The translations under genes were made by a program, and so were the position numbers. A model generated the notes under the pieces. The model did no database searches and was not told where the DNA came from. It worked only from the letters and a program-made list of their open reading frames with translations. A stretch of DNA of 64,000 nt from a virus, in the IMG/VR virus record IMGVR_UViG_3300028073_000008, positions 105,156 to 169,155 of that record; one strand, 5' to 3'. Below, piece after piece: positions 1 through 64,000 of the stretch. How positions within the stretch are numbered: the first letter of the stretch is position 1; each line of letters opens with the position of its first letter.

Positions 1-2
1 AA

Positions 3-890
3 GAAGCCAAGCATTGGGAAGAACTTCCAGGCACCATGGGCGAACTTAAACCTGTAACTATTTTTCTCCGGGAGCGTATCGCAGATGCTATTGAACGCGG
101 TCGTGACGTCAAAGAACCCGAAGAAGAAAAGAAAGAAGTTTCTACTGCGCCTCAGCCTAGCATCCAAGATCGATTGCGTGAAGCTGCGTTTAAGATGACC
201 GAGGAAATCGAAGATGCTCACGAAAGCTTCTTGATGGATCCTGAAGGGTTTGACCCCAAGGCTATCAAGATCGTTAACCTACTCAAGGGCAAAGAGTGTA
301 AAGGTGCTCATGCTCGTGTGATCAAAGAAATCTATCAACGCCCGTTCGACGAAGTCGTTGAAGCTATGGCAGGCAAAGACGAGCAGCTGAAAGAAGGATA
401 TGCTTGGTTAGGCAAAAAGAATATCAAGAAGCTTCATGATTTTTACCAAGAGATCATCAGTGCTTGTGATATGCTACAGCAAGAAGGCAAAGTCAATCGC
501 AAGCCACGTGTCAAGAAGGCTGTGCCTAAGGACAAGTTGGTCGCTAAGATGAAGTACAAAAAGACTGACGACCAGCTCAAACTAGTGTCTATCAATCCTG
601 CGGATATCATTGGTAGTCAAGAAGTTTGGGTGTTCAACACCAAGACTCGCAAGTTGGGCAAATATGTAGCGGCAGCTTACAATGATCTGCGTGTCAAAGG
701 TACGACCATCATCGGGTTCGATGAGAACAAGAGCGTACAAAAAACTCTGCGTAAACCCGAAGAACAGTTGAAAGAGTTTAAGGCAGCAGGCAAGGTAGCA
801 CTGCGCAAGTTCTTGGAAGATATCAAGGCTGTGGACATCAAGCTCAACGGACGTATCAACGAAGACACTATCCTGCTTAAGGTAGCTTAA
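3..890 (+). CDS. Conserved phage protein of unknown function, 5' end outside window
   Basis: The frame is open from the window edge through an ATG at 36, which has no ribosome binding site, so the gene probably begins upstream. From the ATG it has 284 residues, is rich in Lys and Glu, and begins with charged, helical-looking sequence. The C-terminal third (AAYNDLRVKGTTI and following) looks globular. No enzyme motif is recognised. Its stop codon overlaps by four bases the stop of the convergent fibre gene on the other strand. A structural or DNA-associated role would be a guess. Confidence 0.8.
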   Translation, partial: EAKHWEELPGTMGELKPVTIFLRERIADAIERGRDVKEPEEEKKEVSTAPQPSIQDRLREAAFKMTEEIEDAHESFLMDPEGFDPKAIKIVNLLKGKECKGAHARVIKEIYQRPFDEVVEAMAGKDEQLKEGYAWLGKKNIKKLHDFYQEIISACDMLQQEGKVNRKPRVKKAVPKDKLVAKMKYKKTDDQLKLVSINPADIIGSQEVWVFNTKTRKLGKYVAAAYNDLRVKGTTIIGFDENKSVQKTLRKPEEQLKEFKAAGKVALRKFLEDIKAVDIKLNGRINEDTILLKVA

Positions 891-3800
891 ACTGCTGAAC
901 CAGCTATGGTGCCGTTGGCATTAAACACGGTAACCATAGCTGTACCACTAGTGGCTGCTAGAGTTATTGTACTAGCACTGACTTGACCTACAGCATTGGC
1001 TCCTACAAAACTTCCTGCCATCGCTACGTTGGCAAAACCAGAAGCAGTAGTGCTAGCTGTAATCGTGATAGCCTTAGTAGCTGCGTTAGTATTTCTTAGA
1101 TAGATCCTGACTTCTCTACCGGCTGTAAGATTACTGATATTGATAGTTCTTGCTGTACCAGATGCGCTCTGGACATAAGCATAGAAAGTCGTTGTCGAAG
1201 CATCAACCGTAGCATCGGCATCAGAAGTCGAACTAGAATTGCCATAAGTTGGTGAAACTAATGTTGGGTTTGATCCCAATACAACGTTGCCGGTACCTGT
1301 TGTTGACAACACACTGAGGGTGCCATCACCACCTGAAGTAGTTACGATACCATTCGAAGTCAAACTACCAAGTTTCTTGTTAGTTAGACTTTCTGATCCT
1401 GCTAGTGTGGCCAATGTACCCGTAGTTGGCAGTGTTACACTTGTAGATGCTGTAGTCGTTAAGGTAAGAGCAAAATTACCAGATGTAGTTAGATTATTGG
1501 CAATATCGATATTGCCAGCTAGTTTAACTGTTCGAGCAGCATTTACGACATCTAGTGTCAATGTCCTACCTGCGGTTAACGCTGTCGAACTAGTCGCAGC
1601 TATCGTTAGATCAAAAGCAGCACTAGTATCGCGTAAGGCAAACGTTCCTACATTCGTGATGCTAGTTGAAGTGCCGCTGATAGTAGGACTGGTTCCGAGA
1701 ACAACACTACCGCTACCTGTGGTTGCTGTTACACTTAATGTACCATCTCCGCCAGATGTAGTCACAATACCGTTTGAAGTTAGGCTTCCTAGTTTCTTGT
1801 TTGTAAGACTTTCAGATCCTGCTAGTGTGGCTAGGGTGCCAGTTGTAGGCAATGTGACGTTTGTAGTGTTTGTTGTTGTCAGTGTAAGAGCAAAGTTTCC
1901 ACTAGTTGTAAGAGCGTTAGCAGTTGTTAGGTTTCCGCCTAAATCAATATTGCCGTTTAATTTAACTGTGCGGTCGGCATTAATAACGTCAACTGTTAGA
2001 GAACGTCCTGCCGTTAACGCTGTAGAACTTGTAGGAATAACTGATAAGTCAAACGCAGCACTTGTATCTTTTACTTTTAGTGTAGTGAAACGACCTGCTG
2101 CCGCGGTCGTTACACCAATGCTCATATTATTGATTGTACCAGCTGTGGCAGGATTTACTGTCACAGTACCTGTGCCTGTGGGACTAAATGTCACATTTAA
2201 ATTTGCTGGACTTGCTGTCAATGCGTTATTAACAGTTGTTGTACCTGTAGCAGCACCGATGCTTACTGTAGTGGCTGCTCCAAAGGCATTAACTGTTGTC
2301 GCTGTGGTATTCAACAGATTAAACGAAGTTTGGTCTGTGGTTATATCACCACCTTTGACCTGTAGATCAAGGTCTACTACAAGATTGTTATTGATATTTG
2401 TCGTACCACTAGAATTTCCAATCTCTATAGTCGTTCCAACTGTAGCAAGATTAACTGTTGACGCTGCGCCAAAGGCATTGATCGTAGTAGCATCAGTGTT
2501 CAACAAATTGAATGTAAGTGCGTTAGTGGTTAGATCGCCACCTTTGATCTGTAGATCTTGGTTGATCACTACATCACTTCTAAATGTAGTTGTACCGCCA
2601 GCTGTTGAGAACGTCAATGTAGTGGCTGCGCCAAATGCCTGGACTGTTGTTGCTGTGCCATCGATTAAATTAAACGAAGTTTGGTTAGTGGTTATATCGC
2701 CACCTTTAACCTGTAGATCACCATTTATAACAACGTTGTCATTTTTGATCGTTAATGTTCCTGCTCCTCCCGACGCACCAATGTCAATCGTAGTAGCTGC
2801 GCCAAACAGGTTTCCAGTCACTGCATTAGTATTAAACACAGACACTGTGCCTGTCGATGTTGTCGTGATAGATGGCGATGAACCATTTAGATTCAATGAT
2901 GTAGCATTCGTTCCGGTAATTGTAGGATTGCCAATAGTCAGCGTTCCGCTGTTGGCTCCTATGTTAACTGCCGTAGCCGCTCCAAATAGATTACCGGTAA
3001 GAGCATTAGTATTGAATACTGAAGCAGTACCTGTGCTAGTAGTACTGACACTAGGATTTGCTCCGTTCATATTGAACGTGCTCAGGTTAGGAGTGGTCAG
3101 TGTAGGATTGTTGATATTGAAAGTGCCTGTTGCTGCTCCCATCGTTATGGTAGTAGCAGAACCACCTATATTCAATGTAGTAGCTGTAGTATTGATCAGA
3201 TTAAACGAAGTCTGATCGGTCTTTAATGTAGTAGCTCTTAGCTCTAAAGCACCTGTTCCGTTTAGATCTATAACTATATCATCATTGGAATTAGTACCTA
3301 TGATGTTATTTTCAAAAATCCTTAGACCATTAGTGTCAACACGACTGTTAAGATAGATAGTGCCGCCACTGCTGCCCAATGTCAGTGTCTGATTGTCAGT
3401 GTCGGTGGTCAACATGGTAACACCAGTTACAGGCGCAGGATTGAATGAAACTCTTATCCTATAACTAACATTGCCAGTATTGCCAGTCCAATCAATGATT
3501 ATCCTATAATTTACTGCTCCATTATAAACTTCTGAATATATGTTACTGATTTGATAACTTTGTAAAGCCACCACACCGCTGGCGCTGTCTAGATTTGACC
3601 AAATCAATGTGCTAGGATCTTGCCTTTGTAGTACGACAGATCCTGATACTATACTATCTAATACTTTATAAACAGCGGTATAATCTAGCATACCGTCACC
3701 GGCTGCTGTGAAGTTGATAGTAACAGTCCTAGCAGCCGACGAGCTTTGTGTTTCATCGGGACTGAGCAATAGTGGATTGCCAATGGTACCAGTACCTGTA

Positions 3801-4576
3801 ACGTTGTCACCAGCACTGATTGTGATACCAGATAGCCCGCCGTCGCTGCTTTCGATATCAGCGACTACTAAATTTTTTACATAAATGGTATTGCTGGTTA
3901 TGTTGCCTCTAGTAGTCACAGACTGTAGATTGTCAGTTTCTGTAACACCGAAACTTTCGAATTTTAATTCTTGTGGGCCGCCGCGTGTGATAGAAATACC
4001 ACGCACAGGAGTTATAGTGATGCTTTGATTAGCACCTGCTGTGCTGCTAAGGTTGATATCTGTAGTTGCTAAAGGAACAGTCATGCTGTATTCAGCAGAG
4101 TTAATGTTCACAGATCCTGTATCTTGATCGATACCGTTGACAAACATACCAGCACCTAAAGTTATGTTTAGGCTGTCTCTGACACTTTTGGCTTCCAGGG
4201 TAGATCCAACAACAGGCAGTGTAGGATGGAAAAATCTCACAGTCCTAAAGGTGTCTATATAGGCTGTATCATAAGGAAAAGTATAATCAGCTACTAGCAA
4301 ATGATTCGACCCAGATCCAACTGACAGCAGATCTATAGGAACGATTTCCCTAGCATTTTGCTCAGTGGTTGCCAGTTTAAATGTGTTGGCTGTGAGATAG
4401 ATAATGTAATACTTGTGTCCGTCTACTAATCCGCCTATACTGGTTCCGCCACCGTTATAATATATAACACCTTGATAATTATTGAATCCGTGGCTGTTCT
4501 TTGTAATTACGTCTGTACCAATGTTAACCGCTGTAGCAGGGTTAAACGTTATCGGGCTAGTTGAAATCGCTGGCAT
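887..4576 (-). CDS. Long repeat-rich tail fibre-like protein (1229 aa)
   Basis: This is a virion fibre type protein, low in Cys and charged residues and dominated by Thr, Gly, Asn and Ala. The middle carries repeats of the type LQVKGGDITT followed by FNL and AFGAAT, suggesting a trimeric beta-helical shaft. The C-terminal part has two copies of a roughly 140-residue unit containing TGTLATLAGSESLTNKK, a motif common in phage fibres. The C-terminus is probably the distal tip. It is the only large structural gene on the minus strand and diverges from another fibre gene at 4634. The receptor is unknown. A long ORF on the opposite strand here is a composition shadow. Confidence 0.85.
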   Translation of the reverse strand: MPAISTSPITFNPATAVNIGTDVITKNSHGFNNYQGVIYYNGGGTSIGGLVDGHKYYIIYLTANTFKLATTEQNAREIVPIDLLSVGSGSNHLLVADYTFPYDTAYIDTFRTVRFFHPTLPVVGSTLEAKSVRDSLNITLGAGMFVNGIDQDTGSVNINSAEYSMTVPLATTDINLSSTAGANQSITITPVRGISITRGGPQELKFESFGVTETDNLQSVTTRGNITSNTIYVKNLVVADIESSDGGLSGITISAGDNVTGTGTIGNPLLLSPDETQSSSAARTVTINFTAAGDGMLDYTAVYKVLDSIVSGSVVLQRQDPSTLIWSNLDSASGVVALQSYQISNIYSEVYNGAVNYRIIIDWTGNTGNVSYRIRVSFNPAPVTGVTMLTTDTDNQTLTLGSSGGTIYLNSRVDTNGLRIFENNIIGTNSNDDIVIDLNGTGALELRATTLKTDQTSFNLINTTATTLNIGGSATTITMGAATGTFNINNPTLTTPNLSTFNMNGANPSVSTTSTGTASVFNTNALTGNLFGAATAVNIGANSGTLTIGNPTITGTNATSLNLNGSSPSITTTSTGTVSVFNTNAVTGNLFGAATTIDIGASGGAGTLTIKNDNVVINGDLQVKGGDITTNQTSFNLIDGTATTVQAFGAATTLTFSTAGGTTTFRSDVVINQDLQIKGGDLTTNALTFNLLNTDATTINAFGAASTVNLATVGTTIEIGNSSGTTNINNNLVVDLDLQVKGGDITTDQTSFNLLNTTATTVNAFGAATTVSIGAATGTTTVNNALTASPANLNVTFSPTGTGTVTVNPATAGTINNMSIGVTTAAAGRFTTLKVKDTSAAFDLSVIPTSSTALTAGRSLTVDVINADRTVKLNGNIDLGGNLTTANALTTSGNFALTLTTTNTTNVTLPTTGTLATLAGSESLTNKKLGSLTSNGIVTTSGGDGTLSVTATTGSGSVVLGTSPTISGTSTSITNVGTFALRDTSAAFDLTIAATSSTALTAGRTLTLDVVNAARTVKLAGNIDIANNLTTSGNFALTLTTTASTSVTLPTTGTLATLAGSESLTNKKLGSLTSNGIVTTSGGDGTLSVLSTTGTGNVVLGSNPTLVSPTYGNSSSTSDADATVDASTTTFYAYVQSASGTARTINISNLTAGREVRIYLRNTNAATKAITITASTTASGFANVAMAGSFVGANAVGQVSASTITLAATSGTAMVTVFNANGTIAGSAV
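1261..2070 (-). repeat. Two tandem imperfect ~420-bp repeats inside the fibre gene
   Basis: Bases around 1321-1450 and 1741-1870 match closely with a 420-base offset. The offset grows by about 15 bases farther on, where one copy carries a five-residue insertion (TANAL). Synonymous differences are frequent, so the duplication is old or the copies are under protein-level selection. Confidence 0.75.
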
Positions 4577-4596
4577 TATCCTGTCCTTTTACCAAG

Positions 4597-4605
4597 TATT
4601 TATTG
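4597..4605 (-). promoter_or_regulatory. Late-promoter-like motif for the minus-strand fibre gene
   Basis: Read on the minus strand this is CAATAAATA, close to the T4 late consensus TATAAATA, about 20 bases upstream of the fibre start codon. It sits back to back with the plus-strand motif at 4618. Confidence 0.5.
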
Positions 4606-4617
4606 TTTTTGACAAAG

Positions 4618-4627
4618 GATAAATATT
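4618..4627 (+). promoter_or_regulatory. Late-promoter-like motif GATAAATATT
   Basis: GATAAATATT ends seven bases before the ATG at 4634. A GATAAATA core recurs before many transcription units in this window. No Shine-Dalgarno sequence lies between it and the start, so the mRNA would have almost no leader. Confidence 0.55.
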
Positions 4628-4633
4628 CGTACT

Positions 4634-6076
4634 ATGGAACAAACCAACATTGATCAAATACTCGGTGGCTTGGCTGATGAGCTAAAAGCCATTTCTGCTG
4701 CTAACAAAGTCACTGCGCCCGGAGAAATACTAGCTGTTATTGAACAGAATCTAGCTAGTCTTTTCAGGAATGTACCCTACGGTTCATTGAGCGGAGACCA
4801 CATAGAAGGCGGAAAAATCAAAAATTTCAGCAGCTCTGGTATAAGAGATTCTGCTACAAAAACTGTTCTGACTATCGACGACACAGGAATCAAAACTAGA
4901 AATGCCAGCATCGACAACGTTGATTCCAATCTAAATGTATCTAAAACATTGACTGCCAACGAGCTAGTAGTAGTCAACGATCTCACAGTATCAGGCATTT
5001 TAAGAGCCAATTTAGAAGTAGACTACAAAAAAATACTCAATCAGATTCCGCAAAGAGCCTTTACAGGCGATATGATCGCAGGCGGTACTATAAGAAACTT
5101 TGCTAGTACCGGTATACGAGATGTAGCTACTAGTCCAAAGATCGTAGTCCAAGATGATGCTGTAGCGATAGAAGCACTCAAGACTCCTTTAATCAAAGGC
5201 GATGTCGCTGTAGAAAACTCACTCACAGTCAAAGATGCCAGGATTACTGGCACACTTACTGCTGAAGTAATTACTGTAAAAGAATTAAGAACTGATATCA
5301 GGATTGAAAGATCTACACCATTAGAATTCGTAGAGACAGCAGACAGTCCTATCATAGGAAAAGGGCTAGTTTGGAAAAGCGGTAAGAGTCCTAAACAACT
5401 GATATTAAAAGATCAAGAAACTATTTGGTCTTCACAAAATATAGATCTAGCACAAGAACGTTCTTACATGATAGACAGTGTGTCTGTGCTGAGTGTAAAA
5501 GAACTTGGGCCCACAGTTTCCAAGAGCAGACTCAAAGAAGTCGGCAATCTTAATAAACTAACAGTGTTGGGAGATGTAAACTTCAATGATGTATTCGTTT
5601 ACAATTCTGTCAGCGATAGGATTGGTATAGGCATAGAACAAGGACACAGCAAGCTATCTGTATTCGAGCATAATGTAGAAATCATGGTAGGCACTAAAGA
5701 TCAAAGCAAGGCTGTGATCGGAACTTTTGCCAGCAATGAATTACATCTAGTCACAGATGATACTTCAAGGATCGTGATTGACGGCTCTGGTAATACCACA
5801 GTGGGCGATGCCAATAATCCAAAACAGGTCAAGATATTTGGCAAGGTTAGTATAGGTATCAAGAATCCAGATCCTTCAGTTTCACTACATGTCGACGGAC
5901 CTATCAGGATCGCAGATCGACTACAGTCATATGGTTCAGCAGCACCTATCTATGGTACTTACAAGAAAGGTGATATTGTTTGGAATTCAGAACCTGCTAT
6001 CAATCAACCCATAGGTTGGGTATGTGTAGCAGACGGTAGCCCTGGTATCTGGGCCAAGTTTGGTATGATCGGATAA
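4634..6076 (+). CDS. Fibre or baseplate-type structural protein (480 aa)
   Basis: The protein has two copies of a module containing GDxIxGGxIxNFxSxGIRD (near residues 56-75 and 145-164), each followed by repeats typical of fibre shafts (TLTANELVVVNDLTVSG, LTVKDARITGTLTAE). The C-terminal end (GYGTYKKGDIVWNSEP-like) resembles the closing domain of fibre proteins that precede a chaperone or tip domain. It directly abuts a small enzyme gene downstream. The role as a virion fibre is inferred from composition and repeats; no receptor-binding domain is recognised. Confidence 0.8.
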   Translation: MEQTNIDQILGGLADELKAISAANKVTAPGEILAVIEQNLASLFRNVPYGSLSGDHIEGGKIKNFSSSGIRDSATKTVLTIDDTGIKTRNASIDNVDSNLNVSKTLTANELVVVNDLTVSGILRANLEVDYKKILNQIPQRAFTGDMIAGGTIRNFASTGIRDVATSPKIVVQDDAVAIEALKTPLIKGDVAVENSLTVKDARITGTLTAEVITVKELRTDIRIERSTPLEFVETADSPIIGKGLVWKSGKSPKQLILKDQETIWSSQNIDLAQERSYMIDSVSVLSVKELGPTVSKSRLKEVGNLNKLTVLGDVNFNDVFVYNSVSDRIGIGIEQGHSKLSVFEHNVEIMVGTKDQSKAVIGTFASNELHLVTDDTSRIVIDGSGNTTVGDANNPKQVKIFGKVSIGIKNPDPSVSLHVDGPIRIADRLQSYGSAAPIYGTYKKGDIVWNSEPAINQPIGWVCVADGSPGIWAKFGMIG

Positions 6077-6078
6077 AG

Positions 6079-6669
6079 ATGCCAGTCCTAGCGATAGGAA
6101 ACGGTGAAAGCCGAACAAACATAGATCTAACACCGTATACTAAAAAATATCTCACAGTAGGTTGTAATGCTCTGATCAGAGACTACGATGTCGATCATCT
6201 GGTCTGTGTAGATCGAAGAATGGTCACGGAAGCAGTAGCATTAAACAAACAATGTCGCATCTATACTAGACCAGATTGGATCGATCAATTTCAATCATAT
6301 CCCCAAGTAACTACGGTACCCAAATTGCCTTATAAAGGTGATCAAAGAGCAGACGAGCCATTCCAATGGGGTAGTGGACCTTATGCTATATTGCTAGCTG
6401 CCAATCTATGTACAGACACAGTATACATGATGTCTTTTGATCTATATGGAAAAGTAGACAAGGTCAACAACGTGTACAAAGGTACATCCAATTATGTCAA
6501 AGACGATTCTCATGCTATAGATCCTAGTTATTGGATACATCAAACCAAAAAAGTATTCGAAAGTTTTCCAGAGTTAACATTTGTGATAGTCAACGATGAT
6601 GATTGGCCTAATCCATTAGAATGGCGACTGCCCAATGTGGAACTAATCAGTTTTAAAGATTTCTCTTGA
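6079..6669 (+). CDS. Phage protein with glycosyltransferase/DUF115-like N-terminus
   Basis: A 196-residue protein opening with LAIGNGESR and then TVGCNAL and HLVCVDRR. This arrangement, a glycine-rich loop followed by a CN motif, resembles sialyltransferase-like or MptE/DUF115 Rossmann proteins that bind nucleotide sugars. The WGSGPYAILLAANL helix is also typical. It follows the fibre gene by two bases and precedes QueD and two sugar-type enzymes. The enzyme class is an inference; the substrate is unknown. Confidence 0.55.
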   Translation: MPVLAIGNGESRTNIDLTPYTKKYLTVGCNALIRDYDVDHLVCVDRRMVTEAVALNKQCRIYTRPDWIDQFQSYPQVTTVPKLPYKGDQRADEPFQWGSGPYAILLAANLCTDTVYMMSFDLYGKVDKVNNVYKGTSNYVKDDSHAIDPSYWIHQTKKVFESFPELTFVIVNDDDWPNPLEWRLPNVELISFKDFS

Positions 6670-6675
6670 CCATGT

Positions 6676-6683
6676 TATAAATA
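6676..6683 (+). promoter_or_regulatory. Perfect late-promoter motif TATAAATA
   Basis: TATAAATA matches the T4 late promoter consensus exactly, about 100 bases upstream of queD. Transcription would be expected to begin near 6689, at the left edge of an inverted repeat. Confidence 0.6.
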
Positions 6684-6687
6684 TCCT

Positions 6688-6783
6688 GTAACATTATTAA
6701 ATGTTACGAGGACTAAGACGCTCACCCCTCTTTAAATACTCTGCGTGTCATCAAACTTGCTCATTTGTTACAGGAGACTAGAG
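6688..6783 (+). promoter_or_regulatory. Structured leader of queD with a perfect 8-bp hairpin
   Basis: GTAACATT (6688-6695) and AATGTTAC (6700-6707) form a perfect hairpin with an ATTA loop. A second TGTTAC at 6766-6771 lies directly before the Shine-Dalgarno AGGAG and could pair with the same GTAACA, giving two mutually exclusive structures. GAGG (6708) can also pair with CCTC (6727). Whether this leader senses anything is unknown. Confidence 0.45.
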
Positions 6784-7323
6784 ATGGCAAAATATTACTC
6801 AACAAAAACTTACGGCAATGACAGAGGGCTGTCATGCTGTTTTAGACAATGGCGTTCAACACATAGCCATTGTTCACTATTACACGGTTACTCTATCGGA
6901 ATCAAACTGATTTTTGAAAGTGAAACCCTAGATGATCGCAATTGGGTCATGGACTTTGGAGGTCTAAAGGCATTCAAAGAATGGTCAGAATTTATGTTTG
7001 ATCATACCTTGGTAGTCGCCCATGATGATCCTCATCTTGAAAAATTTCAAACGCTAGCAGAATTGGGTTTGAATGATGTAGGAGGGATCTGCGATCTACG
7101 TGTAGTCGACGGAGTCGGTTGTGAAAAGTTTGCCGAATTGGCATACAAAACAATGGACGATATCTTGAAAACGTTCCAAGCAGGTAAAGTTTGGCGTTAC
7201 ACTGATCATAGAAACAATTACCTAAAAGCGTTCGAACCTCGCTATCCTGTAGGCAGCGGTGTGAGGATCAAGAGCGCAGAAGTATTCGAACACGCAGGTA
7301 ATTCCGCGATCTACGAAGGTTAA
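6784..7323 (+). CDS. queD: 6-carboxy-tetrahydropterin synthase-like protein (QueD)
   Basis: This is the second enzyme of 7-deazaguanine synthesis, converting dihydroneopterin triphosphate to 6-carboxy-tetrahydropterin. The T-fold signature is visible: CFRQWRSTHSHC followed by LLHGYSIGIKL, where canonical QueD has a Cys, three residues, then HGH. The second His of HGH is Tyr here, which I recall as a feature of a phage/proteobacterial subfamily rather than damage. VMDFGGLK, FDHTLVV and GVGCEKFAEL match the family. The ATG at 6784 is chosen because AGGAG precedes it; a longer frame from 6745 lacks a site. It should act with folE, queE and dpdA elsewhere in the window. Confidence 0.85.
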   Translation: MAKYYSTKTYGNDRGLSCCFRQWRSTHSHCSLLHGYSIGIKLIFESETLDDRNWVMDFGGLKAFKEWSEFMFDHTLVVAHDDPHLEKFQTLAELGLNDVGGICDLRVVDGVGCEKFAELAYKTMDDILKTFQAGKVWRYTDHRNNYLKAFEPRYPVGSGVRIKSAEVFEHAGNSAIYEG

Positions 7324-7325
7324 TC

Positions 7326-8024
7326 ATGCTCAATGTGATCTGTTTAAAACACGGAACCAAGTACAGTTCCGATTATGTAAACAGATTGTATAACATGATC
7401 GAGAGGCATCTAACGGTGCCTCATCGTTTTGTCTGCTTCACAGACGATCCTTCAAATCTAAACACAGCTATCGAAATACGTATGCTGCCAGACAATCACC
7501 TACAAGGTTGGTGGTGGAAACCATATGTATTCAAAAAAGATCATTTTCCAGAAGGAGATACTTGCTTCTTTATAGATCTAGATATGGTCATTGTACGAAA
7601 CATCGATCATTTGATTTCCTATAGGTCAGGAGATTTTGTAGGACTGAGAGACCCTGGTCGTGTGTTTAGGAGAGATTATCAAAAATTAGGCAGCGCAGTC
7701 ATGCGTTGGCCAGCAGGAAAATTTTCTAATATATGGGATGATTTTGTAGTCAAATTTGAAACTATCTGCGCTAGACTACACGGAGATCAAGATTGGATAT
7801 ATGATCTACACAAAAATAACATTTACTTCTATCCAGACGAATGGATCAAAAGTTATAAATGGGAAGTACGAACTAGGGATGAAATTTTAGGCTTCGGTAA
7901 GAATTCAAAATTTAAATTCGTATCTAATCCCAAAGTTTTAAAAGAAACTGCTGTGTTGGCCTTCCACGGGTATCCTATGGTACACGAAGTTCAAGATCCT
8001 ATTATCGTAGACAATTGGAGATAG
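7326..8024 (+). CDS. Glycosyltransferase (GT-A, family 8-like)
   Basis: A 232-residue protein with CFFIDLDMVIVRNID, whose DLD is the metal-binding DxD of GT-A glycosyltransferases. It begins LNVICLKHGTKYSSDYVNRLYNMI, typical of phage and capsule enzymes that act with a nucleotide-sugar donor. The WWWKPY motif and a C-terminal HG (AFHGYPMVHEV) fit the family. AAGG precedes the ATG. Its 3' end overlaps the convergent minus-strand gene by 34 bases. The acceptor could be DNA, virion protein or host glycan. Confidence 0.75.
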   Translation: MLNVICLKHGTKYSSDYVNRLYNMIERHLTVPHRFVCFTDDPSNLNTAIEIRMLPDNHLQGWWWKPYVFKKDHFPEGDTCFFIDLDMVIVRNIDHLISYRSGDFVGLRDPGRVFRRDYQKLGSAVMRWPAGKFSNIWDDFVVKFETICARLHGDQDWIYDLHKNNIYFYPDEWIKSYKWEVRTRDEILGFGKNSKFKFVSNPKVLKETAVLAFHGYPMVHEVQDPIIVDNWR

Positions 8025-8824
8025 GGCGAAAGCAGGCTCTGAGGAATGCCTTCTCTCATTTCATCTTCAGTCCATTCACACCAACAAATATCATTAGCCC
8101 ATTGTTCTCTATCCAATCTTGGTAGATTTTCGATCAAAGAAATATCAGTAGCAGAAACAGGTGCTGCCAAACTGCTTCTATCTACTATAGCCGGAACTCC
8201 TGCTATAACAGATTCGATACCAGGATTGCTATTATGGTTAATAACACAATAGGCATCCAGAAGTTCTTGTTGGAAAGGTTTAGAATCGTCAACTTCCACT
8301 CCACTAACCGCAAACTTAAATCTAGGATGTTGGCGCAACACTATATTCCTGTCTGTATACTTTCGAACTTCTTCTATTATATTTTTGGTCCAGGTAATAG
8401 GATCAGGCTGACCTGCCCACTGTTGGCTGTGTGCGTGTTGAGAACATATGATTATCTTTCCGTCATTGTTCTTCCAAGGCTGTAGTTCTATTCCTAATTT
8501 CTTTCTACGTGTCGAATCTTTTGGACCTTGTACAAAATAGTGTCCTGCGTTTATGCCGTTGACTCCTATCTTCCAAGTGATATCTCTTTTCAGTCCGCCG
8601 ATTTCCAAAACTACTACCGGCTTGTTTTGGGCTCTATATGAATCAAAAACAGCTTTGTTGAATCTCATACGACCATACCAAAGCACACTCCAGATAACGG
8701 CTACGTCACCGTCTCCGGAATTATAAACGACTTCGTGTCGAAATTTTTTCAAACCTCGAGCAAAGGATTCGAATATGGGCGGACTATTCATGGCCCCGAA
8801 ATTGGTGTAGAGATCAAATTTCAT
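7991..8824 (-). CDS. Putative GT-B-like or capsule-synthesis-like protein
   Basis: A 277-residue minus-strand gene. It has an N-terminal Rossmann-like half and a C-terminal half with KIIICSQHAHSQQW, IVLRQHPR and NHNSNPGIESVIAGVPAIV. The last pattern (a loop, then GIESVIAGVP) is typical of GT-B folds, in which a Glu binds the sugar nucleotide, as in capsule-polysaccharide and CDP-glycerol enzymes. It is convergent with the GT-A gene. The start at 8824 lacks a Shine-Dalgarno sequence and lies about 45 bases from the divergent gene at 8870. Confidence 0.7.
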   Translation of the reverse strand: MKFDLYTNFGAMNSPPIFESFARGLKKFRHEVVYNSGDGDVAVIWSVLWYGRMRFNKAVFDSYRAQNKPVVVLEIGGLKRDITWKIGVNGINAGHYFVQGPKDSTRRKKLGIELQPWKNNDGKIIICSQHAHSQQWAGQPDPITWTKNIIEEVRKYTDRNIVLRQHPRFKFAVSGVEVDDSKPFQQELLDAYCVINHNSNPGIESVIAGVPAIVDRSSLAAPVSATDISLIENLPRLDREQWANDICWCEWTEDEMREGIPQSLLSPYLQLSTIIGS

Positions 8825-8834
8825 ACTGTATATA

Positions 8835-8863
8835 TTGACTTATAGCTCTGTTGATAGTATAAT
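8835..8863 (+). promoter_or_regulatory. Strong sigma70-type promoter, leaderless geometry
   Basis: TTGACT (8835-8840), a 17-base spacer and TATAAT (8858-8863). The ATG of the next gene starts seven bases after the -10 box, where transcription should begin. ATAGT (8854-8858) can also pair with ACTAT (8867-8871) over the start codon. Confidence 0.7.
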
Positions 8864-8869
8864 AAGACT

Positions 8870-9331
8870 ATGACTAAGACTATCTTCTATAAAAAAGTAG
8901 GACGCCGTTATGTTCCGGTTTCGGAATATGACAGCGAATATTTGGATAGCTTTCCAAAAGGAAATCATTTGGTCAGTGTATATCCGGGAGGTTCTAGTCG
9001 AAGATTCAATATCAATCCAAACTACGCTGCTATGATCGCAGCAGGCCGAATTGCCGAAGATGCTATCAGTCGTGCTGTCTATCAAGCGACAGAAGTCCGA
9101 CCAAAACGCAAAGCTATGACCCAGGCAGAAATAGATGCTTGGAACAATCTTATCAAAGTATGGGGAGAAGAAGCTCGTGGCCTTGTTCACCCATCTGCTA
9201 GAGAAGTTGCTGAAGTCGGAGTCGCTGCTATGGTAGAAGAAGCTGAAAAACTTTTACAAAACGAAAGTGTTCGCAAGGCATATGAACATTTTATGCTAAT
9301 GTGCGAACTTACCAAGGATAAAAATGACTAA
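8870..9331 (+). CDS. Conserved phage protein of unknown function
   Basis: A 153-residue protein with an N-terminus of MTKTIFYKKVGRRYVPVSEYD and an Ala-rich helical middle. No catalytic motif was recognised. It appears to be expressed from its own sigma70-like promoter with no leader or Shine-Dalgarno site, which suggests early expression by host RNA polymerase. It overlaps the following cytidylyltransferase gene by eight bases, so the two are probably cotranscribed. Confidence 0.8.
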   Translation: MTKTIFYKKVGRRYVPVSEYDSEYLDSFPKGNHLVSVYPGGSSRRFNINPNYAAMIAAGRIAEDAISRAVYQATEVRPKRKAMTQAEIDAWNNLIKVWGEEARGLVHPSAREVAEVGVAAMVEEAEKLLQNESVRKAYEHFMLMCELTKDKND

Positions 9332-9734
9332 GATTGGTTTTACTTGCTCTACGTTTGATCTGTTCCACGCAGGTCATGTGATGATGCTAGAAGAAGCTAA
9401 AACAAAATGCGATTATCTAATTGTGGGATTACAGACCGATCCCACACTAGATCGGCCACACAAGAATAAACCTGTACAAGGTGTATTTGAAAGGTGGGTA
9501 CAGCTTAATGGCTGTAAGCATGTGGATCAGATCGTTCCATATGCTACAGAACAAGAGCTCTACGATATCTTGAATTCTTTTCCTATTGATGTTAGAATAT
9601 TAGGAGAAGAATACATAGACAAAGATTTTACTGGCAGCGGTCTACCGATGGAATATCATTTCAATAGACGCAGGCACAGTTTTTCCACAACCGAATTAAG
9701 ACAGCGTGTAGTTGACGCAGAAAGCAACAAATGA
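9324..9734 (+). CDS. TagD-like cytidylyltransferase
   Basis: A 136-residue nucleotidyltransferase. FHAGH (residues 14-18) is the HxGH nucleotide-binding motif, and STTELRQR near residues 119-126 is the second family motif. Length and the opening IGFTCSTFDLFHAGHV match glycerol-3-phosphate cytidylyltransferase-type enzymes, which form CDP-linked alcohols for surface polymers. AAGGA precedes the ATG. Neighbouring sugar-transferase genes support a role in making an activated sugar or polyol; the true substrate is unknown. Confidence 0.8.
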   Translation: MTKIGFTCSTFDLFHAGHVMMLEEAKTKCDYLIVGLQTDPTLDRPHKNKPVQGVFERWVQLNGCKHVDQIVPYATEQELYDILNSFPIDVRILGEEYIDKDFTGSGLPMEYHFNRRRHSFSTTELRQRVVDAESNK

Positions 9735-10759
9735 CTAAACGTATAGGGTTTGCCTGTAAATGGATCGACGGTCCTAGCCAAATCGACGGCATCAAACAGA
9801 AGGACGACTGTAAGCAGTACAATACAGGTAGCACCACTGTGGCATGGTTAAATAGACAGACGAGAGAAGTAGCAGAACAAAAGCTATGGGATCTAGCTAA
9901 TGCTAATATCGAAGCTACTCGTAAACTTGTCGAACGTGTAGGAGAATTACCCGATGAACTCCGTATGGTCCGCCTTAGCAGTGATATTCTTCCTGTCTAC
10001 ACTGAGCCTAGCTGGTCTTACTATTATCGTCAGCCTGATGTCCGCTTACATCTTGAAAGAGCCTTTTCGAGTGTGGGCGATCTGGGACGCAGTCGGGGGG
10101 TACGCCTTAGCTTTCACCCTGGTCAATTTTGTGTGTTGGCTAGTGATAATGATGACGTTGTTAGTCGCTCTATAGAGGAGTTCGAATATCATGTGGACAT
10201 GGCTCGCTGGATGGGATATGGCAAAACGTTTCAAGACTTTAAAATCAATGTTCATATCGCAGGCCGACAAGGCCCAATGGGAATACGTGCTGCGTTGGCT
10301 AGGATGACTCCCGAGGCCCGTAACACGCTAACTATCGAAAATGATGAAATGACTTGGGGCATAGAAGACAGCATCGAGCTAGTCAACGATTGTGCCCTTG
10401 TACTAGATATACATCATCATTGGGTAAACTCAGGAGAATATATCGATGCTAATGACGACCGTGTTAAAAGGATTATTGATAGCTGGCGGGGTGCTAGCCG
10501 CCCTGTGCTTCATTACTCTGTCAGCCGTGAAGATATATTGGTTGGACACGACATGTATACCCTTCCTGATATGGCCCAACTGCTGAGCCAAGGATACAAA
10601 AAACAAAAACTCAGAGCTCATTCTAACTTTTACTGGAATCAACCAGCAAACGAATGGGCTCTGAGTTTCCGAGACAACTTCGATATCATGTGCGAGAGCA
10701 AAGCTAAAAATCTAGCTAGTTTCGCACTATACGAAGAAGCGCAACAGTTAGGCTGCTGA
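9731..10759 (+). CDS. uvsE: UV damage endonuclease UvsE
   Basis: A 342-residue UVDE-family TIM-barrel enzyme that nicks DNA 5' of UV photoproducts and starts alternative excision repair. Recognisable segments are the start RIGFACKW, RLSSDILP, RLSFHPGQFCVL with metal-binding His, NVHIAGRQG, LTIENDEMTWG, and DIHHHW. The length is typical. It overlaps the cytidylyltransferase by the ATGA arrangement, and its 3' end overlaps a convergent small gene by 12 bases. A DNA glycosylase at 27719 gives the phage a second repair route. Confidence 0.93.
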   Translation: MTKRIGFACKWIDGPSQIDGIKQKDDCKQYNTGSTTVAWLNRQTREVAEQKLWDLANANIEATRKLVERVGELPDELRMVRLSSDILPVYTEPSWSYYYRQPDVRLHLERAFSSVGDLGRSRGVRLSFHPGQFCVLASDNDDVVSRSIEEFEYHVDMARWMGYGKTFQDFKINVHIAGRQGPMGIRAALARMTPEARNTLTIENDEMTWGIEDSIELVNDCALVLDIHHHWVNSGEYIDANDDRVKRIIDSWRGASRPVLHYSVSREDILVGHDMYTLPDMAQLLSQGYKKQKLRAHSNFYWNQPANEWALSFRDNFDIMCESKAKNLASFALYEEAQQLGC

Positions 10760-11017
10760 TTTTGGTTTACGGCCGCGTTTAGGCGTTCCTTCTTTCTTCT
10801 GAGCAGGCTTCTTAGCAGGAGCCTTTTTCTTTGGAGTAGGAATGCTCTTTACAGCAGCTTCTGTAGCAGCTTCAGCTACGCTAACTGGTGGTTCAACTTT
10901 ATATGGGGCTACTGGTGTAGAATTAGCTACAGCTACCGCAGAACTATCTGTAGTAGGACTGCCTGCCGGTAATACAGTTGTACCAAACCCAAAAAGCTGT
11001 TTTAGAAATTTAATCAT
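10748..11017 (-). CDS. Histone H1-like, lysine-rich tail protein
   Basis: An 89-residue protein. After a short hydrophobic start it is Ala/Pro/Val-rich, then ends in a Lys/Pro/Ala tail (TPKKKAPAKKPAQKK) and the AT-hook-like core KRGRKPK. Such tails bind DNA non-specifically or in the minor groove. The start is well supported by TAAGGAGATT before the ATG on the minus strand. An overlapping plus-strand frame lacks this support. It may coat phage DNA or target the host nucleoid; this is inferred from composition only. Confidence 0.75.
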   Translation of the reverse strand: MIKFLKQLFGFGTTVLPAGSPTTDSSAVAVANSTPVAPYKVEPPVSVAEAATEAAVKSIPTPKKKAPAKKPAQKKEGTPKRGRKPKSAA

Positions 11018-11044
11018 GTTAATCTCCTTACAGCCTATTTAGCT

Positions 11045-11052
11045 GGTAAATA
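11045..11052 (+). promoter_or_regulatory. Late-promoter-like motif GGTAAATA
   Basis: GGTAAATA (then TA) ends five bases before the superoxide dismutase ATG, with no Shine-Dalgarno between. ATATAG (11050-11055) could pair with CTATAT at 11075-11080 inside the gene. Confidence 0.45.
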
Positions 11053-11057
11053 TAGTC

Positions 11058-11615
11058 ATGAAGGACATAAAGACCTATATCAATTTAATAGAAGTAGCAG
11101 ACAAACAGCTCAGGCAAGAGCCACTGCCTTATAAAAGAACCGAGCTAGATCCTGTTTTGAGTGAAAAAACTCTGGATTATCATTATGGTAAGCTAGCTAA
11201 AGCCTACGTAGAACGTTACAATAAAGGTGAAGGTGATTCAGATTTTAATAAAGGCGGAGCAGTACTACATAACATTTATTTTTCACAGCTAAAGCCGCCC
11301 GGTGGTGCTAATCGCCCATTCGGTGCTAGTGAAGAACTTATAGAAAGAAAATACAAATCGTTCGACAGTTTTAAAGAAGAATTTTTAAAAACTGCTATGA
11401 CTATACAGGGCAGCGGTTGGGTGTTTATGGACAGACAAGGTGAAATAAAGACTATAAAAAATCATAATATCACCGGTGATCCTACTAGGATAGCACTGTT
11501 AGTAGATTGGTGGGAACACGCTTGGGCATTAGATTACCAAGCAGACAAAGACAAATATATGAATAACTTTTGGCGCATAATAGATTGGGCCATAGTAAAT
11601 GATAGATTACAATAA
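11058..11615 (+). CDS. Iron/manganese superoxide dismutase with N-terminal extension
   Basis: A 185-residue Fe/Mn SOD, which converts superoxide to peroxide and oxygen. All four metal ligands are present: His42 (YHYGK), His71 (VLHNIYF), Asp150 and His154 (VDWWEHAW). The usual LPYKRTELDPVLSEKTLDYHYGK opening starts only at residue 23, leaving about 20 extra residues. Gly67 matches Mn-type enzymes, while the usual Gln/Ala specificity position holds His136, so the metal is uncertain. Phage SODs are uncommon. Fe-S genes lie downstream, suggesting a shared oxidative or iron theme. Confidence 0.92.
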   Translation: MKDIKTYINLIEVADKQLRQEPLPYKRTELDPVLSEKTLDYHYGKLAKAYVERYNKGEGDSDFNKGGAVLHNIYFSQLKPPGGANRPFGASEELIERKYKSFDSFKEEFLKTAMTIQGSGWVFMDRQGEIKTIKNHNITGDPTRIALLVDWWEHAWALDYQADKDKYMNNFWRIIDWAIVNDRLQ

Positions 11616-11631
11616 CTAAAGGAGACCAAAC

Positions 11632-11748
11632 ATGTTAGAAACAGTATTTTGGATTTTAGTAGGTGCATTCGTGGGCTGGCATATTCCACAGCCATCTTGG
11701 GCTAAGGCTTTGGAAGATAAAGTCAAAGGTTTTTTTATTAAGGACTAA
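11632..11748 (+). CDS. Small single-TM membrane protein (38 aa)
   Basis: This short frame has a clear ribosome binding site (AAAGGAG, eight bases before the ATG). It encodes one hydrophobic segment at about residues 3-16 (VFWILVGAFVGW), then PQPSWAK and a basic C-terminal end. It lies in the gap between SOD and IscU, two bases from the latter. Function unknown; a small inner-membrane effector is plausible. Confidence 0.65.
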   Translation: MLETVFWILVGAFVGWHIPQPSWAKALEDKVKGFFIKD

Positions 11749-11750
11749 TC

Positions 11751-12170
11751 GTGGCATATAGCAACCAGGTTATTGATCATTATGAAAACCCCCGCAATGT
11801 GGGTAGTCTTGATAAGTCTGATCCTACCGTTGGTACTGGTATGGTTGGGGCACCTGCTTGCGGCGATGTGATGAAACTTCAAATAAAGGTAGATGAAAAT
11901 GGAATCATCGAAGACGCAAAGTTTAAAACCTACGGGTGCGGTTCGGCGATTGCGAGTAGCTCGCTCGTTACCGAATGGCTTAAAGGTAAGACGCTCGACC
12001 AAGCGGGTACGATTAAAAATTCGGCTATCGCAGCAGAACTCGCTTTGCCCCCCGTCAAGATCCACTGCTCTATCCTCGCAGAAGATGCTATTAAATCAGC
12101 CATTGAAGATTATCGTAGAAAGCAAAGAGAAACTGAATTAAATGATAACACTGTCGGAACTAGCAGCTGA
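11751..12170 (+). CDS. iscU: IscU-type Fe-S cluster scaffold protein
   Basis: The 139-residue protein starts at GTG and is a complete IscU. Cluster ligands Cys37 (PACGD, with Asp39), Cys63 (YGCGSA) and Cys106 ([10 protein letters not shown]) are all present with His105. The LPPVK motif that HscA recognises is intact at 99-103, so the scaffold can in principle be served by host HscA/HscB and IscS. It is followed by iscA with a 29-base overlap. It may supply clusters to phage radical-SAM QueE or keep host Fe-S assembly running during infection; both are inferences. Confidence 0.93.
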
Positions 12171-12462
12171 AAAAGTAAAGACACAGTTAGAACGCAGAGG
12201 CAAAGGATTGGGCATAAGAGTAGGAGTAAAAAACTCCGGATGTTCAGGTCTTGCTTATGTTTTAGAATATGTCGACACTCCAAACGAGCATGATGACGTT
12301 TGGCAAAGCAATGGTGTTAACATTTACACAGATAAGAAATCTCTAGTGTACCTGCTAGGTTTAGAAATGGATTGGATCAAAAACGGACTTAACGAAGGGT
12401 TTGATTTTAAAAACCCCAACGAAACTGCTCGCTGCGGGTGTGGGGAAAGTTTCAAAGTATAG
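12142..12462 (+). CDS. iscA: IscA-type Fe-S carrier
   Basis: A 106-residue A-type carrier with the three invariant cysteines Cys34 (NSGCSGLAY), Cys98 and Cys100 (CGCGESF). These proteins accept a cluster from IscU and pass it to apo-enzymes. The start lies within the end of iscU, implying translational coupling. A second A-type protein occurs at 40947, so the phage carries a scaffold and two carriers. It is followed by a GC-rich structured gap. Confidence 0.93.
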
Positions 12463-12463
12463 A

Positions 12464-12549
12464 ACACCTACCTTAGGACGTTATCGTTACATAGGTGTGC
12501 CCGGCTGCTGGGCGAGGATGATAGTAGGAGTCGTGCCCGAGGGCATCCT
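12464..12549. ncRNA. GC-rich potentially structured gap between convergent genes
   Basis: Three nested inverted repeats fill the gap: ACACCTA (12464) with TAGGTGT (12492), GCCC (12499) with GGGC (12510), and AGGATG (12515) with CATCCT (12544). The last encloses a short TGCC/GGCA hairpin. The stretch is much richer in GC than its surroundings and encodes no protein. It has no U-tract, so a simple intrinsic terminator is unlikely. It may be a small RNA or a shared end structure for the two convergent transcripts. Confidence 0.35.
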
Positions 12550-12559
12550 TAAGTGAGCA

Positions 12560-12847
12560 TTAATATTTGCTAACAGGTAACAGACTGCTAGCGGGCATGT
12601 CCCATATCTTTTTCCTATCTACTCCTTTTTTCTGTGCGAAACGTTTAACATCGCACTTTGAGCAGCAATGGAAATAATTGTTACTTAGACGCCTATGGTC
12701 TATGTGTTTTAGATCTCTTTCAAATTCTTCATCACAACTGTCGCAACGGAATACCGCCACAGTCTTTTCTCTCGTATAGACATGATCCTTACCTAGCTTG
12801 CTAGGTCTAGTGTATTCTGTGGTACGTGTCAGTTGTTTCAAGTACAT
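12560..12847 (-). CDS. Small zinc-finger-like phage protein
   Basis: A 95-residue basic protein with two Cys pairs: CDSC (35-38) and, about 25 residues later, CCSKC. HIDHRR lies between them. This spacing suggests a zinc ribbon or treble clef binding nucleic acid, and resembles the zinc-binding head of small HNH-type phage proteins, but no full nuclease domain is seen. The start has no Shine-Dalgarno site and lies four bases after a TGTAAATA late-like motif. It is convergent with iscA. Confidence 0.65.
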   Translation of the reverse strand: MYLKQLTRTTEYTRPSKLGKDHVYTREKTVAVFRCDSCDEEFERDLKHIDHRRLSNNYFHCCSKCDVKRFAQKKGVDRKKIWDMPASSLLPVSKY

Positions 12848-12851
12848 AAGA

Positions 12852-12859
12852 TATTTACA
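12852..12859 (-). promoter_or_regulatory. Late-promoter-like motif TGTAAATA (minus)
   Basis: Minus-strand TGTAAATA ends four bases before the zinc-finger gene ATG. Minus-strand ATAAG upstream (12865-12869) can pair with CTTAT at the start codon, so only read-through RNA would form the hairpin. Confidence 0.4.
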
Positions 12860-12879
12860 TTCGGCTTATAGAATTTTGG

Positions 12880-12889
12880 GCTAAATATT
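12880..12889 (+). promoter_or_regulatory. Late-promoter-like motif GCTAAATATT
   Basis: The motif sits 30 bases upstream of the giant fibre/baseplate gene at 12920, which has its own GGAG ribosome binding site. Confidence 0.4.
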
Positions 12890-12919
12890 AGGAGCAAGTA
12901 GCTTTTTCCGGAGTTTATA

Positions 12920-15900
12920 ATGGCTAGACAAGAGATTAATATTGGTATCGAAGGCAATGACGGTACCGGCGACAGTATTCGTGACAGTTTTAAGAAAGTC
13001 AACGAAAATTTCACAGAACTATATGCTATTCTAGGACAAGAAGGTAAACTGTCCTTTACTGGGCTATCTGACACACCTAGCCAGATACGCCTAGCTGATT
13101 CAAATAAAATACTGGTCGTTGATGGTGTAACTGAAGAAATTGTTTTTAAAGAACTAGTAGGTGATGCTACTCTAGTTATCAACCAAGTAGATCCAGGAGT
13201 TATCCGTTTTAGTTCTCTAGCTTCTGCGTTGATCAACGATGCCACTCCAACACTTGCTGCCAACTTAAACTCTAATTTCAAACGTCTAACAAATCTTAGT
13301 CCAGCTCAATTAGATACAGATGCTGCTACAAAAGGATATGTAGACGGAAAATTATCTCTAGCTGGCGTAAATGCTAGAGATCCAAACACTAATGCTATTA
13401 GGACAGAATGGGGAACTATGACTGGTCCGCTGATCCTAAGCAGAAATCCTATACAAAGCGATGATGCCAACTACAATGGGTTAATCGCTGCTACAAAATC
13501 TTATGTAGATGGCAAAACATTTACCAGTGCTAATAACATCTTTGTTGCTAAAAATGGTAGCGACAATAGAACAGATATTCCAGAAAACCAAAGAGGACGT
13601 TCTTGGTCAGCTGCCTATGCTACTGTTAGCTATGCTGCTCAAGTAGCAGAGCAGATCATTAACAGTGCTCCATTTGAACTAGGTCCTTATAGAAAGAAAC
13701 TTACCTACGATTTTGGTACCAAGAATTCAACACTTTATTCGTTTGCTGCTTCTCCCTTGTCAGGAGTAGGTGCTACAGCAGTAGCAAGGATGGGCGTCGA
13801 TTCTTTCACTATCCCTATCGTAGGAACTGGGTACGAACTCGGAGATGTGTTAACGCTATCTGGAGGTACTCCTGTTATTCCAGCACAGGTGCGTGTAGAA
13901 GCCAAAGATATCACAGGCGGCATTACTCAACTTTCTATCGTAGAAGCAGGTGTCTATAGCGCATTACCTGATAATATAACCAATATCACTCTCGTAGGAG
14001 GAACCGGTAACGGTGCTAGGATATCGGCTACCTGGAAAGTCAGTAGCATCATAGTTACTAATGGAGGTAGCAATTACGGTTCTGCTTCTGCCATATTCTC
14101 AGGAGGATCTCCTACATTAGGAGCAGAAGCCACTCCTATAGAAGTAGGTGGAGTTATCAAGGATGTGAATATCGTAAGCAATGGTTCTGGATATACATCT
14201 ATTCCAACTATCGATATCTATCTACCAAGAATAACCATAACTACAGAAAATCTAGGTTCCGACTTTGACAACGATCTATCAGATGGTCAACTATTACGAG
14301 GATTAACTTCAGGTGCTGTAGCTAGAATCGTTAACTTTGCTGCCGAAATAGATAATCTAGGCAACGAAATATTTGATATACAAACACTTACTGGTAATCT
14401 TCTTGTAGGAGAAGAAATAGAATACGGCCAAGCTACCAAGAACGTACAAGTTACTATTGAAGTAGAAAGTGGTATCTATTACGAACATTTTCCTATACGT
14501 CTAGCAGCTAACGTTTCTATCAAAGGAACAGAATTTAGACGTGTCCAGATCAGACCAAAACCAGGAATCAGCAGATCCCCTTGGGCTAGATTATATTTCC
14601 GTAGAGATCCTATCATCGACGGAATCCGTGTCTCGACCACAGAATACGGTTATCACTATCTAACAGATCCGCTGGACTACTCAAGCACTCCCAAGAATAA
14701 CGACGAAATGGATGTGTTCTTAGCCAATGACGCTGTTGTTGTACGTAACATGAGTGTTCAAGGTCACGGCGGATTCATGATGGTACTTGACCCCGAAGGT
14801 CAGATATCTGCCAAGTCACCATACATGCAAGTTGGATCAAGTTTTACTGGCAGCACTAATGCCAAGAGATTTGCTGGTGGACAATACGTCGATGGATTCG
14901 TAGCTAACATGCCCGGTGTGCTACTAGATAAGAGCGATGACGGATATAAGATCACTATCGGTGGTCTTTACAGAGAACCTCAGCTACCAACATCATTTGT
15001 GTTCGGCAGTGATTTATATAGGATTACCTTAGCGACTAGAGTAGAAACACCATATTTTGGCGCTAAGACTCTGCTGGCTGCTAACAAAACATTCATACAA
15101 ACAGAAACCATAGCATGGATCAATTCACCTAGTGGATTTCCTAATCTAAACTATGACGAAGATATTTGTTATAGAGATGTAGGACTGATCGTTGATGCTG
15201 TCATGGAAGACCTTCTATATGGCGGTTATAGACATAGCTCACAAGCAGGTAGACTATATTTTTCTAGTGGTTCTACTATCATTGCCGGTCAAGTAACACA
15301 GACTGCCGCAGCTATAAGACATGCTAGAGATATCGCGATAAAATGTATCAAACAAGAACTGTTTACACCTGTGCTAGGCAGCGCAGGACAAACTACTATT
15401 CCGTCGATCACTGATGGTGCCACTGCTCAAACTATCGTTGACAACTGTTTTGAAATCATAGCTAATATTGTTCAATACGGAGAAGCTATGTATAAGGCCA
15501 AGGCCTTGATACAGGCTAACAAAGAACTCATACAGGTAGAAACTGTTAAATTTGTCGATCAATATTATCCTTCACTAAATTATCTTAAAGACACTTGTAA
15601 GCGAGATGTTGGACTTATAGTTGATGCTATTGCTATAGACATGTTTGGAGATTTTACAGAATCTCTAAGAGCAGGATATTCTTACTACAGACAAGGAGTA
15701 TTGGTATATGCGCAGGATCAAATTCCTGCCGAAACAGATGCTGTTAATTTTATAGGTTCTACTATAACCGATATTATACAGAACATCACCATAAGTCCTT
15801 TACGTAGCAAACAGACTTTCAATCCCTCATCTGCTGTTTCTATATCAGCAAATACAATAACACTACCTTCGCACCCATTTACTAATGGATCTAAGGTACA

Positions 15901-18900
15901 ATATAGCAACGGCGGTGGGTCTTCTATTACCACAGATTTTGGTACCTTATCAACTGTAGATCCATATTATGTTTATGTGATAGATGCTGACACTATTCAA
16001 CTGTTCGAATCATTTGATCTGATAGTAGCCGCAGAAAAAGGTCTTTCTACAGCATTGGCAATCAATATCACAGGATCAGGCAGTGGGTCCAGCCATACTA
16101 TTCAGTTCTACCAGACTAAAGACCTAACACTATCAGGTGTAGATCTAACCAACGCTAAAGTACTAACAGGAACTAGCACAGGTACTATAGACACTGCTGT
16201 AGGTTATATTAATACTATCGCAGCAGGCGGTGATAGTACCACTGTGCCTGATATCTATCCACAATATAACTGCGTGTTAGATACTCCATATAATGCCATG
16301 GTCGGTGGTAAAGTTATCTTAAGAACACCTGGTAACAAGTCAATGTTGAACAACGACTTTACACAGGTCAATGACTTGGGCTATGGAATTTTTGCCAACA
16401 ATAACGGTTTGATCGAATCTGTGTCGCTGTTTACCTATTACTGCTACACAGCCTACTACTCACTCAACGGTGGTCAGATACGTTCAGTGGGTGGCTCATG
16501 CTGTAACGGTGTGTATGGTTTAAGGGCAGAAGGTGCTGACCCTAATGAAGTACCAGATTCAGTCAATCTAAAATTTCCGCTAGCCCAGACAGCTACATCT
16601 TATGAAAATGCTCTACTGTCTATTAGCAATGCCAAGGGATCGTTAACTCTTTATGTGACCAATTATTCATATCTACCTCGAAATGGCTGTGTCGTCGACA
16701 TTGATCATACAGGCGATTCTGGAGCAGGAGTTACATTAGGTTGGAGAACATACAACGTAGTAGGTGTATCCACAACAGGTTTACCAACCGGTGTTGCTGC
16801 GCTTTCATTAGCTAATGTGACTAGTGCTTCGGGAGTCACTGGTATCGCCAACGATTTGACCAGCAAATCATTGATCATAAGACAAAGCGGTGAATTGGTC
16901 ATTAGTGGTAAAGATGCCATCGTAAGCACAAGACCAAGCACTGCTCTAGTATTTTCAGAATCAACTGCCAACGTTATCAGAGTAACTGCGTTTAACCCAT
17001 ATCTAGATGTCGGAGCAGCAGACAAAGATGTGTTAGTGACCACTAGAGACGGATTCAGTTATGTTTCGTTACCTGTCAAGAAAAATGATACAACATTTAC
17101 TATACCTCCAGGTTTCGGCAATGCTGGCGATGATTATATAGCTATCCAACCTTTAAGCACAGCTAACGCTGCGAGACTGACTTATCAAACTACAGGTTAT
17201 ACTGTATATCCTAGTACAACAGGAACAGGAGGACAGATATTTGGTTATCAAGACTCTATATACGAAATAACAGGATATACGCTGGTTAATACCGGTCTAC
17301 CAAATGCTTATGCCAAGGTTACATTTAACAACGTCACTAATCCTAATGCTGCTACTGCTCGAGGAACGGTCAGCGCGGTTACCAAGGCCAATCCTGCTGT
17401 AGTCACTACTACACAGGCCCACATGATGACAGACGGCAAGAAGGTCAAATTCACCGGCGTCGGTGGTATGACAGAGTTGAATTTCTCAGGTTCAAACTAT
17501 TACTATATCAAGAGACAGACTAACACTGTCAATATAACTGCCACTGCTGCCGGAACTAATTATGTAACTTTAGGATCAGCAGTGTCTACACCTGCGCTGG
17601 CTACTGGACAGGCTGTGATAGTTTCTGGATCTATAGGCGGATTGGTCAGCATACAAGACTATTTCGTCCATCGTGTGATTAATTCTACAACAATCACAGT
17701 GAGCACGTACAGGATCAATGCTACGGCAACAATCGTTTCTACAGACCCATCAAGACCTAATCAGATAGTAGTCGACGATACCAGCAAGCTATCGCTGAAT
17801 CAAGCTATCATCTTCTATGGTACAGGGTTTGGCGGTATCGTTAGTGGTACTACATATTATGTTCTATCTATACCAGATACTACACATATTACGATAACTG
17901 CCACTATCAGCGGTACGACCCCAGTGACATTGACTACTGCTTCCGGATATATTTGGGGTGGTACTACTGCTACACTTAGCAACGCTACTGGTTCTGTTTC
18001 TACAGTGATCAGATCATTTGATAGTTTTGAATTGTATTCAGATAGTGCGTTAACAACCGCAGTCAACAGTACCGGATATACTACATTTACCAGCGGTGGT
18101 ACTGTCAGTGCCATGGGCGGATTAACTTACAGCATCAATAACAGTGCCAGCAATGTGTCACTCAACGCAGGTATAAGAGGTGGTGCTACAGGAACTGTCA
18201 CCGTTAATATTTCTACTATGAGAGCCACTAGCGTGGACTTCTTGGATATAGGAACTGGTAGCTACGCAGACACTAACTATCCATCAGATATTTTTGGTCC
18301 GCCGGCTAACACCCCTGATGTAGCTAAACAAGTTCTAGAACAAAACAAGGGTCGTGTGTTCTATGTAAGCACAGACCAAAACGGTACATTCAAAGTCGGT
18401 GACTTCTTCGGTGTTGATCAAGGTACAGGTAATTTGACCCTGAGCGCCAAAATCAACTTGGCTGGTATCGAAACTCTAAGATTGAAGAGCGGCGTTGAAA
18501 TTAACGAGTTCTCAAACGATACAACCTTAGGTGGAACAGGACCTGCTCCATCTACTTCTACACCTACATCTAATGCTGTTAGAACCTATATCGATTCTAG
18601 ACTAGGTCTATCTAACAGCGGCACCATAGTAACTACAGGTTTGGTTGGTCCGGGGTATATGGCTCTAGATGGTACATTGGGCATGAAAGGTCCTATGGAC
18701 CTTAACAACAACAGAATCATAAATGTTGCTAGTCCAACATCAGCGAATGATGCTGTTCCAAGAAATTACATGAAGCTGTTGAATCTAGAGGATGGTACGA
18801 CTACTGGAGCAAGCAGCGGTGACCTATTGACATTCACTGGTACTGCTGCCGGCTTTACAAAAGCCACTGTTACTGGTGCTATAACTCTAAACAGAAGCGG

Positions 18901-20452
18901 AACTACATTAACATCTACCCTTGCTTCAAATTATGTTACTGATAACAATATAGCTTACACTGCTGCTATCGGTCAATACAAGTTAAATCTTAACACTCTA
19001 AAAGCAAAAGCTGCGGATGGTCTACAGATAACTTCTTACACCAATCAAACAGTAGGAGCTCCTCGAGTAACACTGACAGCCACATTACACGGATTTGTTA
19101 ATGGAGAAAGCGTTGTCATTTCAGGTGAGACTTCAATAACTTCTTTAAACGGTCAATGGACCGTTTACAATGTGACTACTAACACATTCGATATAGCACT
19201 AGCTATACCGTCTGGCACACTAAGTTCTACTATACGAGTAAGATCGTTCGGTCTGTTATCAGCTGCCGATTCGGCTGTGTTCACAGTTAGTGCTAACGGT
19301 TTCTTGAGCTTGAATGATTCGACTTCTACTACTAGTGGTGTTAGATTTACCAAGCTGGCATACATCGATCCTAGTGTTTATGATGCCACTGACAATCAAT
19401 CATTGTCTGGAAACAGCACAAAGGTGTTGGCAAGAAGAGCAACACCTGCTAGTGGAACCGCTATCGGAGCTCCGGTTCCCGTTGACGCTAGAACTATCGT
19501 AGAAGACGGCGACGGTCTAAGCAGAGCAGAAGTTCCATCAGTAGGTGCTGTGGTTAGAACAGCTACTGGTACTGGCTCTGGCAAATTTAGCACAATCGGT
19601 TACAGTTCTACAACTGCTGTAGGTGGTTTGAATCTAGTACAAAGAGATGCTTCAAACGGATTTTCGGCAGGCGCTGTATCTGTTACAGGATTGACCAGTA
19701 GTGGTGAAATTACGCTGGCAGGTGGTGGATCAATTAATGCTGTCGGTTCACTTGGTATCAAGATGACTGTTAACAGCACAACATCAACTGTACTATCTCG
19801 AGTATTAGATAACGCAGGTTCTCAAGCATATTATGTTGCTCTCAGAGATGGTAACGGTAATACTGCTATAAGATTAAACACCGGTACATCGGCAGCATAT
19901 CAATACAATGCTTATTATGCTACTATTCACAATTTTTGGGATGCCACCGGTAGTAACGCAGGTACAATTAATGTTAATAATGGCGGAACATTATCAACAG
20001 GCGCAGCAGCAAATACTGGACAGATTGTCGGTAACTGGTCTATAGGTTCGGGCAGTAGATTCTCAGCCACATGGGCCGACTTAGCAGAATGGTATACAAG
20101 TGATCAAGAATACGAACCAGGTACGATAGTAGAATTTGGAGGCTCTGCCGAAGTCACTAAGAGCAGCAAAGCAGCTACTACTAGAATAGCCGGTGTGGTT
20201 TCTACTAATCCGGCTTATGTGATGAACGGAGAATGCCCAGGCACTAGAGTATGTGTCGCACTACAAGGCCGTGTGCCATGTAAGGTAGTAGGCAAAATTT
20301 CCAAAGGAGATCTCATAGTTTCTAGCCAGATTCCGGGTGTAGCTATTTCTTCCGGCGAAGAAGCTAAACCAGGAACAATCATAGGTAAAGCCCTAGAAAA
20401 TTACGACAGCGATAGAATTGGTACGATCGAAGTTGCCGTAGGCAGGTTATAA
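12920..20452 (+). CDS. Giant virion structural protein, fibre/baseplate type (2510 aa)
   Basis: The largest gene of the window. The N-terminal module (INIGIEGNDGTGDSIRDSF, then KKVNENFTELY) recurs in two other genes nearby and probably anchors the protein to a common virion site. Next come repeats of DAATKGYVDGK type, then beta-rich Thr/Gly/Ser regions with Ig-like or beta-helix character. The final ~130 residues (from WADLAEWYTSDQEYEPGT through PCKVVGKISKGDLIVSS) resemble a C-terminal fibre domain found in other marine phages. It starts behind TTCCGGAGTT. Placement as long fibre or peripheral baseplate is inferred; the size is unusual. Confidence 0.85.
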   Translation: MARQEINIGIEGNDGTGDSIRDSFKKVNENFTELYAILGQEGKLSFTGLSDTPSQIRLADSNKILVVDGVTEEIVFKELVGDATLVINQVDPGVIRFSSLASALINDATPTLAANLNSNFKRLTNLSPAQLDTDAATKGYVDGKLSLAGVNARDPNTNAIRTEWGTMTGPLILSRNPIQSDDANYNGLIAATKSYVDGKTFTSANNIFVAKNGSDNRTDIPENQRGRSWSAAYATVSYAAQVAEQIINSAPFELGPYRKKLTYDFGTKNSTLYSFAASPLSGVGATAVARMGVDSFTIPIVGTGYELGDVLTLSGGTPVIPAQVRVEAKDITGGITQLSIVEAGVYSALPDNITNITLVGGTGNGARISATWKVSSIIVTNGGSNYGSASAIFSGGSPTLGAEATPIEVGGVIKDVNIVSNGSGYTSIPTIDIYLPRITITTENLGSDFDNDLSDGQLLRGLTSGAVARIVNFAAEIDNLGNEIFDIQTLTGNLLVGEEIEYGQATKNVQVTIEVESGIYYEHFPIRLAANVSIKGTEFRRVQIRPKPGISRSPWARLYFRRDPIIDGIRVSTTEYGYHYLTDPLDYSSTPKNNDEMDVFLANDAVVVRNMSVQGHGGFMMVLDPEGQISAKSPYMQVGSSFTGSTNAKRFAGGQYVDGFVANMPGVLLDKSDDGYKITIGGLYREPQLPTSFVFGSDLYRITLATRVETPYFGAKTLLAANKTFIQTETIAWINSPSGFPNLNYDEDICYRDVGLIVDAVMEDLLYGGYRHSSQAGRLYFSSGSTIIAGQVTQTAAAIRHARDIAIKCIKQELFTPVLGSAGQTTIPSITDGATAQTIVDNCFEIIANIVQYGEAMYKAKALIQANKELIQVETVKFVDQYYPSLNYLKDTCKRDVGLIVDAIAIDMFGDFTESLRAGYSYYRQGVLVYAQDQIPAETDAVNFIGSTITDIIQNITISPLRSKQTFNPSSAVSISANTITLPSHPFTNGSKVQYSNGGGSSITTDFGTLSTVDPYYVYVIDADTIQLFESFDLIVAAEKGLSTALAINITGSGSGSSHTIQFYQTKDLTLSGVDLTNAKVLTGTSTGTIDTAVGYINTIAAGGDSTTVPDIYPQYNCVLDTPYNAMVGGKVILRTPGNKSMLNNDFTQVNDLGYGIFANNNGLIESVSLFTYYCYTAYYSLNGGQIRSVGGSCCNGVYGLRAEGADPNEVPDSVNLKFPLAQTATSYENALLSISNAKGSLTLYVTNYSYLPRNGCVVDIDHTGDSGAGVTLGWRTYNVVGVSTTGLPTGVAALSLANVTSASGVTGIANDLTSKSLIIRQSGELVISGKDAIVSTRPSTALVFSESTANVIRVTAFNPYLDVGAADKDVLVTTRDGFSYVSLPVKKNDTTFTIPPGFGNAGDDYIAIQPLSTANAARLTYQTTGYTVYPSTTGTGGQIFGYQDSIYEITGYTLVNTGLPNAYAKVTFNNVTNPNAATARGTVSAVTKANPAVVTTTQAHMMTDGKKVKFTGVGGMTELNFSGSNYYYIKRQTNTVNITATAAGTNYVTLGSAVSTPALATGQAVIVSGSIGGLVSIQDYFVHRVINSTTITVSTYRINATATIVSTDPSRPNQIVVDDTSKLSLNQAIIFYGTGFGGIVSGTTYYVLSIPDTTHITITATISGTTPVTLTTASGYIWGGTTATLSNATGSVSTVIRSFDSFELYSDSALTTAVNSTGYTTFTSGGTVSAMGGLTYSINNSASNVSLNAGIRGGATGTVTVNISTMRATSVDFLDIGTGSYADTNYPSDIFGPPANTPDVAKQVLEQNKGRVFYVSTDQNGTFKVGDFFGVDQGTGNLTLSAKINLAGIETLRLKSGVEINEFSNDTTLGGTGPAPSTSTPTSNAVRTYIDSRLGLSNSGTIVTTGLVGPGYMALDGTLGMKGPMDLNNNRIINVASPTSANDAVPRNYMKLLNLEDGTTTGASSGDLLTFTGTAAGFTKATVTGAITLNRSGTTLTSTLASNYVTDNNIAYTAAIGQYKLNLNTLKAKAADGLQITSYTNQTVGAPRVTLTATLHGFVNGESVVISGETSITSLNGQWTVYNVTTNTFDIALAIPSGTLSSTIRVRSFGLLSAADSAVFTVSANGFLSLNDSTSTTSGVRFTKLAYIDPSVYDATDNQSLSGNSTKVLARRATPASGTAIGAPVPVDARTIVEDGDGLSRAEVPSVGAVVRTATGTGSGKFSTIGYSSTTAVGGLNLVQRDASNGFSAGAVSVTGLTSSGEITLAGGGSINAVGSLGIKMTVNSTTSTVLSRVLDNAGSQAYYVALRDGNGNTAIRLNTGTSAAYQYNAYYATIHNFWDATGSNAGTINVNNGGTLSTGAAANTGQIVGNWSIGSGSRFSATWADLAEWYTSDQEYEPGTIVEFGGSAEVTKSSKAATTRIAGVVSTNPAYVMNGECPGTRVCVALQGRVPCKVVGKISKGDLIVSSQIPGVAISSGEEAKPGTIIGKALENYDSDRIGTIEVAVGRL

Positions 20453-20460
20453 AAAACTAG

Positions 20461-20470
20461 GATAAATATA
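20461..20470 (+). promoter_or_regulatory. Late-promoter-like motif GATAAATATA
   Basis: GATAAATATA lies 16 bases before the ATG at 20487, leaving room for the ribosome binding site AAAGG. The same ten bases recur at 37608 and 42852. Confidence 0.55.
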
Positions 20471-20486
20471 GGGTAAAGGTAATAAA

Positions 20487-21164
20487 ATGAGCATAACATC
20501 GATCAACATAGGTAATTTTGTCAATGACGGTCTCGGAGACGATCTTCGTGCGGCTTTCCAAAAAGTCAATGCTAATTTCGCGACTTTAGATAACCAACTG
20601 AGTGTTACTGGAAAAAACCTAGGTTCAGGTGCTAGGATCTTCAAGCAAAAGTCTAATTATAATCTCGAAATGAGATCATTAGTAGCTGGAACTAATATTA
20701 ATCTTGTAGAAAATACTGATAACATCACTATTAATTCTCCTTTACAAAACACATTTAATAGTATAGTAACTAGTAACGGTAATGTGGATGCTATCAGTCC
20801 AACTACAGAGGTTACTTTCCAGGGCGGAAACAATATTGTAATCACTAAGTCTGGAAATACTATAGTGTTCGATGCTAACCTAGTAGCAGTCAATCTAGAA
20901 GAAGACCTAAATTTAAACGGACACAGTCTATTAGGTTTAGGTAATATAAACATAACAGGAAATATTACCGCTACAAATTTATTCGGTAATCTATTAGGCT
21001 ACAACAGCCAAGCATTAATTTCAGGAGTATTCGATTATAACTTTGGTTCGATAACTCAAGGAAATTATATAAACGCAACAGAATTTTTATTTTCACAGCT
21101 CGATTGGGATTTTGGTACAGTAACAAGTCCAGGTACCTATGAACTCGATCTCGGAACGATTTAA
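20487..21164 (+). CDS. Virion structural protein sharing the fibre anchor module (225 aa)
   Basis: The N-terminus (INIGNFVNDGLGDDLRAAF, then QKVNANFATLDNQL) is clearly related to that of the 2510-residue protein. The remainder is a beta-rich Asn/Thr/Ser sequence with EVTFQGGNNIVI and a shaft-like LNGHSLLGLGNINITGNITA segment. It has its own late-like promoter and AAAGG site. It is probably a short fibre or a baseplate-attached protein. Confidence 0.78.
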   Translation: MSITSINIGNFVNDGLGDDLRAAFQKVNANFATLDNQLSVTGKNLGSGARIFKQKSNYNLEMRSLVAGTNINLVENTDNITINSPLQNTFNSIVTSNGNVDAISPTTEVTFQGGNNIVITKSGNTIVFDANLVAVNLEEDLNLNGHSLLGLGNINITGNITATNLFGNLLGYNSQALISGVFDYNFGSITQGNYINATEFLFSQLDWDFGTVTSPGTYELDLGTI

Positions 21165-21176
21165 CGGAGAAAAAGG

Positions 21177-22586
21177 ATGGCCCTAAAGATACGCAGAGGA
21201 ACCAACGCAGAAAGGTTAACCATTACCCCAGCGGCAGGTGAATTAATTTTTACGACAGATACAAAGTCGTTATACATAGGTGACGGATCTACTGTAGGTG
21301 GAAAATTTTTATCATCAGGTAGCAGCATCATCAACGATATCAACCTAAATGGTCATGATATTGTAGGTACTGGTAATATCGACATTAGTGGTAACATACA
21401 TGCCAGCGGCACTATCACTGCCGATGGTGATATTACATTAGGTAATGCGAGTACAGACAATGTGGTATTTCAAGCAGACATTAATTCAGACATAATCCCA
21501 AATACTAACAACACATACGACCTAGGTACTACCAGCAAGCGTTGGCAAAATCTTTGGGCCAATACTGTCAACGCAACCAACGTAGTGTCAAATCTACAAG
21601 GCAATGTTCACGGTGATCTAAATGGTTCTGTGTTTGCTGATGATAGTACACTTATAGTAGATGGCACCAGCGGAAAGATCTACGGTACATTTTATGGAAA
21701 CTTGACTGGTGATGTTAGTGGTAACTTAACTGGTAGCAGCAATGGCACACATACTGGTCCTGTAATCGGAAACGTAACTGGCAATGTTAGCGGAAATCTA
21801 ACAGGACTGTTAAAATCTACAGGCGGTCAAACTGTGATGACTACAGGAACCGATGGTACAGATGCTGCCTTCGGCGGACAGACCAGAGGCGATCATTATG
21901 GTTCTGTATTTCCAAATAATTCAGGTTTGGGAGGAGCACCATTAATAGATGGTAACGATGTTAGTATTAATCTAAGAAATACAATCGTAGACGATGTCAT
22001 TCCAAAAGTAGATGGAGTTACTAATCTAGGTTCTATAGCTTACCAAAAATTCAAAAGAGTATATCTATCAGATAGAATCAATCTCGGAGTAGAAAAAGAT
22101 ATAGGCGTCGTAAGACAATACGGCCTTGATATTAAAATTGACGAAAACAGCAATCACATCGTAGTTAAAAACGGTGTGTGGAACGCTTTACCTATCACGA
22201 CCACATTGTCGGGTAATATCCCAGCAGGATCTAGGACCACATTTACAGTCGACGATCCTACAAACATATTACCAGGTGCTGTATTCAGCTTACCAGGAGT
22301 AAGTGAACGAACTGTGTTGTCGGTAGTAGGCAATGTTATAACAGCTACAGAAACTTTTGCTATCAGCGCAGGTCACGGATTAAATGGTGATGAAGTTACA
22401 TTCTATAATCCAGGACAGCCAACACTTACAGTAAGTTCTGTTGTCCCAACTACATCAGTAGGTTATCCAGGCAGTGTTCCCGGAATGGTCACTCTAGATA
22501 ATACTTACTTCTATATCTGTAGCGGATTTTATGACGGAAGCACAAGTATTTGGTCAAGAATATCTATCCAGTCGTCAACCTTCTAA
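21177..22586 (+). CDS. Tail fibre protein with Mtd-like N-terminal domain (469 aa)
   Basis: The first ~45 residues (LKIRRGTNAERLTITPAAGE, then DTKSLYIGDGS) match the N-terminal attachment domain found in phage major tropism determinants and many fibres. A shaft of short repeats follows (INLNGHDIVGTGNIDISGNI; GNLTGDVSGNLTG). After DLGTTSKRWQNLWA the C-terminal half is beta-rich and holds the FYNPGQPTLTVSS and FYICSGFYDGSTSIWSR segments. The last ~100 residues are probably the exposed tip. No variability cassette or reverse transcriptase is visible. Confidence 0.82.
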   Translation: MALKIRRGTNAERLTITPAAGELIFTTDTKSLYIGDGSTVGGKFLSSGSSIINDINLNGHDIVGTGNIDISGNIHASGTITADGDITLGNASTDNVVFQADINSDIIPNTNNTYDLGTTSKRWQNLWANTVNATNVVSNLQGNVHGDLNGSVFADDSTLIVDGTSGKIYGTFYGNLTGDVSGNLTGSSNGTHTGPVIGNVTGNVSGNLTGLLKSTGGQTVMTTGTDGTDAAFGGQTRGDHYGSVFPNNSGLGGAPLIDGNDVSINLRNTIVDDVIPKVDGVTNLGSIAYQKFKRVYLSDRINLGVEKDIGVVRQYGLDIKIDENSNHIVVKNGVWNALPITTTLSGNIPAGSRTTFTVDDPTNILPGAVFSLPGVSERTVLSVVGNVITATETFAISAGHGLNGDEVTFYNPGQPTLTVSSVVPTTSVGYPGSVPGMVTLDNTYFYICSGFYDGSTSIWSRISIQSSTF

Positions 22587-22595
22587 GGAATTCGT

Positions 22596-25286
22596 ATGGC
22601 TGTAACATGGAATACTCCAGCTGGTACCTTAGGTACATTAAATGAAAGAACTAAACAAAATATAGTTCTTTCTGCCAGCTCTGGCGTATCTGCTGTCACT
22701 TATAAGCTGATATCAGGTTCATTACCTCTCGGGCTACGATTAGAAAATAATACCATAGTAGGTACTCCATTCGAAGTTAAGAAACCAATTACTTCTAGAT
22801 TTGTTATCCGAGCTAGTGACAGTGTAGATAAAAAAGATAGAACATTCGAAATAACAGTGTTAGGGGCAGATGAACCATTTTGGGTTACACCAGACGGACT
22901 TTTACCGGTAGGTCCTAATTACACATACTTTGTGCTTGATAACGACAAAGTTGATTTCCAACTATTAGCTTTAGATCCTGACATTCCGGCAGGCGACAAA
23001 ATAGAATACTACATACCATTCGACGGTGGGGAACTTCCCCCAGGTCTCACATTGTCATCAACTGGTAGGATTTCAGGTTTTACAAAACCAATTTTTGCTC
23101 TAGAAAATAAAATTTATAATTCTAACTATGACAGGAATTTATATGATTCAGAACCATATGATCTAGGTGCTTTACCTATCAACGGTTTTGATAGTTTCGG
23201 GTTCGACGTACAGACATTTGATTACTTTGATGCTGTAATGTTTCCAAGAAAGTTGACTAGATTTTATCAATTCGTTGTAGTAGCCTCAGATGGATTACAT
23301 GACGAAAGAAGAACTTTTAAAATCTATGTAGTCAGCGAAGATTTCTTGAAATCAGATAATACCATAATGCAAGTAGGAACTGGTATATTCAGAGCCGACA
23401 ACACATATGTAAGAGCTCCTATATGGATCACTGAACCCGATCTAGGCACAAGACGAGCTAATAATTATGTTACTTTAAATCTAGAAGTGTTCCACCCAGA
23501 TACATGGCCAGGTACAATCACTTTTAGATTAAATGATATCAATCCTCAGATAAGAGCAGAAACTCTATCTATAGTTAGAGATACCGACACATACTTAGAT
23601 GTACAAATAAAACCAACCGTGGCTGGTGATTATCCTGTTCCTAATAAAAAACAACTGATATCGGTCTATGATGTAGCCACATTTACTGATAGCACACTTG
23701 GATCATATTCTATCGACAATATCGTATATCAAGGCAATAACAAGTATAGAATTTACGTAGATCCAAGAATAAATGGCAAGATACCCAAAGGATCTGAAAT
23801 ACTTTTCGGAACTCCAAGCGTGGTGCCTAAAGGCATGGTATTAGATACGATAGAAGGAAAATTAACAGGCAAAGTACCGTATCAACCCAGAATAACAGAA
23901 ACATTTGAATTCAGTGTGGTGGCTACTACTACCTATCCATCAGGAACACAGGCCAGTAGTATTAGAACATTCACTATCAAGACTATCGGTGAGCTTGAGA
24001 CGGGTATCAAATGGATATCACCTGCTGAACTTGGATCAATCAGTCCAAATAAAGATAGCCAATTAGTAATCGAAGCTGAATCATTACTAAGAAACGGTCT
24101 AGTAACTTATCAACTAGTACCCGGAAAAGGAGTTTTACCTCCAGGTCTTACTTTACTATCAACTGGCGAAATCATTGGAAAAGTTAGACAAATCGGAACA
24201 TTCAATTCAACTGGTTTTATCTATGACTTAGATGGTGGCTCAGCATCCGGTAGTGGCAACATAACCGTAGATAATGGGGACTCCTTATCAACAAATTTTC
24301 TCACTCTTGATGGCAATACGACTACGAACATTACACGCGGTTTAACAAGATTTTATAATTATGACGGTAGTAGTGAAAGAGATTTTAATGTTACATTTGA
24401 TAATACATTAACATCATTTGATAAAGAATTTACATTTGTAGTTGCTGCTAGAGATATCTACAATTATTCCAGTTCATCTAAAACTTTTAAGATAGTTGTA
24501 TCAGGTATCAGTGATATAGTTTACAGCAATCTCAGTTTCAAGGTATTACAGAAAAAAAGCAAAAGAGATCGTTGGTACACATTTATATCTGACACCACTA
24601 TTTTCAATCCCGAAAAAATTTATAGATATGGGGATCCGGCATTTGGTATACAGGACAGTTTGACTATGTTAGTTTATGCCGGTATACAAAGTTCTAACAT
24701 AGATATGTTTGTTGAAGCTGTCAGCAGGAATCACTATAACAAAAGATTGAAATTCGGTGACATCAAAAAAGCTGTCGCTAAAGATCCTACGACACAAGAA
24801 ATTATTTACGAAGTAGTCTATGTCGATGTAGTCGACGATCTAGTAAAAAATGGCAAGAGCATCAGTAGACAGATAAATCTTCCAGATAATATAAATCGAC
24901 CTGTGAGAGTCGATGTTGATACTATCAGAGTAGACAGCAATAACTTTCTTGCTAGTGATAGAGATGTACAGACAATATGGCCAAACAGTATCAAAAATAT
25001 GAGAAAACGTATCAAAAGTACAGGCCTTAATGATCGAACCTATCTGCCGCTTTGGATGAGAAGCATACAGGAATCTAGTTTCGTAGAACCTGGATGGGTT
25101 AGTGCGATGCCTATCTGCTACTGTTTACCAGGAGCAGCAGATGACATCATAATAAACATAAAGAATCTAAGCGATTTCGATTTTAAAACCATAGACTTTG
25201 AAGTAGATCGATATCTGATTGATTCTACCGACGGAATACTACAGGATAAATATCTAGCATTTCCGCAACGTGGAGAAATAATATAA
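22596..25286 (+). CDS. Large virion protein with cadherin/He_PIG-like Ig repeats (896 aa)
   Basis: The protein has at least three He_PIG-type repeats, marked by LPLGLRLENNTIVGTP, LPPGLTLSSTGRISGF and LPPGLTLLSTGEIIGK. Ig-like or cadherin-like domains of this class decorate phage fibres and baseplates. The last ~250 residues lack these repeats and look globular, with Tyr/Asp-rich segments and CYCLPGAADD near the end. It lies nine bases after the preceding fibre gene and ends one base before the next start, so it belongs to the same operon. Host attachment or baseplate assembly is the likely role. Confidence 0.8.
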   Translation: MAVTWNTPAGTLGTLNERTKQNIVLSASSGVSAVTYKLISGSLPLGLRLENNTIVGTPFEVKKPITSRFVIRASDSVDKKDRTFEITVLGADEPFWVTPDGLLPVGPNYTYFVLDNDKVDFQLLALDPDIPAGDKIEYYIPFDGGELPPGLTLSSTGRISGFTKPIFALENKIYNSNYDRNLYDSEPYDLGALPINGFDSFGFDVQTFDYFDAVMFPRKLTRFYQFVVVASDGLHDERRTFKIYVVSEDFLKSDNTIMQVGTGIFRADNTYVRAPIWITEPDLGTRRANNYVTLNLEVFHPDTWPGTITFRLNDINPQIRAETLSIVRDTDTYLDVQIKPTVAGDYPVPNKKQLISVYDVATFTDSTLGSYSIDNIVYQGNNKYRIYVDPRINGKIPKGSEILFGTPSVVPKGMVLDTIEGKLTGKVPYQPRITETFEFSVVATTTYPSGTQASSIRTFTIKTIGELETGIKWISPAELGSISPNKDSQLVIEAESLLRNGLVTYQLVPGKGVLPPGLTLLSTGEIIGKVRQIGTFNSTGFIYDLDGGSASGSGNITVDNGDSLSTNFLTLDGNTTTNITRGLTRFYNYDGSSERDFNVTFDNTLTSFDKEFTFVVAARDIYNYSSSSKTFKIVVSGISDIVYSNLSFKVLQKKSKRDRWYTFISDTTIFNPEKIYRYGDPAFGIQDSLTMLVYAGIQSSNIDMFVEAVSRNHYNKRLKFGDIKKAVAKDPTTQEIIYEVVYVDVVDDLVKNGKSISRQINLPDNINRPVRVDVDTIRVDSNNFLASDRDVQTIWPNSIKNMRKRIKSTGLNDRTYLPLWMRSIQESSFVEPGWVSAMPICYCLPGAADDIIINIKNLSDFDFKTIDFEVDRYLIDSTDGILQDKYLAFPQRGEII

Positions 25287-25287
25287 A

Positions 25288-25863
25288 ATGGCAAGCAACA
25301 TAAATTCAGCACAGATTGATGAAACTTATCCAATCGCAGGAGTAGATAACGATACTCAAGGATTTAGAGATAATTTCAATTATACCAAGATCGGACTAGC
25401 TACAGCAGCTACCGAAATTACAGACCTACAGGCTAATACAGCTAAAATCAATGTAGACAACGATTTCAACAAAAAGGCGATCACCAATGCCGTGTTAAGA
25501 AATAATATTCACAGTTTTCTTAACCTAGGTACACGTAGCGGAGCGATCGTTATCAACTTCGGAAATGCTGATCATCAATATGTGTCATTAAGCGGCGATG
25601 CACAGTTTACTTTCGAAGGGTTTCCTGTAGACAATTCTGTGTCAGTTATATTAGAAATTAGAGGCGACGGTACTGCTAGAACTATCACTTTCCCTACAGA
25701 TGGTGTTATACCAGTATTAAAAGCCAACTTTCCTGCTAATCCTATCACAGTGACTAGCGCAACTTCGGCTATGTTGGTAAGAGTAACTACAAGAGCCAAA
25801 AGCATAGATCCCGGTTCATTGGCTAGATGCTATTTGGTAGAATGTATGGGCGTATTCAACTAA
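25288..25863 (+). CDS. Virion structural protein with the shared NDTQGFRDNF module (191 aa)
   Basis: Residues 17-45 (AGVDNDTQGFRDNFNYTKIG) are a diverged copy of the N-terminal module of the genes at 12920 and 20487. The C-terminal part is a compact beta-sandwich-like domain (AIVINFGNADHQYVSLSGDAQ, EIRGDGTARTITFP) widely found in marine T4-like structural proteins. It closes the fibre/baseplate operon. Confidence 0.75.
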   Translation: MASNINSAQIDETYPIAGVDNDTQGFRDNFNYTKIGLATAATEITDLQANTAKINVDNDFNKKAITNAVLRNNIHSFLNLGTRSGAIVINFGNADHQYVSLSGDAQFTFEGFPVDNSVSVILEIRGDGTARTITFPTDGVIPVLKANFPANPITVTSATSAMLVRVTTRAKSIDPGSLARCYLVECMGVFN

Positions 25864-25864
25864 T

Positions 25865-26107
25865 ATGATACATCCGTTCCAAGCCGATCTTAGCACACTC
25901 AAAGATTCGGAAGTAGAGCTGAAGTTACAAGAACTGACTAAAAAATATTATCAAGCACAGAGATTAGGAAACCGAGATCTCTTGACACAAGTCTTAACCT
26001 TTGTTACAATATACAGAGAAGAGCTAGCTAGACGTTTGAGAAACAATGGAACAAATGCGTCTAAAGGACTAGATAAAGACTTGGATCAATTGATTAATGT
26101 TGAATAA
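25865..26107 (+). CDS. Small conserved T4-like phage protein, coiled coil
   Basis: An 80-residue protein almost entirely helical, with heptad-like LKDSEVELKLQELTKKYYQAQ and a second helix that includes YREELARRL. Similar small proteins are common in T4-like marine phages next to structural operons. No function is recognised. It overlaps the next gene by 11 bases. Confidence 0.7.
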   Translation: MIHPFQADLSTLKDSEVELKLQELTKKYYQAQRLGNRDLLTQVLTFVTIYREELARRLRNNGTNASKGLDKDLDQLINVE

Positions 26108-26579
26108 CGCAGACAAAGACATCATAGAAGGACTGTTAAAATACGGACCTTCTGCTCTAGAAGATTCTTTCGTCACAGACCTATCTCCCAATTTAGAAAA
26201 ATATATTGAACGCTGTTTAGAAGAAAAACTAAACTATCCTATGCCAATGTCCGAATTACCAAAAGGACGCTCTTGGTTTATTCCACACAATTACCAAACA
26301 ATGGATATAGAAGGATTCCTAGTCAATCAATGTCCAAAAGAAAACTACGGACGTTTAGTCGATGAACTAGATCTATATAAAAAACATAATCTATTAGATA
26401 TTTTAAAAGTATCAAAATACTTGGTCGATACTCTTAGAGCAAATAATATAGTCTGGGGTGTGGGACGAGGTAGTGCCGTTTCTAGCTACTGTCTATATCT
26501 TATAGGACTACATAAGATAGACAGCGTTAAATACAAATTACCTATAACAGAGTTTTTCAAAGGAGAAACAGATGGCTAA
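26097..26579 (+). CDS. Stand-alone DnaE-like fragment (DNA polymerase III alpha motif)
   Basis: A 160-residue protein whose C-terminal half carries the hallmark motif of bacterial replicative polymerase alpha subunits, GVGRGSAVSS (residues 121-130), followed by YLIGLHKIDSVKYKLPITEFF. In DnaE this is GPGRGSAAGS, then an ALGITDLDPLKY-type segment and a RFLNPER-type segment. The preceding helices (ENYGRLVDELDLYKKHNL) also align. The catalytic Asp residues, fingers and beta-binding region are absent, so it cannot polymerise alone. A decoy or modulator of host polymerase is possible. Confidence 0.7.
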   Translation: MLNNADKDIIEGLLKYGPSALEDSFVTDLSPNLEKYIERCLEEKLNYPMPMSELPKGRSWFIPHNYQTMDIEGFLVNQCPKENYGRLVDELDLYKKHNLLDILKVSKYLVDTLRANNIVWGVGRGSAVSSYCLYLIGLHKIDSVKYKLPITEFFKGETDG

Positions 26580-26679
26580 AAGAAATGGACAAAGAAAGGT
26601 TAAGGTAGTGGCAGCTAGAAACGCTAGACGTATCTTACAAGGACGTAAGCTACCAAAGACAAGAATTAAAAGGAGATAA
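26572..26679 (+). CDS. Very basic 35-residue protein
   Basis: A short frame beginning inside the stop region of the DnaE-like gene, behind AAAGGAG. Nearly half of the residues are Lys or Arg, in clusters such as KRNGQRKVK and KTRIKRR. Such peptides typically bind nucleic acid or ribosomes. It is translationally linked to the genes on both sides. Confidence 0.6.
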   Translation: MAKRNGQRKVKVVAARNARRILQGRKLPKTRIKRR

Positions 26680-26681
26680 TA

Positions 26682-26915
26682 ATGGGTAAAACAGTTAGAA
26701 CCATGCAGGGCAGAGAAATCGACATGGAAAAACTCACCCTAGTCAACGAACTCGTACAGGCTGTAGGCAACGCTAAAGTCAATGCCCGCGGTGACCAATT
26801 AGGTCCAGGTGGCAAGATCGTAAAGACTAGAGAAGAATTGATGGCAGAATATTACAATCGTAATCCCAGGTCAGTAAAAGCAGAAAATCCTACACCTAAG
26901 AAAGCGGAGGAATAA
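26682..26915 (+). CDS. Conserved T4-like phage protein (77 aa)
   Basis: This small protein opens with GKTVRTMQGREIDMEKL and holds VGNAKVNARGDQLGPGGKIVKTREE. I recognise that pattern from conserved but uncharacterised proteins of cyanophages and related viruses, usually beside structural genes. A strong AAAGGAG site precedes the ATG, and its stop overlaps the start of the GroES-like gene. Confidence 0.75.
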   Translation: MGKTVRTMQGREIDMEKLTLVNELVQAVGNAKVNARGDQLGPGGKIVKTREELMAEYYNRNPRSVKAENPTPKKAEE

Positions 26916-27307
26916 TGTCAGTAGTCAAAGGTAAATTGCGAATCCTCCGTGACAAAATCATGGTCAGTGATATGTATTTCGGTGAGCAGAAAACTGCCAG
27001 CGGCATTATTATCAAAAGTGATGACGGCAAGGTAGAAGGTATCTATCCTCGCTGGGGTAAGGTGTTTGCCGTTGGTCCTGAACATAAAGAAGATTTCGGA
27101 GTTGGTGATTGGATCCTAGTCGAACACGGTCGTTGGACAAGAGGTATCGAATATGATAATGGCGGTGACGAACCTGTTACTATTAGACTGGTAGAAAACA
27201 AAGCCATATTAATGTGGAGTTCTGAAAAACCAAACGACACAGTAAATATCAACCAAGGCATCGCAGTTCCGAATGCCGTAGACGCTTATAGATTGGAAAA
27301 CAAATGA
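26915..27307 (+). CDS. GroES/gp31-like co-chaperonin
   Basis: A 130-residue protein with the GroES fold order: LRILRDKIMVSD, then an extended mobile loop ending TASGIIIKS, GKVFAVGPEH, and VGDWILVEHGRWTRGIEYD. Such phage co-chaperonins replace host GroES on GroEL, as T4 gp31 does for capsid folding. The ~25-residue C-terminal extension beyond the barrel is not usual in GroES. GGAGG precedes the ATG. It belongs to the same operon as the MazG-like gene. Confidence 0.78.
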   Translation: MSVVKGKLRILRDKIMVSDMYFGEQKTASGIIIKSDDGKVEGIYPRWGKVFAVGPEHKEDFGVGDWILVEHGRWTRGIEYDNGGDEPVTIRLVENKAILMWSSEKPNDTVNINQGIAVPNAVDAYRLENK

Positions 27308-27678
27308 CGAATCCGTTCCGTGATCAAGAACAGTTTATGACAGCCTGTGACCAAACAGTACAGGGGTTGAATCTAGCTCAATTTCAAATGTACTGTAATC
27401 TCATAGCAGAAGAAATGGGCGAACTCAGTCAAGCTATGACTTCTGACAACAGCGTAGAAACCTTAGACGCTTTGATCGATATCTTGGTAGTCACTATCGG
27501 TGCTATACATAGTATCGGAGCAGATGCTGAGGGTGCGTGGAAAGAAGTCATGCGCACAAACTTTGCTAAGATCGATCCAGAAACAGGCAAGGTTCGCAAG
27601 CGTGAAGACGGCAAGGTTTTAAAGCCAGAGGGATGGCAACCTCCCAACCTTAGACCTTTGTTAGTCAAACAAGCATAA
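27304..27678 (+). CDS. MazG-like nucleotide pyrophosphohydrolase
   Basis: A 124-residue all-alpha NTP-PPase type protein. The EExxE element (EEMGEL, residues 36-41) and the second acidic helix (ETLDALIDILVVTIGAI) supply the metal-binding acids of the MazG/phosphoribosyl-ATP pyrophosphohydrolase superfamily. The C-terminal tail (FAKIDPETGKVRKREDGKVLKP, then GWQPPNL) is typical of the phage branch. It would remove pyrophosphate from (d)NTPs or alarmones; the substrate is unknown. It is followed at once by an intrinsic terminator. Confidence 0.78.
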   Translation: MTNPFRDQEQFMTACDQTVQGLNLAQFQMYCNLIAEEMGELSQAMTSDNSVETLDALIDILVVTIGAIHSIGADAEGAWKEVMRTNFAKIDPETGKVRKREDGKVLKPEGWQPPNLRPLLVKQA

Positions 27679-27702
27679 GGGTCTTGACAGACCCTTTTTT
27701 TT
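27679..27702 (+). terminator. Intrinsic transcription terminator
   Basis: GGGTCT (27679-27684) pairs perfectly with AGACCC (27689-27694) across a four-base loop, followed by eight T residues. It ends the operon that includes the MazG-like gene. Confidence 0.92.
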
Positions 27703-27717
27703 CCTCTATACTATAAT
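27684..27717 (+). promoter_or_regulatory. Sigma70-type promoter overlapping the terminator
   Basis: TTGACA (27684-27689) is formed by the terminator loop and stem. TATACT (27707-27712) follows with a 17-base spacer, and TATAAT overlaps at 27712-27717. The ATG at 27719 lies seven bases after TATACT, so the transcript would be leaderless. Confidence 0.65.
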
Positions 27718-27718
27718 C

Positions 27719-28156
27719 ATGGCTATTCCCTTACGAGACGATTTGATGGTACAGCAGCAGTTGCCGGCTAAGGACGAAAAGATTCGTGCTTGGCAACACA
27801 TGGTTGGTGTCATCATGCTTAACCAAACTGGACGCAAGCCAGTGAAATATGTGCTACCTCTATTCTTAGAAAAATGGCCTACTCCCAAACAATTCTTGTG
27901 GGCTTCCATCGATGATGTAAAAGAAATCATCTGGCCATTAGGCATGTACAATGTACGATTTAAAAGACTCAAACTCATGACCGCAGATTTCATGTCTTGG
28001 GATGGGGTTGATGCAAAACAATTATACGGCATTGGCAAGTACGGCAGCGATAGTTATGAAATCTTCTTTAAGAACAATTATGATGTACAACCAACTGACA
28101 AAGAACTAAAAAGGTACCTAAATGACGAGATCAGAAATTTTGACACTGCTTGCTGA
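27719..28156 (+). CDS. HhH-GPD DNA glycosylase, MBD4-like
   Basis: A 145-residue base-excision glycosylase resembling the catalytic domain of MBD4. The helix-hairpin-helix is LYGIGKYGSDSYEIF (residues 102-116), and the conserved catalytic Asp is Asp127 (QPTDKELKRYL, where MBD4 has PEDHKLNKY). The bifunctional Lys and an Fe-S cluster loop are absent, so it should be monofunctional, removing T or U from G mismatches or damaged bases. It starts right after its own promoter with no Shine-Dalgarno sequence. A later ATG at 27746 would lose only nine residues. Confidence 0.82.
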   Translation: MAIPLRDDLMVQQQLPAKDEKIRAWQHMVGVIMLNQTGRKPVKYVLPLFLEKWPTPKQFLWASIDDVKEIIWPLGMYNVRFKRLKLMTADFMSWDGVDAKQLYGIGKYGSDSYEIFFKNNYDVQPTDKELKRYLNDEIRNFDTAC

Positions 28157-28388
28157 AGGCGTATATACTGTTACGTTCACTAAAGTTAGCGGAGAGTTAC
28201 GTTCTATGCCTTGTACGCTAAAGGCAGATCTTGTTCCGCCGCCTAAGGCAGAACAACCAGAAACACAAAAGAAAGTAAGAGAAATCAACGAAAATGTAGT
28301 AGTAGCTTTCTGTACTGATAAAAAAGAATGGCGCAGTTTTCGTGTAGCTAATGTAATAGAAATCAAACCATTTGAAGAAACAGTATGA
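28122..28388 (+). CDS. WYL_2/Sm-like SH3-barrel phage protein (88 aa)
   Basis: A small beta-barrel type protein with GVYTVTFTKVSGELRSMPCTL and the closing DKKEWRSFRVANVIEI. These match the Sm-like SH3 proteins common in T4-like marine phages. The role is unknown; RNA or protein binding is possible. It overlaps the glycosylase gene by 35 bases and the following gene by four. Confidence 0.72.
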   Translation: MTRSEILTLLAEGVYTVTFTKVSGELRSMPCTLKADLVPPPKAEQPETQKKVREINENVVVAFCTDKKEWRSFRVANVIEIKPFEETV

Positions 28389-28585
28389 GCACAATACCAT
28401 TATTAGAAAAACTTGCGGTACAAAGTCTCGTCGAATATAAAGGCGAATTAATCTTTAGTAAAGAAAAATTCGCCGAGTTAATCATAGAAGAATGCGCATC
28501 CTTATTTCCTATGACGTTTACTGACGAACAATATCAGCGTAGAATAGACAAAACTATTAGAAAACATTTCGGAGTTCAAGAATGA
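28385..28585 (+). CDS. Small conserved phage protein before the clamp loader
   Basis: A 66-residue mostly helical protein (FAELIIEECASLF, RRIDKTIRKHFG). No function recognised. It overlaps the preceding and following genes by four bases each, so it is translated together with gp44. Similar short helical proteins with this ending are frequent in marine T4-like phages. Confidence 0.7.
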   Translation: MSTIPLLEKLAVQSLVEYKGELIFSKEKFAELIIEECASLFPMTFTDEQYQRRIDKTIRKHFGVQE

Positions 28586-29505
28586 AAGAACTGTGGGTAG
28601 AAAAATATCGTCCTAAAACACTAGACGGTTATGTGTGGCGAGACGAACATCAAAAGAAGCAGGTAGAATCTTGGGTCAAGAGCAAGTCTATTCCGCATCT
28701 GCTACTAAGCGGAAGTCCCGGCATAGGTAAAACTACTATGGCCAAGATGTTGATACACGAAATCGGTATCGAAGAGTATGACGTGCTAGAACTAAATGCT
28801 AGTCGTCAGCGTGGTATTGACGAAGTACGTGACACTATTACTAACTTTGTTAGCATGATGCCTTTTGGTCCATTTAAAGTCGTTCTATTAGATGAGGCGG
28901 ACTTTCTAACACCGCAGGCGCAGGCATCGTTGCGTGGAGTCATGGAAGAATTCCATAATACTGCGAGATTTATACTAACCTGTAATAAACCGCACATGAT
29001 CATGGATGCTATCCACAGTCGCTGTCAGACTTTCCACTTTCATAAACTAGATCAGATGGATTTTATCACTCGCGTAGAAAACATATTGACCATGGAAAAT
29101 ATCAAATTTGATATTGAAGATCTAGCATCTTATGTGTCTGTAACCTATCCCGATCTTAGAAAATGTATCAATATGTTACAGCAAAACTCTACAGAAGGAG
29201 TTTTGATTAAACCAGAAAAGGGAGACTCGGGAGAAAATGATTGGCGCTTTGACATGATTGAATTATTCAAAGCAGGCAAGATAAATGATGCGAGAAAAAT
29301 GCTCTGCGGCAAACTACGTGCCGAAGAAATGGAAGAAGTGTTTACTTGGTTGTATAACAACACAGAAGTTTTCGGTGACGAAACCAAACAAGATAGCGCC
29401 ATCCTTATCATTAAGCAAGGATTAGTGGATCACGGTCTGATCGTAGATCCCGAAATCAATCTGTCAGCGACACTGGTCAAACTGGCTAGGCTGACCAGTG
29501 CTTAA
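28582..29505 (+). CDS. 44: Clamp loader large subunit gp44
   Basis: A 307-residue AAA+ ATPase that loads the gp45 clamp onto primer-template DNA. Walker A is GSPGIGKTT (44-52), Walker B VVLLDEAD (100-107) and the SRC arginine-finger motif is at 146-148. The opening LWVEKYRPKTL is the family signature. The small partner gp62, usually adjacent in T4 relatives, is not beside it and was not found in the window, and the clamp gene lies 19 kb away. Confidence 0.95.
   Translation: MKELWVEKYRPKTLDGYVWRDEHQKKQVESWVKSKSIPHLLLSGSPGIGKTTMAKMLIHEIGIEEYDVLELNASRQRGIDEVRDTITNFVSMMPFGPFKVVLLDEADFLTPQAQASLRGVMEEFHNTARFILTCNKPHMIMDAIHSRCQTFHFHKLDQMDFITRVENILTMENIKFDIEDLASYVSVTYPDLRKCINMLQQNSTEGVLIKPEKGDSGENDWRFDMIELFKAGKINDARKMLCGKLRAEEMEEVFTWLYNNTEVFGDETKQDSAILIIKQGLVDHGLIVDPEINLSATLVKLARLTSA
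29471..29500 (+). other. Perfect 8-bp inverted repeat at the 3' end of gp44
   Basis: CACTGGTC (29471-29478) pairs with GACCAGTG (29493-29500), ending five bases before the stop codon region. No T-tract follows, so it may protect the mRNA end or weakly terminate against the convergent phoH transcript. Confidence 0.4.
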
Positions 29506-29523
29506 CTGCTAGGTAATTATAGT

Positions 29524-30291
29524 TTATCTTCCCTCTGAGTCTCCGTAAATTGCTAGCACTTCTTTCACAGCGATATGTCTTTCAACATCTTCTACTGTGA
29601 AGTGAGCCGTATCTACATACTTTTGATTTTTAAAATCATCATATAATTTTAAAAATTCTAACAGACCATTTGATGTAGGTCTGTCAGCTTGTTGTAGATC
29701 TCCTGTTACTACCATCTTGGAACCATCTCCAAGACGTGTAAGTAGCATTTTCATTTGGCTGGGCGTAGCATTTTGCATTTCATCAGCGATAATGAATGAT
29801 TTCTTGAAGGTCCTTCCTCTCATATATGCCAAAGGACTGATTTCAATCACCCCCTCTTTGACAAAGTTTTCTATTTCTTTGGCATAATAGTATTCTTCAA
29901 AAACATCAAAAATAGGTCTAGTCCAGGGCTCCATCTTTTGCTGTAGGGTACCTGGCAAGAATCCATGCTGCTCGTCCACACTAACAGCTGGACGAGTTAC
30001 CACGATCTTGTCTACTTCTCCTTCCTGGAACAGTTTGACTGCCATTTGACAGGCCAACATGGTTTTACCCGTACCCGCAGGTCCGATAGCAAATACTATG
30101 TGGTTTTGTGGATTTTGGAGTTTGAGTAGATAAGTCTCTTGATTGAGATTCTTGGGATATATTAGAACGCGATTTTTCTTTTTTGGAAGGAATTTATTTA
30201 GTTGGACTACATTATCTTGCTGGTGTAACGCTTGATTTCTAGCTTTTCTGTTTTTTCTCAAAGGATAGCCTCCTGTTATAGTGTTAGGCAC
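29524..30291 (-). CDS. phoH: PhoH-like P-loop ATPase
   Basis: A 255-residue PhoH-family protein. Walker A GPAGTGKT (70-77) and Walker B FIIADEMQN (acids at 170-171) are intact, as are VTRPAVSVDEQHGFLPG and GDLQQADRP. PhoH proteins are RNA-linked ATPases found in most marine T4-like phages; their role in infection is debated. The start is GTG, supported by AAAGGTCC just upstream. The first ~40 residues are a basic, probably flexible extension. It is convergent with gp44. Confidence 0.93.
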   Translation of the reverse strand: MPNTITGGYPLRKNRKARNQALHQQDNVVQLNKFLPKKKNRVLIYPKNLNQETYLLKLQNPQNHIVFAIGPAGTGKTMLACQMAVKLFQEGEVDKIVVTRPAVSVDEQHGFLPGTLQQKMEPWTRPIFDVFEEYYYAKEIENFVKEGVIEISPLAYMRGRTFKKSFIIADEMQNATPSQMKMLLTRLGDGSKMVVTGDLQQADRPTSNGLLEFLKLYDDFKNQKYVDTAHFTVEDVERHIAVKEVLAIYGDSEGR

Positions 30292-30408
30292 GGACCTTTA
30301 GACCGTAGTGTCCGTGTCCGAACACAAAATTATTTAAGTTCGTGCGCTCAAAATAAAGTATAAACACATTGATTTTTGAAATAAATAACTGTGAGGACTT
30401 AAAACACT
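30292..30408. promoter_or_regulatory. Divergent control region between phoH and the 30409 gene
   Basis: A 117-base intergenic stretch. Toward phoH, the minus strand holds TTAAATAA (30330-30337) and a short GTGT/ACAC hairpin. A direct repeat GTGTCC GTGTCC lies at about 30309-30320. Toward the plus-strand gene, AAATAAATAA (30379-30388) resembles a late promoter. No consensus sigma70 promoter was seen. Confidence 0.4.
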
Positions 30409-30921
30409 ATGCGCGATACTAAAGATATCCTAAAAAACATACAAAACATATATGATTCTAACAATTCATTAAACATTCTCAAGGATTTTGAGAGGGTGCT
30501 AGATGAACTAGATGTATATGTGTATGAAAACTGGTTAGACGGCGAGCTCGTCGAGGGACCTGTAGAATCCAGATATTTCGTCTCCTGTACATTTATGTGG
30601 CCAGAAAAAGAAATGCCCAATCCTAAAGGTGGACAAAGATTGTTAGAGTACGGTTGTAGAGTATTCTTCCAAGAAGACGAAGTATCAACAGTAAGAAAGA
30701 TTAAATCACCCGATGACATCAGACCGGGTACAAGGAAAGGCAAGATTGATACTAAAAAAGTTTGGTTAGTTGAAATCCGTATGCCTAAAAAATTAATGTT
30801 TGATATTGACAAAGGCTACAGCACTCTCAAGAAAAACAAAGTAAATGACCCTATGTCTAATATTCCAGTTGCTCCGGTCAATACTAACCAACCAGTCGAA
30901 GACATTGGAGCTACACCATGA
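30409..30921 (+). CDS. Conserved marine-phage protein of unknown function (170 aa)
   Basis: The N-terminal helix is followed by a beta-rich domain (YVYENWLDGELVEGP, YFVSCTFMWPEKEMPNP, GGQRLLEYGCRVFF). The C-terminal 40 residues are Pro/Asn-rich and look disordered. No catalytic residues stand out. It overlaps the next gene by four bases; the two are probably produced and perhaps act together. Confidence 0.75.
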   Translation: MRDTKDILKNIQNIYDSNNSLNILKDFERVLDELDVYVYENWLDGELVEGPVESRYFVSCTFMWPEKEMPNPKGGQRLLEYGCRVFFQEDEVSTVRKIKSPDDIRPGTRKGKIDTKKVWLVEIRMPKKLMFDIDKGYSTLKKNKVNDPMSNIPVAPVNTNQPVEDIGATP

Positions 30922-31655
30922 GACAACTACGAGAAGGTCTTAGACCCAACGACCTAGAAGACATGGTCGTTTCTCTTTTCGAGATAGATGCTTTCCAAAG
31001 CAAAATGGGCGATGACCGTGATGTCTGTGTATTAAGTTTCCGAGTGAGGGATCGAGCACCAGCTAAAGACATGATGGAATTCATCGAAAAAGGTTTTGAT
31101 TTTGTTTTAGATTCAGATGTCAGTGCCGGCGAAGATCGTTACGGGCAATATCATGTATTTGTTGAATTAAAGAGAACACCTAACTTAGCAAAACAGATAA
31201 CAGAACTTGCCGACGGTATGAGAAGATTGACCGGTGTTGATAACTGGCGATTCAAATATTATAAACAGTTCAAAGCACACGATCTCAATGAAGATAATGT
31301 AAACAAAGTCGTTCCTACTAGTGCCAACGACTACGACATGATGATGGAAAACATCCGTGTGGAAAGCATACAGAAGTTTTTTAACAAAACCTACAAAGAC
31401 GAAATAGTAGTAGAAGGCAATAGAGTAACTATCACAAAACCCTTTGGTATCAAGATGAATTTTGATATTGTAGGTTTCGGAGATAAGGATTCTATCTCCA
31501 GAGATCTAAATGAAACATTAAAGATGGATACCAAGAGCACCGCAGAAGCCATGTGGTTAACTAAACTTCTTGGCGATTTTAACATCAACAAATATGGTGA
31601 ATCATTTGTTTTAGAAAATGGTAACAAGGCCATGTCTATAAGGATCGTATTCTAA
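30918..31655 (+). CDS. Conserved phage protein with LRE-G N-terminus (245 aa)
   Basis: The sequence begins MRQLREGLRPNDLED, where Leu-x-Glu followed by Gly fits the T4 prohead protease site. The rest is a soluble alpha/beta protein with repeated beta-strand pairs (YHVFVELKRTP, NRVTITKPFGIKMNFDIVGF). No enzyme family is recognised. It lies between a conserved protein and the lysis genes, overlapping the spanin-like gene by one base. Confidence 0.72.
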   Translation: MRQLREGLRPNDLEDMVVSLFEIDAFQSKMGDDRDVCVLSFRVRDRAPAKDMMEFIEKGFDFVLDSDVSAGEDRYGQYHVFVELKRTPNLAKQITELADGMRRLTGVDNWRFKYYKQFKAHDLNEDNVNKVVPTSANDYDMMMENIRVESIQKFFNKTYKDEIVVEGNRVTITKPFGIKMNFDIVGFGDKDSISRDLNETLKMDTKSTAEAMWLTKLLGDFNINKYGESFVLENGNKAMSIRIVF

Positions 31656-32107
31656 TGTGGTGGCTTGCCTTTATTCCCGATAGCTTGTTACAATTTTTTG
31701 TACATGCTATAACAATTCTAGGACTAGCAGGAATCATTTTAGGTTCTGTTGCTAGACATATAATCTTTATCGAACACTATGGTTTAATGATAAGGATAGT
31801 AGGTGCTGTGATGTTTGTAGCTGGCGTATTTTTTGAAGGCGGCTATGCTACTGAAATGGCATGGAGAGCTAGAGTCGAGGAATTACAAGCCAAGTTAGCC
31901 ATAGCAGAACAGCAATCGGCTGATGCTAATGCTGCTCTAGAAGTAGAAAGATTGAAAAAACAAAAGGTAATAACACAAACTGTTACCGAAATACAAGAAA
32001 GAATAGTAGAGAAAGAAAAGGTTATCAATGCCGAATGTAAAATTTCAGACGAAGCTGAACAAATTTACAGACGAGCAGTAAAAGGACCAGCGGAGGAAAA
32101 GAAATGA
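31655..32107 (+). CDS. Inner-membrane spanin-like protein
   Basis: A 150-residue protein with hydrophobic segments at about residues 10-32 and 44-62, followed by a coiled-coil region (VEELQAKLAIAEQQSADANAAL and onward). This matches an i-spanin that spans the periplasm and fuses the membranes at lysis with the lipoprotein encoded next. Having more than one membrane segment is less usual for Rz-type spanins. The four-base overlap with the lipoprotein gene supports the pairing. Confidence 0.62.
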   Translation: MWWLAFIPDSLLQFFVHAITILGLAGIILGSVARHIIFIEHYGLMIRIVGAVMFVAGVFFEGGYATEMAWRARVEELQAKLAIAEQQSADANAALEVERLKKQKVITQTVTEIQERIVEKEKVINAECKISDEAEQIYRRAVKGPAEEKK

Positions 32108-32382
32108 AACAGATTCTAATACTTCCTGCGATCGGCCTACTGCTAACAGGCTGTATGACTACAGCACCAGTAACTTATAAATTTCCAGATGTACCACCGG
32201 AATTGATGGTGCCAGCTGAACCTTTAAAAGATCTACCCAAAGGTAAAAAACCAGAACTAAGTGATATCTTAAAAAATGTCAACGAAAATTATGGTCATTA
32301 TTATGAACTTAGAAACAAGTACAATCTTTGGATAGACTGGTACAATCAACAGAAAAAGATACACGAGGACGCTACAAAGTAA
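32104..32382 (+). CDS. Outer-membrane lipoprotein, o-spanin (Rz1-like)
   Basis: A 92-residue protein with a lipoprotein signal: a basic start, hydrophobic stretch and lipobox LLTG before Cys17. A Pro-rich segment follows (FPDVPPELMVPAEP), then a helical C-terminus. This is the classic outer-membrane spanin layout. It immediately follows the inner-membrane partner and precedes the holin, forming a lysis cluster for a Gram-negative host. Confidence 0.75.
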   Translation: MKQILILPAIGLLLTGCMTTAPVTYKFPDVPPELMVPAEPLKDLPKGKKPELSDILKNVNENYGHYYELRNKYNLWIDWYNQQKKIHEDATK

Positions 32383-32401
32383 ATTTTTAGAGGAGCGAAA
32401 A

Positions 32402-32899
32402 ATGAGCGAAGAGTATTCAAAATTGAGCGCAAGCGAAAAGAAAAAAGAAGATTGGATGAATAGTAAATGGCGTCCTATGATGGGCTGGATGTACATGTCA
32501 GTATGTACTTTCGACTTCATGGTCGCTCCTATCCTTTGGAGTTTAGTACAGACTCTAGGACATGGTAATGTATCAACACAGTGGCAACCACTTACACTCC
32601 AAGGCGCAGGATTATTCCATGTGGCTATGGGTGCTGTGCTAGGTATCGCTGCGTTTGGTCGTACACAGGAAAAGCTAGCAGGAGCAAATAATGGCGGAGC
32701 ACCTACAATGGGTACAACCTATACACCACCACCGAGCACTCCATCATCTAGCGGTTTCAACTCACCTGCTCCGGCAGCACCTTCATTTGGTTCACCTAGC
32801 AGTTTTGGAGCAGCACCAGCTGATACTTCGGCTCCTGCTACAGCAGCACCAGCACCAACAACAGGTATGCCTGGTAGGAGTTCATTGAGCAAAAATTAA
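32402..32899 (+). CDS. Holin, GTA 3-TM type, with low-complexity tail
   Basis: The motif KWRPMMGWMYMSVCTFDFMVAPILW, then hydrophobic segments and a closing GIAAFGRTQEK, are characteristic of the 3-TM holins described for gene transfer agents and related phages. The C-terminal ~75 residues are an unusual Pro/Ala/Ser/Gly-rich tail. The protein should form membrane lesions that release the GH19 endolysin encoded at 44166. AGAGGAG precedes the ATG. Confidence 0.78.
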   Translation: MSEEYSKLSASEKKKEDWMNSKWRPMMGWMYMSVCTFDFMVAPILWSLVQTLGHGNVSTQWQPLTLQGAGLFHVAMGAVLGIAAFGRTQEKLAGANNGGAPTMGTTYTPPPSTPSSSGFNSPAPAAPSFGSPSSFGAAPADTSAPATAAPAPTTGMPGRSSLSKN

Positions 32900-32909
32900 T
32901 CAAGATTGC

Positions 32910-32956
32910 TTGATCTTAATAAGGAGATCAGCTAAAATATAGTATGAACTACTATA
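32910..32956 (+). promoter_or_regulatory. Possible promoter and start-codon hairpin of dnaJ
   Basis: TTGATC (32910-32915), a 17-base spacer and TAAAAT (32933-32938). TATAGTA (32938-32944) can pair with TACTATA (32950-32956) around the ATG at 32944. The AAGGAG at 32921 is too far (about 17 bases) to serve this ATG well. Confidence 0.4.
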
Positions 32957-33777
32957 GTACATTAGGTGTTGCGCAAACCGCGTCACAAGATGAGATTAAA
33001 ACTGCGTATCGTAAGCTAGCCATGAAACACCACCCAGATAGAGGTGGTGATCCTAAAAAGTTTCAGGCGATACAAGAAGCTTACGATACACTCAGTGACG
33101 ACGAAAAACGCAGGCAGTATGATAATCCCAATCCGTTCAACAGCATGGGCGGTGGCGGAAATCCTTTTAATAATATGAATCCAGATGACATATTTGGATC
33201 ATTCTTTGGCAGCGGACCTTTCAGTTTCCATTTTGGTAATAGCCCTCAGCCACAACGAAACACCAACATAACAGCCGTCGTAGACATCACACTAGCAGAT
33301 GTACTAACAGGCAAAAATATAGACGCACAGGTTAGTTTTAGAAATGGTGATACTAAATTAGTATCTATCAATATACCAGCCGGTGTCGATGATGGTTCAC
33401 AGATCAGATATCCAGGTATGGGTGATCATAGCATACCTCGATTTCCACCGGGTGATCTTATAGTATCTGTAAGGATAATACCACACCCTGTATGGCGAAG
33501 GGAAGGACTCGATCTAGTCTGCGATCATAGTGTAGATGTATGGGAAGCACTATTAGGATCTAGCCTCACAGTTACTACATTAGATAATAAGTCATTCACT
33601 ATATCTGTTCCAGCAGGAACACAACCCGACACAGTATTAAGTTGTAGAGGCGAAGGTTTGCCTCATCCTAGGTCAGGGCATAGAGGTAACTTACTAGTTA
33701 GAATAAAAGTGATTATACCTAGGACACTTAGAGAAGATCAAAAACTACTAGTAGAGAAATTAAAAAATGGAATTTAA
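32944..33777 (+). CDS. dnaJ: DnaJ-like J-domain protein (class B)
   Basis: A 277-residue J-protein. The J-domain occupies residues 1-65 with the Hsp70-activating HPD at 30-32. A Gly/Phe/Asn-rich linker follows (NPFNSMGGGGNPFNN), then the two beta-barrel substrate domains (IPAGVDDGSQIRYPGMGD; VPAGTQPDTVLSCRGEGLP). There is no Cys-rich zinc domain, so it is CbpA-like. No DnaK is present in the window; it would direct host DnaK. It overlaps the peptide deformylase gene by 11 bases. Confidence 0.93.
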   Translation: MNYYSTLGVAQTASQDEIKTAYRKLAMKHHPDRGGDPKKFQAIQEAYDTLSDDEKRRQYDNPNPFNSMGGGGNPFNNMNPDDIFGSFFGSGPFSFHFGNSPQPQRNTNITAVVDITLADVLTGKNIDAQVSFRNGDTKLVSINIPAGVDDGSQIRYPGMGDHSIPRFPPGDLIVSVRIIPHPVWRREGLDLVCDHSVDVWEALLGSSLTVTTLDNKSFTISVPAGTQPDTVLSCRGEGLPHPRSGHRGNLLVRIKVIIPRTLREDQKLLVEKLKNGI

Positions 33778-34261
33778 ATTAGGTGTACACGAAAGTCTAG
33801 TTACTCCTAGTACTAACTGGGCGTTCGGCATAGATGAAGATCCCGAATATCTAGAACAGGCCATGATAGAATTCATGCTTAATAATAATGGTATCGGGCT
33901 TGCTGCTAATCAGGTTGGTATTACTAAAAGAGTATTTGTGATGGGTAGTAAAAACATAGAAGGATTCCCAGAACCCTTTGCGTTATTCAACCCAAAGATA
34001 TTAGAAACTAGCCAGGAAGAAAAACTAGATCAAGAAGGTTGTCTAAGTTATCCAGGACTATATCTAATGGTCAAAAGACCTGAATGGGTCAGAGCTGAAT
34101 ACCAAGACAGCAAAGGTAACACACACGAAATTAAAGTAGACGGTTATCTGGCTAAATGTTTCCAACACGAATACGATCACCTAGATGGTATATGTTTTGT
34201 TGACAAAGTCAGTAAACTGAAGTTAGACTTAGCAATGAAGAAACTAAAAAAGAGAAGGTAA
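33767..34261 (+). CDS. def: Peptide deformylase
   Basis: A 164-residue metalloenzyme that removes N-formyl groups from nascent proteins. All three motifs are intact: GIGLAANQ (42-49), EGCLSYP with the metal Cys (90-96) and HEYDH with the two metal His and catalytic Glu (134-138). The C-terminus lacks the long bacterial extension and ends in a basic helix (MKKLKKRR), as in other marine phage deformylases. It sits between dnaJ and clpA in a tight operon. Confidence 0.95.
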   Translation: MEFKLGVHESLVTPSTNWAFGIDEDPEYLEQAMIEFMLNNNGIGLAANQVGITKRVFVMGSKNIEGFPEPFALFNPKILETSQEEKLDQEGCLSYPGLYLMVKRPEWVRAEYQDSKGNTHEIKVDGYLAKCFQHEYDHLDGICFVDKVSKLKLDLAMKKLKKRR

Positions 34262-34262
34262 T

Positions 34263-36608
34263 ATGTTAGAACCCAGTGAAAAGTTACAAGCGATTTTTGA
34301 ACGTGCTATCGGATTAGCTCAACAACTGTCACACGAATATGTGACATTAGAACATCTTACCTTTGCCATAATGTGCGATGATGACATGATCAAAGCACTA
34401 AAGGAATATGGAGCCAATAGTGATTTTATAAAATCTAATCTAGAACAATTTCTTAAAAATCAACTTAATGAAATACGCACAGACCTTAAAGGTCAAAAAC
34501 CCCGAAGGACTGCTAGTGTAGAACGTGTGTTAAATCGCAGTTTCACACAAACACTGTTTAGCGGTAGACAAAAGATCGAAGTAGAAGATGTACTGATTGC
34601 GATCTTGAGTGAAAGAAAAAGTTTCGCTTTTTATTATCTAACCAAAGGCGGGATTGTCAAAGAAAAATTTATACAATATTGCCAAGGCAAATTTGAAGAA
34701 ACTGACGAAGAAAACATGCCACGCAATATTCATCCATCACAGCTTGACAAGATACTTAACAACTACTGTGTAAATCTTACTCAGATGGCCAAACAAAAGA
34801 AAATCGATCCTGTCATCGGTCGTGATGAAGAAATTGAAAATATACAATTGATTTTGGCTAGACGAACCAAGTCTAATGTACTACTGATCGGTGAACCAGG
34901 TGTTGGTAAGACTGCTATCGCAGAAGGTCTTGCTCGCAAGATCTTTGAAAAGAAAGTACCTAAGTTCCTACACGATCACTTAGTTTATACACTAGACATT
35001 TCAGCACTACTAGCAGGCAGCAAATATCGTGGCGATTTTGAAGAACGTTGGAAAGCGGTGTTGGCAGCTTTAGAAAAGAAAGGCAAGGTGATTTTATTCA
35101 TCGACGAAGCGCACATGATGAGTGGTGCCGGTGCTGCGAATGGTTCTGCTAACGATCTAGCCAATATGCTTAAACCCATGTTGACTAAAGGCACTATGAA
35201 GGTTATTGCTTCTACGACATGGGAAGAATTCCGTAAGCACTTTGAAAAGGATCGCGCATTGATGCGTAGATTCCAAAGAGTGAATGTCGACGAGCCTACA
35301 CCGGAATTGACCGTCAAGATCATGAAGGGCGTTCGTAGATATTATGAACAGCATCACAAAGTACGCATCACAGATGCTGCTATCGAAAATGCTGTTAAAC
35401 TATCTATGAAATATATGCCAGAAAAGAAACTGCCAGATAAAGCTATCGACATCATCGACTGTGCTGCTGCTAGATTTAAAATTAGACCCGATGCAGAAAC
35501 AGAAGGCGATGATATCAACATCGTTGATCTAGAACAGATCATGTTTGAAGTCAGCAAAATGACCAAGATGCCGTTTGAAACTGTTTCTGAAAGAGAAAGC
35601 AACAGTCTTGTAAATCTCGAAAGCAACATGAAGAATACTGTGTTTGGTCAAGAAAAAGCTATCACTAATCTAGTAGACAAGATATTTGTAGCACAGGCAG
35701 GTATGAAGTTGCCTAACAAGCCAGTGGGCTGTTTCTTGTTCGTTGGTCCTACAGGTACAGGTAAAACAGAAACTGCCAAGAAGCTGTCTGAATCACTAGG
35801 TATTCCATTAGTTAGATTTGACATGAGCGAATACCAAGAGAAACATGCTGTAGCAAAATTGATTGGTGCTCCTCCAGGATATGTAGGCTATGAAGATAAC
35901 ACAGGTCTACTTATTACTAAACTACAGGAAACACCTAACTGTGTGTTGCTGTTAGATGAAATCGAAAAGGCACATCAAGACGTTACTAACATTCTGTTAC
36001 AGTTGATGGATAACGGTTTTGTTACAGGTAGCAATGGTAAGATGGCCGACGGTCGAAATACTATTTTGATCATGACATCAAACTTGGGTGCTGCTGACAA
36101 CGAACAGAACACTATTGGTTTCGGAGATCTATCCAAGGACGGTGAGGACGACAAAGCAGTTAAGAAGTTCTTTGCCCCTGAATTCCGTAATAGACTCGAC
36201 AGTGTTATTAAGTTTGACAAACTGTCTAAAGATACTGTACGTATTATCGTTGACAAGTTTATGAAAGATCTTAACACACAGATCAAAGACAAGTATGTTG
36301 AGATCATTATCGACGATGATGCTAGAGATTGGTTAGCAGACCGTGGTTACAATAGCAAGATGGGTGCCAGACCGTTAGCTAGAGTTATCGATAACGAAAT
36401 CAAGAGCCCGCTGAGCCGTAAGATTTTGTTCGGTGAACTTAAAGATGGCGGAAGAGTATTTGTTAGAGTAGAAAATGACCAACTGGTATTCGAAGTAAAA
36501 AATCTAGGTGACGGTCTTACCAAGCTAGAAAAACGTGCGTTGAAGCAGCATAAGAAAGTATTAGATGGCAAACTATTCGATGACGAAGTACAAAACAACA
36601 ACTCGTAG
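34263..36608 (+). CDS. clpA: ClpA-like AAA+ unfoldase of the Clp protease
   Basis: A full-length 781-residue two-domain ClpA. The N-terminal repeat domain (1-145) is followed by D1 with Walker A GEPGVGKT (210-217) and Walker B ILFIDEAH (277-284), and D2 with GPTGTGKT (495-502) and VLLLDEIE (561-568). IGF at 618-620 sits where host ClpA has its ClpP-docking IGL loop, so it should couple to host ClpP; no clpP or clpS is in the window. It may redirect proteolysis toward host targets. Phage-borne clpA is unusual. Confidence 0.95.
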   Translation: MLEPSEKLQAIFERAIGLAQQLSHEYVTLEHLTFAIMCDDDMIKALKEYGANSDFIKSNLEQFLKNQLNEIRTDLKGQKPRRTASVERVLNRSFTQTLFSGRQKIEVEDVLIAILSERKSFAFYYLTKGGIVKEKFIQYCQGKFEETDEENMPRNIHPSQLDKILNNYCVNLTQMAKQKKIDPVIGRDEEIENIQLILARRTKSNVLLIGEPGVGKTAIAEGLARKIFEKKVPKFLHDHLVYTLDISALLAGSKYRGDFEERWKAVLAALEKKGKVILFIDEAHMMSGAGAANGSANDLANMLKPMLTKGTMKVIASTTWEEFRKHFEKDRALMRRFQRVNVDEPTPELTVKIMKGVRRYYEQHHKVRITDAAIENAVKLSMKYMPEKKLPDKAIDIIDCAAARFKIRPDAETEGDDINIVDLEQIMFEVSKMTKMPFETVSERESNSLVNLESNMKNTVFGQEKAITNLVDKIFVAQAGMKLPNKPVGCFLFVGPTGTGKTETAKKLSESLGIPLVRFDMSEYQEKHAVAKLIGAPPGYVGYEDNTGLLITKLQETPNCVLLLDEIEKAHQDVTNILLQLMDNGFVTGSNGKMADGRNTILIMTSNLGAADNEQNTIGFGDLSKDGEDDKAVKKFFAPEFRNRLDSVIKFDKLSKDTVRIIVDKFMKDLNTQIKDKYVEIIIDDDARDWLADRGYNSKMGARPLARVIDNEIKSPLSRKILFGELKDGGRVFVRVENDQLVFEVKNLGDGLTKLEKRALKQHKKVLDGKLFDDEVQNNNS

Positions 36609-37245
36609 TTTTTACGGTAAGTGGCTGTATAAGTCTAGCCTAAACGTCCCCGGCGTCTCTATCATACGGTCTAGATCTCTAGATGAAGTCATACGACTGA
36701 TCGGCGGGAACGTTTTCACAAAAAATAAATTTTATGCTAAGGCCATTAATAATGCGGATGATATTTTTAAGATCATCGATTTTATAGGAAAGTATAACAT
36801 CAATGAAGATTTAGCTTTTAGGTTAGAATCAGATAATATTGATTTCTATACCAACGATCCTAGTATTTTTAAAAAGATCAATGAGAAATTTTCCAGTGTA
36901 TTGAGACTGTGTGTTTCACCTAAAGAAGGAACAGAATCAGTATTATCCGATAAAAACAAAATATTGGTAAAAAAATTTCCGGATAATACATATAAGCACA
37001 GGGTTTATCTACAACCACACAAAGTGTCTAGCATGGCAGAAAAAGCCAGAATGATTAAATGGCTTAAAGAACAAGATGGTAAAATCAGGATTACTGATAC
37101 AGTATCTAGATGGTTTATCACTACTAACTGGAACTGGGATCGTAGATACGTGCTAGCCAAAGACGAACATACCTTGTTAATGCTTAAATTGCGGTGTGGC
37201 GAAGCTGTAGGGCACGTTTACGATTACGTGCTAACCGATAAATAA
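36565..37245 (+). CDS. Conserved phage protein of unknown function (up to 226 aa)
   Basis: The frame starts inside the end of clpA. Either the ATG at 36565 or the one at 36580 (MTKYKTTTRSFYGKWLYK) could be used; neither has a clear ribosome binding site. The protein is basic, alpha/beta, with SRSLDEVIRLIGG, YKHRVYLQPHKV and WNWDRRYVLAKDEHTLLMLKL segments known from uncharacterised T4-like marine phage proteins. No domain function is recognised. Confidence 0.72.
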   Translation: MANYSMTKYKTTTRSFYGKWLYKSSLNVPGVSIIRSRSLDEVIRLIGGNVFTKNKFYAKAINNADDIFKIIDFIGKYNINEDLAFRLESDNIDFYTNDPSIFKKINEKFSSVLRLCVSPKEGTESVLSDKNKILVKKFPDNTYKHRVYLQPHKVSSMAEKARMIKWLKEQDGKIRITDTVSRWFITTNWNWDRRYVLAKDEHTLLMLKLRCGEAVGHVYDYVLTDK

Positions 37246-37249
37246 TATC

Positions 37250-37594
37250 ATGCCAGCACTAAGTACAGTTTTAATTTCACAGATCCATGCTAACGGAGAT
37301 TTCGTTAGCGAACCCGCACAGGGCGACGGATTTTACAATTCCGGCGACGGTTTACACACCGTACAATTTCTATTTGACAATTTCAAAGGTGCTGTATACA
37401 TACAGGCTACATTAGCTGTATCACCGACAGAAAATGATTGGTTTGATGTACAGGGCTTTGAAGACCTAGCAGCTATCGACAGTACAACACAAATAACTTC
37501 CAGATATGCTAATTTCTACGGAAATTTCGTATGGATCAGGGCAAAAGGCACACTGATCGAAGGCATGATACGCGAAATTAGATATAATCACTAA
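37250..37594 (+). CDS. Small virion-type beta protein (114 aa)
   Basis: A compact beta-rich protein with GDGFYNSGDGLHTVQF, FKGAVYIQATLAVSPTEND and WFDVQGFED. I recognise this arrangement as a small domain that also occurs inside marine phage structural proteins. It probably decorates the virion or fibre. A late-like promoter follows, so it ends a transcription unit. Confidence 0.68.
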   Translation: MPALSTVLISQIHANGDFVSEPAQGDGFYNSGDGLHTVQFLFDNFKGAVYIQATLAVSPTENDWFDVQGFEDLAAIDSTTQITSRYANFYGNFVWIRAKGTLIEGMIREIRYNH

Positions 37595-37607
37595 CTATTC
37601 GTTTACG

Positions 37608-37617
37608 ATAAATATAG
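37608..37617 (+). promoter_or_regulatory. Late-promoter-like motif GATAAATATA
   Basis: Identical to the motif at 20461. Expected initiation near 37621 places the 5' arm of the adjacent hairpin inside the promoter rather than in the transcript. Confidence 0.6.
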
Positions 37618-37645
37618 TATGAATTCACGGCAAGGATCATACTAT
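37614..37645 (+). promoter_or_regulatory. Start-codon hairpin overlapping a late promoter
   Basis: ATAGTATG (37614-37621) is perfectly complementary to CATACTAT (37638-37645), which covers the ATG at 37644. The loop holds the ribosome binding site AAGGA. Read-through RNA would be blocked; RNA starting at the promoter would lack the 5' arm. Confidence 0.6.
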
Positions 37646-38792
37646 GAAAACATCTGATATTCAAAATACAATAAAAAAACTGTCAGTAATACAGTTCGAA
37701 ACAGCATTAAATCCCAACGACCCGCAAGGCGATTACGCAGCCAAAAAACAGGCACTAGACGATCTAGCAGCAGATCCTGTTGCCAGCAGTGATCCCACAA
37801 TAGCCAAAGCTATAGAACAGAGAAAAGCAGAACTAGATAAAGAAGCTGCTAGCAAAGGCGTGACCAGTCAGGACGCAGACGAAGGGTTTTCTATAGGTGA
37901 CGAGTTTGGTATCAGTTTTAGTGAAGATCTAGAAATTGGCACACATATCGTAGGATTTGCCGAAGATGGTATCGTAGTAGAATTAGATGATCAAGCCATA
38001 CAGATGTTAGAAACACAGGGAGTGAGATTCCTTGAAGGCGAACTAGTTGAAGGTCTTAAAGATCCTAAAGACAATCCGTGCTGGAAAGGCTACCACCCCG
38101 TAGGCACCAAAAAGAAGAACGGCAAGACTGTACCTAACTGTGTGCCTGAAGCTGCTAATCCAGCACAACAAGCTGCGATTGCTATAGCCAAGAAGAAAGC
38201 AGGCAAGACTGAAGATTACAATCCCGAGTATGATGATGAAGCCGGAATGGCCGACAACAATCTAGAAACACTAAGACGTGCTGTAGACGGTTTAGACGAT
38301 CTTATACAGACAGGCGATAACTTGCCTGAATGGTGCCAGGAAAAGATCGCTGTAGCTAAAAATATGCTAGTAGCAGTGTGGGATTATATGGAATCAGAAG
38401 AAGCCACACATCAAGAAACAGAAGCCATGAACATGCCATTTGCTGGCGCTGCTGTTGGGCATAAAGAAGGTCCAGCCGGTCAACTGAAAGGCCGCATGAA
38501 GCGTCCGGCTAGCGCAGGAGATCTAGTAGGCGGTGAGAGCATCGAGAATGAAGCCAAGTATCATGGCAAGGAAGTTCCGCTAGGTAAAAAACTTCCCGGT
38601 GATGTTAAAAAATCTAAAGTCTATGTACGCGATCCAAAGACCGGCAACATTAAAAAAGTAAACTTTGGTGATAAGAAAATGCGTATTAAGAAATCAAATC
38701 CTGCTCGTCGTAAGTCATTTAGAGCAAGACATAATTGCGCTAATCCAGGACCACGCACTAAAGCTCGTTACTGGTCATGTAGGAGCTGGTAA
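37644..38792 (+). CDS. Structural/prohead-associated protein with basic C-terminal domain
   Basis: A 382-residue modular protein: acidic helical N-terminus, a domain with CWKGYHPVGTKKKNGK and PNCVPE, an acidic helical middle, and a basic C-terminal end with KSFRARHNC, PGPRTKARYWSCRSW. Both the CWKGY and RARHNC modules recur in many uncharacterised T4-like marine phage proteins, often near head genes. The acidic-then-basic layout would suit a head scaffold or DNA-packing role, by inference. It ends one base into the next gene. Confidence 0.68.
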   Translation: MKTSDIQNTIKKLSVIQFETALNPNDPQGDYAAKKQALDDLAADPVASSDPTIAKAIEQRKAELDKEAASKGVTSQDADEGFSIGDEFGISFSEDLEIGTHIVGFAEDGIVVELDDQAIQMLETQGVRFLEGELVEGLKDPKDNPCWKGYHPVGTKKKNGKTVPNCVPEAANPAQQAAIAIAKKKAGKTEDYNPEYDDEAGMADNNLETLRRAVDGLDDLIQTGDNLPEWCQEKIAVAKNMLVAVWDYMESEEATHQETEAMNMPFAGAAVGHKEGPAGQLKGRMKRPASAGDLVGGESIENEAKYHGKEVPLGKKLPGDVKKSKVYVRDPKTGNIKKVNFGDKKMRIKKSNPARRKSFRARHNCANPGPRTKARYWSCRSW

Positions 38793-39133
38793 TGAGATTA
38801 CAAGAGCTTTTTGCATCTCTTGAGAAAGAACAAGATCATAGACTAGATCCTGAAATAAACTATCTAGCTGATCTTAAATTTTTCATCGACAACGATAATG
38901 ATATCTTGTCTAAATTTTTCTTTCCTGCTATAAAACAACATAAAGACACTGCGTCACCAGACGACTATCATCACTATGTTGAACCCATTAAAAAGACCAT
39001 AGTGATTTATTGTAAGAAACATGATCTCGATGATGTCAAAGATGACATATTCGGTGAAGATGATATTCTAGAACTAGCTAAGAGAATGGCTCAAGAACAA
39101 CATAGATATATAGACCGAGGCGATTACGAATAA
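38792..39133 (+). CDS. Small conserved protein with MRLQELF-type N-terminus
   Basis: A 113-residue helical, acidic protein opening with MRLQELFASLEKE, one of several genes here sharing a short amphipathic start. The remainder (KFFIDNDNDILSKFFFPAIKQHK) has no recognised motif. It shares one base with the genes on each side, so the cassette is translated in series. Confidence 0.68.
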   Translation: MRLQELFASLEKEQDHRLDPEINYLADLKFFIDNDNDILSKFFFPAIKQHKDTASPDDYHHYVEPIKKTIVIYCKKHDLDDVKDDIFGEDDILELAKRMAQEQHRYIDRGDYE

Positions 39134-40224
39134 TGAGACTAAAGCAGTTATGGGAAGATTCGGGAGATTCTATAGCATTCTGTTTTGGTAGAATGAATCC
39201 TCCCACGCGAGGGCATAAAGCTGTGTTTGATACACTAGCAAAAACCAACAAGAACTATAGAATATTCATTAGCCCCGCACAAAAACCCTTAAAAAATAAT
39301 CCATTAGACTTTGATACAAAAATCAAATTTATCAGAGTGATGTTTCCAGAACATGCCGCACATGTTTCAGCAGATCCTGGCCTAAACACTATCATGGCTA
39401 TCGCTGCTAAACTGTACGATGAAGGTTACAGGAAAATCACATTCGTAGGTGGCAGTGATAGAGTTGGCACATTCAAAGAGCTACTAGACAAATATAATGG
39501 GGTAGAAATGCCCAACGGCATGTACAACTTTGAAGAAATAAATGTTGTTACTAGCGGAGACAGAGATCCCGATGACGAGGGACTAGCAGGAATTAGTGCT
39601 AGTGGCGCACGTGATGCTGCTAGAGCAGGAGATGTAGAAGCATTCACTGAAATAACAGGTGCAGGCAAGTATGCCAAGCAATTATATGATGCTGTACGTT
39701 CGGGATTAAAAATCAAAGAAGAAGTTAATGAAGGTCCATTAGAACTTAACACTAAAGATCCTGTTGTAGTTATATCTGATCCTAAGACAGGAAAGATACT
39801 AGATAAAATGAATCTGTCTGCCGCTGCTATAAAATATAGATTAGGTCCGCCAGAGAATGTCAAGCAACAATTAGCACATCAAAACTACACTACCATAGGA
39901 AACTATGTAGTACAGGCACCAATGACAGGACAAGCCGCAGAGGCAATATTAGTAAATGATCCAGAGAAAGGTGCTCAGATCCGTCCAGACGGTGGTATGG
40001 GAACTTGGGATGAAAAATCTCTAGTATCTAACCTAAGCCGTAAATTTGAATCTATACAAGAGTTTCTCAAATACGGTAACTACGAAAATATCGAATACGT
40101 ATTATACAAAGCAGGTGCTATGGAATCTATGATAACAGCGTTAGCACAATACAATAGATTCAAACAGAAACAAGGCAAACGCCCCATAGGCAGAGGCCGA
40201 GAAATAGATATGGGGAAATACTGA
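39133..40224 (+). CDS. Nucleotidyltransferase (NMNAT/cytidylyltransferase-like) with tag-like N-terminus
   Basis: After MRLKQLWEDSGDS, the HxGH-superfamily start FCFGRMNPPTRGHKAVF appears, with TRGH at 25-28. FVGGSDR follows, and ISASGARDAARAG takes the place of the ISSTxxR motif. Residues 1-190 form the nucleotidyltransferase; the rest (from about 205) is a separate domain without a clear family. Members adenylylate NMN or couple CTP/ATP to small alcohols; the substrate is unknown. The enzyme core starts only after residue 13, leaving a short extra segment with LWE-D, a possible prohead protease site. Confidence 0.78.
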   Translation: MRLKQLWEDSGDSIAFCFGRMNPPTRGHKAVFDTLAKTNKNYRIFISPAQKPLKNNPLDFDTKIKFIRVMFPEHAAHVSADPGLNTIMAIAAKLYDEGYRKITFVGGSDRVGTFKELLDKYNGVEMPNGMYNFEEINVVTSGDRDPDDEGLAGISASGARDAARAGDVEAFTEITGAGKYAKQLYDAVRSGLKIKEEVNEGPLELNTKDPVVVISDPKTGKILDKMNLSAAAIKYRLGPPENVKQQLAHQNYTTIGNYVVQAPMTGQAAEAILVNDPEKGAQIRPDGGMGTWDEKSLVSNLSRKFESIQEFLKYGNYENIEYVLYKAGAMESMITALAQYNRFKQKQGKRPIGRGREIDMGKY

Positions 40225-40409
40225 TGCGTCTACGTGACTTATTTGAAAACGACTTACCTAAAAAGAGAGATCCTAATTGGAAAACTCTACAGGCCAAGCG
40301 TACTAGTGGTGCTGCTGGTGTTCATCGCGATAAGAAAAAAGAACAGAAGCAAGGCTACGAAAAACATAAAAGTAAATCTACAGAAGAATCTCAAGATGGA
40401 ACTCAGTGA
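40224..40409 (+). CDS. Small basic conserved protein with MRLRDLFE start (61 aa)
   Basis: After the tag-like MRLRDLFEN the protein is highly basic (DPNWKTLQAKRTSGAAGVHRD, KKKEQKQGYEKHK), a pattern common in small marine T4-like phage proteins. It probably binds nucleic acid or acidic scaffold. LFE-N fits the Leu-x-Glu cleavage pattern. It overlaps the next start by 14 bases. Confidence 0.7.
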   Translation: MRLRDLFENDLPKKRDPNWKTLQAKRTSGAAGVHRDKKKEQKQGYEKHKSKSTEESQDGTQ

Positions 40410-40599
40410 ATTAAAACGCCTAGCAGGCATAACAGAATTTAAGGGCTATCAGCCATACGGCGGTAGCAATATAAGTATTACTGGCAATGAAAAAGGCGAA
40501 CTGATGAAAAAACACAATATCAAACCAGGAACACCTGAATGGTTCCAGTTATGGTTTAGCAAGCCTTATCTAACCGGTGAAAAACCTGTAGGAAAATAA
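40396..40599 (+). CDS. Small conserved protein (67 aa) with MELSELKRLAGITE start
   Basis: The true start is taken as the ATG at 40396, not the longer frame from 40234, because the upstream part runs inside the previous gene and looks non-coding. The protein ends with HNIKPGTPEWFQLWFSKPYLTGEKP, a conserved marine-phage segment. ITE-F in the N-terminus fits Ile-x-Glu cleavage. Function unknown. Confidence 0.68.
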   Translation: MELSELKRLAGITEFKGYQPYGGSNISITGNEKGELMKKHNIKPGTPEWFQLWFSKPYLTGEKPVGK

Positions 40600-40600
40600 A

Positions 40601-40945
40601 ATGCGTTGGAAAGAAATAACAGAAGGTTTGAAAAAAGAAAATACCACAGTACATGGCGCTAAAACCTTTCCTGCGATCAAAGGATGGACTTATGATATGT
40701 ATAGATGGGGTGTGGCTGCAGCTGGTAGCCCAGATCCACTACATGACATGGCTAAAGAAAGCGATATCGCTAATAATCTAGTAGCTGTACAATTCAGTGA
40801 TGGCGATAGAGAAATCATAGACCACAGCGCAAAAAGAATTGGTTTGAAAACACAAAAAATAGGTCCCGACAAAAGAAAAGAAAGCGAACACATCAACAAT
40901 GCTAGTCCTGTAGCTAATGTAAAAAGAAATCGTTTCGGAGTTTAA
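40601..40945 (+). CDS. Conserved protein with MRWKEITEG start (114 aa)
   Basis: A soluble basic protein. The N-terminal [13 protein letters not shown] contains ITE-G, a good Ile-x-Glu cleavage site. The core ([22 protein letters not shown]) and the tail ([13 protein letters not shown]) are typical of small T4-like marine phage proteins without assigned role. It is followed one base later by an ErpA-like gene. Confidence 0.68.
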
Positions 40946-40946
40946 C

Positions 40947-41270
40947 ATGGTAGAAATCACTCCAGCAGCAAAAGTCAAAATACAAGATTTACTTTCAGAA
41001 GAAAATAATGAAAATCTAAAACTTCGTACCTTTGTACAAGGTGGAGGATGTAGTGGGTTTAGTTATGGGTTTACTTTTGATGATGTAAAAAACGATGATG
41101 ATTTTTCTATAGATATCGGACGTTGGCAAGTGCTTATCGATTCTATGAGCATGATGTATCTAGAAGGTGCCAGCATAGATTACAAAGAAGATATCATGGG
41201 CAGTCAATTTGTTATCAGCAATCCTAATGCGCAAAGCACATGTGGTTGCGGGAGCAGTTTTTCAGTATGA
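40947..41270 (+). CDS. erpA: ErpA-like A-type Fe-S carrier
   Basis: A 107-residue A-type carrier with Cys35 ([11 protein letters not shown]), Cys99 and Cys101 (CGCGSSF). GCSGFSYGF and the 16-residue longer loop ([14 protein letters not shown]) distinguish it from the IscA copy at 12142 and fit the ErpA branch. It may deliver clusters to different clients than IscA. It is embedded in the tagged-protein cassette but lacks a tag itself. Confidence 0.9.
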
Positions 41271-41338
41271 ACGAGTATCCAGTATATCCAGAGGATGATG
41301 GTTATGACCGTCCGAGAAACCCTTATAGCCCTGTTTAA
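41267..41338 (+). CDS. Possible 23-residue Tyr/Pro-rich peptide
   Basis: An ATG overlapping the erpA stop (ATGA) opens a 23-codon frame rich in Tyr, Pro and Asp ([19 protein letters not shown]). The overlap favours translation by coupling, but no ribosome binding site or relatives are visible. Confidence 0.3.
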
Positions 41339-41405
41339 AGACATACTAGAAGGAATTATTAGATTTGGTTGTGGCCTAGCAGGAATAATTTATGAGAGCA
41401 AGTGA
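41298..41405 (+). CDS. Possible 35-residue amphipathic membrane peptide
   Basis: The only frame filling the gap before the HAD gene. It encodes [19 protein letters not shown] and a hydrophobic glycine-containing end (FGCGLAGIIYE), and overlaps the next start by 14 bases. A Shine-Dalgarno-like GAGGATG is present but close. Moderate support only. Confidence 0.35.
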   Translation: MVMTVRETLIALFKDILEGIIRFGCGLAGIIYESK

Positions 41406-42486
41406 ATTAAAATTACCGCAGGGAATGGAAGTCTATGTTGACATGGACGGTGTCCTCGCAGATTTTTTCTCAGAATATGCCAAACTAGCCGGTATCGAAT
41501 CAGGCAACTACAGAGACATTCCTCCAGCTAAAGCAGATCCAACGTTAAACAAGATGATAGGCACTGACTTCTTTTATAGATTGCCTAAGTTTCCTACCGC
41601 TGACAAACTACTAGATATCGTTGTCGATGCTGCTGGCAGCTATAATATCTGTTCAAGCCCTCTCAGAGGCGATCACGAAAATTCCGGTGTACAAAAAAGA
41701 CGCTGGATAGAAAAACATCTAGCAGTAAAACCTAAAAATATTTTTATAGTAGCTAACAAAGCCAAGTACGCAGTCAATGCCAATGGCATGCCTAATGTCT
41801 TAATAGATGATAGAGGTAGCAACATTTCATCCTGGGAAGCAGCAGGCGGTATAGGTATCAAATATCAAGCTGACGAAGATACACTTAAAAAAGTATTAGA
41901 TGGGTTGAAACGTGCCCGTCGTGTTGGTCAAGGAGAAGAGCCTCACGAACCACAACAGCTAATCAGCAAAGATAGAGGCGGCAGCAATGCTATCGCTACT
42001 GCCAAAGACGAAAGTATCGAAGAATCAAGAAGATCTGGGTTTTATTCTGTACACAAGTTCTTAACAAAATACAATAGATTCGACCCTATAGGCAGTCCTA
42101 CTAAGTTTTCCGGAAGTGCTGTCGGCAAGACTTTGGACTATCTCAAACAGACTAACATGCCAGTAAAGGTAACTATCAATGATCATAAAGGTGAATTTGA
42201 TAGTGTGATTATCGAACCGGGCGATCACGTAAAACGTGCTGTCGAAAGACTGGGTTTCATAGATGACAGTCCGGATGTAGCATTAGACGTTAAAGAAGTT
42301 AGCAAGCAAGGTGTGGCGGAAAACTTTGCTGATGGCAAAGGACCAGGTCGCCCAGGTGATAGCCAACGCCATGGAATACCTAAAAAAGCCACTATGGCTG
42401 AATTAGAAAAAGCCTCACACGCTAAAGGACGTAAAGGACAGCTAGCCCGTTGGCAAATAAATATGAGACGGGGTAGAAAGAAATGA
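41392..42486 (+). CDS. HAD-family 5'-nucleotidase fused to phage C-terminal domain
   Basis: Residues 12-185 are a HAD phosphatase of the 5'(3')-deoxyribonucleotidase type: DMDGVLADFF (catalytic Asp17 and Asp19), ICSSPLRGD, and VLIDDRGSNISSWEAAGG. A middle domain and a basic C-terminal segment (GPGRPGDSQRHGIPKK, then GRKGQLARWQINMRRGRKK) follow. The latter module occurs in other uncharacterised phage proteins and may mediate virion association. It begins MRASELKLP like its neighbours. It would recycle host nucleotides if soluble. Confidence 0.8.
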   Translation: MRASELKLPQGMEVYVDMDGVLADFFSEYAKLAGIESGNYRDIPPAKADPTLNKMIGTDFFYRLPKFPTADKLLDIVVDAAGSYNICSSPLRGDHENSGVQKRRWIEKHLAVKPKNIFIVANKAKYAVNANGMPNVLIDDRGSNISSWEAAGGIGIKYQADEDTLKKVLDGLKRARRVGQGEEPHEPQQLISKDRGGSNAIATAKDESIEESRRSGFYSVHKFLTKYNRFDPIGSPTKFSGSAVGKTLDYLKQTNMPVKVTINDHKGEFDSVIIEPGDHVKRAVERLGFIDDSPDVALDVKEVSKQGVAENFADGKGPGRPGDSQRHGIPKKATMAELEKASHAKGRKGQLARWQINMRRGRKK

Positions 42487-42668
42487 GATTTGGCGAGCTA
42501 GTAAATGATTATAGATATTATGGAGCTAGGATCAAGGTAAAACTTAATGGATCTACTTCTTACATTGATACAGCAGTTAACGCTAAAAACAGAGAAATGG
42601 CTAGGAGATTGTTTAAAGTAATGTACGGGCCCAGCTCTATGGTAACTAATGTACGAGAAATCAAATGA
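42483..42668 (+). CDS. Small conserved protein with MRFGELV start (61 aa)
   Basis: A short alpha/beta protein (ARIKVKLNGSTSYIDTAVNAKN, EMARRLFKVMYGP) resembling small marine phage proteins of unknown role. It overlaps neighbours by four bases on both sides. Confidence 0.68.
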   Translation: MRFGELVNDYRYYGARIKVKLNGSTSYIDTAVNAKNREMARRLFKVMYGPSSMVTNVREIK

Positions 42669-42856
42669 AATTAGCAGAACTACTAGCAAAACCATCAAAA
42701 ATCAAGGAATCTGCTACAGCAGGTGCTACTAGCGCAGGAAATATAGCGTCTGTAGCCAACCCTAACATAGCTAGATCTAAGAAAAAAGTAAAAACAGCTA
42801 ATGCCCTTGATACCAAGGACGTAAGCATATTCGGCGGTCCGGCTTTCAAAAGATAA
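42665..42856 (+). CDS. Small basic protein with MKLAELLAKPSKIKES start (63 aa)
   Basis: The segment ATAGATSAGNIASVANP followed by a basic stretch (IARSKKKVK) is recognisable from many T4-like marine phages. IKE-S in the N-terminus is a good Ile-x-Glu site; cleavage there would leave the ATAGATSAG core. A late-like promoter begins at the stop codon. Confidence 0.7.
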   Translation: MKLAELLAKPSKIKESATAGATSAGNIASVANPNIARSKKKVKTANALDTKDVSIFGGPAFKR

Positions 42857-42861
42857 ATATA
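42852..42861 (+). promoter_or_regulatory. Late-promoter-like motif GATAAATATA
   Basis: Third identical copy of this ten-base motif. Initiation near 42865 coincides with an ATG opening a ten-codon frame (MKRKLMEPTS), a possible leader peptide before the gene at 42919. Confidence 0.55.
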
Positions 42862-42918
42862 CGTATGAAAAGAAAGCTCATGGAGCCAACAAGTTAATGA
42901 AGACCCAAGGAAAATAAC

Positions 42919-44154
42919 ATGGATTTTAAAGCACTCATCCAAAAAATAGACAGTATTGATATTCCAGCGACGCCTGTAGCAGCACCAAAGCTAGCTGATC
43001 CCGTCGTACTAGAAGAAAGCATGGCTATCAAGGTTCTAGCAGGAGTTACTCCGCTAACAGAATCAATTCTAGCTGAAAAGAAAGCCAAGCCCGATTTCCT
43101 AGATATGGATAAAGATGGCAACAAGAAAGAGCCAATGAAAAAGGCAGCTAAAGACGCTAAGGTCAAAGAAGCTTCCGAACACAAAGACAAGGATTCATTT
43201 GATAAGAGTGCTAAACCAGGTGATACTGTCAAAACTTCTAAGGGCACATTGACCAAGACCAAGACTGGTGTCAAGCATGAGCGCAAATATACAGAAGGTA
43301 TGGAAAGCACAGCAGAAATGGCTCATCACCATGCTTCAGAATATGCCAAGCATCACAAAGCAGGAAACCTAGAGATGTGTATGCATCACAAAGAATCCTG
43401 TGAAAAATGCGGTGGTAAGATTTCACACGGTGAAATGGGTGAATGCTACCATCAACACGCAGGCATGAACCAAGGTCAACCATACAATGTACAAGAAGGT
43501 GTTATCGGCGCAGGAGTAGGCGCTGGCCTAGGAGCTCTAGTCGGTGGACCAGTTGGTGCTGTCGTAGGTGGCGGTTTGGGTCAAGCTGTAACCAATTCTA
43601 TGACCAACGAAACTAAAAAGTGTACCTGTGAAACTGTAGGCAAGACCAAATGCTCAGTACATGGTTCGATGAAAGAAGCTTCTACAGGAGATTATTCTGC
43701 CAAGAAAGCTCGCGCTGGTAAAGACATTGGTAAGCCAGGTAAGAACTTTTCTAAGATTGCTAAGTCAGCAGGTGGTGGAGAAAAAGGCAAGAAGATTGCC
43801 GGCGCTGTGTTAAAGAAACAACGTGCCAACGAAGCTGCCAAACCAGATTATATCGATCTAGACAAAGATGGTAACAAGAAAGAGCCAATGAAGAAGGCAG
43901 CTAAGGATGCTAAAACCAAGAAGCCTATGAAAGAATCAGTAGAAACAAAACTGACCTTTGTCAATGCTCTTGCTATCGTTAAAGAAAGCAATTACACAAA
44001 ACAGATCGATCCTAAAGATGAAGCACTGTGGGATTGGGCTCAACGTGTAGCAAAAAACAAATTCACTGAATCAGCAAAAGCAGATGCGTTTGCCGCTATG
44101 ACCTATGAAAGAATGGGCGGTGATTGGGACGTCTGCGATACTATTACAGAATAA
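42919..44154 (+). CDS. Modular virion-type protein: EF-hand-like loops, His/Cys cluster, glycine zipper
   Basis: A 411-residue protein with distinct blocks. DxDxDG loops at about 62-68 (LDMDKDGNKKEPMKKAAKDA) and again near 310 look calcium-binding and are near-identical. Residues 134-182 are rich in His and Cys (HHHASEYAKHH, CEKCGGK), suggesting metal binding. Residues 194-223 are a glycine zipper (GAGVGAGLGALVGG) able to enter a membrane. Two more Cys pairs follow. The N-terminus MDFKALIQKI resembles the neighbours, with LEE-S at 31-34. An ejected or prohead-core role is plausible. AAGGAAAA precedes the start. Confidence 0.7.
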   Translation: MDFKALIQKIDSIDIPATPVAAPKLADPVVLEESMAIKVLAGVTPLTESILAEKKAKPDFLDMDKDGNKKEPMKKAAKDAKVKEASEHKDKDSFDKSAKPGDTVKTSKGTLTKTKTGVKHERKYTEGMESTAEMAHHHASEYAKHHKAGNLEMCMHHKESCEKCGGKISHGEMGECYHQHAGMNQGQPYNVQEGVIGAGVGAGLGALVGGPVGAVVGGGLGQAVTNSMTNETKKCTCETVGKTKCSVHGSMKEASTGDYSAKKARAGKDIGKPGKNFSKIAKSAGGGEKGKKIAGAVLKKQRANEAAKPDYIDLDKDGNKKEPMKKAAKDAKTKKPMKESVETKLTFVNALAIVKESNYTKQIDPKDEALWDWAQRVAKNKFTESAKADAFAAMTYERMGGDWDVCDTITE

Positions 44155-44165
44155 GGAAATAAAAG

Positions 44166-44780
44166 ATGGCTAGTCTAGAACAAATCCAAGCTGCTTTCCC
44201 ACATGCTAATCCTAACAGAATAGCTGAACTATATGATGGATTCATGGAAGCATTTGAATTGTTTGAAATTAACACACCTTCAAGACAAGCTGCTTTCTTA
44301 GCGCAATGCGCACATGAAAGTGGCAACTTTAATGCTATGGTAGAAAATCTAAATTACTCAGCCGATGGTTTACAAAAGATTTTCCATAAGTATTTTCCAG
44401 ATTCAGAAATAGCAAGTCAATACGCTCGCAAACCAGAAATGATTGCCAACAGAGTGTATGCTAACAGAATGGGCAACGGTGACGAAGCCAGCGGAGATGG
44501 TTTCCGCTATCGTGGTCGTGGACTGATCCAAGTCACAGGCAAGAACAACTACAGAGCCTGTGGTGATGCTCTTGGTGCTGATTTATTATCAGAACCAGAT
44601 CTATTAGAAACATCCCCAGGCGCAGTACTATCAGCTGGTTGGTTCTGGGCTGCTAATGGGTTGAATGCCTACGCAGATGCCGGCGACATCCTAACAATGA
44701 CCAAACGTATCAATGGCGGCACTATTGGTCTAGAAGATCGCAAAAAGCATTACGAACACGCGATGCACGTTTTGGCATAA
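44166..44780 (+). CDS. Endolysin, glycoside hydrolase family 19
   Basis: A 204-residue GH19 (chitinase-like) muramidase that cuts peptidoglycan. The first catalytic Glu is Glu51 (AHESGNF) and the second acid lies in NGDEASGDGFRYRGRGLIQ (Glu107); GRGLIQVTGKNNY is the family signature. There is no signal peptide, so the holin at 32402 must release it. AAGGAA precedes the ATG. It lies 11 kb from the holin and spanins, so lysis genes are split. Confidence 0.93.
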   Translation: MASLEQIQAAFPHANPNRIAELYDGFMEAFELFEINTPSRQAAFLAQCAHESGNFNAMVENLNYSADGLQKIFHKYFPDSEIASQYARKPEMIANRVYANRMGNGDEASGDGFRYRGRGLIQVTGKNNYRACGDALGADLLSEPDLLETSPGAVLSAGWFWAANGLNAYADAGDILTMTKRINGGTIGLEDRKKHYEHAMHVLA

Positions 44781-44786
44781 AAATTT

Positions 44787-44838
44787 TTGCTCTTCGGGGC
44801 TCAAGTCATATATAATAGCTATATTAGGAGTTATTATA
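44787..44838 (+). promoter_or_regulatory. Sigma70-type promoter combined with an RBS hairpin
   Basis: TTGCTC (44787-44792), an 18-base spacer and TATAAT (44811-44816). TATAATA (44811-44817) can pair with TATTATA (44832-44838), enclosing the AGGAG site in a 14-base loop right before the ATG at 44840. RNA begun at this promoter would lack the 5' arm. Confidence 0.55.
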
Positions 44839-44839
44839 A

Positions 44840-45100
44840 ATGGCTAAAATTTACGGTCCCGAAGAAAAAGCAAAATTAGAACGTTTAATCGCAGAAGGTT
44901 CTAATGTTCTAAGAGAAGTAGAAGACCTACAAGAAGGTCTTAAAGAAACTGTCAAAGCTGTGGCAGAAGAACTCCAAGTAAAACCCAGCATCATCAACAA
45001 AGCTATACGTATCGCTCATAAGGGTAACTGGAAAGACCACGAATCTGAATGGGAAGAAATCGAAGGCATCCTCGGTGTTACTAAACATTTACCAGAATGA
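44840..45100 (+). CDS. DsbA-like dsDNA-binding transcription accessory protein
   Basis: An 86-residue helical protein resembling T4 DsbA, which binds late promoter regions. The shared pattern is a first acidic helix (LERLIAEGSNVLREVEDLQEGL), then AEELQVKPSIINKAIRIAHKGNW and an acidic ending. The assignment rests on this pattern and length. Its promoter and hairpin suggest controlled timing. It overlaps the membrane protein gene by four bases. Confidence 0.65.
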   Translation: MAKIYGPEEKAKLERLIAEGSNVLREVEDLQEGLKETVKAVAEELQVKPSIINKAIRIAHKGNWKDHESEWEEIEGILGVTKHLPE

Positions 45101-45387
45101 TAGATCTATTAAAACCCACATTCGATTGGATTAGGGATGACTGGTCTAGTCATCCTGTCCGCTTTGTGGTGGAGTTGTTTGCTTGGGCTATCAGCATATT
45201 TTGTAGTATCACGATGGCAGTCACTGTACCAAACCCGCCTCTTTTGGCTCTCTACCCTGTTTGGATTACTGGCTGTGCTCTGTATGCTTGGGCTGCTTGG
45301 ACTAGAAAAAGTTTCGGCATGTTGGCTAACTATATCTTGCTGACCAGTATCGATACTGTTGGCTTGATAAGAATGCTAACTAATTAA
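45097..45387 (+). CDS. Conserved phage membrane protein (96 aa, 2-3 TM)
   Basis: Hydrophobic segments lie at about residues 23-44, 49-68 and 74-92. DDWSSHPVRFVVELFAWAIS and TVPNPPLLALYP are conserved features I recognise from T4-like marine phages, where it often sits near gp43. No function is known. It would be inserted in the host inner membrane. Confidence 0.72.
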   Translation: MIDLLKPTFDWIRDDWSSHPVRFVVELFAWAISIFCSITMAVTVPNPPLLALYPVWITGCALYAWAAWTRKSFGMLANYILLTSIDTVGLIRMLTN

Positions 45388-45400
45388 TATAGATTACGGT

Positions 45401-45448
45401 TGATCAGCCATAAATGATCAGTTTGGTATTTGCCAGCCCTAAATGGCA
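45401..45448 (+). promoter_or_regulatory. Tandem hairpins before gp43, candidate translational operator
   Basis: Hairpin A: TGATCA (45401-45406), loop GCCATAAA, TGATCA (45415-45420). Hairpin B: TGCCA (45431-45435), loop GCCCTAAA, TGGCA (45444-45448). The stems differ but the eight-base loops match except at one position. Hairpin B touches the AGGAG of gp43. T4 gp43 represses its own mRNA by binding a five-bp stem with an eight-base loop at this same place. Confidence 0.65.
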
Positions 45449-45459
45449 TAGGAGAATTG

Positions 45460-48132
45460 ATGAGTTACGTTGACGCTTTGTACAGCAGAGATTCTGATCT
45501 TGTAAGTATCGTAGAACGAGATAAAGAAGGTCGCAGACAATATAAAGAATTTCCTGCTAGATATATTTTCTATTATCCAGATACTAGAGGCAAGTATACC
45601 AGTGTGTACGGTGACACACTAAACAGAGTTACTTGTAAGAACCTCAAAGAATTCCACAAAGAAATAAAGATACACGGTAGCCAACGGCTATTTGAATCCG
45701 ACATCAATCCTATATTCCGATGCCTAGAAGAAAATTATCTAGGACAAGATGCTCCAAAATTGAATGTAGCATTTTTCGACATCGAAGTCGATTTCGATCC
45801 TGAACGCGGTTACGCATCGCCTGAAGATGCTTTCATGCCTATCACTTCTATCGCTATACATCTACAATGGTTAGATACACTAGTCTGTTTGGCTGTGCCT
45901 CCAAAAACGATGTCTATGGCCGAAGCTACAGAAGCTGTTAAAGAATTCCCTAATACATATCTCTTCGAAACTGAAGCGGAGATGTTAGACAACTTTCTAA
46001 CTCTTATTGAAGACGCAGACGTTATCAGTGGTTGGAACAGCGAAGGATATGATATTCCCTATACTGTTAATCGTGTTACCAAAGCATTAAGCAAAGAAGA
46101 TACTCGCAGATTCTGCCTTTGGGATCAGTTTCCCAAAAAGCGCGAATATGAAAAGTTTGGTAAGACCGCAGTTACATACGACTTCATCGGTCGTGTACAT
46201 CTAGACAGTCTAGAACTTTATAGAAAATATACCTACGAAGAACGCCACACCTATAGATTAGATGCTATCGGTGAGATGGAAATCGGAGAAAACAAAACTG
46301 TCTATGAAGGCACACTAGATCAATTGTATAACAACGACTTCCGTAAGTTTATCGAATACAATAGACAAGACTGTGCGTTGTTAGATAAACTTGATAAAAA
46401 ACTAAAATTTATCGATCTAGCCAATCAGATCGCACATGAAAATACTGTGTTGCTACAGACCACTATGGGTGCTGTAGCTGTTACTGAACAGGCTATTATT
46501 AACGAAGCACACCGCAGAGGCATGATCGTGCCCAACAGAGCCAATAGAGATTCACACGGCGATACACAGGCTGCTGGTGCGTATGTAGCATATCCAAAGA
46601 AGGGTATAGCAGAATGGATTGGATCAGTTGACATTAACTCACTGTATCCGTCTGCTATTCGTGCTCTAAACATGGGTCCAGAAACAGTGATAGGACAGTT
46701 GCGTCCAGATTATACCAAAGCCTATATTGACGAGCAGATGGTACGTCACGGTAAGTCATTTGCCGCAGCTTGGGAAGGACTTTTCGGAACATTAGAATAC
46801 GAATTTGTAATGGATCGAAATGTCGCTAAAGAAATCACTATCGACTGGGAAAAGGGCGGCAGTGACACGCTCTCAGGAGCCCAAATTAATGATCTCATAT
46901 TTGATAGCAACCAACCGTGGATGTTGTCAGCTAATGGTACTATCTTTACATATGAAAAAGAAGGTGTAATACCAGGTCTGCTAAAACGCTGGTATGCTGA
47001 ACGTAAAGAACTACAGGCCAAATTAAAAGAAAGTATTGCCGCAGGTAATAAGATTGAAGAAGAATACTGGGACAAACGACAGCTGGTCAAGAAGATTAAC
47101 TTGAATAGTTTGTATGGTGCTATTCTTAACGTTGGCTGTAGATTCTTTGATCCGCGCATAGGACAATCTACTACACTCAGTGGTCGTACTATCGTGAAAC
47201 ATATGGCTAGTAAGATCAACGAAATTATTACAGGTGAATATGACTACAAGGGCAAAGCTATCATCTACGGCGACACCGACTCTTGTTATTTTTCCGCATA
47301 CAATGTTCTCAAGAAAGAAATCGAATCTGGTCAGATTCCTTGGACTAAAGAAACTGTAATACAGCTATATGATCAGATAGCAGAAGAAACTAATCTTAGC
47401 TTTGCTAAGATGATGAACGAAAAATTCCATTGTCCAAAGACACGCGGCGAAGTCATACGTGCTGGTCGTGAAATCGTAGCATCAAAAGGATTGTTTATTA
47501 CCAAGAAACGTTATGCTGTTCTTTATTACGACAAGGAAGGCAAACGATCTGATGTTGACGGCAAGCCTGGCAAGATCAAAGCTATGGGGCTGGATCTTAA
47601 GCGTTCAGATACTCCTGTAATCATTCAGAACTTTCTAAGCGAAGTATTAGAAAAAGTTCTTAAAGGTACTGACAGAGATGAAATCCTAAACTTTATCACG
47701 GAGTTTAGGACTGAGTTTAAATTAAGACCTGGTTGGGAGAAAGGATCGCCCAAGCGAGCCAATAACATAACAGAATATCAAGCCAAAGAAAAGAAAGCAG
47801 GCAAAGCTAATATGCCAGGACATGTGCGAGCCAGTATCAATTGGAATACTCTCAAACGCATGTATGGTGACAAGTATTCTATGAATATCACCGATGGTGC
47901 CAAAGTTATTGTGTGTAAGTTAAAAGAAAATCCCATGGGATATACTTCTGTAGCTTATCCGGTAGACGAACTTAGACTACCATCGTGGTTCAAAGAATTA
48001 CCATTCAATGACGGTGAGATGGAAAATGCCGTCATAGATGAAAAACTAGAAAATTTGATCGGTGTGCTAGAGTGGGACATCAGTCAGACTAGAAGCGATA
48101 ACACCTTTAACTCGCTTTTTGATTTTGAATAA
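45460..48132 (+). CDS. 43: Family B DNA polymerase gp43
   Basis: The replicative polymerase with 3'-5' exonuclease. Exonuclease motifs: FDIE (106-109), WNSEGYDIPY (192-201), YNRQDCALLD (300-309). Polymerase motifs: DINSLYPS (391-398), KKINLNSLYGA (544-554) and YGDTDSCY (603-610). No intein or split is present, giving 890 residues. The start at 45460 is chosen because AGGAGAA lies just upstream; the frame extends ten codons to a TTG at 45430 lying inside hairpin B. It would work with the gp45 clamp encoded next. Confidence 0.97.
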   Translation: MSYVDALYSRDSDLVSIVERDKEGRRQYKEFPARYIFYYPDTRGKYTSVYGDTLNRVTCKNLKEFHKEIKIHGSQRLFESDINPIFRCLEENYLGQDAPKLNVAFFDIEVDFDPERGYASPEDAFMPITSIAIHLQWLDTLVCLAVPPKTMSMAEATEAVKEFPNTYLFETEAEMLDNFLTLIEDADVISGWNSEGYDIPYTVNRVTKALSKEDTRRFCLWDQFPKKREYEKFGKTAVTYDFIGRVHLDSLELYRKYTYEERHTYRLDAIGEMEIGENKTVYEGTLDQLYNNDFRKFIEYNRQDCALLDKLDKKLKFIDLANQIAHENTVLLQTTMGAVAVTEQAIINEAHRRGMIVPNRANRDSHGDTQAAGAYVAYPKKGIAEWIGSVDINSLYPSAIRALNMGPETVIGQLRPDYTKAYIDEQMVRHGKSFAAAWEGLFGTLEYEFVMDRNVAKEITIDWEKGGSDTLSGAQINDLIFDSNQPWMLSANGTIFTYEKEGVIPGLLKRWYAERKELQAKLKESIAAGNKIEEEYWDKRQLVKKINLNSLYGAILNVGCRFFDPRIGQSTTLSGRTIVKHMASKINEIITGEYDYKGKAIIYGDTDSCYFSAYNVLKKEIESGQIPWTKETVIQLYDQIAEETNLSFAKMMNEKFHCPKTRGEVIRAGREIVASKGLFITKKRYAVLYYDKEGKRSDVDGKPGKIKAMGLDLKRSDTPVIIQNFLSEVLEKVLKGTDRDEILNFITEFRTEFKLRPGWEKGSPKRANNITEYQAKEKKAGKANMPGHVRASINWNTLKRMYGDKYSMNITDGAKVIVCKLKENPMGYTSVAYPVDELRLPSWFKELPFNDGEMENAVIDEKLENLIGVLEWDISQTRSDNTFNSLFDFE

Positions 48133-48139
48133 ATTTCAC

Positions 48140-48168
48140 TTGACATTTACTCACGATCTAAATAAAAT
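48140..48168 (+). promoter_or_regulatory. Sigma70-type promoter of the clamp gene
   Basis: TTGACA (48140-48145), a 17-base spacer and TAAAAT (48163-48168). The ATG at 48192 follows a GGAG site, so the clamp can be made independently of gp43, suiting the larger amount of clamp needed. Confidence 0.7.
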
Positions 48169-48191
48169 TAACTTATACATGGAGAACTCTA

Positions 48192-48929
48192 ATGAAGGAC
48201 ATTTTACAAGACATCGTAAGCCATACACAGAACCTAGGATTCCTAACTACTGTTAAGGTTACGGGCACAGAAGAAAGCACAACTTTCTTTTCTATGGCAG
48301 AAGATCGTTCAGTGATCATGGATGCCAATACACACAATCCATATCCTGATATGATTGGTACTTTTGGTATGCCTCAACTACAAAAGTTGAAGTATCTGCT
48401 AGATGGATCAGAATACAAAGAAGATGCTAAGATCAATATTTTCAAAGCAGAACGCAACGGCGAGACCCTGCCAGTAGGCATCCACTTTGAAAATAAAGAT
48501 GGCGACTTCAAGAACGACTATCGTTTTATGAGCATGGAAGCTGTAAACGAAAAGCTAAAGAATGTTAAGTTCCGTGGCGTTGCTTGGCACGTAGAATTAG
48601 AACCCAGTGTGGCAGCAGTGGCTCGTTTCAATTTCCAAGCAGGTGCTCATAGCGAACATCCAACATTCTTGGCCAAGACAGAAAACAACAATCTAAAGTT
48701 TATCTTCGGTGATGCTAGCACACACGGTGGTGAATTTGTTTTTGCTACCGATGTCGTAGGTACGTTGAACAAGGGTTGGACTTGGCCAGTGTTGCCAGTA
48801 CTAAGCATCTTGAAGATTGCTGATGTTAATAATACCAAGATGAAACTTTCCAACGAAGGTGCTATCGAAATCACACTAGACAGCGGGTTGACTACTTACA
48901 GGTATATCATTCCAGCACAGGCGTCTTGA
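48192..48929 (+). CDS. 45: Sliding clamp gp45
   Basis: A 245-residue protein of the T4 gp45 clamp family, which tethers gp43 and activates late transcription. Supporting segments are VIMDANTHNPYPDMIGTFGM, the LDGSEYKEDAKINIF strand, and the closing GAIEITLDSGLTTYRYIIPAQA. Length fits gp45 of marine T4-like phages. With late-like promoters throughout the window, it is probably also the sliding activator of late transcription. Confidence 0.85.
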   Translation: MKDILQDIVSHTQNLGFLTTVKVTGTEESTTFFSMAEDRSVIMDANTHNPYPDMIGTFGMPQLQKLKYLLDGSEYKEDAKINIFKAERNGETLPVGIHFENKDGDFKNDYRFMSMEAVNEKLKNVKFRGVAWHVELEPSVAAVARFNFQAGAHSEHPTFLAKTENNNLKFIFGDASTHGGEFVFATDVVGTLNKGWTWPVLPVLSILKIADVNNTKMKLSNEGAIEITLDSGLTTYRYIIPAQAS

Positions 48930-48933
48930 TATC

Positions 48934-49032
48934 ATGGATCTTGATTTAATTTTCAGTCTTGTAGCATTAGTGGTCGTGGTTGGCATGATCGCTTTTGCTA
49001 TTAAGGCAACTAAAGGTGATTGCGATGATTAA
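48934..49032 (+). CDS. Possible 32-residue single-TM peptide
   Basis: A short frame four bases after gp45 encoding an acidic start, one hydrophobic helix (LIFSLVALVVVVGMIAFAI) and a short hydrophilic end. It overlaps the next gene start by eight bases. No clear ribosome binding site, but the clean TM profile supports it. Confidence 0.5.
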   Translation: MDLDLIFSLVALVVVVGMIAFAIKATKGDCDD

Positions 49033-49420
49033 AAATATTACTACCAACAGCCGTTACTTAAATGTACAAGGCGGTTCTCCTATGAGCACATATATCAGTC
49101 CAGGCAGTTTGTCTGCTGGTTCTCTAAGATACAATCCGAATAATTCGGCCGTAGAAGTCTATGACGGAAATTCATGGAAAGAAATGGGTATGAGCTATGC
49201 CAGCGTGAATCTTTCTTCAGAAGCAGAAGCATTGCTGGATTGGGCACGTCAGAGACGCAACGAAGAACAAGAATATGAACGGTTGGCTTCTACTAATCAA
49301 GCTGTTAAAATAGCTATGGAGAATGTAGAAAAAGCCAAACAACAATTAACAATAACAGCAAAACTAGCCAAAGATACATATCACGATCATGGCGAAGTTA
49401 TGGAACAGGCAAGCCCTTAA
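49025..49420 (+). CDS. Conserved phage protein, structural-like N-terminus and coiled coil (131 aa)
   Basis: The ATG at 49025 follows AAAGGTGA and is preferred to a longer frame from 48995. The N-terminal half (SPGSLSAGSLRYNPNNSAVEVYDG, NSWKEMG) resembles small beta modules of virion proteins, while residues 65-115 form a long helix. No function recognised. Confidence 0.7.
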   Translation: MIKNITTNSRYLNVQGGSPMSTYISPGSLSAGSLRYNPNNSAVEVYDGNSWKEMGMSYASVNLSSEAEALLDWARQRRNEEQEYERLASTNQAVKIAMENVEKAKQQLTITAKLAKDTYHDHGEVMEQASP

Positions 49421-49421
49421 T

Positions 49422-50945
49422 ATGAACCCACCAGTCAACTTAACACCTTTACAAAAAGATTACGCAGTATATCTGCCAGCTATCAGCTGTTTCTTTAGCA
49501 CGTATATCAGTAAACAACGTTTCGAACAATTCGTTCCCGACGATCGTATTCCACAAGGTTTCGATCGTGGTATCGAAGGTATGAACTTTCTTAATCCTGA
49601 ACAAGGGTACTTTACTTACAAGTATGGTCTTTATTCCGCAGGACATGCTACACTAGATCTTAACAAGACTATGACCATGGATGCGATGATCCAAGATCGC
49701 GATCGTGCTAACACTGTTATCGTTGGAGATTCCGGTGGATATCAGATTGGTAAAGGTGTTCTTAAGTTTGACTGGCAGAACTTTGAAGGCAAGGCTGCTA
49801 ATGATGTTCGTGATAAGATCCTTAATTGGCTAGAGCTAACTGCTGATTGGTCTATGTTGCTAGACGTTCCGACATGGGCTTGTGATCATATACACAGTCC
49901 AAAGACAGGTCTTAAGAGCTTCCAAGACTGTTTAGATAAAACTCTACATAATAACGATTACTTTATCCGTAATCGACTAGGACAAACTAAGTTTCTAAAC
50001 GTGTTACAAGGCAGCGACTGGGAAACAGCCGATGCTTGGTATCAGGCTGTCAAACATCTTCCTACCGAAGGTTGGGCGATGGGTGGTAAGAACATGTGCG
50101 ACATGGAAATCGCACTTAAACGTCTTATCATATTGCGAGATGAAAAGCTGTTAGACGATCGTAATTGGATGCACTTCTTGGGTACAGCCCAATTAGATTG
50201 GTCTTGCTATTTGACTTCTATTCAAAGACAGATTAGGAAGAACGTAAATGAAAACTTTACCATATCTTTTGATTGCGCATCACCGTTTATCGCAACAGCA
50301 CACGGGCTCGTCTACACAAACGCACAGCACACAAACAAACGCTGGTCAGTTATCATGGACAAAGCCCCAGACAACAAAGCCCTTAGCCAGGCTTTTCATG
50401 TCCCGTTCCCCTTCGAATCAGAAATAGGACGCAGGCTGTCAATCGGAGACATCTGCTGGTACAAACCAGGTATGTTAAACAAAGTCGGCAAAGAAGGCAA
50501 GACAAGCTGGGACAGCTTTGGTTATGCGCTTATGATGGCACATAACACATATTGCCATATCGTTGCTGTACAACGTGCTAACAATCTCATGGATATCGAA
50601 ACTAAGAAGATACAGCCTGATTGGAAACTATGGCGTAAGGTCAAAGAAAACGATATGAGCGATGAATACTCTGATTGGGTTCCTCGCAATATCCTGTATT
50701 TTGATAGATTTGTCGAAGAGTTATTCAAATCAGAAACTCCGATGCAGATGATCGAACAGGCAAGACCTATGCTCAATGACATGATGGGTATGAGATTGAA
50801 AGGTGGTGTTGCTAAGAACACATACAATTCGCTGTTTGAAGAAGATCAAAAAACAGGAACAGTAGAAGACTTCATGGATCCAAATGATGAAGCACTTTTG
50901 GAATTAGAAGAACTCTATCACGAGCAGGAGGCTCAGCATGTATGA
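49422..50945 (+). CDS. dpdA: DpdA-like DNA 7-deazaguanine transglycosylase
   Basis: A TGT-fold protein of about 507 residues. DSGGYQ (103-108) is the nucleophile/base-recognition motif of tRNA-guanine transglycosylases, and FDCASPF (283-289) holds the second catalytic Asp; VLQGSD and AMGGKN occupy the other TGT positions. Phage members of this family swap guanine for 7-deazaguanine bases in DNA, blocking host restriction. The tRNA-binding zinc motif of bacterial TGT is not seen. The start at 49422 abuts the upstream stop; an ATG at 49389 adds 11 residues. FolE, QueD and QueE in the window can supply precursor. Confidence 0.85.
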   Translation: MNPPVNLTPLQKDYAVYLPAISCFFSTYISKQRFEQFVPDDRIPQGFDRGIEGMNFLNPEQGYFTYKYGLYSAGHATLDLNKTMTMDAMIQDRDRANTVIVGDSGGYQIGKGVLKFDWQNFEGKAANDVRDKILNWLELTADWSMLLDVPTWACDHIHSPKTGLKSFQDCLDKTLHNNDYFIRNRLGQTKFLNVLQGSDWETADAWYQAVKHLPTEGWAMGGKNMCDMEIALKRLIILRDEKLLDDRNWMHFLGTAQLDWSCYLTSIQRQIRKNVNENFTISFDCASPFIATAHGLVYTNAQHTNKRWSVIMDKAPDNKALSQAFHVPFPFESEIGRRLSIGDICWYKPGMLNKVGKEGKTSWDSFGYALMMAHNTYCHIVAVQRANNLMDIETKKIQPDWKLWRKVKENDMSDEYSDWVPRNILYFDRFVEELFKSETPMQMIEQARPMLNDMMGMRLKGGVAKNTYNSLFEEDQKTGTVEDFMDPNDEALLELEELYHEQEAQHV

Positions 50946-51153
50946 GAATCGAATCAAGCACTTACAAGAAGTACATCAACACCTAGATAACCAAATCGAT
51001 AAAATGGAGCGAAATGGTAATTTCAAAGATGAAGAACTAGCTGCTTTGAAAAAGAAAAGGTTGTTTTTTAGAGACGAAATTGCTAAACTAGAACGTAAGC
51101 AATGGGAACACGATCACGATACATTGGAACACTGGGATGACGAAGAAAGATAA
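50938..51153 (+). CDS. DUF465/YdcH-like small coiled-coil protein
   Basis: A 71-residue protein with RIKHLQEVHQHLDNQIDKME and ELAALKKKRLFFRDEIAKLE, the two-helix pattern of the YdcH/DUF465 family. These are small bacterial proteins of unknown role. It overlaps dpdA by eight bases and the next gene by 17, so the three are cotranslated. Confidence 0.78.
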   Translation: MYENRIKHLQEVHQHLDNQIDKMERNGNFKDEELAALKKKRLFFRDEIAKLERKQWEHDHDTLEHWDDEER

Positions 51154-51367
51154 ACCAATTCCTCCGGCACAATTTGCTCTCAATAGGACTCAAGTCGAAA
51201 AACTATCTAAAATGGCCGCGCACTTCAAAGAAGTAGAATGGTTTACCTTAGAGGAAAGCCATAGTAGCGGTATCGGTCCTACTGTCGTAGTTAAATTCAA
51301 TCTGTTCAACGATAACGACAAAGATAACGACACTACCGTCGATATCACTGACGTTTCAACTTGGTGA
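51137..51367 (+). CDS. Small conserved phage protein (76 aa)
   Basis: A short protein with FALNRTQVEKLSKMAAHFKEV and an acidic beta C-terminus (VVVKFNLFNDNDKDNDTTVDI). No recognised family. It is part of the dpdA operon by overlap. Confidence 0.65.
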   Translation: MTKKDKPIPPAQFALNRTQVEKLSKMAAHFKEVEWFTLEESHSSGIGPTVVVKFNLFNDNDKDNDTTVDITDVSTW

Positions 51368-51370
51368 AAT

Positions 51371-51916
51371 ATGAAAAGAGATTATTCATCTGGACAAGCA
51401 GACGACGCTGTATTTTTCACAGGTATTGAAGTAGAAAAAACTCCTGCCTTTGGATTAAAGACTTTATTCGTTGTAGGAGTACAGCCTACTAGCAAAATTC
51501 ATGCGGCAGCAGTAGCATATGGCTGTGAACATATCTATTTTGGCGCTAATCAAAGTTTTCCTAAGCTACAAGTCAACGACGGTGACGGATGGCGTCCATG
51601 GGAAGATATGATCCAAACAATGTTACGAAGTGGTCTTAGAGACGGACATCAATACCTATGTACTTTAGATCTTGATGTTAGTTGCGTAGAAGGTCTTCTT
51701 GAATCTGCGTGTTGCGAATATACAAATTTCATTCCGCAGATATCTGTAAAGATCCCCTATCTACAACAATTAGGCTATAATGCCACAATTAAAATCGACG
51801 ATAGAGATTTTAATGCTACTAATCACGGAGTGTGGTGCCATAACCTCCATGACCTACTGGGAAGAGATCGCTTCACTAGTTGGACCGAATATGGTAAAGA
51901 TGAGATTATAAAGTAA
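51371..51916 (+). CDS. Conserved marine T4-like phage protein in the dpdA cluster (181 aa)
   Basis: This protein has MKRDYSSGQADDAVFFTGIEVEKTPA, LKTLFVVGVQP, CEHIYFGANQSF, LCTLDLDVS and IPQISVKIPYLQQLGYNATIKIDD. The same segments occur in uncharacterised cyanophage proteins as I recall them. The strand-helix alternation suggests a TIM-barrel-like or Rossmann fold. Several Cys and acidic residues are candidates for a metal site. Its position between dpdA and the T-fold protein suggests a role in base modification, which is only inference. Confidence 0.72.
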   Translation: MKRDYSSGQADDAVFFTGIEVEKTPAFGLKTLFVVGVQPTSKIHAAAVAYGCEHIYFGANQSFPKLQVNDGDGWRPWEDMIQTMLRSGLRDGHQYLCTLDLDVSCVEGLLESACCEYTNFIPQISVKIPYLQQLGYNATIKIDDRDFNATNHGVWCHNLHDLLGRDRFTSWTEYGKDEIIK

Positions 51917-52245
51917 TGGCAACTGGACAATATGCTGTCGAAACAACAGCAAAAACACAAAGGCAAGTAATGAAACGATCTTTTAAACAAAAATTTCGAT
52001 CTTGGTTATTCGACGAAGAAAGTTCTCAACCAATAGCTTCTCTCGGAATGGTCGAAGAAGCTAAACTACAATCAGAAGGTATGCGACTACAAATCTACAA
52101 GGCATCTGGCGGTTATGTAGTTGAAACTAGAAGCTATGATCGTTTAAAGGATCGTAGCGGTTGTAAGATGTTCGTTATCAAAGAAGAAGACGACCTAGGC
52201 ACAGAACTAGGAAAGATCGTCATGATGGAGGCATTAAGAGGATGA
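51916..52245 (+). CDS. Small conserved phage protein (109 aa)
   Basis: A basic N-terminus (TAKTQRQVMKRSFKQKFRSWL) followed by a small beta domain (MRLQIYKASGGYVVETRSYD) and acidic helix. No function recognised. It overlaps the preceding gene by one base and the next by four. Confidence 0.68.
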   Translation: MATGQYAVETTAKTQRQVMKRSFKQKFRSWLFDEESSQPIASLGMVEEAKLQSEGMRLQIYKASGGYVVETRSYDRLKDRSGCKMFVIKEEDDLGTELGKIVMMEALRG

Positions 52246-52637
52246 ATATTCGGCAGGACGTCCGCCCTAACAAAATGATTTGGGTCACTTTTCGCAAAGA
52301 AGGTATTCATAAATATCCAGCAGCCTTGGAAGATCCAAGTCTAGCTACTGGAGATGAATATGACGTATCGTTTTTGGGTTACCCTCATCGCCACATCTTT
52401 CATTTCAGGGTGTGGATCAATGTGCTCCACAATGATAGGGACATCGAGTTCATCCAATTCAAACGATGGCTCGAGTCGCTGTATAATGGTCAAGGTGCCG
52501 TTCTAAGCCTTGACTACAAGAGTTGTGAGATGATGAGCGATGATTTACACGCTCAGATTATCGCAAAGTACCCAGGCCGCGAGGTTTGGATTGAGATCTC
52601 CGAAGACGGAGAAAATGGTTCATTCATCAAATATTAA
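52242..52637 (+). CDS. T-fold protein related to QueD/QueF (inferred)
   Basis: A 131-residue protein with the order of elements seen in T-fold enzymes: a His-rich strand (YPHRHIFHFRVWINV), an acidic strand-helix (DRDIEFIQFKRWLESLYNG), a SCEMMSDDLHAQII helix and a closing strand (VWIEISEDGENGS). QueD has HGHxYRVEV, VMDFGDLK, TAENLA and an E-containing last strand in these places. QueF has a similar helix, KSLKLYLFSFRN. The QueF catalytic CPxT motif is missing. It sits in the dpdA cluster and might act on a deazaguanine precursor or the modified DNA. Confidence 0.55.
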   Translation: MNIRQDVRPNKMIWVTFRKEGIHKYPAALEDPSLATGDEYDVSFLGYPHRHIFHFRVWINVLHNDRDIEFIQFKRWLESLYNGQGAVLSLDYKSCEMMSDDLHAQIIAKYPGREVWIEISEDGENGSFIKY

Positions 52638-52651
52638 AACAAGAGGCTATA

Positions 52652-52918
52652 ATGTCTAAGAACTACAAGGAATATAAGTATTTCGCCAATCGCCCAGATG
52701 TCGTCAAGATTTTTGATGACTTAGATGCTTATCTCGACTTTTGTCGATTTGAGCTTCGTCCTTATAATCCTGCTGATCTTTATAGAAAAGACAGCGAACA
52801 CTATAGGGCATTTCTAAACTCTCAACGCCATAGCAATGGTGGTTATCATAATAACCACAATCATCAACGTAGAGATTTTAGACACAACAATAAGCCAAGA
52901 AACTTCACAAGACAATGA
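52652..52918 (+). CDS. Conserved phage protein with His/Asn-rich tail (88 aa)
   Basis: VVKIFDDLDAYLDFCRFELRPYNPADLYRKDS is a well conserved segment in marine T4-like phages. The last ~25 residues are low-complexity His/Asn/Arg (GYHNNHNHQRRDFRHN). The tail could bind metal or nucleic acid. It overlaps the glycosyltransferase gene by four bases. Confidence 0.72.
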   Translation: MSKNYKEYKYFANRPDVVKIFDDLDAYLDFCRFELRPYNPADLYRKDSEHYRAFLNSQRHSNGGYHNNHNHQRRDFRHNNKPRNFTRQ

Positions 52919-54006
52919 CAGTATTTTTAGTTGATTTAGAAGCTGTCGAGACCAGGTACACGGGACAATGGAAGGCTCATGTACCTGAGCTCTTACGAAA
53001 AAGGGTACAAAATGTTCAAATTATCGATGGCCCTACGGATATTCCTGCTGCCACTACGCCTGGTGCTTTTCTCAATTTTGGTGGCACCAATGTATATAAG
53101 TCTAGTCAAGTTGAGAAGATTAGCAGACTATTTTGCGCCGGATCAGTGGGCCCTGGTGATCATTTTATTTTTACAGATGCGTGGCATCCTGGGATCATTA
53201 ACATCAAATACATGAGTGAGTTACTTGGCATTCCTGTCAAGATACACGCTCTATGGCATGCTGGTAGTTATGATCCTCAGGACTTCTTAGGGCGTCTTAT
53301 TGGTAACGCAGGTTGGGTAAGACATGCCGAAAAGAGTTTTTTCCACGCGATTGATCACAATTATTTTGCTACAGAATTTCATATCAAGATGTTCGATGAC
53401 AATCTCTTGAATGATGAGATTTTTGAAAATCCATGGAGGCATGAGGATCTAAAAAATTATCGTGATGATGGTAAGATAATTCGATCTGGTTGGCCTATGG
53501 AGTATATGCCAGACACTTTGATCATGTACAAAAACATGCCAAAGAAAAATGTCATTCTTTTCCCACATCGACTTGCTCCAGAAAAGCAATTAGACATATT
53601 CATGGACTTGAAGAAGCATCTTCCTCAATACGAATTCCGTGTATGTCAAGAATATCCATTGACCAAGAATGAATATCACAATATGCTGGGCGAAGCTAAA
53701 CTAGTGTTTAGTGCTAATTTACAAGAAACCTTAGGCATAAGTTGGTACGAAGGCGCACTAGTAGATGCTATTCCAATGGTGCCTGATAGACTCAGCTATA
53801 GCGAAATGGCATTAGATACATTTAAGTATCCGAGCAAATGGACAGAGTCTTTCGAATCGTACGACATCCATAGAAAAGAAGTCTGCCATAAGATTATCCA
53901 GTACATGGAAAATTACGAAAAATTCTTACCTAGCCTAAATAAACAAGTAGATATGTTAACTAAAGACTTCTTCAGTTGCGATAACTTGCTGAAGATGTTA
54001 AAATAA
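52915..54006 (+). CDS. GT-B-type glycosyltransferase
   Basis: A 363-residue two-domain protein. The C-terminal half carries the GT-B donor-site pattern: ILFPHRLAPEKQLDIFMDL, then YEFRVCQEYP, ANLQETLGISWYEGALVDAIPMVPD, where ETLGISWYEGA is the EX7E-like loop of GT4-type enzymes. The N-terminal half (TDAWHPGIINIKYMSELLGIP) is an acceptor domain. Its place among base-modification genes suggests DNA as an acceptor, but virion or host glycans are possible. Confidence 0.78.
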   Translation: MTVFLVDLEAVETRYTGQWKAHVPELLRKRVQNVQIIDGPTDIPAATTPGAFLNFGGTNVYKSSQVEKISRLFCAGSVGPGDHFIFTDAWHPGIINIKYMSELLGIPVKIHALWHAGSYDPQDFLGRLIGNAGWVRHAEKSFFHAIDHNYFATEFHIKMFDDNLLNDEIFENPWRHEDLKNYRDDGKIIRSGWPMEYMPDTLIMYKNMPKKNVILFPHRLAPEKQLDIFMDLKKHLPQYEFRVCQEYPLTKNEYHNMLGEAKLVFSANLQETLGISWYEGALVDAIPMVPDRLSYSEMALDTFKYPSKWTESFESYDIHRKEVCHKIIQYMENYEKFLPSLNKQVDMLTKDFFSCDNLLKMLK

Positions 54007-54043
54007 TACATATGTCATCCACGACACAAACTCGGAGAAAAAA

Positions 54044-54442
54044 ATGTTAAAGTTTAAAACAATAGAAGATATAACTTCTACTAAAGAAGAATATGATCGA
54101 TTATACAATATGGATCATATTTTTGTAATTAGAAGCAAGAAACCCGATGACAACGATTTAACTAAAGCACTGTCGATATTCGAAAGAGACAACTTTGACT
54201 GGACTTCAACCCTCAGAGGTCCGTACAAAGGTCAACCAAAAATCACAAACGAATTAAATTATCAAGATTATGCTCACGGTTACGTGTTTGAAGTTAGTGA
54301 TGATAAGTTAATTAATTTCGAAAGAAAAGCATTCATGCTTATTATGACAACAGATTTTATCGTTGAAAAATTAGATATAGTAAGATCTAAAAAAGAAGCA
54401 TCAGACGAAATGTTTTACTCCCTATTTGAGGAACAAGAATAA
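54044..54442 (+). CDS. Conserved phage protein of unknown function (132 aa)
   Basis: Begins behind CGGAGAAA after a 37-base gap that shows no other feature. Helical start (FKTIEDITSTKEEYDRLYN), then HIFVIRSKKPDDNDL and a beta/alpha core. It ends one base into folE, so the two are coupled. No family recognised. Confidence 0.68.
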   Translation: MLKFKTIEDITSTKEEYDRLYNMDHIFVIRSKKPDDNDLTKALSIFERDNFDWTSTLRGPYKGQPKITNELNYQDYAHGYVFEVSDDKLINFERKAFMLIMTTDFIVEKLDIVRSKKEASDEMFYSLFEEQE

Positions 54443-55278
54443 TGACAAAAGAATTTACACCAGATCCTGTTATTAACGCAGAACTCAATAGAGAATTTAT
54501 TAAGCAAGAATACGAACCTTTAGGTAAACCTGTGTTCATCAAGAAAGAAACAGGGTTAGATGCTATGAACGGCGACGGCGGATATGAACTAGCTAAACTA
54601 AGTGATCATTTACGTTTTAAAATGAAACGTGAAAACAAAAGATTCTGGGCCGGCGATAACATTAGCGATTTCCTAAGCGACGGTGATAAAGAAAAACTTA
54701 TCGACGAAGCAACTCTAGCATTTGAAAAAGTCTTAGATGTCTTGTTGATCGATCGCGAAAACGATCCCAATAGTAAAGGCACAGCTCGTCGCCTTGCTAA
54801 GATGTACTTTAACGAAATAATGGCAGGAAGATATGACCCAGCACCAGACGCAACAGCATTTCCCAATGATTCGCAGGACCGTTACGAAGGTATGCTTGTT
54901 GTTCGCAGTGAGCTTCGCAGTATGTGTAGCCATCATCATCAACCCGTTACTGGCGTTGCTTATATTGGCATTATTGCCGCCGAGAAACTTATCGGACTCA
55001 GCAAGTACACACGTATCGCACAATGGTGTGCCCGTCGAGGTACTCTCCAGGAGGAACTGGCTAATGATATTGCTCGGGAGATCGAACGTGCCACAGGCGC
55101 CAAAGACCTAGGCGTTTATATTCAAGCCACTCATGGTTGCTGTGAGAATCGTGGCATCATGGCACACTCTAGTCTAACACAGACTACTGTACTAAAGGGT
55201 GCGTTTAAAGATGATCCGGGTACAAAGAAAGAGTTTATGGACAATATTAAACTTCAACAAGAGTTCGCTCCACGATAA
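54442..55278 (+). CDS. folE: GTP cyclohydrolase I (FolE)
   Basis: Converts GTP to dihydroneopterin triphosphate, the first step of folate and 7-deazaguanine synthesis. The catalytic core occupies residues 85-262: zinc ligands Cys162 and His165 (MCSHHHQP) and Cys233/234 (HGCCENRG), GLSKYTRIAQWCARR with the substrate-binding Lys/Arg, and QERL-like TLQEELANDIA. The first ~80 residues (two helices, FWAGDNISDFL) are a longer extension than in most FolE. With queD and queE it gives the precursor for DpdA. Confidence 0.95.
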   Translation: MTKEFTPDPVINAELNREFIKQEYEPLGKPVFIKKETGLDAMNGDGGYELAKLSDHLRFKMKRENKRFWAGDNISDFLSDGDKEKLIDEATLAFEKVLDVLLIDRENDPNSKGTARRLAKMYFNEIMAGRYDPAPDATAFPNDSQDRYEGMLVVRSELRSMCSHHHQPVTGVAYIGIIAAEKLIGLSKYTRIAQWCARRGTLQEELANDIAREIERATGAKDLGVYIQATHGCCENRGIMAHSSLTQTTVLKGAFKDDPGTKKEFMDNIKLQQEFAPR

Positions 55279-55289
55279 AGGATAAAACA

Positions 55290-55769
55290 ATGAAGTGGTT
55301 TTTAAACTTCCTAGAACGCATTGGTCGTAAACGTATCATCCTCGATAGAGAATCTAACGAACCATATCTCGAAAGATATTATGTCTTTCTCAAAGATAGG
55401 TCTTGGTTTCCCTTCAATGTGTTCTTACACAAATTCTTAAAGTCAGATCCCGACGATGTACACGATCATCCTTGGCCGTATGCCACTCTCATCCTTAAAG
55501 GCGGATACTACGAGTGGGTTCCTAAATTTAACGGCAACGGAGAAATGATCGGACAGGTCCGTCATTGGCGTGGCCCTGGTCATTTTCGTGTATGTAATCC
55601 CACTTCTTATCATCGTATCGAACTTAAAGAAGGTGTTACAGCATGGACGTTGTTTATGCCTGGACCACATCGTAGGGAGTGGGGATTCCTTGTTAAAGGT
55701 AAGGAATGGATACAACATGAACAATATATTGAACAAAGGAAAAAGTTAAATGTACAAACGAACGGTTAG
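55290..55769 (+). CDS. Cupin-like conserved phage protein (159 aa)
   Basis: A beta-barrel protein with DDVHDHPWPYATLILKGGYYE, GHFRVCNPTSYHRIEL and TLFMPGPHRREWGF. The HDHPW with the later His resembles the metal-binding motifs of cupins. The reaction is unknown; sugar or small-molecule isomerase/dioxygenase activity is possible. It begins 11 bases after folE behind AAAGGATAA and overlaps the phosphoribosyltransferase by 20 bases. Confidence 0.72.
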   Translation: MKWFLNFLERIGRKRIILDRESNEPYLERYYVFLKDRSWFPFNVFLHKFLKSDPDDVHDHPWPYATLILKGGYYEWVPKFNGNGEMIGQVRHWRGPGHFRVCNPTSYHRIELKEGVTAWTLFMPGPHRREWGFLVKGKEWIQHEQYIEQRKKLNVQTNG

Positions 55770-56247
55770 TTGGTACGATTTACAAAAAACAGTTAATAAA
55801 ATTTGTCGGGACGTCACATTAACAGGTTGGCGTCCTGATTATGTTGTAGGCATCACACGTGGTGGATTGCTACCAGCTGTAATGATCAGTCATTATTTCG
55901 ATATACCCTGTAACACATTAAAAGTCTGTCTTAGAGACAACGAAGAAACAGAAAGCAATCTGTGGATGGCTGAAGATGCATTTGCTGGTAAGAAAATTCT
56001 TGTCGTCGATGACATCAATGATTCAGGTGCCACCATTAATTGGTTATTAAAAGATTGGCCTAGTGGATGTTTTCCAAATGATCCCAAATGGGAAAGTATA
56101 TGGGGAGATAATGTTCGCTTTGCCGTCCTGTTCGATAACTTAGCTTCTAAAGCACAAGTATCCGCAGACTACGTCGGTGAAGAAATCAATAAAGCCGAAG
56201 ACGATTGTTGGATAGACTTTCCTTATGAAGATTGGTGGACAAAATGA
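55750..56247 (+). CDS. Purine-type phosphoribosyltransferase
   Basis: A 165-residue type I PRTase. The PRPP-binding loop is ILVVDDINDSGAT (83-95), preceded by VVGITRGGLLPAVMIS, as in xanthine/hypoxanthine-guanine enzymes. It would salvage purine bases to nucleotides, using host breakdown products, or act on a deazapurine base. Overlap with the cupin and next genes puts it in the folE operon. Catalytic acids are intact. Confidence 0.85.
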   Translation: MYKRTVSWYDLQKTVNKICRDVTLTGWRPDYVVGITRGGLLPAVMISHYFDIPCNTLKVCLRDNEETESNLWMAEDAFAGKKILVVDDINDSGATINWLLKDWPSGCFPNDPKWESIWGDNVRFAVLFDNLASKAQVSADYVGEEINKAEDDCWIDFPYEDWWTK

Positions 56248-56474
56248 TAGACGAAAAAGTAAAATTACATTGTACAGACAACGGCAAAGACCTCGATGGA
56301 CATATTCTGTCTTACAAGCCTAAAGCATATCTAGAAGTAGCTGTACAAACATTAAAGATTCGTATGGCGTATCAAGAACGCACTAAGGTATTTGTAGGCA
56401 GCGTAGGCGGAAAAGAATTCGTTCTAAAAGAATCCAATCTGCCTACCGAACGCAAGGAGTTTAGTAGAAAATGA
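56244..56474 (+). CDS. Small conserved phage protein (76 aa)
   Basis: Starts at the ATG overlapping the PRTase stop (ATGA); a frame from 56232 is longer but less likely. Beta-rich small domain (KVKLHCTDNGKDLDGHI, LKIRMAYQERTKVFVGSVGG). No function recognised. Confidence 0.66.
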   Translation: MIDEKVKLHCTDNGKDLDGHILSYKPKAYLEVAVQTLKIRMAYQERTKVFVGSVGGKEFVLKESNLPTERKEFSRK

Positions 56475-56860
56475 GCAACGAAGCACACACATTAAGCGAT
56501 GCCAAAGCAGAAGGTGTAGCACCATGGGATGATCTTGTAGAAGAAGATTTCCATGTTGCTGTTTTTAAAGATAGATATCCTGTCACAGAAGGACATCTTT
56601 TGTTTGTACCGCAATATGATGCTGACGGCATCATAGCCGATGCGTTCCGAGATGCTTTACGCAAAGGTAGAGAAATGATGGCTAATAACGAATGCGATGG
56701 ATTCAACATCGGAATCAATGTTGGTAAAGCAGCAGGCCAAACAGTAATGTATCCGCATGTACATCTCATTCCTAGAAGAAATGGCGATATGGCCGATCCT
56801 AGAGGCGGTGTACGTCATGTTATTCCTGAAAAAGGTAATTACAAGAAGGAGACTGTATGA
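56471..56860 (+). CDS. HIT-family nucleotide hydrolase/transferase
   Basis: A 129-residue HIT protein with GQTVMYPHVHLIPRR (residues 89-103), the nucleotide-binding signature. The first His of the usual HxHxH is Tyr94, while His96 (catalytic) and His98 remain. YPVTEGHLLFVPQYDADG is the family's N-terminal motif. Such enzymes split dinucleotides or nucleoside phosphoramidates. Neighbours handle purines, so a nucleotide-recycling role is plausible. Confidence 0.85.
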   Translation: MSNEAHTLSDAKAEGVAPWDDLVEEDFHVAVFKDRYPVTEGHLLFVPQYDADGIIADAFRDALRKGREMMANNECDGFNIGINVGKAAGQTVMYPHVHLIPRRNGDMADPRGGVRHVIPEKGNYKKETV

Positions 56861-57069
56861 CAAATAAAATCAAAGAAGGTAGTAAATGGCGTGCCGGGGA
56901 TAAAACATTCCATGTATTGAGTGTTGTCGAAATAAACAATAATATTTGGGTACACTATATCGAAGATACAAAACTGTCATTAAACGGCGACAAACTGCCA
57001 GGCGAAAAGGAGTACAGTTGTTTTGCTGAAAGCTTCGTCAGTAGGTTCACACCCTTTGAAAACTATTAA
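56857..57069 (+). CDS. Small conserved phage protein (70 aa)
   Basis: A beta-rich small protein, IKEGSKWRAGDKTFHVLSVVE, NNNIWVHYIED, SCFAESFVSRFTPFENY. This is a typical small marine-phage fold without assigned role. It overlaps the HIT gene by four bases. Confidence 0.66.
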   Translation: MTNKIKEGSKWRAGDKTFHVLSVVEINNNIWVHYIEDTKLSLNGDKLPGEKEYSCFAESFVSRFTPFENY

Positions 57070-57256
57070 GATTCCGTGGTCTTCTAAACTCGACAACATA
57101 CCAAAATGGGATGAAGTGAGTATCAAGATCGTACAAACATTTGGTTTACCAGGACACAAGTATCGTTGCGAAATGAGTACCGAGGCTATGATATATCATT
57201 TTGAAAACGAACAAGATTGCTTTTTATGTAAACTGATGGTGAGTGAATATCTATGA
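57056..57256 (+). CDS. Small conserved phage protein, uncertain non-ATG start
   Basis: The protein core IKIPWSSKLDNIPKWDEV, LPGHKYRCEM and HFENEQDCFLCKLMV looks real. No ATG precedes the first possible start: TTG at 57056 (MKTIKIPW) is the most likely, while TTG at 57023 is farther upstream. It overlaps both neighbours. Confidence 0.6.
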   Translation: MKTIKIPWSSKLDNIPKWDEVSIKIVQTFGLPGHKYRCEMSTEAMIYHFENEQDCFLCKLMVSEYL

Positions 57257-58071
57257 GCATAGCATTATTCTTAGGCGATAGTCATACCTGTGGGTATGTA
57301 ACAGTGCCAGGACAACAAGGGCCTGGAACATATACCATGTGGAACAATAACAATTATGCCGAATCATATGCTAGACAAAATAACAAAAAAACTGTTATCT
57401 ATGCTGTGCCTGGAAGTTGTAATAGAGTCTACCCCGATTGGTTAAGATCTATGTTGGACAAATATCCAGATATAGATGAAGTATATGTATTGTTAGCTTA
57501 TTGGAATAGATTTGTTTTAGGGTTCAATGAAACCCTATCTCCTTCTGTTTTGCCAGCTGATTATTTTACTACACACGTAATGAACAAAGACAATTTAATA
57601 GATATCTATCAAGATGTACTGTTCAAAGAAGATCGATTCCAACTATACAATAAACCCACTTATGAAGATTTTTCAAGCGGAGCATCTGTTAGTTTTAACT
57701 ATCAAAATGCTTTAGTTGATCCGGATCTAAGAAAAGACAGCTTTATGAAAGTCAAATTATTCTTTGATCTAAATACACACCTAGAACAAAGAGATTTTTT
57801 TAAAGATGTATACACAATGGATAATATGTGCCATGATAGGAATTGTCGTTTATTTTTCTTTAACATGACTGATCGCATGAAGTTTCCTGATTCATTTGAT
57901 TTTTATGGAAAGCTAAAAGCTACAACAGTAGCACCAATGTCTGTAGAATCGTATTTTAAAAGCAAATTCATAGATCATAAAAAATATTACATAGAAGACG
58001 GTGAGCATTACAATCAAGAATATCACGACCTTATTGCGAGCAGATTTATTCCATGGCTAAAGACTCAGTAA
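57253..58071 (+). CDS. SGNH/GDSL-family hydrolase
   Basis: A 272-residue protein with the block I motif LFLGDSHTCGY (catalytic Ser10) and a C-terminal DGEHYNQEYHDLIA where Asp and His complete the triad; SCN at 56-58 region (GSCNRVYP) supplies the oxyanion Asn. Members de-acetylate or de-esterify sugars and lipids. It overlaps a second SGNH gene by 19 bases. Substrate unknown; acting on surface glycans or on a DNA sugar is possible. Confidence 0.8.
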   Translation: MSIALFLGDSHTCGYVTVPGQQGPGTYTMWNNNNYAESYARQNNKKTVIYAVPGSCNRVYPDWLRSMLDKYPDIDEVYVLLAYWNRFVLGFNETLSPSVLPADYFTTHVMNKDNLIDIYQDVLFKEDRFQLYNKPTYEDFSSGASVSFNYQNALVDPDLRKDSFMKVKLFFDLNTHLEQRDFFKDVYTMDNMCHDRNCRLFFFNMTDRMKFPDSFDFYGKLKATTVAPMSVESYFKSKFIDHKKYYIEDGEHYNQEYHDLIASRFIPWLKTQ

Positions 58072-58652
58072 AAATCCTAATCGCCGGAGATAGTTTTGCT
58101 GCTAAATGGCCTGGCAAAGGTTGGCCTGATCTGTTATCTGAATATATCAATGTGACTAATCTAGCACAAGCCGGTGTAGGCGAATACAAGATTCTAGAAC
58201 AGATAAAATCAGCAAATCTACAAGATTATTCTGCTGTAATCGTTTGCCATACCAGTCCTAGTAGAGTACATACCAGATCACATCCTATTCATAAAACAGG
58301 GCTACATGAAAATTGTGATTTGATATGGACTGATATCGAATCTCATAAAGATTATTTCAATAGTAGTTTGAAAGCAGCTAAAGGATATTTCCAACATCAT
58401 TACGATGATCAATATTACAAAGACATTTACAGCTTGATTAGGAAAGAAATATCTAATATAATAGATATACCATACATATCTGTAGATAATCTAAAAGCTA
58501 GCACAGAGTTTAAGTTTGAAACAAATTCAATAGACTTTAGCGACTACTGGTTAGAAAATAGAGGAAATACAAACCATTTTAACGAACAAGGAAACAGTTA
58601 CGTATGTCAGACATTACTAACGAAACTAAAAAGCATTGGACTATCACTTTAG
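58053..58652 (+). CDS. Second SGNH-hydrolase-like protein
   Basis: A 199-residue protein opening with VKILIAGDSFAAKWP, the GDS block with Ser14, followed by NLAQAGVGEYKI (oxyanion Gly/Asn block) and CHTSPSRV. The C-terminal NHFNEQGN has the catalytic His but the usual Asp position is less clear. It is related to, though shorter than, its upstream neighbour. Tandem arrangement suggests paired or sequential action. Confidence 0.7.
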   Translation: MAKDSVKILIAGDSFAAKWPGKGWPDLLSEYINVTNLAQAGVGEYKILEQIKSANLQDYSAVIVCHTSPSRVHTRSHPIHKTGLHENCDLIWTDIESHKDYFNSSLKAAKGYFQHHYDDQYYKDIYSLIRKEISNIIDIPYISVDNLKASTEFKFETNSIDFSDYWLENRGNTNHFNEQGNSYVCQTLLTKLKSIGLSL

Positions 58653-58816
58653 AAGAAGATCCCGAAACTGGCGAATTGGTAATGCCATTGCCTGACGATG
58701 CTCTACAGCAAGCAGGATTTAAAGAAGGCGATATTTTAGTTTGGAAAGATCTTGGTAACGGATCATTTGAACTAAGAAAAAAGGTTGACAATCAAGATAC
58801 AAAGGATGTAAAATAA
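58604..58816 (+). CDS. AbrB/SpoVT-like small protein (70 aa)
   Basis: LPDDALQQAGFKEGDILVWKDLGNGSFELRK is the AbrB/MazE-like swapped-hairpin fold used by DNA-binding regulators and antitoxins. It starts inside the second SGNH gene. No toxin partner is seen next to it. It may regulate phage or host promoters. Confidence 0.72.
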   Translation: MSDITNETKKHWTITLEEDPETGELVMPLPDDALQQAGFKEGDILVWKDLGNGSFELRKKVDNQDTKDVK

Positions 58817-58820
58817 AACA

Positions 58821-59669
58821 ATGAGCAAAATCAAGATAGCAGAACTATTTTATTCAATTCAAGGCGAAGGACGCTATATGGGTGTACCTTCGGTCTTCTT
58901 GCGTACTTTTGGTTGTAACTTTAAGTGCGCAGGCTTTGGTATGCCTAAAGGAGAACTCAGCAATGAAGCAGATAATATTGACCCATCTCTTTACACCGAG
59001 TACAAATCGCTTCCTTTGGTGTCTACAGGTTGTGATAGTTACGCTAGTTGGGATCCTCGCTTTAAGCATCTTTCTCCCGTTTTGGATACTGATGCGATTG
59101 CCGATGCTATTGTGGATACGTTACCTTACAAAGAATGGCGCGACGAACATCTCGTGATTACAGGCGGTGAGCCGTTGCTAGGTTGGCAACGTGCTTACCC
59201 AGACTTGCTACGTCATCCTAAGATGGCAGGTCTCAAGGAAATCACTTTTGAAACAAATGGCACTCAGCCGCTAACTGAAGAATTCGCAGAGTATTTGTTA
59301 GAATGGTTGATGCCTCATCCAGAATATCACAAAGAAATCACATTCAGTGTCAGTGCTAAACTAAGTTGCTCTGGTGAAGCAAGACATGAAGCTATTCGGC
59401 CAGATGTAGTTTGTAACTACGAAACTCTAGGATATACATATCTTAAATTTGTTGTGGCTACAGAAGAAGACGCAGAAGAAGCTATCGAAACAGTAGACCT
59501 TTACAGAGCAGAAGGATTTACAGGACCGGTGTATTTGATGCCTGTAGGCGGTGTAGAAAGTGTTTATACATTGAATAATCGCCGTGTAGCAGAGCTAGCA
59601 ATGAAGAACGGTTTACGTTATAGCGACAGATTACAAGTGCCGTTATTTAAAAATGAATGGGGTACATAA
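58821..59669 (+). CDS. queE: 7-carboxy-7-deazaguanine synthase (QueE), long phage form
   Basis: A radical-SAM enzyme converting 6-carboxy-tetrahydropterin to 7-carboxy-7-deazaguanine. The opening AELFYSIQGEGRYMGVPSVF is the QueE signature. Cys32 and Cys36 (FGCNFKCAGFG) begin the Fe-S cluster motif, and the third Cys is probably Cys71 (TGCDSY) after a ~34-residue insertion, the long arrangement seen in other phage QueE. TGGEPLL (114-120) binds SAM. The 4Fe-4S need links it to the phage IscU/IscA proteins. Confidence 0.92.
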   Translation: MSKIKIAELFYSIQGEGRYMGVPSVFLRTFGCNFKCAGFGMPKGELSNEADNIDPSLYTEYKSLPLVSTGCDSYASWDPRFKHLSPVLDTDAIADAIVDTLPYKEWRDEHLVITGGEPLLGWQRAYPDLLRHPKMAGLKEITFETNGTQPLTEEFAEYLLEWLMPHPEYHKEITFSVSAKLSCSGEARHEAIRPDVVCNYETLGYTYLKFVVATEEDAEEAIETVDLYRAEGFTGPVYLMPVGGVESVYTLNNRRVAELAMKNGLRYSDRLQVPLFKNEWGT

Positions 59670-60097
59670 TGAAAGATTGGTTAAAGAAAATCACAGGTAT
59701 TAAACAATTAGAAGAAGAAAAAGCTCGTGCCGAACAAGAACGCACCGAAGCACTTGCTCGTGCGGCTGAAGCGCAGGCTAAAGAGGAAGAAGCTAAACTA
59801 ACTCCTAAAGAACGTGCTACCAAAAAAGGCGAGCCTTGGGTAGCTGTGCTGGATACTAAAGTAAACAAAGATAATATACGTAACGGTTTTTTTGAGCTTG
59901 ACTGGAATGAACAATTCATAGTACAATTAAAGCAAGAAGGATACGGATTTGACGGCGACCTTGATGAAGAAATCGTAGATCGTTGGTTCAAAGATATCGT
60001 TCGAAACATGCTAGCCGACGAAGGACAAGATACTACTCGTGGGGCTGGTTATATCAATGTTGTTCCTATTACTAAAGAAAAGTCTGCTATTTCATGA
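59669..60097 (+). CDS. Conserved phage protein with Glu/Ala coiled coil (142 aa)
   Basis: Starts at the ATG overlapping the queE stop; the frame from 59657 is longer but lacks support. Residues 12-45 form a charged helix (QLEEEKARAEQERTEALARA), followed by a globular domain with DTKVNKDNIRNGFFELDWN and DEEIVDRWFKDIVRNML. The domain is recognisable from T4-like marine phages; its role is unknown. Confidence 0.72.
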   Translation: MKDWLKKITGIKQLEEEKARAEQERTEALARAAEAQAKEEEAKLTPKERATKKGEPWVAVLDTKVNKDNIRNGFFELDWNEQFIVQLKQEGYGFDGDLDEEIVDRWFKDIVRNMLADEGQDTTRGAGYINVVPITKEKSAIS

Positions 60098-61080
60098 ACT
60101 ATATCTTGGTAGATACAGCTAACACTTTTTTCCGTGCTAGACATGTTATCAGAGGTGATGCTGATATTAAAATTGGCATGGCTTTTCATATCACTTTTAA
60201 CAGTATCAAGAAAGCATGGAAAGACTTTAATGGTAGCCATGTTATTTTCTGTTTAGAAGGTCGTAGCTGGCGTAAGGACTATTACGAGCCATATAAGCGT
60301 AATAGAGCAGAAAGTCGTGCTGCGCTAACTGCGTCCGAACAAGAAGAAGATAAATTGTTTTGGGAAGCGTTTGACACGTTTAAAGAATTTATTTCAGATA
60401 AAACAAACTGTACAGTATTACATAATCCAAGGTTAGAAGCAGATGATCTCATCGCTGGTTTTATTCAAAATCATCCTAACGATAACCATATTATTATTTC
60501 TACAGACAGTGATTTCGAACAGATGATCGCCTCGAATGTAAAACAATACAACGGTGTAAGCGAAGTTACTATTTCACATGACGGATACTTTGACAGCAAA
60601 GGTAATAGAGTTAAAGACAAAAAGACAGGTGAAGATAAGGCACCGCCTGATCCACAATGGTTGCTTTTCGAAAAGTGTATGCGAGGAGACACATCTGACA
60701 ATGTCTTTAGTGCTTATCCGGGTGTGCGCACAAAAGGCACAAAAAGTAAAGTCGGTCTGCTAGAAGCATTCGAAGATCGTAACAGTAAAGGATTTTCGTG
60801 GAATAACCTCATGCTACAACGTTGGGTAGACCACGAAGGAAAAGAACACAGAGTTTTGGAAGACTATGAGCGAAATCGTAGACTTATAGATCTTTCATAT
60901 CAACCTGATGATATCAAAGCCATCATCAAAGAAACTATCGATCAAGCTATTGCTGCCGATAAAAATATCAGTCAGGTTGGAATTAGGTTGATGAAGTTTT
61001 GTAATCTGTATGATCTTAAAAAGATCGCAGATCAAGCCAACCTATATGCTGAACCACTCAATGCGAGGTACACACAATGA
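60094..61080 (+). CDS. rnh: RNase H / 5'-3' exonuclease (T4 Rnh-like)
   Basis: A 328-residue FEN-family nuclease that removes RNA primers. Metal-binding acids are visible in LVDTANTFFRARH, FCLEGRSWRKDYYEPYKRNR, RLEADDLIAGFI, IISTDSDFEQMI and MRGDTSDNVFSAYPGVRTKGTKSKV. The KRNR and DLIAGF patterns match T4 Rnh and cyanophage relatives. It completes Okazaki fragment processing along with gp43, gp44 and gp45. Confidence 0.92.
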   Translation: MNYILVDTANTFFRARHVIRGDADIKIGMAFHITFNSIKKAWKDFNGSHVIFCLEGRSWRKDYYEPYKRNRAESRAALTASEQEEDKLFWEAFDTFKEFISDKTNCTVLHNPRLEADDLIAGFIQNHPNDNHIIISTDSDFEQMIASNVKQYNGVSEVTISHDGYFDSKGNRVKDKKTGEDKAPPDPQWLLFEKCMRGDTSDNVFSAYPGVRTKGTKSKVGLLEAFEDRNSKGFSWNNLMLQRWVDHEGKEHRVLEDYERNRRLIDLSYQPDDIKAIIKETIDQAIAADKNISQVGIRLMKFCNLYDLKKIADQANLYAEPLNARYTQ

Positions 61081-61553
61081 CAGAATTACATGCTAAACCA
61101 ATTATCGAAAATAAGTTTTGGATAGTCGAAAAAGATGGCAATAGATTTGCTACACTAAGAAAGAACGAAGATGATCGTTTTGTTCTTAGCAATGAGTCAG
61201 GTGTAAAAATCTATCCTAGTAAAGAAAGCCTAACTAAACAGTTTGGTAAAGATTTTTTTATCGCCAAGATTGTCAAGGAATCTAGAGATTCAGAAGAAAA
61301 CGAAGTACATGGTTTTCCAACTAGCGTCAAGCCACATAACGCCATGTTTGACATACAACGTAAACTACCACTGTTTACCAAAAGTGGCGACAGCAAGAGT
61401 TTATACTGTTCTGGCTACTATGTGATCCGATTCGATAAAGGTTGGGTCAAAAGTTTCTGTCCCAAGTTAATTACTTTACAAAGATACGAGTATAAAGGTC
61501 CATTCAAGACAGAACTGGAAATGAGACAGGTATTAGCAAATGTCTCAAAATAA
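61077..61553 (+). CDS. Conserved T4-like marine phage protein (158 aa)
   Basis: Segments such as KFWIVEKDGNRFATLRKNED, GFPTSVKPHNAMFDIQRKLPLFTKS and YCSGYYVIRFDKGWVKSFCPK are recognisable from cyanophage proteins of unknown function encoded near rnh. Overlaps both neighbours. Confidence 0.75.
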   Translation: MTELHAKPIIENKFWIVEKDGNRFATLRKNEDDRFVLSNESGVKIYPSKESLTKQFGKDFFIAKIVKESRDSEENEVHGFPTSVKPHNAMFDIQRKLPLFTKSGDSKSLYCSGYYVIRFDKGWVKSFCPKLITLQRYEYKGPFKTELEMRQVLANVSK

Positions 61554-61788
61554 ACTACCCGATACCTTTCCTTCTGTAGAAAGATTCATACAGCGTACCA
61601 TACAAGCTGAAAAGACTAATCAGCGAGAGATTCGCATGACTCTAGAAGAAGCTAAGGATATAGTAACTGATCTTAGTATCTTGACTAGTAAATTGGGTAA
61701 ACACATAAAAGAAATACACGAAAAGCTGGATAAAATAGCTGTACAAAGCAATCAAGTGTCTATTAATATGGACGGGGGAACTTTTTAA
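61540..61788 (+). CDS. Small conserved helical phage protein (82 aa)
   Basis: An all-helical protein (FIQRTIQAEKTNQREIRMTLEEAKDI, SKLGKHIKEIHEKLDKI) probably a small coiled-coil. No function recognised. Overlaps the previous gene by 14 bases. Confidence 0.7.
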   Translation: MSQNKLPDTFPSVERFIQRTIQAEKTNQREIRMTLEEAKDIVTDLSILTSKLGKHIKEIHEKLDKIAVQSNQVSINMDGGTF

Positions 61789-61791
61789 CGG

Positions 61792-61829
61792 CATAAATAT
61801 ATGCGTGTATTATAAATCGAGAAACGCAT
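61792..61829 (+). promoter_or_regulatory. Late promoter with start-codon hairpin
   Basis: CATAAATATA (61792-61801) and TTATAAAT (61810-61817) resemble late promoters. ATGCGT (61801-61806) is the exact complement of ACGCAT (61824-61829), which covers the ATG at 61828. Initiation from either promoter would remove part or all of the 5' arm. Confidence 0.55.
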
Positions 61830-62118
61830 GAGTAGACCAAAACCCAAGATACTTTTAGAGTATGCTAATAAAGAAAACTATAAGGTAGAACAGGTTCTTG
61901 AAGCTGAAGCTATCTGGGCGGTCTTTTATAAAGGAAACCCCTTCAATTTAAAGAGCGGTAGTTTGGTAGCCAGTTATCCAGGACCAAAATACAAGAAGGT
62001 AAGTTTTTCTAATCCAGGACACGCTCACAACCTTGCCAAGAAACTGAACAAGATGTTTAAGTCTACCGACTTCCAAGTTGTTAAACTAACATCCGGTGAA
62101 ATTCTTGGCAAACAATGA
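61828..62118 (+). CDS. Conserved phage protein (96 aa)
   Basis: A basic alpha/beta protein with KILLEYANKENYKVEQVLEAEAIWAV, FYKGNPFNLKSG and SFSNPGHAHNLAKKLN, recognisable from T4-like marine phages. Its start codon is part of a hairpin. It overlaps the next gene by four bases. Function unknown. Confidence 0.7.
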   Translation: MSRPKPKILLEYANKENYKVEQVLEAEAIWAVFYKGNPFNLKSGSLVASYPGPKYKKVSFSNPGHAHNLAKKLNKMFKSTDFQVVKLTSGEILGKQ

Positions 62119-62507
62119 ACAAAGATAGATATACCAAAATATTTCTAACTGCGGCTGATTTAGTTTCAGACGATGAAGCCGTAAAGGCAAAAAGAACAGA
62201 ATGGTGGTATAATAATCGAGATCAAGGTGGCCTAAGATTGACAGAAGCAGGGTTGGATTTTGTCATAGAAAAAGCTAAAATAAAAACATACAACATCAAG
62301 TTCCCAGGAACATTTTCAATCACTCCACAAATCTTAGTATGGTTAGATCGTTTCATAGACTGTCCATTTTATCTAACAAAAAAAGACATAACTGTGCTAT
62401 CAGAAAAATCAGCATTTGAATTATATCTATTTTCAGGCGATGTTAAAAAAATGGGATATTCGAAAGCTCTAGCCAAAAGATTAAGCCAAGAATCCCTAGA
62501 ACAATAA
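62115..62507 (+). CDS. Conserved phage protein of unknown function (130 aa)
   Basis: A soluble protein with WWYNNRDQGGLRLTEAGLDFV and LVWLDRFIDCPFYLTKKDITVL segments. Strand-helix alternation suggests a winged-helix-like or small alpha/beta fold. No catalytic motif. Confidence 0.68.
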   Translation: MNKDRYTKIFLTAADLVSDDEAVKAKRTEWWYNNRDQGGLRLTEAGLDFVIEKAKIKTYNIKFPGTFSITPQILVWLDRFIDCPFYLTKKDITVLSEKSAFELYLFSGDVKKMGYSKALAKRLSQESLEQ

Positions 62508-62515
62508 ACATAGGA

Positions 62516-62525
62516 TTTAAATATA
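62516..62525 (+). promoter_or_regulatory. Late-promoter-like motif TTTAAATATA
   Basis: Ends two bases before the ATG at 62528, with another ATG directly after it, and no Shine-Dalgarno sequence. Confidence 0.35.
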
Positions 62526-62527
62526 TC

Positions 62528-62803
62528 ATGATGATAGAGCTCAACCCCCTGAATGTCATACAGGAAAGAAAACTTTCTTGGTGTCCTCCGCATTTTAAAA
62601 CTGCGAAAATAAAAAGCCAAGACACTGGTTGGTGGGCTCTTGGCACGCCAGCCAACGATCTAGAAGACTGGATTACATTCAGATTACAGGGAAGATATTG
62701 TATCATAAACACACCGACAGAATCAGGGGAGCAATCCACTTTTGTTGGTTTTGAAGATGAAAAAGAACTAACATACTTTATGTTGGCTTGCCCACACATT
62801 TAA
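62528..62803 (+). CDS. Small phage protein (91 aa)
   Basis: Short protein with LSWCPPHFKTAKIKS, WWALGTPANDLEDWITFRLQGRY and a Cys near each end. No family recognised. Two successive ATGs (62528 and 62531) can serve as start. Confidence 0.65.
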   Translation: MMIELNPLNVIQERKLSWCPPHFKTAKIKSQDTGWWALGTPANDLEDWITFRLQGRYCIINTPTESGEQSTFVGFEDEKELTYFMLACPHI

Positions 62804-62813
62804 GGAGATAAAA

Positions 62814-63065
62814 ATGGCAGAAGAAAATAATACACAGACTAACGAAGCACAGGCCACTCAGCCTACCAATCAATCGGCTGCGCCTGACTTAACTATCAAC
62901 GATCTCAATGCTGTACGCACCATCCTGGATGTTGCTACTTCGAGAGGTGCTTTTAAAGCGAACGAATTAGAAGCCGTTGGTAAAGTTTATAACAAATTAA
63001 ACAGCTTCTTGGAAAGTGTAACACCAGCTACACCTAATCAAGCAGCACCACAAACCCAAGGATAA
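62814..63065 (+). CDS. Small conserved phage protein (83 aa)
   Basis: The low-complexity Gln/Thr/Ala start and end flank a conserved helical core, LTINDLNAVRTILDVATSRGAF and ANELEAVGKVYNKLNSFLE, recognisable from T4-like marine phages. A strong AAGGAG site precedes it. Function unknown. Confidence 0.72.
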   Translation: MAEENNTQTNEAQATQPTNQSAAPDLTINDLNAVRTILDVATSRGAFKANELEAVGKVYNKLNSFLESVTPATPNQAAPQTQG

Positions 63066-63069
63066 TATC

Positions 63070-63657
63070 ATGACCACAGCACTAAAACACGTGGGGCGAT
63101 TAAAAGATACAAAACAAAAGGTCCTAGTAGTGTTTAAGACCATTCCAGACGATTTCTATAATTGTTTGGTAGCTAGTACATCTAACTTTAATGACGAAGA
63201 TCATAATTCTATCATGACCGTCGTAGAAAGCACACAAGGACAAGATGCTTTTGAATTAGGTGAAGTACTAGCCAATCGTTATTTTAGAGATGGCAGACCC
63301 ATGCTGGCTTCTCTACATCAAGATGGCAAGTTAGTCAAGATTCCTACAAGTAGGATAGAAATGACTCCGACTACTACCGATGTGATCAATTTAGATGAAC
63401 TAAATGTTATGATCGCAGAACAAAGAGGAACACCAGTTCCTAATAAAGGAGTAGAAGTACAAGAATTAGCCAGAGTACAAGACATACCAAATACTGCCGA
63501 TAGCGCACAACCGTTGTCTGATAAAGACCTAGCACGTTCTTATCGCAGTCAAGCTGATGCTATGTATAAAGAAGCAGCCAGACTACGCAAACAAGCAGAC
63601 GAATTAGATCCGCCTGCTAAGAAAACTGTCAAAGCTAAAGAAGAAGTAAGTGCCTAA
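63070..63657 (+). CDS. Conserved phage protein (195 aa)
   Basis: N-terminal beta-rich domain (GRLKDTKQKVLVVFKTIPDD, YNCLVASTSNF) and helical C-terminal (SYRSQADAMYKEAARLRKQADEL) ending in a Lys/Glu-rich tail. Typical of T4-like marine phages; function unknown. It overlaps the next gene by eight bases. Confidence 0.72.
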   Translation: MTTALKHVGRLKDTKQKVLVVFKTIPDDFYNCLVASTSNFNDEDHNSIMTVVESTQGQDAFELGEVLANRYFRDGRPMLASLHQDGKLVKIPTSRIEMTPTTTDVINLDELNVMIAEQRGTPVPNKGVEVQELARVQDIPNTADSAQPLSDKDLARSYRSQADAMYKEAARLRKQADELDPPAKKTVKAKEEVSA

Positions 63658-63964
63658 AAAATTTTTTAAGCCGCCCGCAGATGTCGTCAAGGAGTGGCCC
63701 GAAATATTCGAAGATATGTATATGAGCAGCATGCCTGTAAAATACATACGGGGAGTCGAAATAACATTCGACGACGGAAGAGTTTGGGCCATAGACATCT
63801 CAGAACAGTTAGATTTAAGAGATGAAAAAGAAATCTTAGATAAGCTATTTGCTGCTTTCAAAGACTATCAAGAAGAAATACTAACTGTTAATTTCCAAGT
63901 CGATATTTCAAAATTGAAAACCGACGTAATAGATTCAACGAAAGGCCTATTGGACGACAAATGA
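63650..63964 (+). CDS. Conserved phage protein with GTG start (104 aa)
   Basis: The GTG at 63650 lies within the end of the previous gene; the protein opens PKKFFKPPADVVKEWPEIFED and has YIRGVEITFDDGRVWAIDI. No recognised function. Its stop overlaps the next ATG. Confidence 0.7.
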   Translation: MPKKFFKPPADVVKEWPEIFEDMYMSSMPVKYIRGVEITFDDGRVWAIDISEQLDLRDEKEILDKLFAAFKDYQEEILTVNFQVDISKLKTDVIDSTKGLLDDK

Positions 63965-64000
63965 ATGTTAAACTGGTTTCCTATTCTCAACCAACAGCAG
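63961..64000 (+). CDS. Start of a gene, possibly thymidylate synthase ThyX (truncated)
   Basis: Only 13 codons are in the window (MNVKLVSYSQPTA). The opening resembles phage ThyX proteins, which begin with NVKLISYTQP-type sequence, but this is too short for certainty. The ATG overlaps the upstream stop. Confidence 0.35.
   Translation, partial: MNVKLVSYSQPTA

Follow-up and report, generated by a model that had tools for sequence, protein, structure and literature searches.

Translational operators of T4-type replication genes

In phages T4 and RB69 the DNA polymerase gp43 represses its own translation through a hairpin in the mRNA leader, and T4 gp32 does so through a leader pseudoknot (PMC3014915, PMC535899). 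For the T4-type gene 43 site a review sees no evidence for a pseudoknot, and no structure of a gp43-RNA complex was available to it (PMC3014915). The gene 32 operator of T4, T2 and RB69 is a single H-type knot of about 28 nt, located about 67 nt upstream, with UUAAA repeats after it to which the SSB binds cooperatively (PMC3014915, PMC535899).

By gene and position the leader described here works like the T4 gene 43 operator, while by fold it resembles that of T4 gene 32. With the gene 43 operator of T4, RB69 and RB49 it shares the gene, a leader adjoining the ribosome binding site (RBS), a hairpin with an eight-base loop and the polymerase family. It differs in being tandem and pseudoknotted, where those phages have a single hairpin, in having stems (stem 1, S1, included) that covary freely, and in its loop, which follows RCYNNAAN and not the AAUAACUC of T4 and RB69, the UAAC/UAAA core not being kept. 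With the gene 32 pseudoknot it shares the small H-type fold and the location in the leader of a T4-type replication gene; unlike there, the gene is gp43 and not that of an SSB, two knots are present of which the second abuts or contains the Shine-Dalgarno sequence (SD), and UUAAA/UAAA repeats are absent. Because the defining features of both systems failed (the loop and single hairpin of one, the gene and UUAAA repeats of the other), the element is placed as a probable translational operator of a phage replication gene that is a member of neither.

Organization of the gp43 locus

The window, that is, the whole 64 kb stretch of DNA that was analyzed, from an uncultivated T4-like phage, encodes a T4-type family B DNA polymerase of 890 aa (gp43) starting with the ATG at 45460. 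The stop codon of the preceding ORF (45097-45387, 96 aa) is followed by a 72-nt leader which is filled by two hairpins, TGATCA[GCCATAAA]TGATCA (loop 45407-45414) and TGCCA[GCCCTAAA]TGGCA (loop 45436-45443). The features of the locus, all on the + strand, are as follows.

45388-45459, +, 5' leader of 72 nt between the stop codon of the upstream ORF (45387) and gp43
45398-45419, +, pseudoknot 1 (upstream); sequence, covariance model score of 24.9 bits, S1/S2 variation in relatives
Pseudoknot 1, S1: GGU 45398-45400 with GCC 45407-45409; L1: U 45401
Pseudoknot 1, S2: GAUCA 45402-45406 with UGAUC 45415-45419, extension to U45401-A45420 possible
Pseudoknot 1, L3: AUAAA 45410-45414
45425-45448, +, pseudoknot 2 (at the RBS); sequence, model match of 26.1 bits, S1/S2 covariation
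Pseudoknot 2, S1: GGU 45425-45427 with GCC 45436-45438; L1: AUU 45428-45430
Pseudoknot 2, S2: UGCCA 45431-45435 with UGGCA 45444-45448
Pseudoknot 2, L3: CUAAA 45439-45443
45450-45454, +, AGGAG (Shine-Dalgarno sequence), separated by one nucleotide from the 3' end of pseudoknot 2
45460-48132, +, gp43; Pfam PF00136 and PF03104, phrog_262, RB69 gp43 structures (E 2e-62, residues 21-835)

Upstream neighbors include a DsbA-like transcriptional regulator (44840-45100, PF11126) and a GH19 chitinase-like ORF (44166-44780), a possible endolysin. Downstream of gp43 lies an ORF of 518 aa (49389-50945) with a DSGGYQ-like motif which, by eye, recalls tRNA-guanine transglycosylase (TGT)/DpdA; it gave zero Pfam, PHROGs or NCBIfam matches and was found in 9 of 10 related large records, sometimes as two pieces.

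The initial annotation had described two consecutive hairpins with unrelated stems and similar loops, the second at the gp43 RBS, and both are present as described. Hairpins with an 8-nt loop and 5 or more Watson-Crick pairs number 113 on each strand of the window; those of the gp43 leader are the only two which lie no more than 80 nt apart and have loops differing at no more than 3 positions.

Tandem H-type pseudoknots are a better description of the two hairpins. GGU stands 5' of each (45398-45400 and 45425-45427) and is complementary to the GCC which opens the loop; since this triplet is part of the element, the latter begins at 45398 and is slightly larger than first stated. The order of the parts (GGU, 1-3 nt, 5' arm of the stem, GCC, NNAAN, 3' arm) is that of an H-type pseudoknot. 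Each knot comprises about 24 nt, with an S1 of 3 bp, an L1 of 1-3 nt, an S2 of 5 bp and an L3 of 5-6 nt with terminal AA. In this geometry a short L1 would pass over the deep groove of S2 and an A-containing L3 over S1, and as L2 is absent stacking of the two helices is possible. The distance from the proximal knot to the ATG is just 11 nt (TAGGAGAATTG). The folding energy of the leader was unremarkable and not significant alone (z = -1.14), so that the case for the element is based on conservation.

Conservation of the leader in related phages

Eighty close relatives (78-100% identity) were obtained from IMG/VR. Both sites upstream of gp43 are kept in 80/80, with different and compensated stems; in a few of them the upstream stem is weak, with about 3 pairs. 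A GG-pyrimidine triplet (AGU once) precedes the stem of either site by 1-3 nt, irrespective of the stem sequence, and the complement of the triplet forms the first three bases of the loop.

Further relatives were collected through four more IMG/VR scans and one gene-blind pattern scan. The resulting 505 loci with a located gp43 start reduced to 343 distinct leaders, 340 of which were put in a tree. An RBS-proximal knot is present in 261 of the 340 leaders, 79 have no knot at the RBS, and the gp43 tree shows a minimum of 26 changes in presence. All of these counts are approximate: L115, L486 and L488, which carry a knot at the RBS, are true cases that the detection rule overlooks. Variability is greater in the upstream than in the proximal element. 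Since many deeper relatives do not have such a leader, control by this route is dispensable. A related polymerase was present in only three fragments among the GTDB genomes, for which reason no host was assigned.

Covariation of S2 and S1

For S2, RBS-proximal units were anchored on the triplet and loop only, S2 not being demanded. This gave 187 units, 182 of which have at least 4/5 S2 pairs; the remaining five have a 9-nt loop. As a control, arms re-paired at random gave 5/5 S2 pairs in 32% of draws. The two most variable pairs, 2 and 3, show about 16-24 tree-independent compensatory double changes per base class with 0 contrary, and independent-pair tests on the gp43 protein tree gave p values of about 1e-7 to 3e-5; one rarer base class offered only four independent comparisons, all compensatory. 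Stem covariation, which the initial annotation had proposed to look for in relatives, is thus borne out, and free loops on fixed stems were not seen.

For S1, hairpins were detected by S2 alone. An RGY triplet pairing with RCY of the loop is found in 94 of the 96 distinct units, the first position always being G..C or A..T, and the two exceptions are hairpins in unrelated leaders. A single-architecture alignment of 63 rows has every S1 cell paired (first pair GC in 50 and AU in 13; third pair UG, CG or UA), and its S1 covariation exceeded all 500 shuffles and all slid controls. These 63 rows were chosen for units starting with [AG]G[TC], and the S2-only detection is the less biased statement. 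Because MAFFT did not align GGU across L1 of differing length when knot types were mixed, pairs were counted from units of the same L1 only and the other architectures were handled by script.

The S1 variants observed are GGU:GCC, GGC:GCC, GGU:ACC, AGU:GCU and AGC:GCU. In the proximal knot the exchange of G-C and A-U involves three independent double changes on the tree, 3/3 of them compensatory. The corresponding exchange in the upstream knot of the window-type clade is compensatory in 2/3 independent comparisons, the third probably being a misassigned triplet. In a sister clade (L187 type) the upstream knot has an S1 of the form NGUC:GACN (AGUC:GACU, UGUC:GACA or GGUC:GACC), the fourth pair being AU, UA or GC in 4, 4 and 2 leaders, respectively, and each side has changed four times. 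S1 by itself stays below significance in the sign test owing to the 3-bp stem and the few independent double changes. A role of the conserved GGU as a protein contact and not a pairing partner was considered and rejected, as GGU changes in step with the loop.

Conservation of the loop

The loop consensus is RCYNNAAN. Positions 4 and 5 are free, with 62 inferred changes each, and position 8 is mostly A or G. C2, A6 and A7 are the only invariant bases, an invariance that is partly due to selection since all three were detection anchors. Positions 1 and 3 change in step with the upstream RGY triplet, as expected of stem 1 of a pseudoknot. The loop is kept mainly through pairing and not through whole-loop reading by a protein; the loop constancy noticed in the initial annotation is largely that of S1. 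Its tandem element with different stems and a kept loop stands as to the tandem arrangement, the compensated stems, the placement at the RBS and the dedication to gp43, and only in part as to the loop.

These data bear directly on the version given there, in which gp43 reads the eight-base loops of two plain hairpins as in T4 and RB69. The gene, the position and the eight-base loop are the same, and the loops in the window contain UAAA as reported for RB49 (PMC3014915). With positions 4 and 5 free, UAAA is not kept, and the covariation of positions 1 and 3 with the triplet argues against a loop selected as such, so that this version is very unlikely. The likeness to the T4/RB69 operator holds for the gene and the RBS placement and fails for the loop.

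Occurrence of the element outside the gp43 leader

The DNA pattern of the proximal knot was scanned over all viral contigs in a gene-blind manner. Among the matches listed were 116 new loci, 113 of which have gp43 directly downstream. Covariance model R1, a model of the S2 hairpin, matched the two leader copies and nothing else in the phage's own 169-kb record. Across 16 large records (2.6 Mb), every match of at least 20 bits whose context was checked was a gp43 leader, and the weaker matches inspected were in or antisense to coding sequence, except for upstream-knot partners. The element is absent from T4, RB69, RB49 and six nearer cultured phages, where only chance matches occurred, and gp43 orthologues around 45-50% identical are found in cultured phages without it. 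Vibrio phage 2.275.O gave a 22.8-bit model match, which falls within coding sequence and was taken as chance. The tandem knots are conserved across hundreds of related phages and almost nowhere else.

This dedication to one gene bears on the possibility that another phage or host protein binds the knots, for example a phage gp32-like SSB or an unknown RNA-binding protein. T4 gp32 recognizes a pseudoknot (PMC535899), and weak gp32-like matches were obtained in four related records. If the repressor were a shared one, however, the element should occur at several genes, and it is on gp43 only. RegA, the general repressor of T4, was not found in six records, the T4 positive control being detected. 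Binding by another protein is considered improbable.

No similarity to phage records was found at the DNA level with a 1-kb query, and the leader gave only chance matches of 18-23 nt. Rfam 15 (preQ1-I included) gave zero matches at gathering score in the window and seven related loci, and a permissive scan of the leader alone gave chance-level matches only. The fold itself, H-type with an A-containing L3 near the RBS, resembles preQ1-I and SAM-II riboswitches, of which tandem forms are known, and a tandem small-molecule riboswitch of that style might sense a nucleotide or a 7-deazaguanine precursor, given that the ORF judged TGT-like by eye lies downstream in the nine large records mentioned above. 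In contrast to these riboswitches, the leader has no Rfam match, its invariant bases are too few for a conserved ligand pocket, the gene under control encodes a DNA polymerase, and one related record (G009) has the knots without the TGT-like gene; a riboswitch is the remotest of the explanations weighed.

A literature search, in which few subscription papers were covered, returned no published description of such a tandem-pseudoknot gp43 leader, which is undescribed as far as could be checked.

Variant leaders and intervening ORFs

In a sister clade (L239 type) the 3' arm of S2 incorporates the SD, CCG[GCCATAAA]CGGAG. In this clade (leaders L203-L239 and L432-L511) a plain hairpin takes the place of the upstream knot; its sequence is GCTC[ACGTTAC]GAGC or a compensated variant, with GAGTC before it and ATGAATCA or ATGTAGAA after it. 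L275 (reverse strand, from 3345), the gp43 of which is only 45% identical, has just one pseudoknot, the proximal one, and before it a terminator-like hairpin followed by a run of T.

A few leaders carry an ORF between the knot and gp43, and the knot is always at the RBS of the first ORF. Seven of these ORFs are Cys-rich, encode 50-66 aa and overlap the gp43 start as ATGA (L250, L258, L259, L277, L359, L362 and L374); the two tested had no Pfam match. An HNH-endonuclease-like ORF (Pfam HNH_3, PF13392) lies between pseudoknot and gp43 in L472, an arrangement reminiscent of a homing gene inserted after the putative operator, and in L264 and L335 the intervening ORF encodes 204 aa without a Pfam match. 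Most intervening ORFs overlap gp43 (ATGA). That the knot accompanies the first ORF fits control of the translation of a small unit ending in gp43.

Such arrangements are relevant to control by the RNA alone, in which the knots would hold initiation at a constant low rate, work as a thermosensor or protect the 5' region of the mRNA from decay without a trans-acting protein. This agrees with a knot that touches or includes the SD and with the small number of invariant bases that a ligand could read. Two knots of the same design, the invariant AA of L3 and the near-perfect dedication to one gene nevertheless exceed the needs of a fixed brake, for which any stem would suffice, and the coupled ORFs suggest a regulated and not a fixed output. 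RNA-only control is unlikely, though it heads the ranking of alternatives; next come binding by another protein, then plain loop reading and, last, a riboswitch.

Proposed mode of regulation

The data above establish the two knots, their covariation, their location at the RBS and their dedication to gp43. With moderate confidence, the gp43 leader is regarded as a translational operator that consists of two pseudoknots in tandem and controls gp43, most likely autogenously. The position of the knots, and an SD inside S2, point to translational repression as the effect. The self-repression of the gp43 of T4, RB69 and RB49, together with the dedication of the element to this single gene, suggests gp43 as the ligand. 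The leader is probably a switch limiting the amount of polymerase. In the unbound mRNA the short S1 helices would be marginal and the ribosome able to load. When free gp43 exceeded its DNA substrate, it would bind the knots and lock them; the locked proximal knot would cover the SD region and further gp43 synthesis would stop. The upstream knot may contribute affinity or cooperativity.

A wider proposal is about as likely to be right as wrong, namely that these leaders form a new cis-regulatory RNA family, in which the replicative DNA polymerase itself binds tandem H-type pseudoknots. This pseudoknot-based autoregulation of the polymerase would be kept in several clades of large uncultivated T4-like phages, with a replaceable S1 (GGU:GCC, GAGU:GCUC, NGUC:GACN) and a polymerase that would read the shape and two adenines and not the loop sequence.

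The covariance model provides a marker for the gp43 leaders of this phage's clade. If the proposed operator is correct, it would be a second, tandem and widely conserved case, on the polymerase gene, and phages would have reached pseudoknot control more than once; the leaders would also offer a large natural set of compensated variants for asking how a family B polymerase recognizes RNA.
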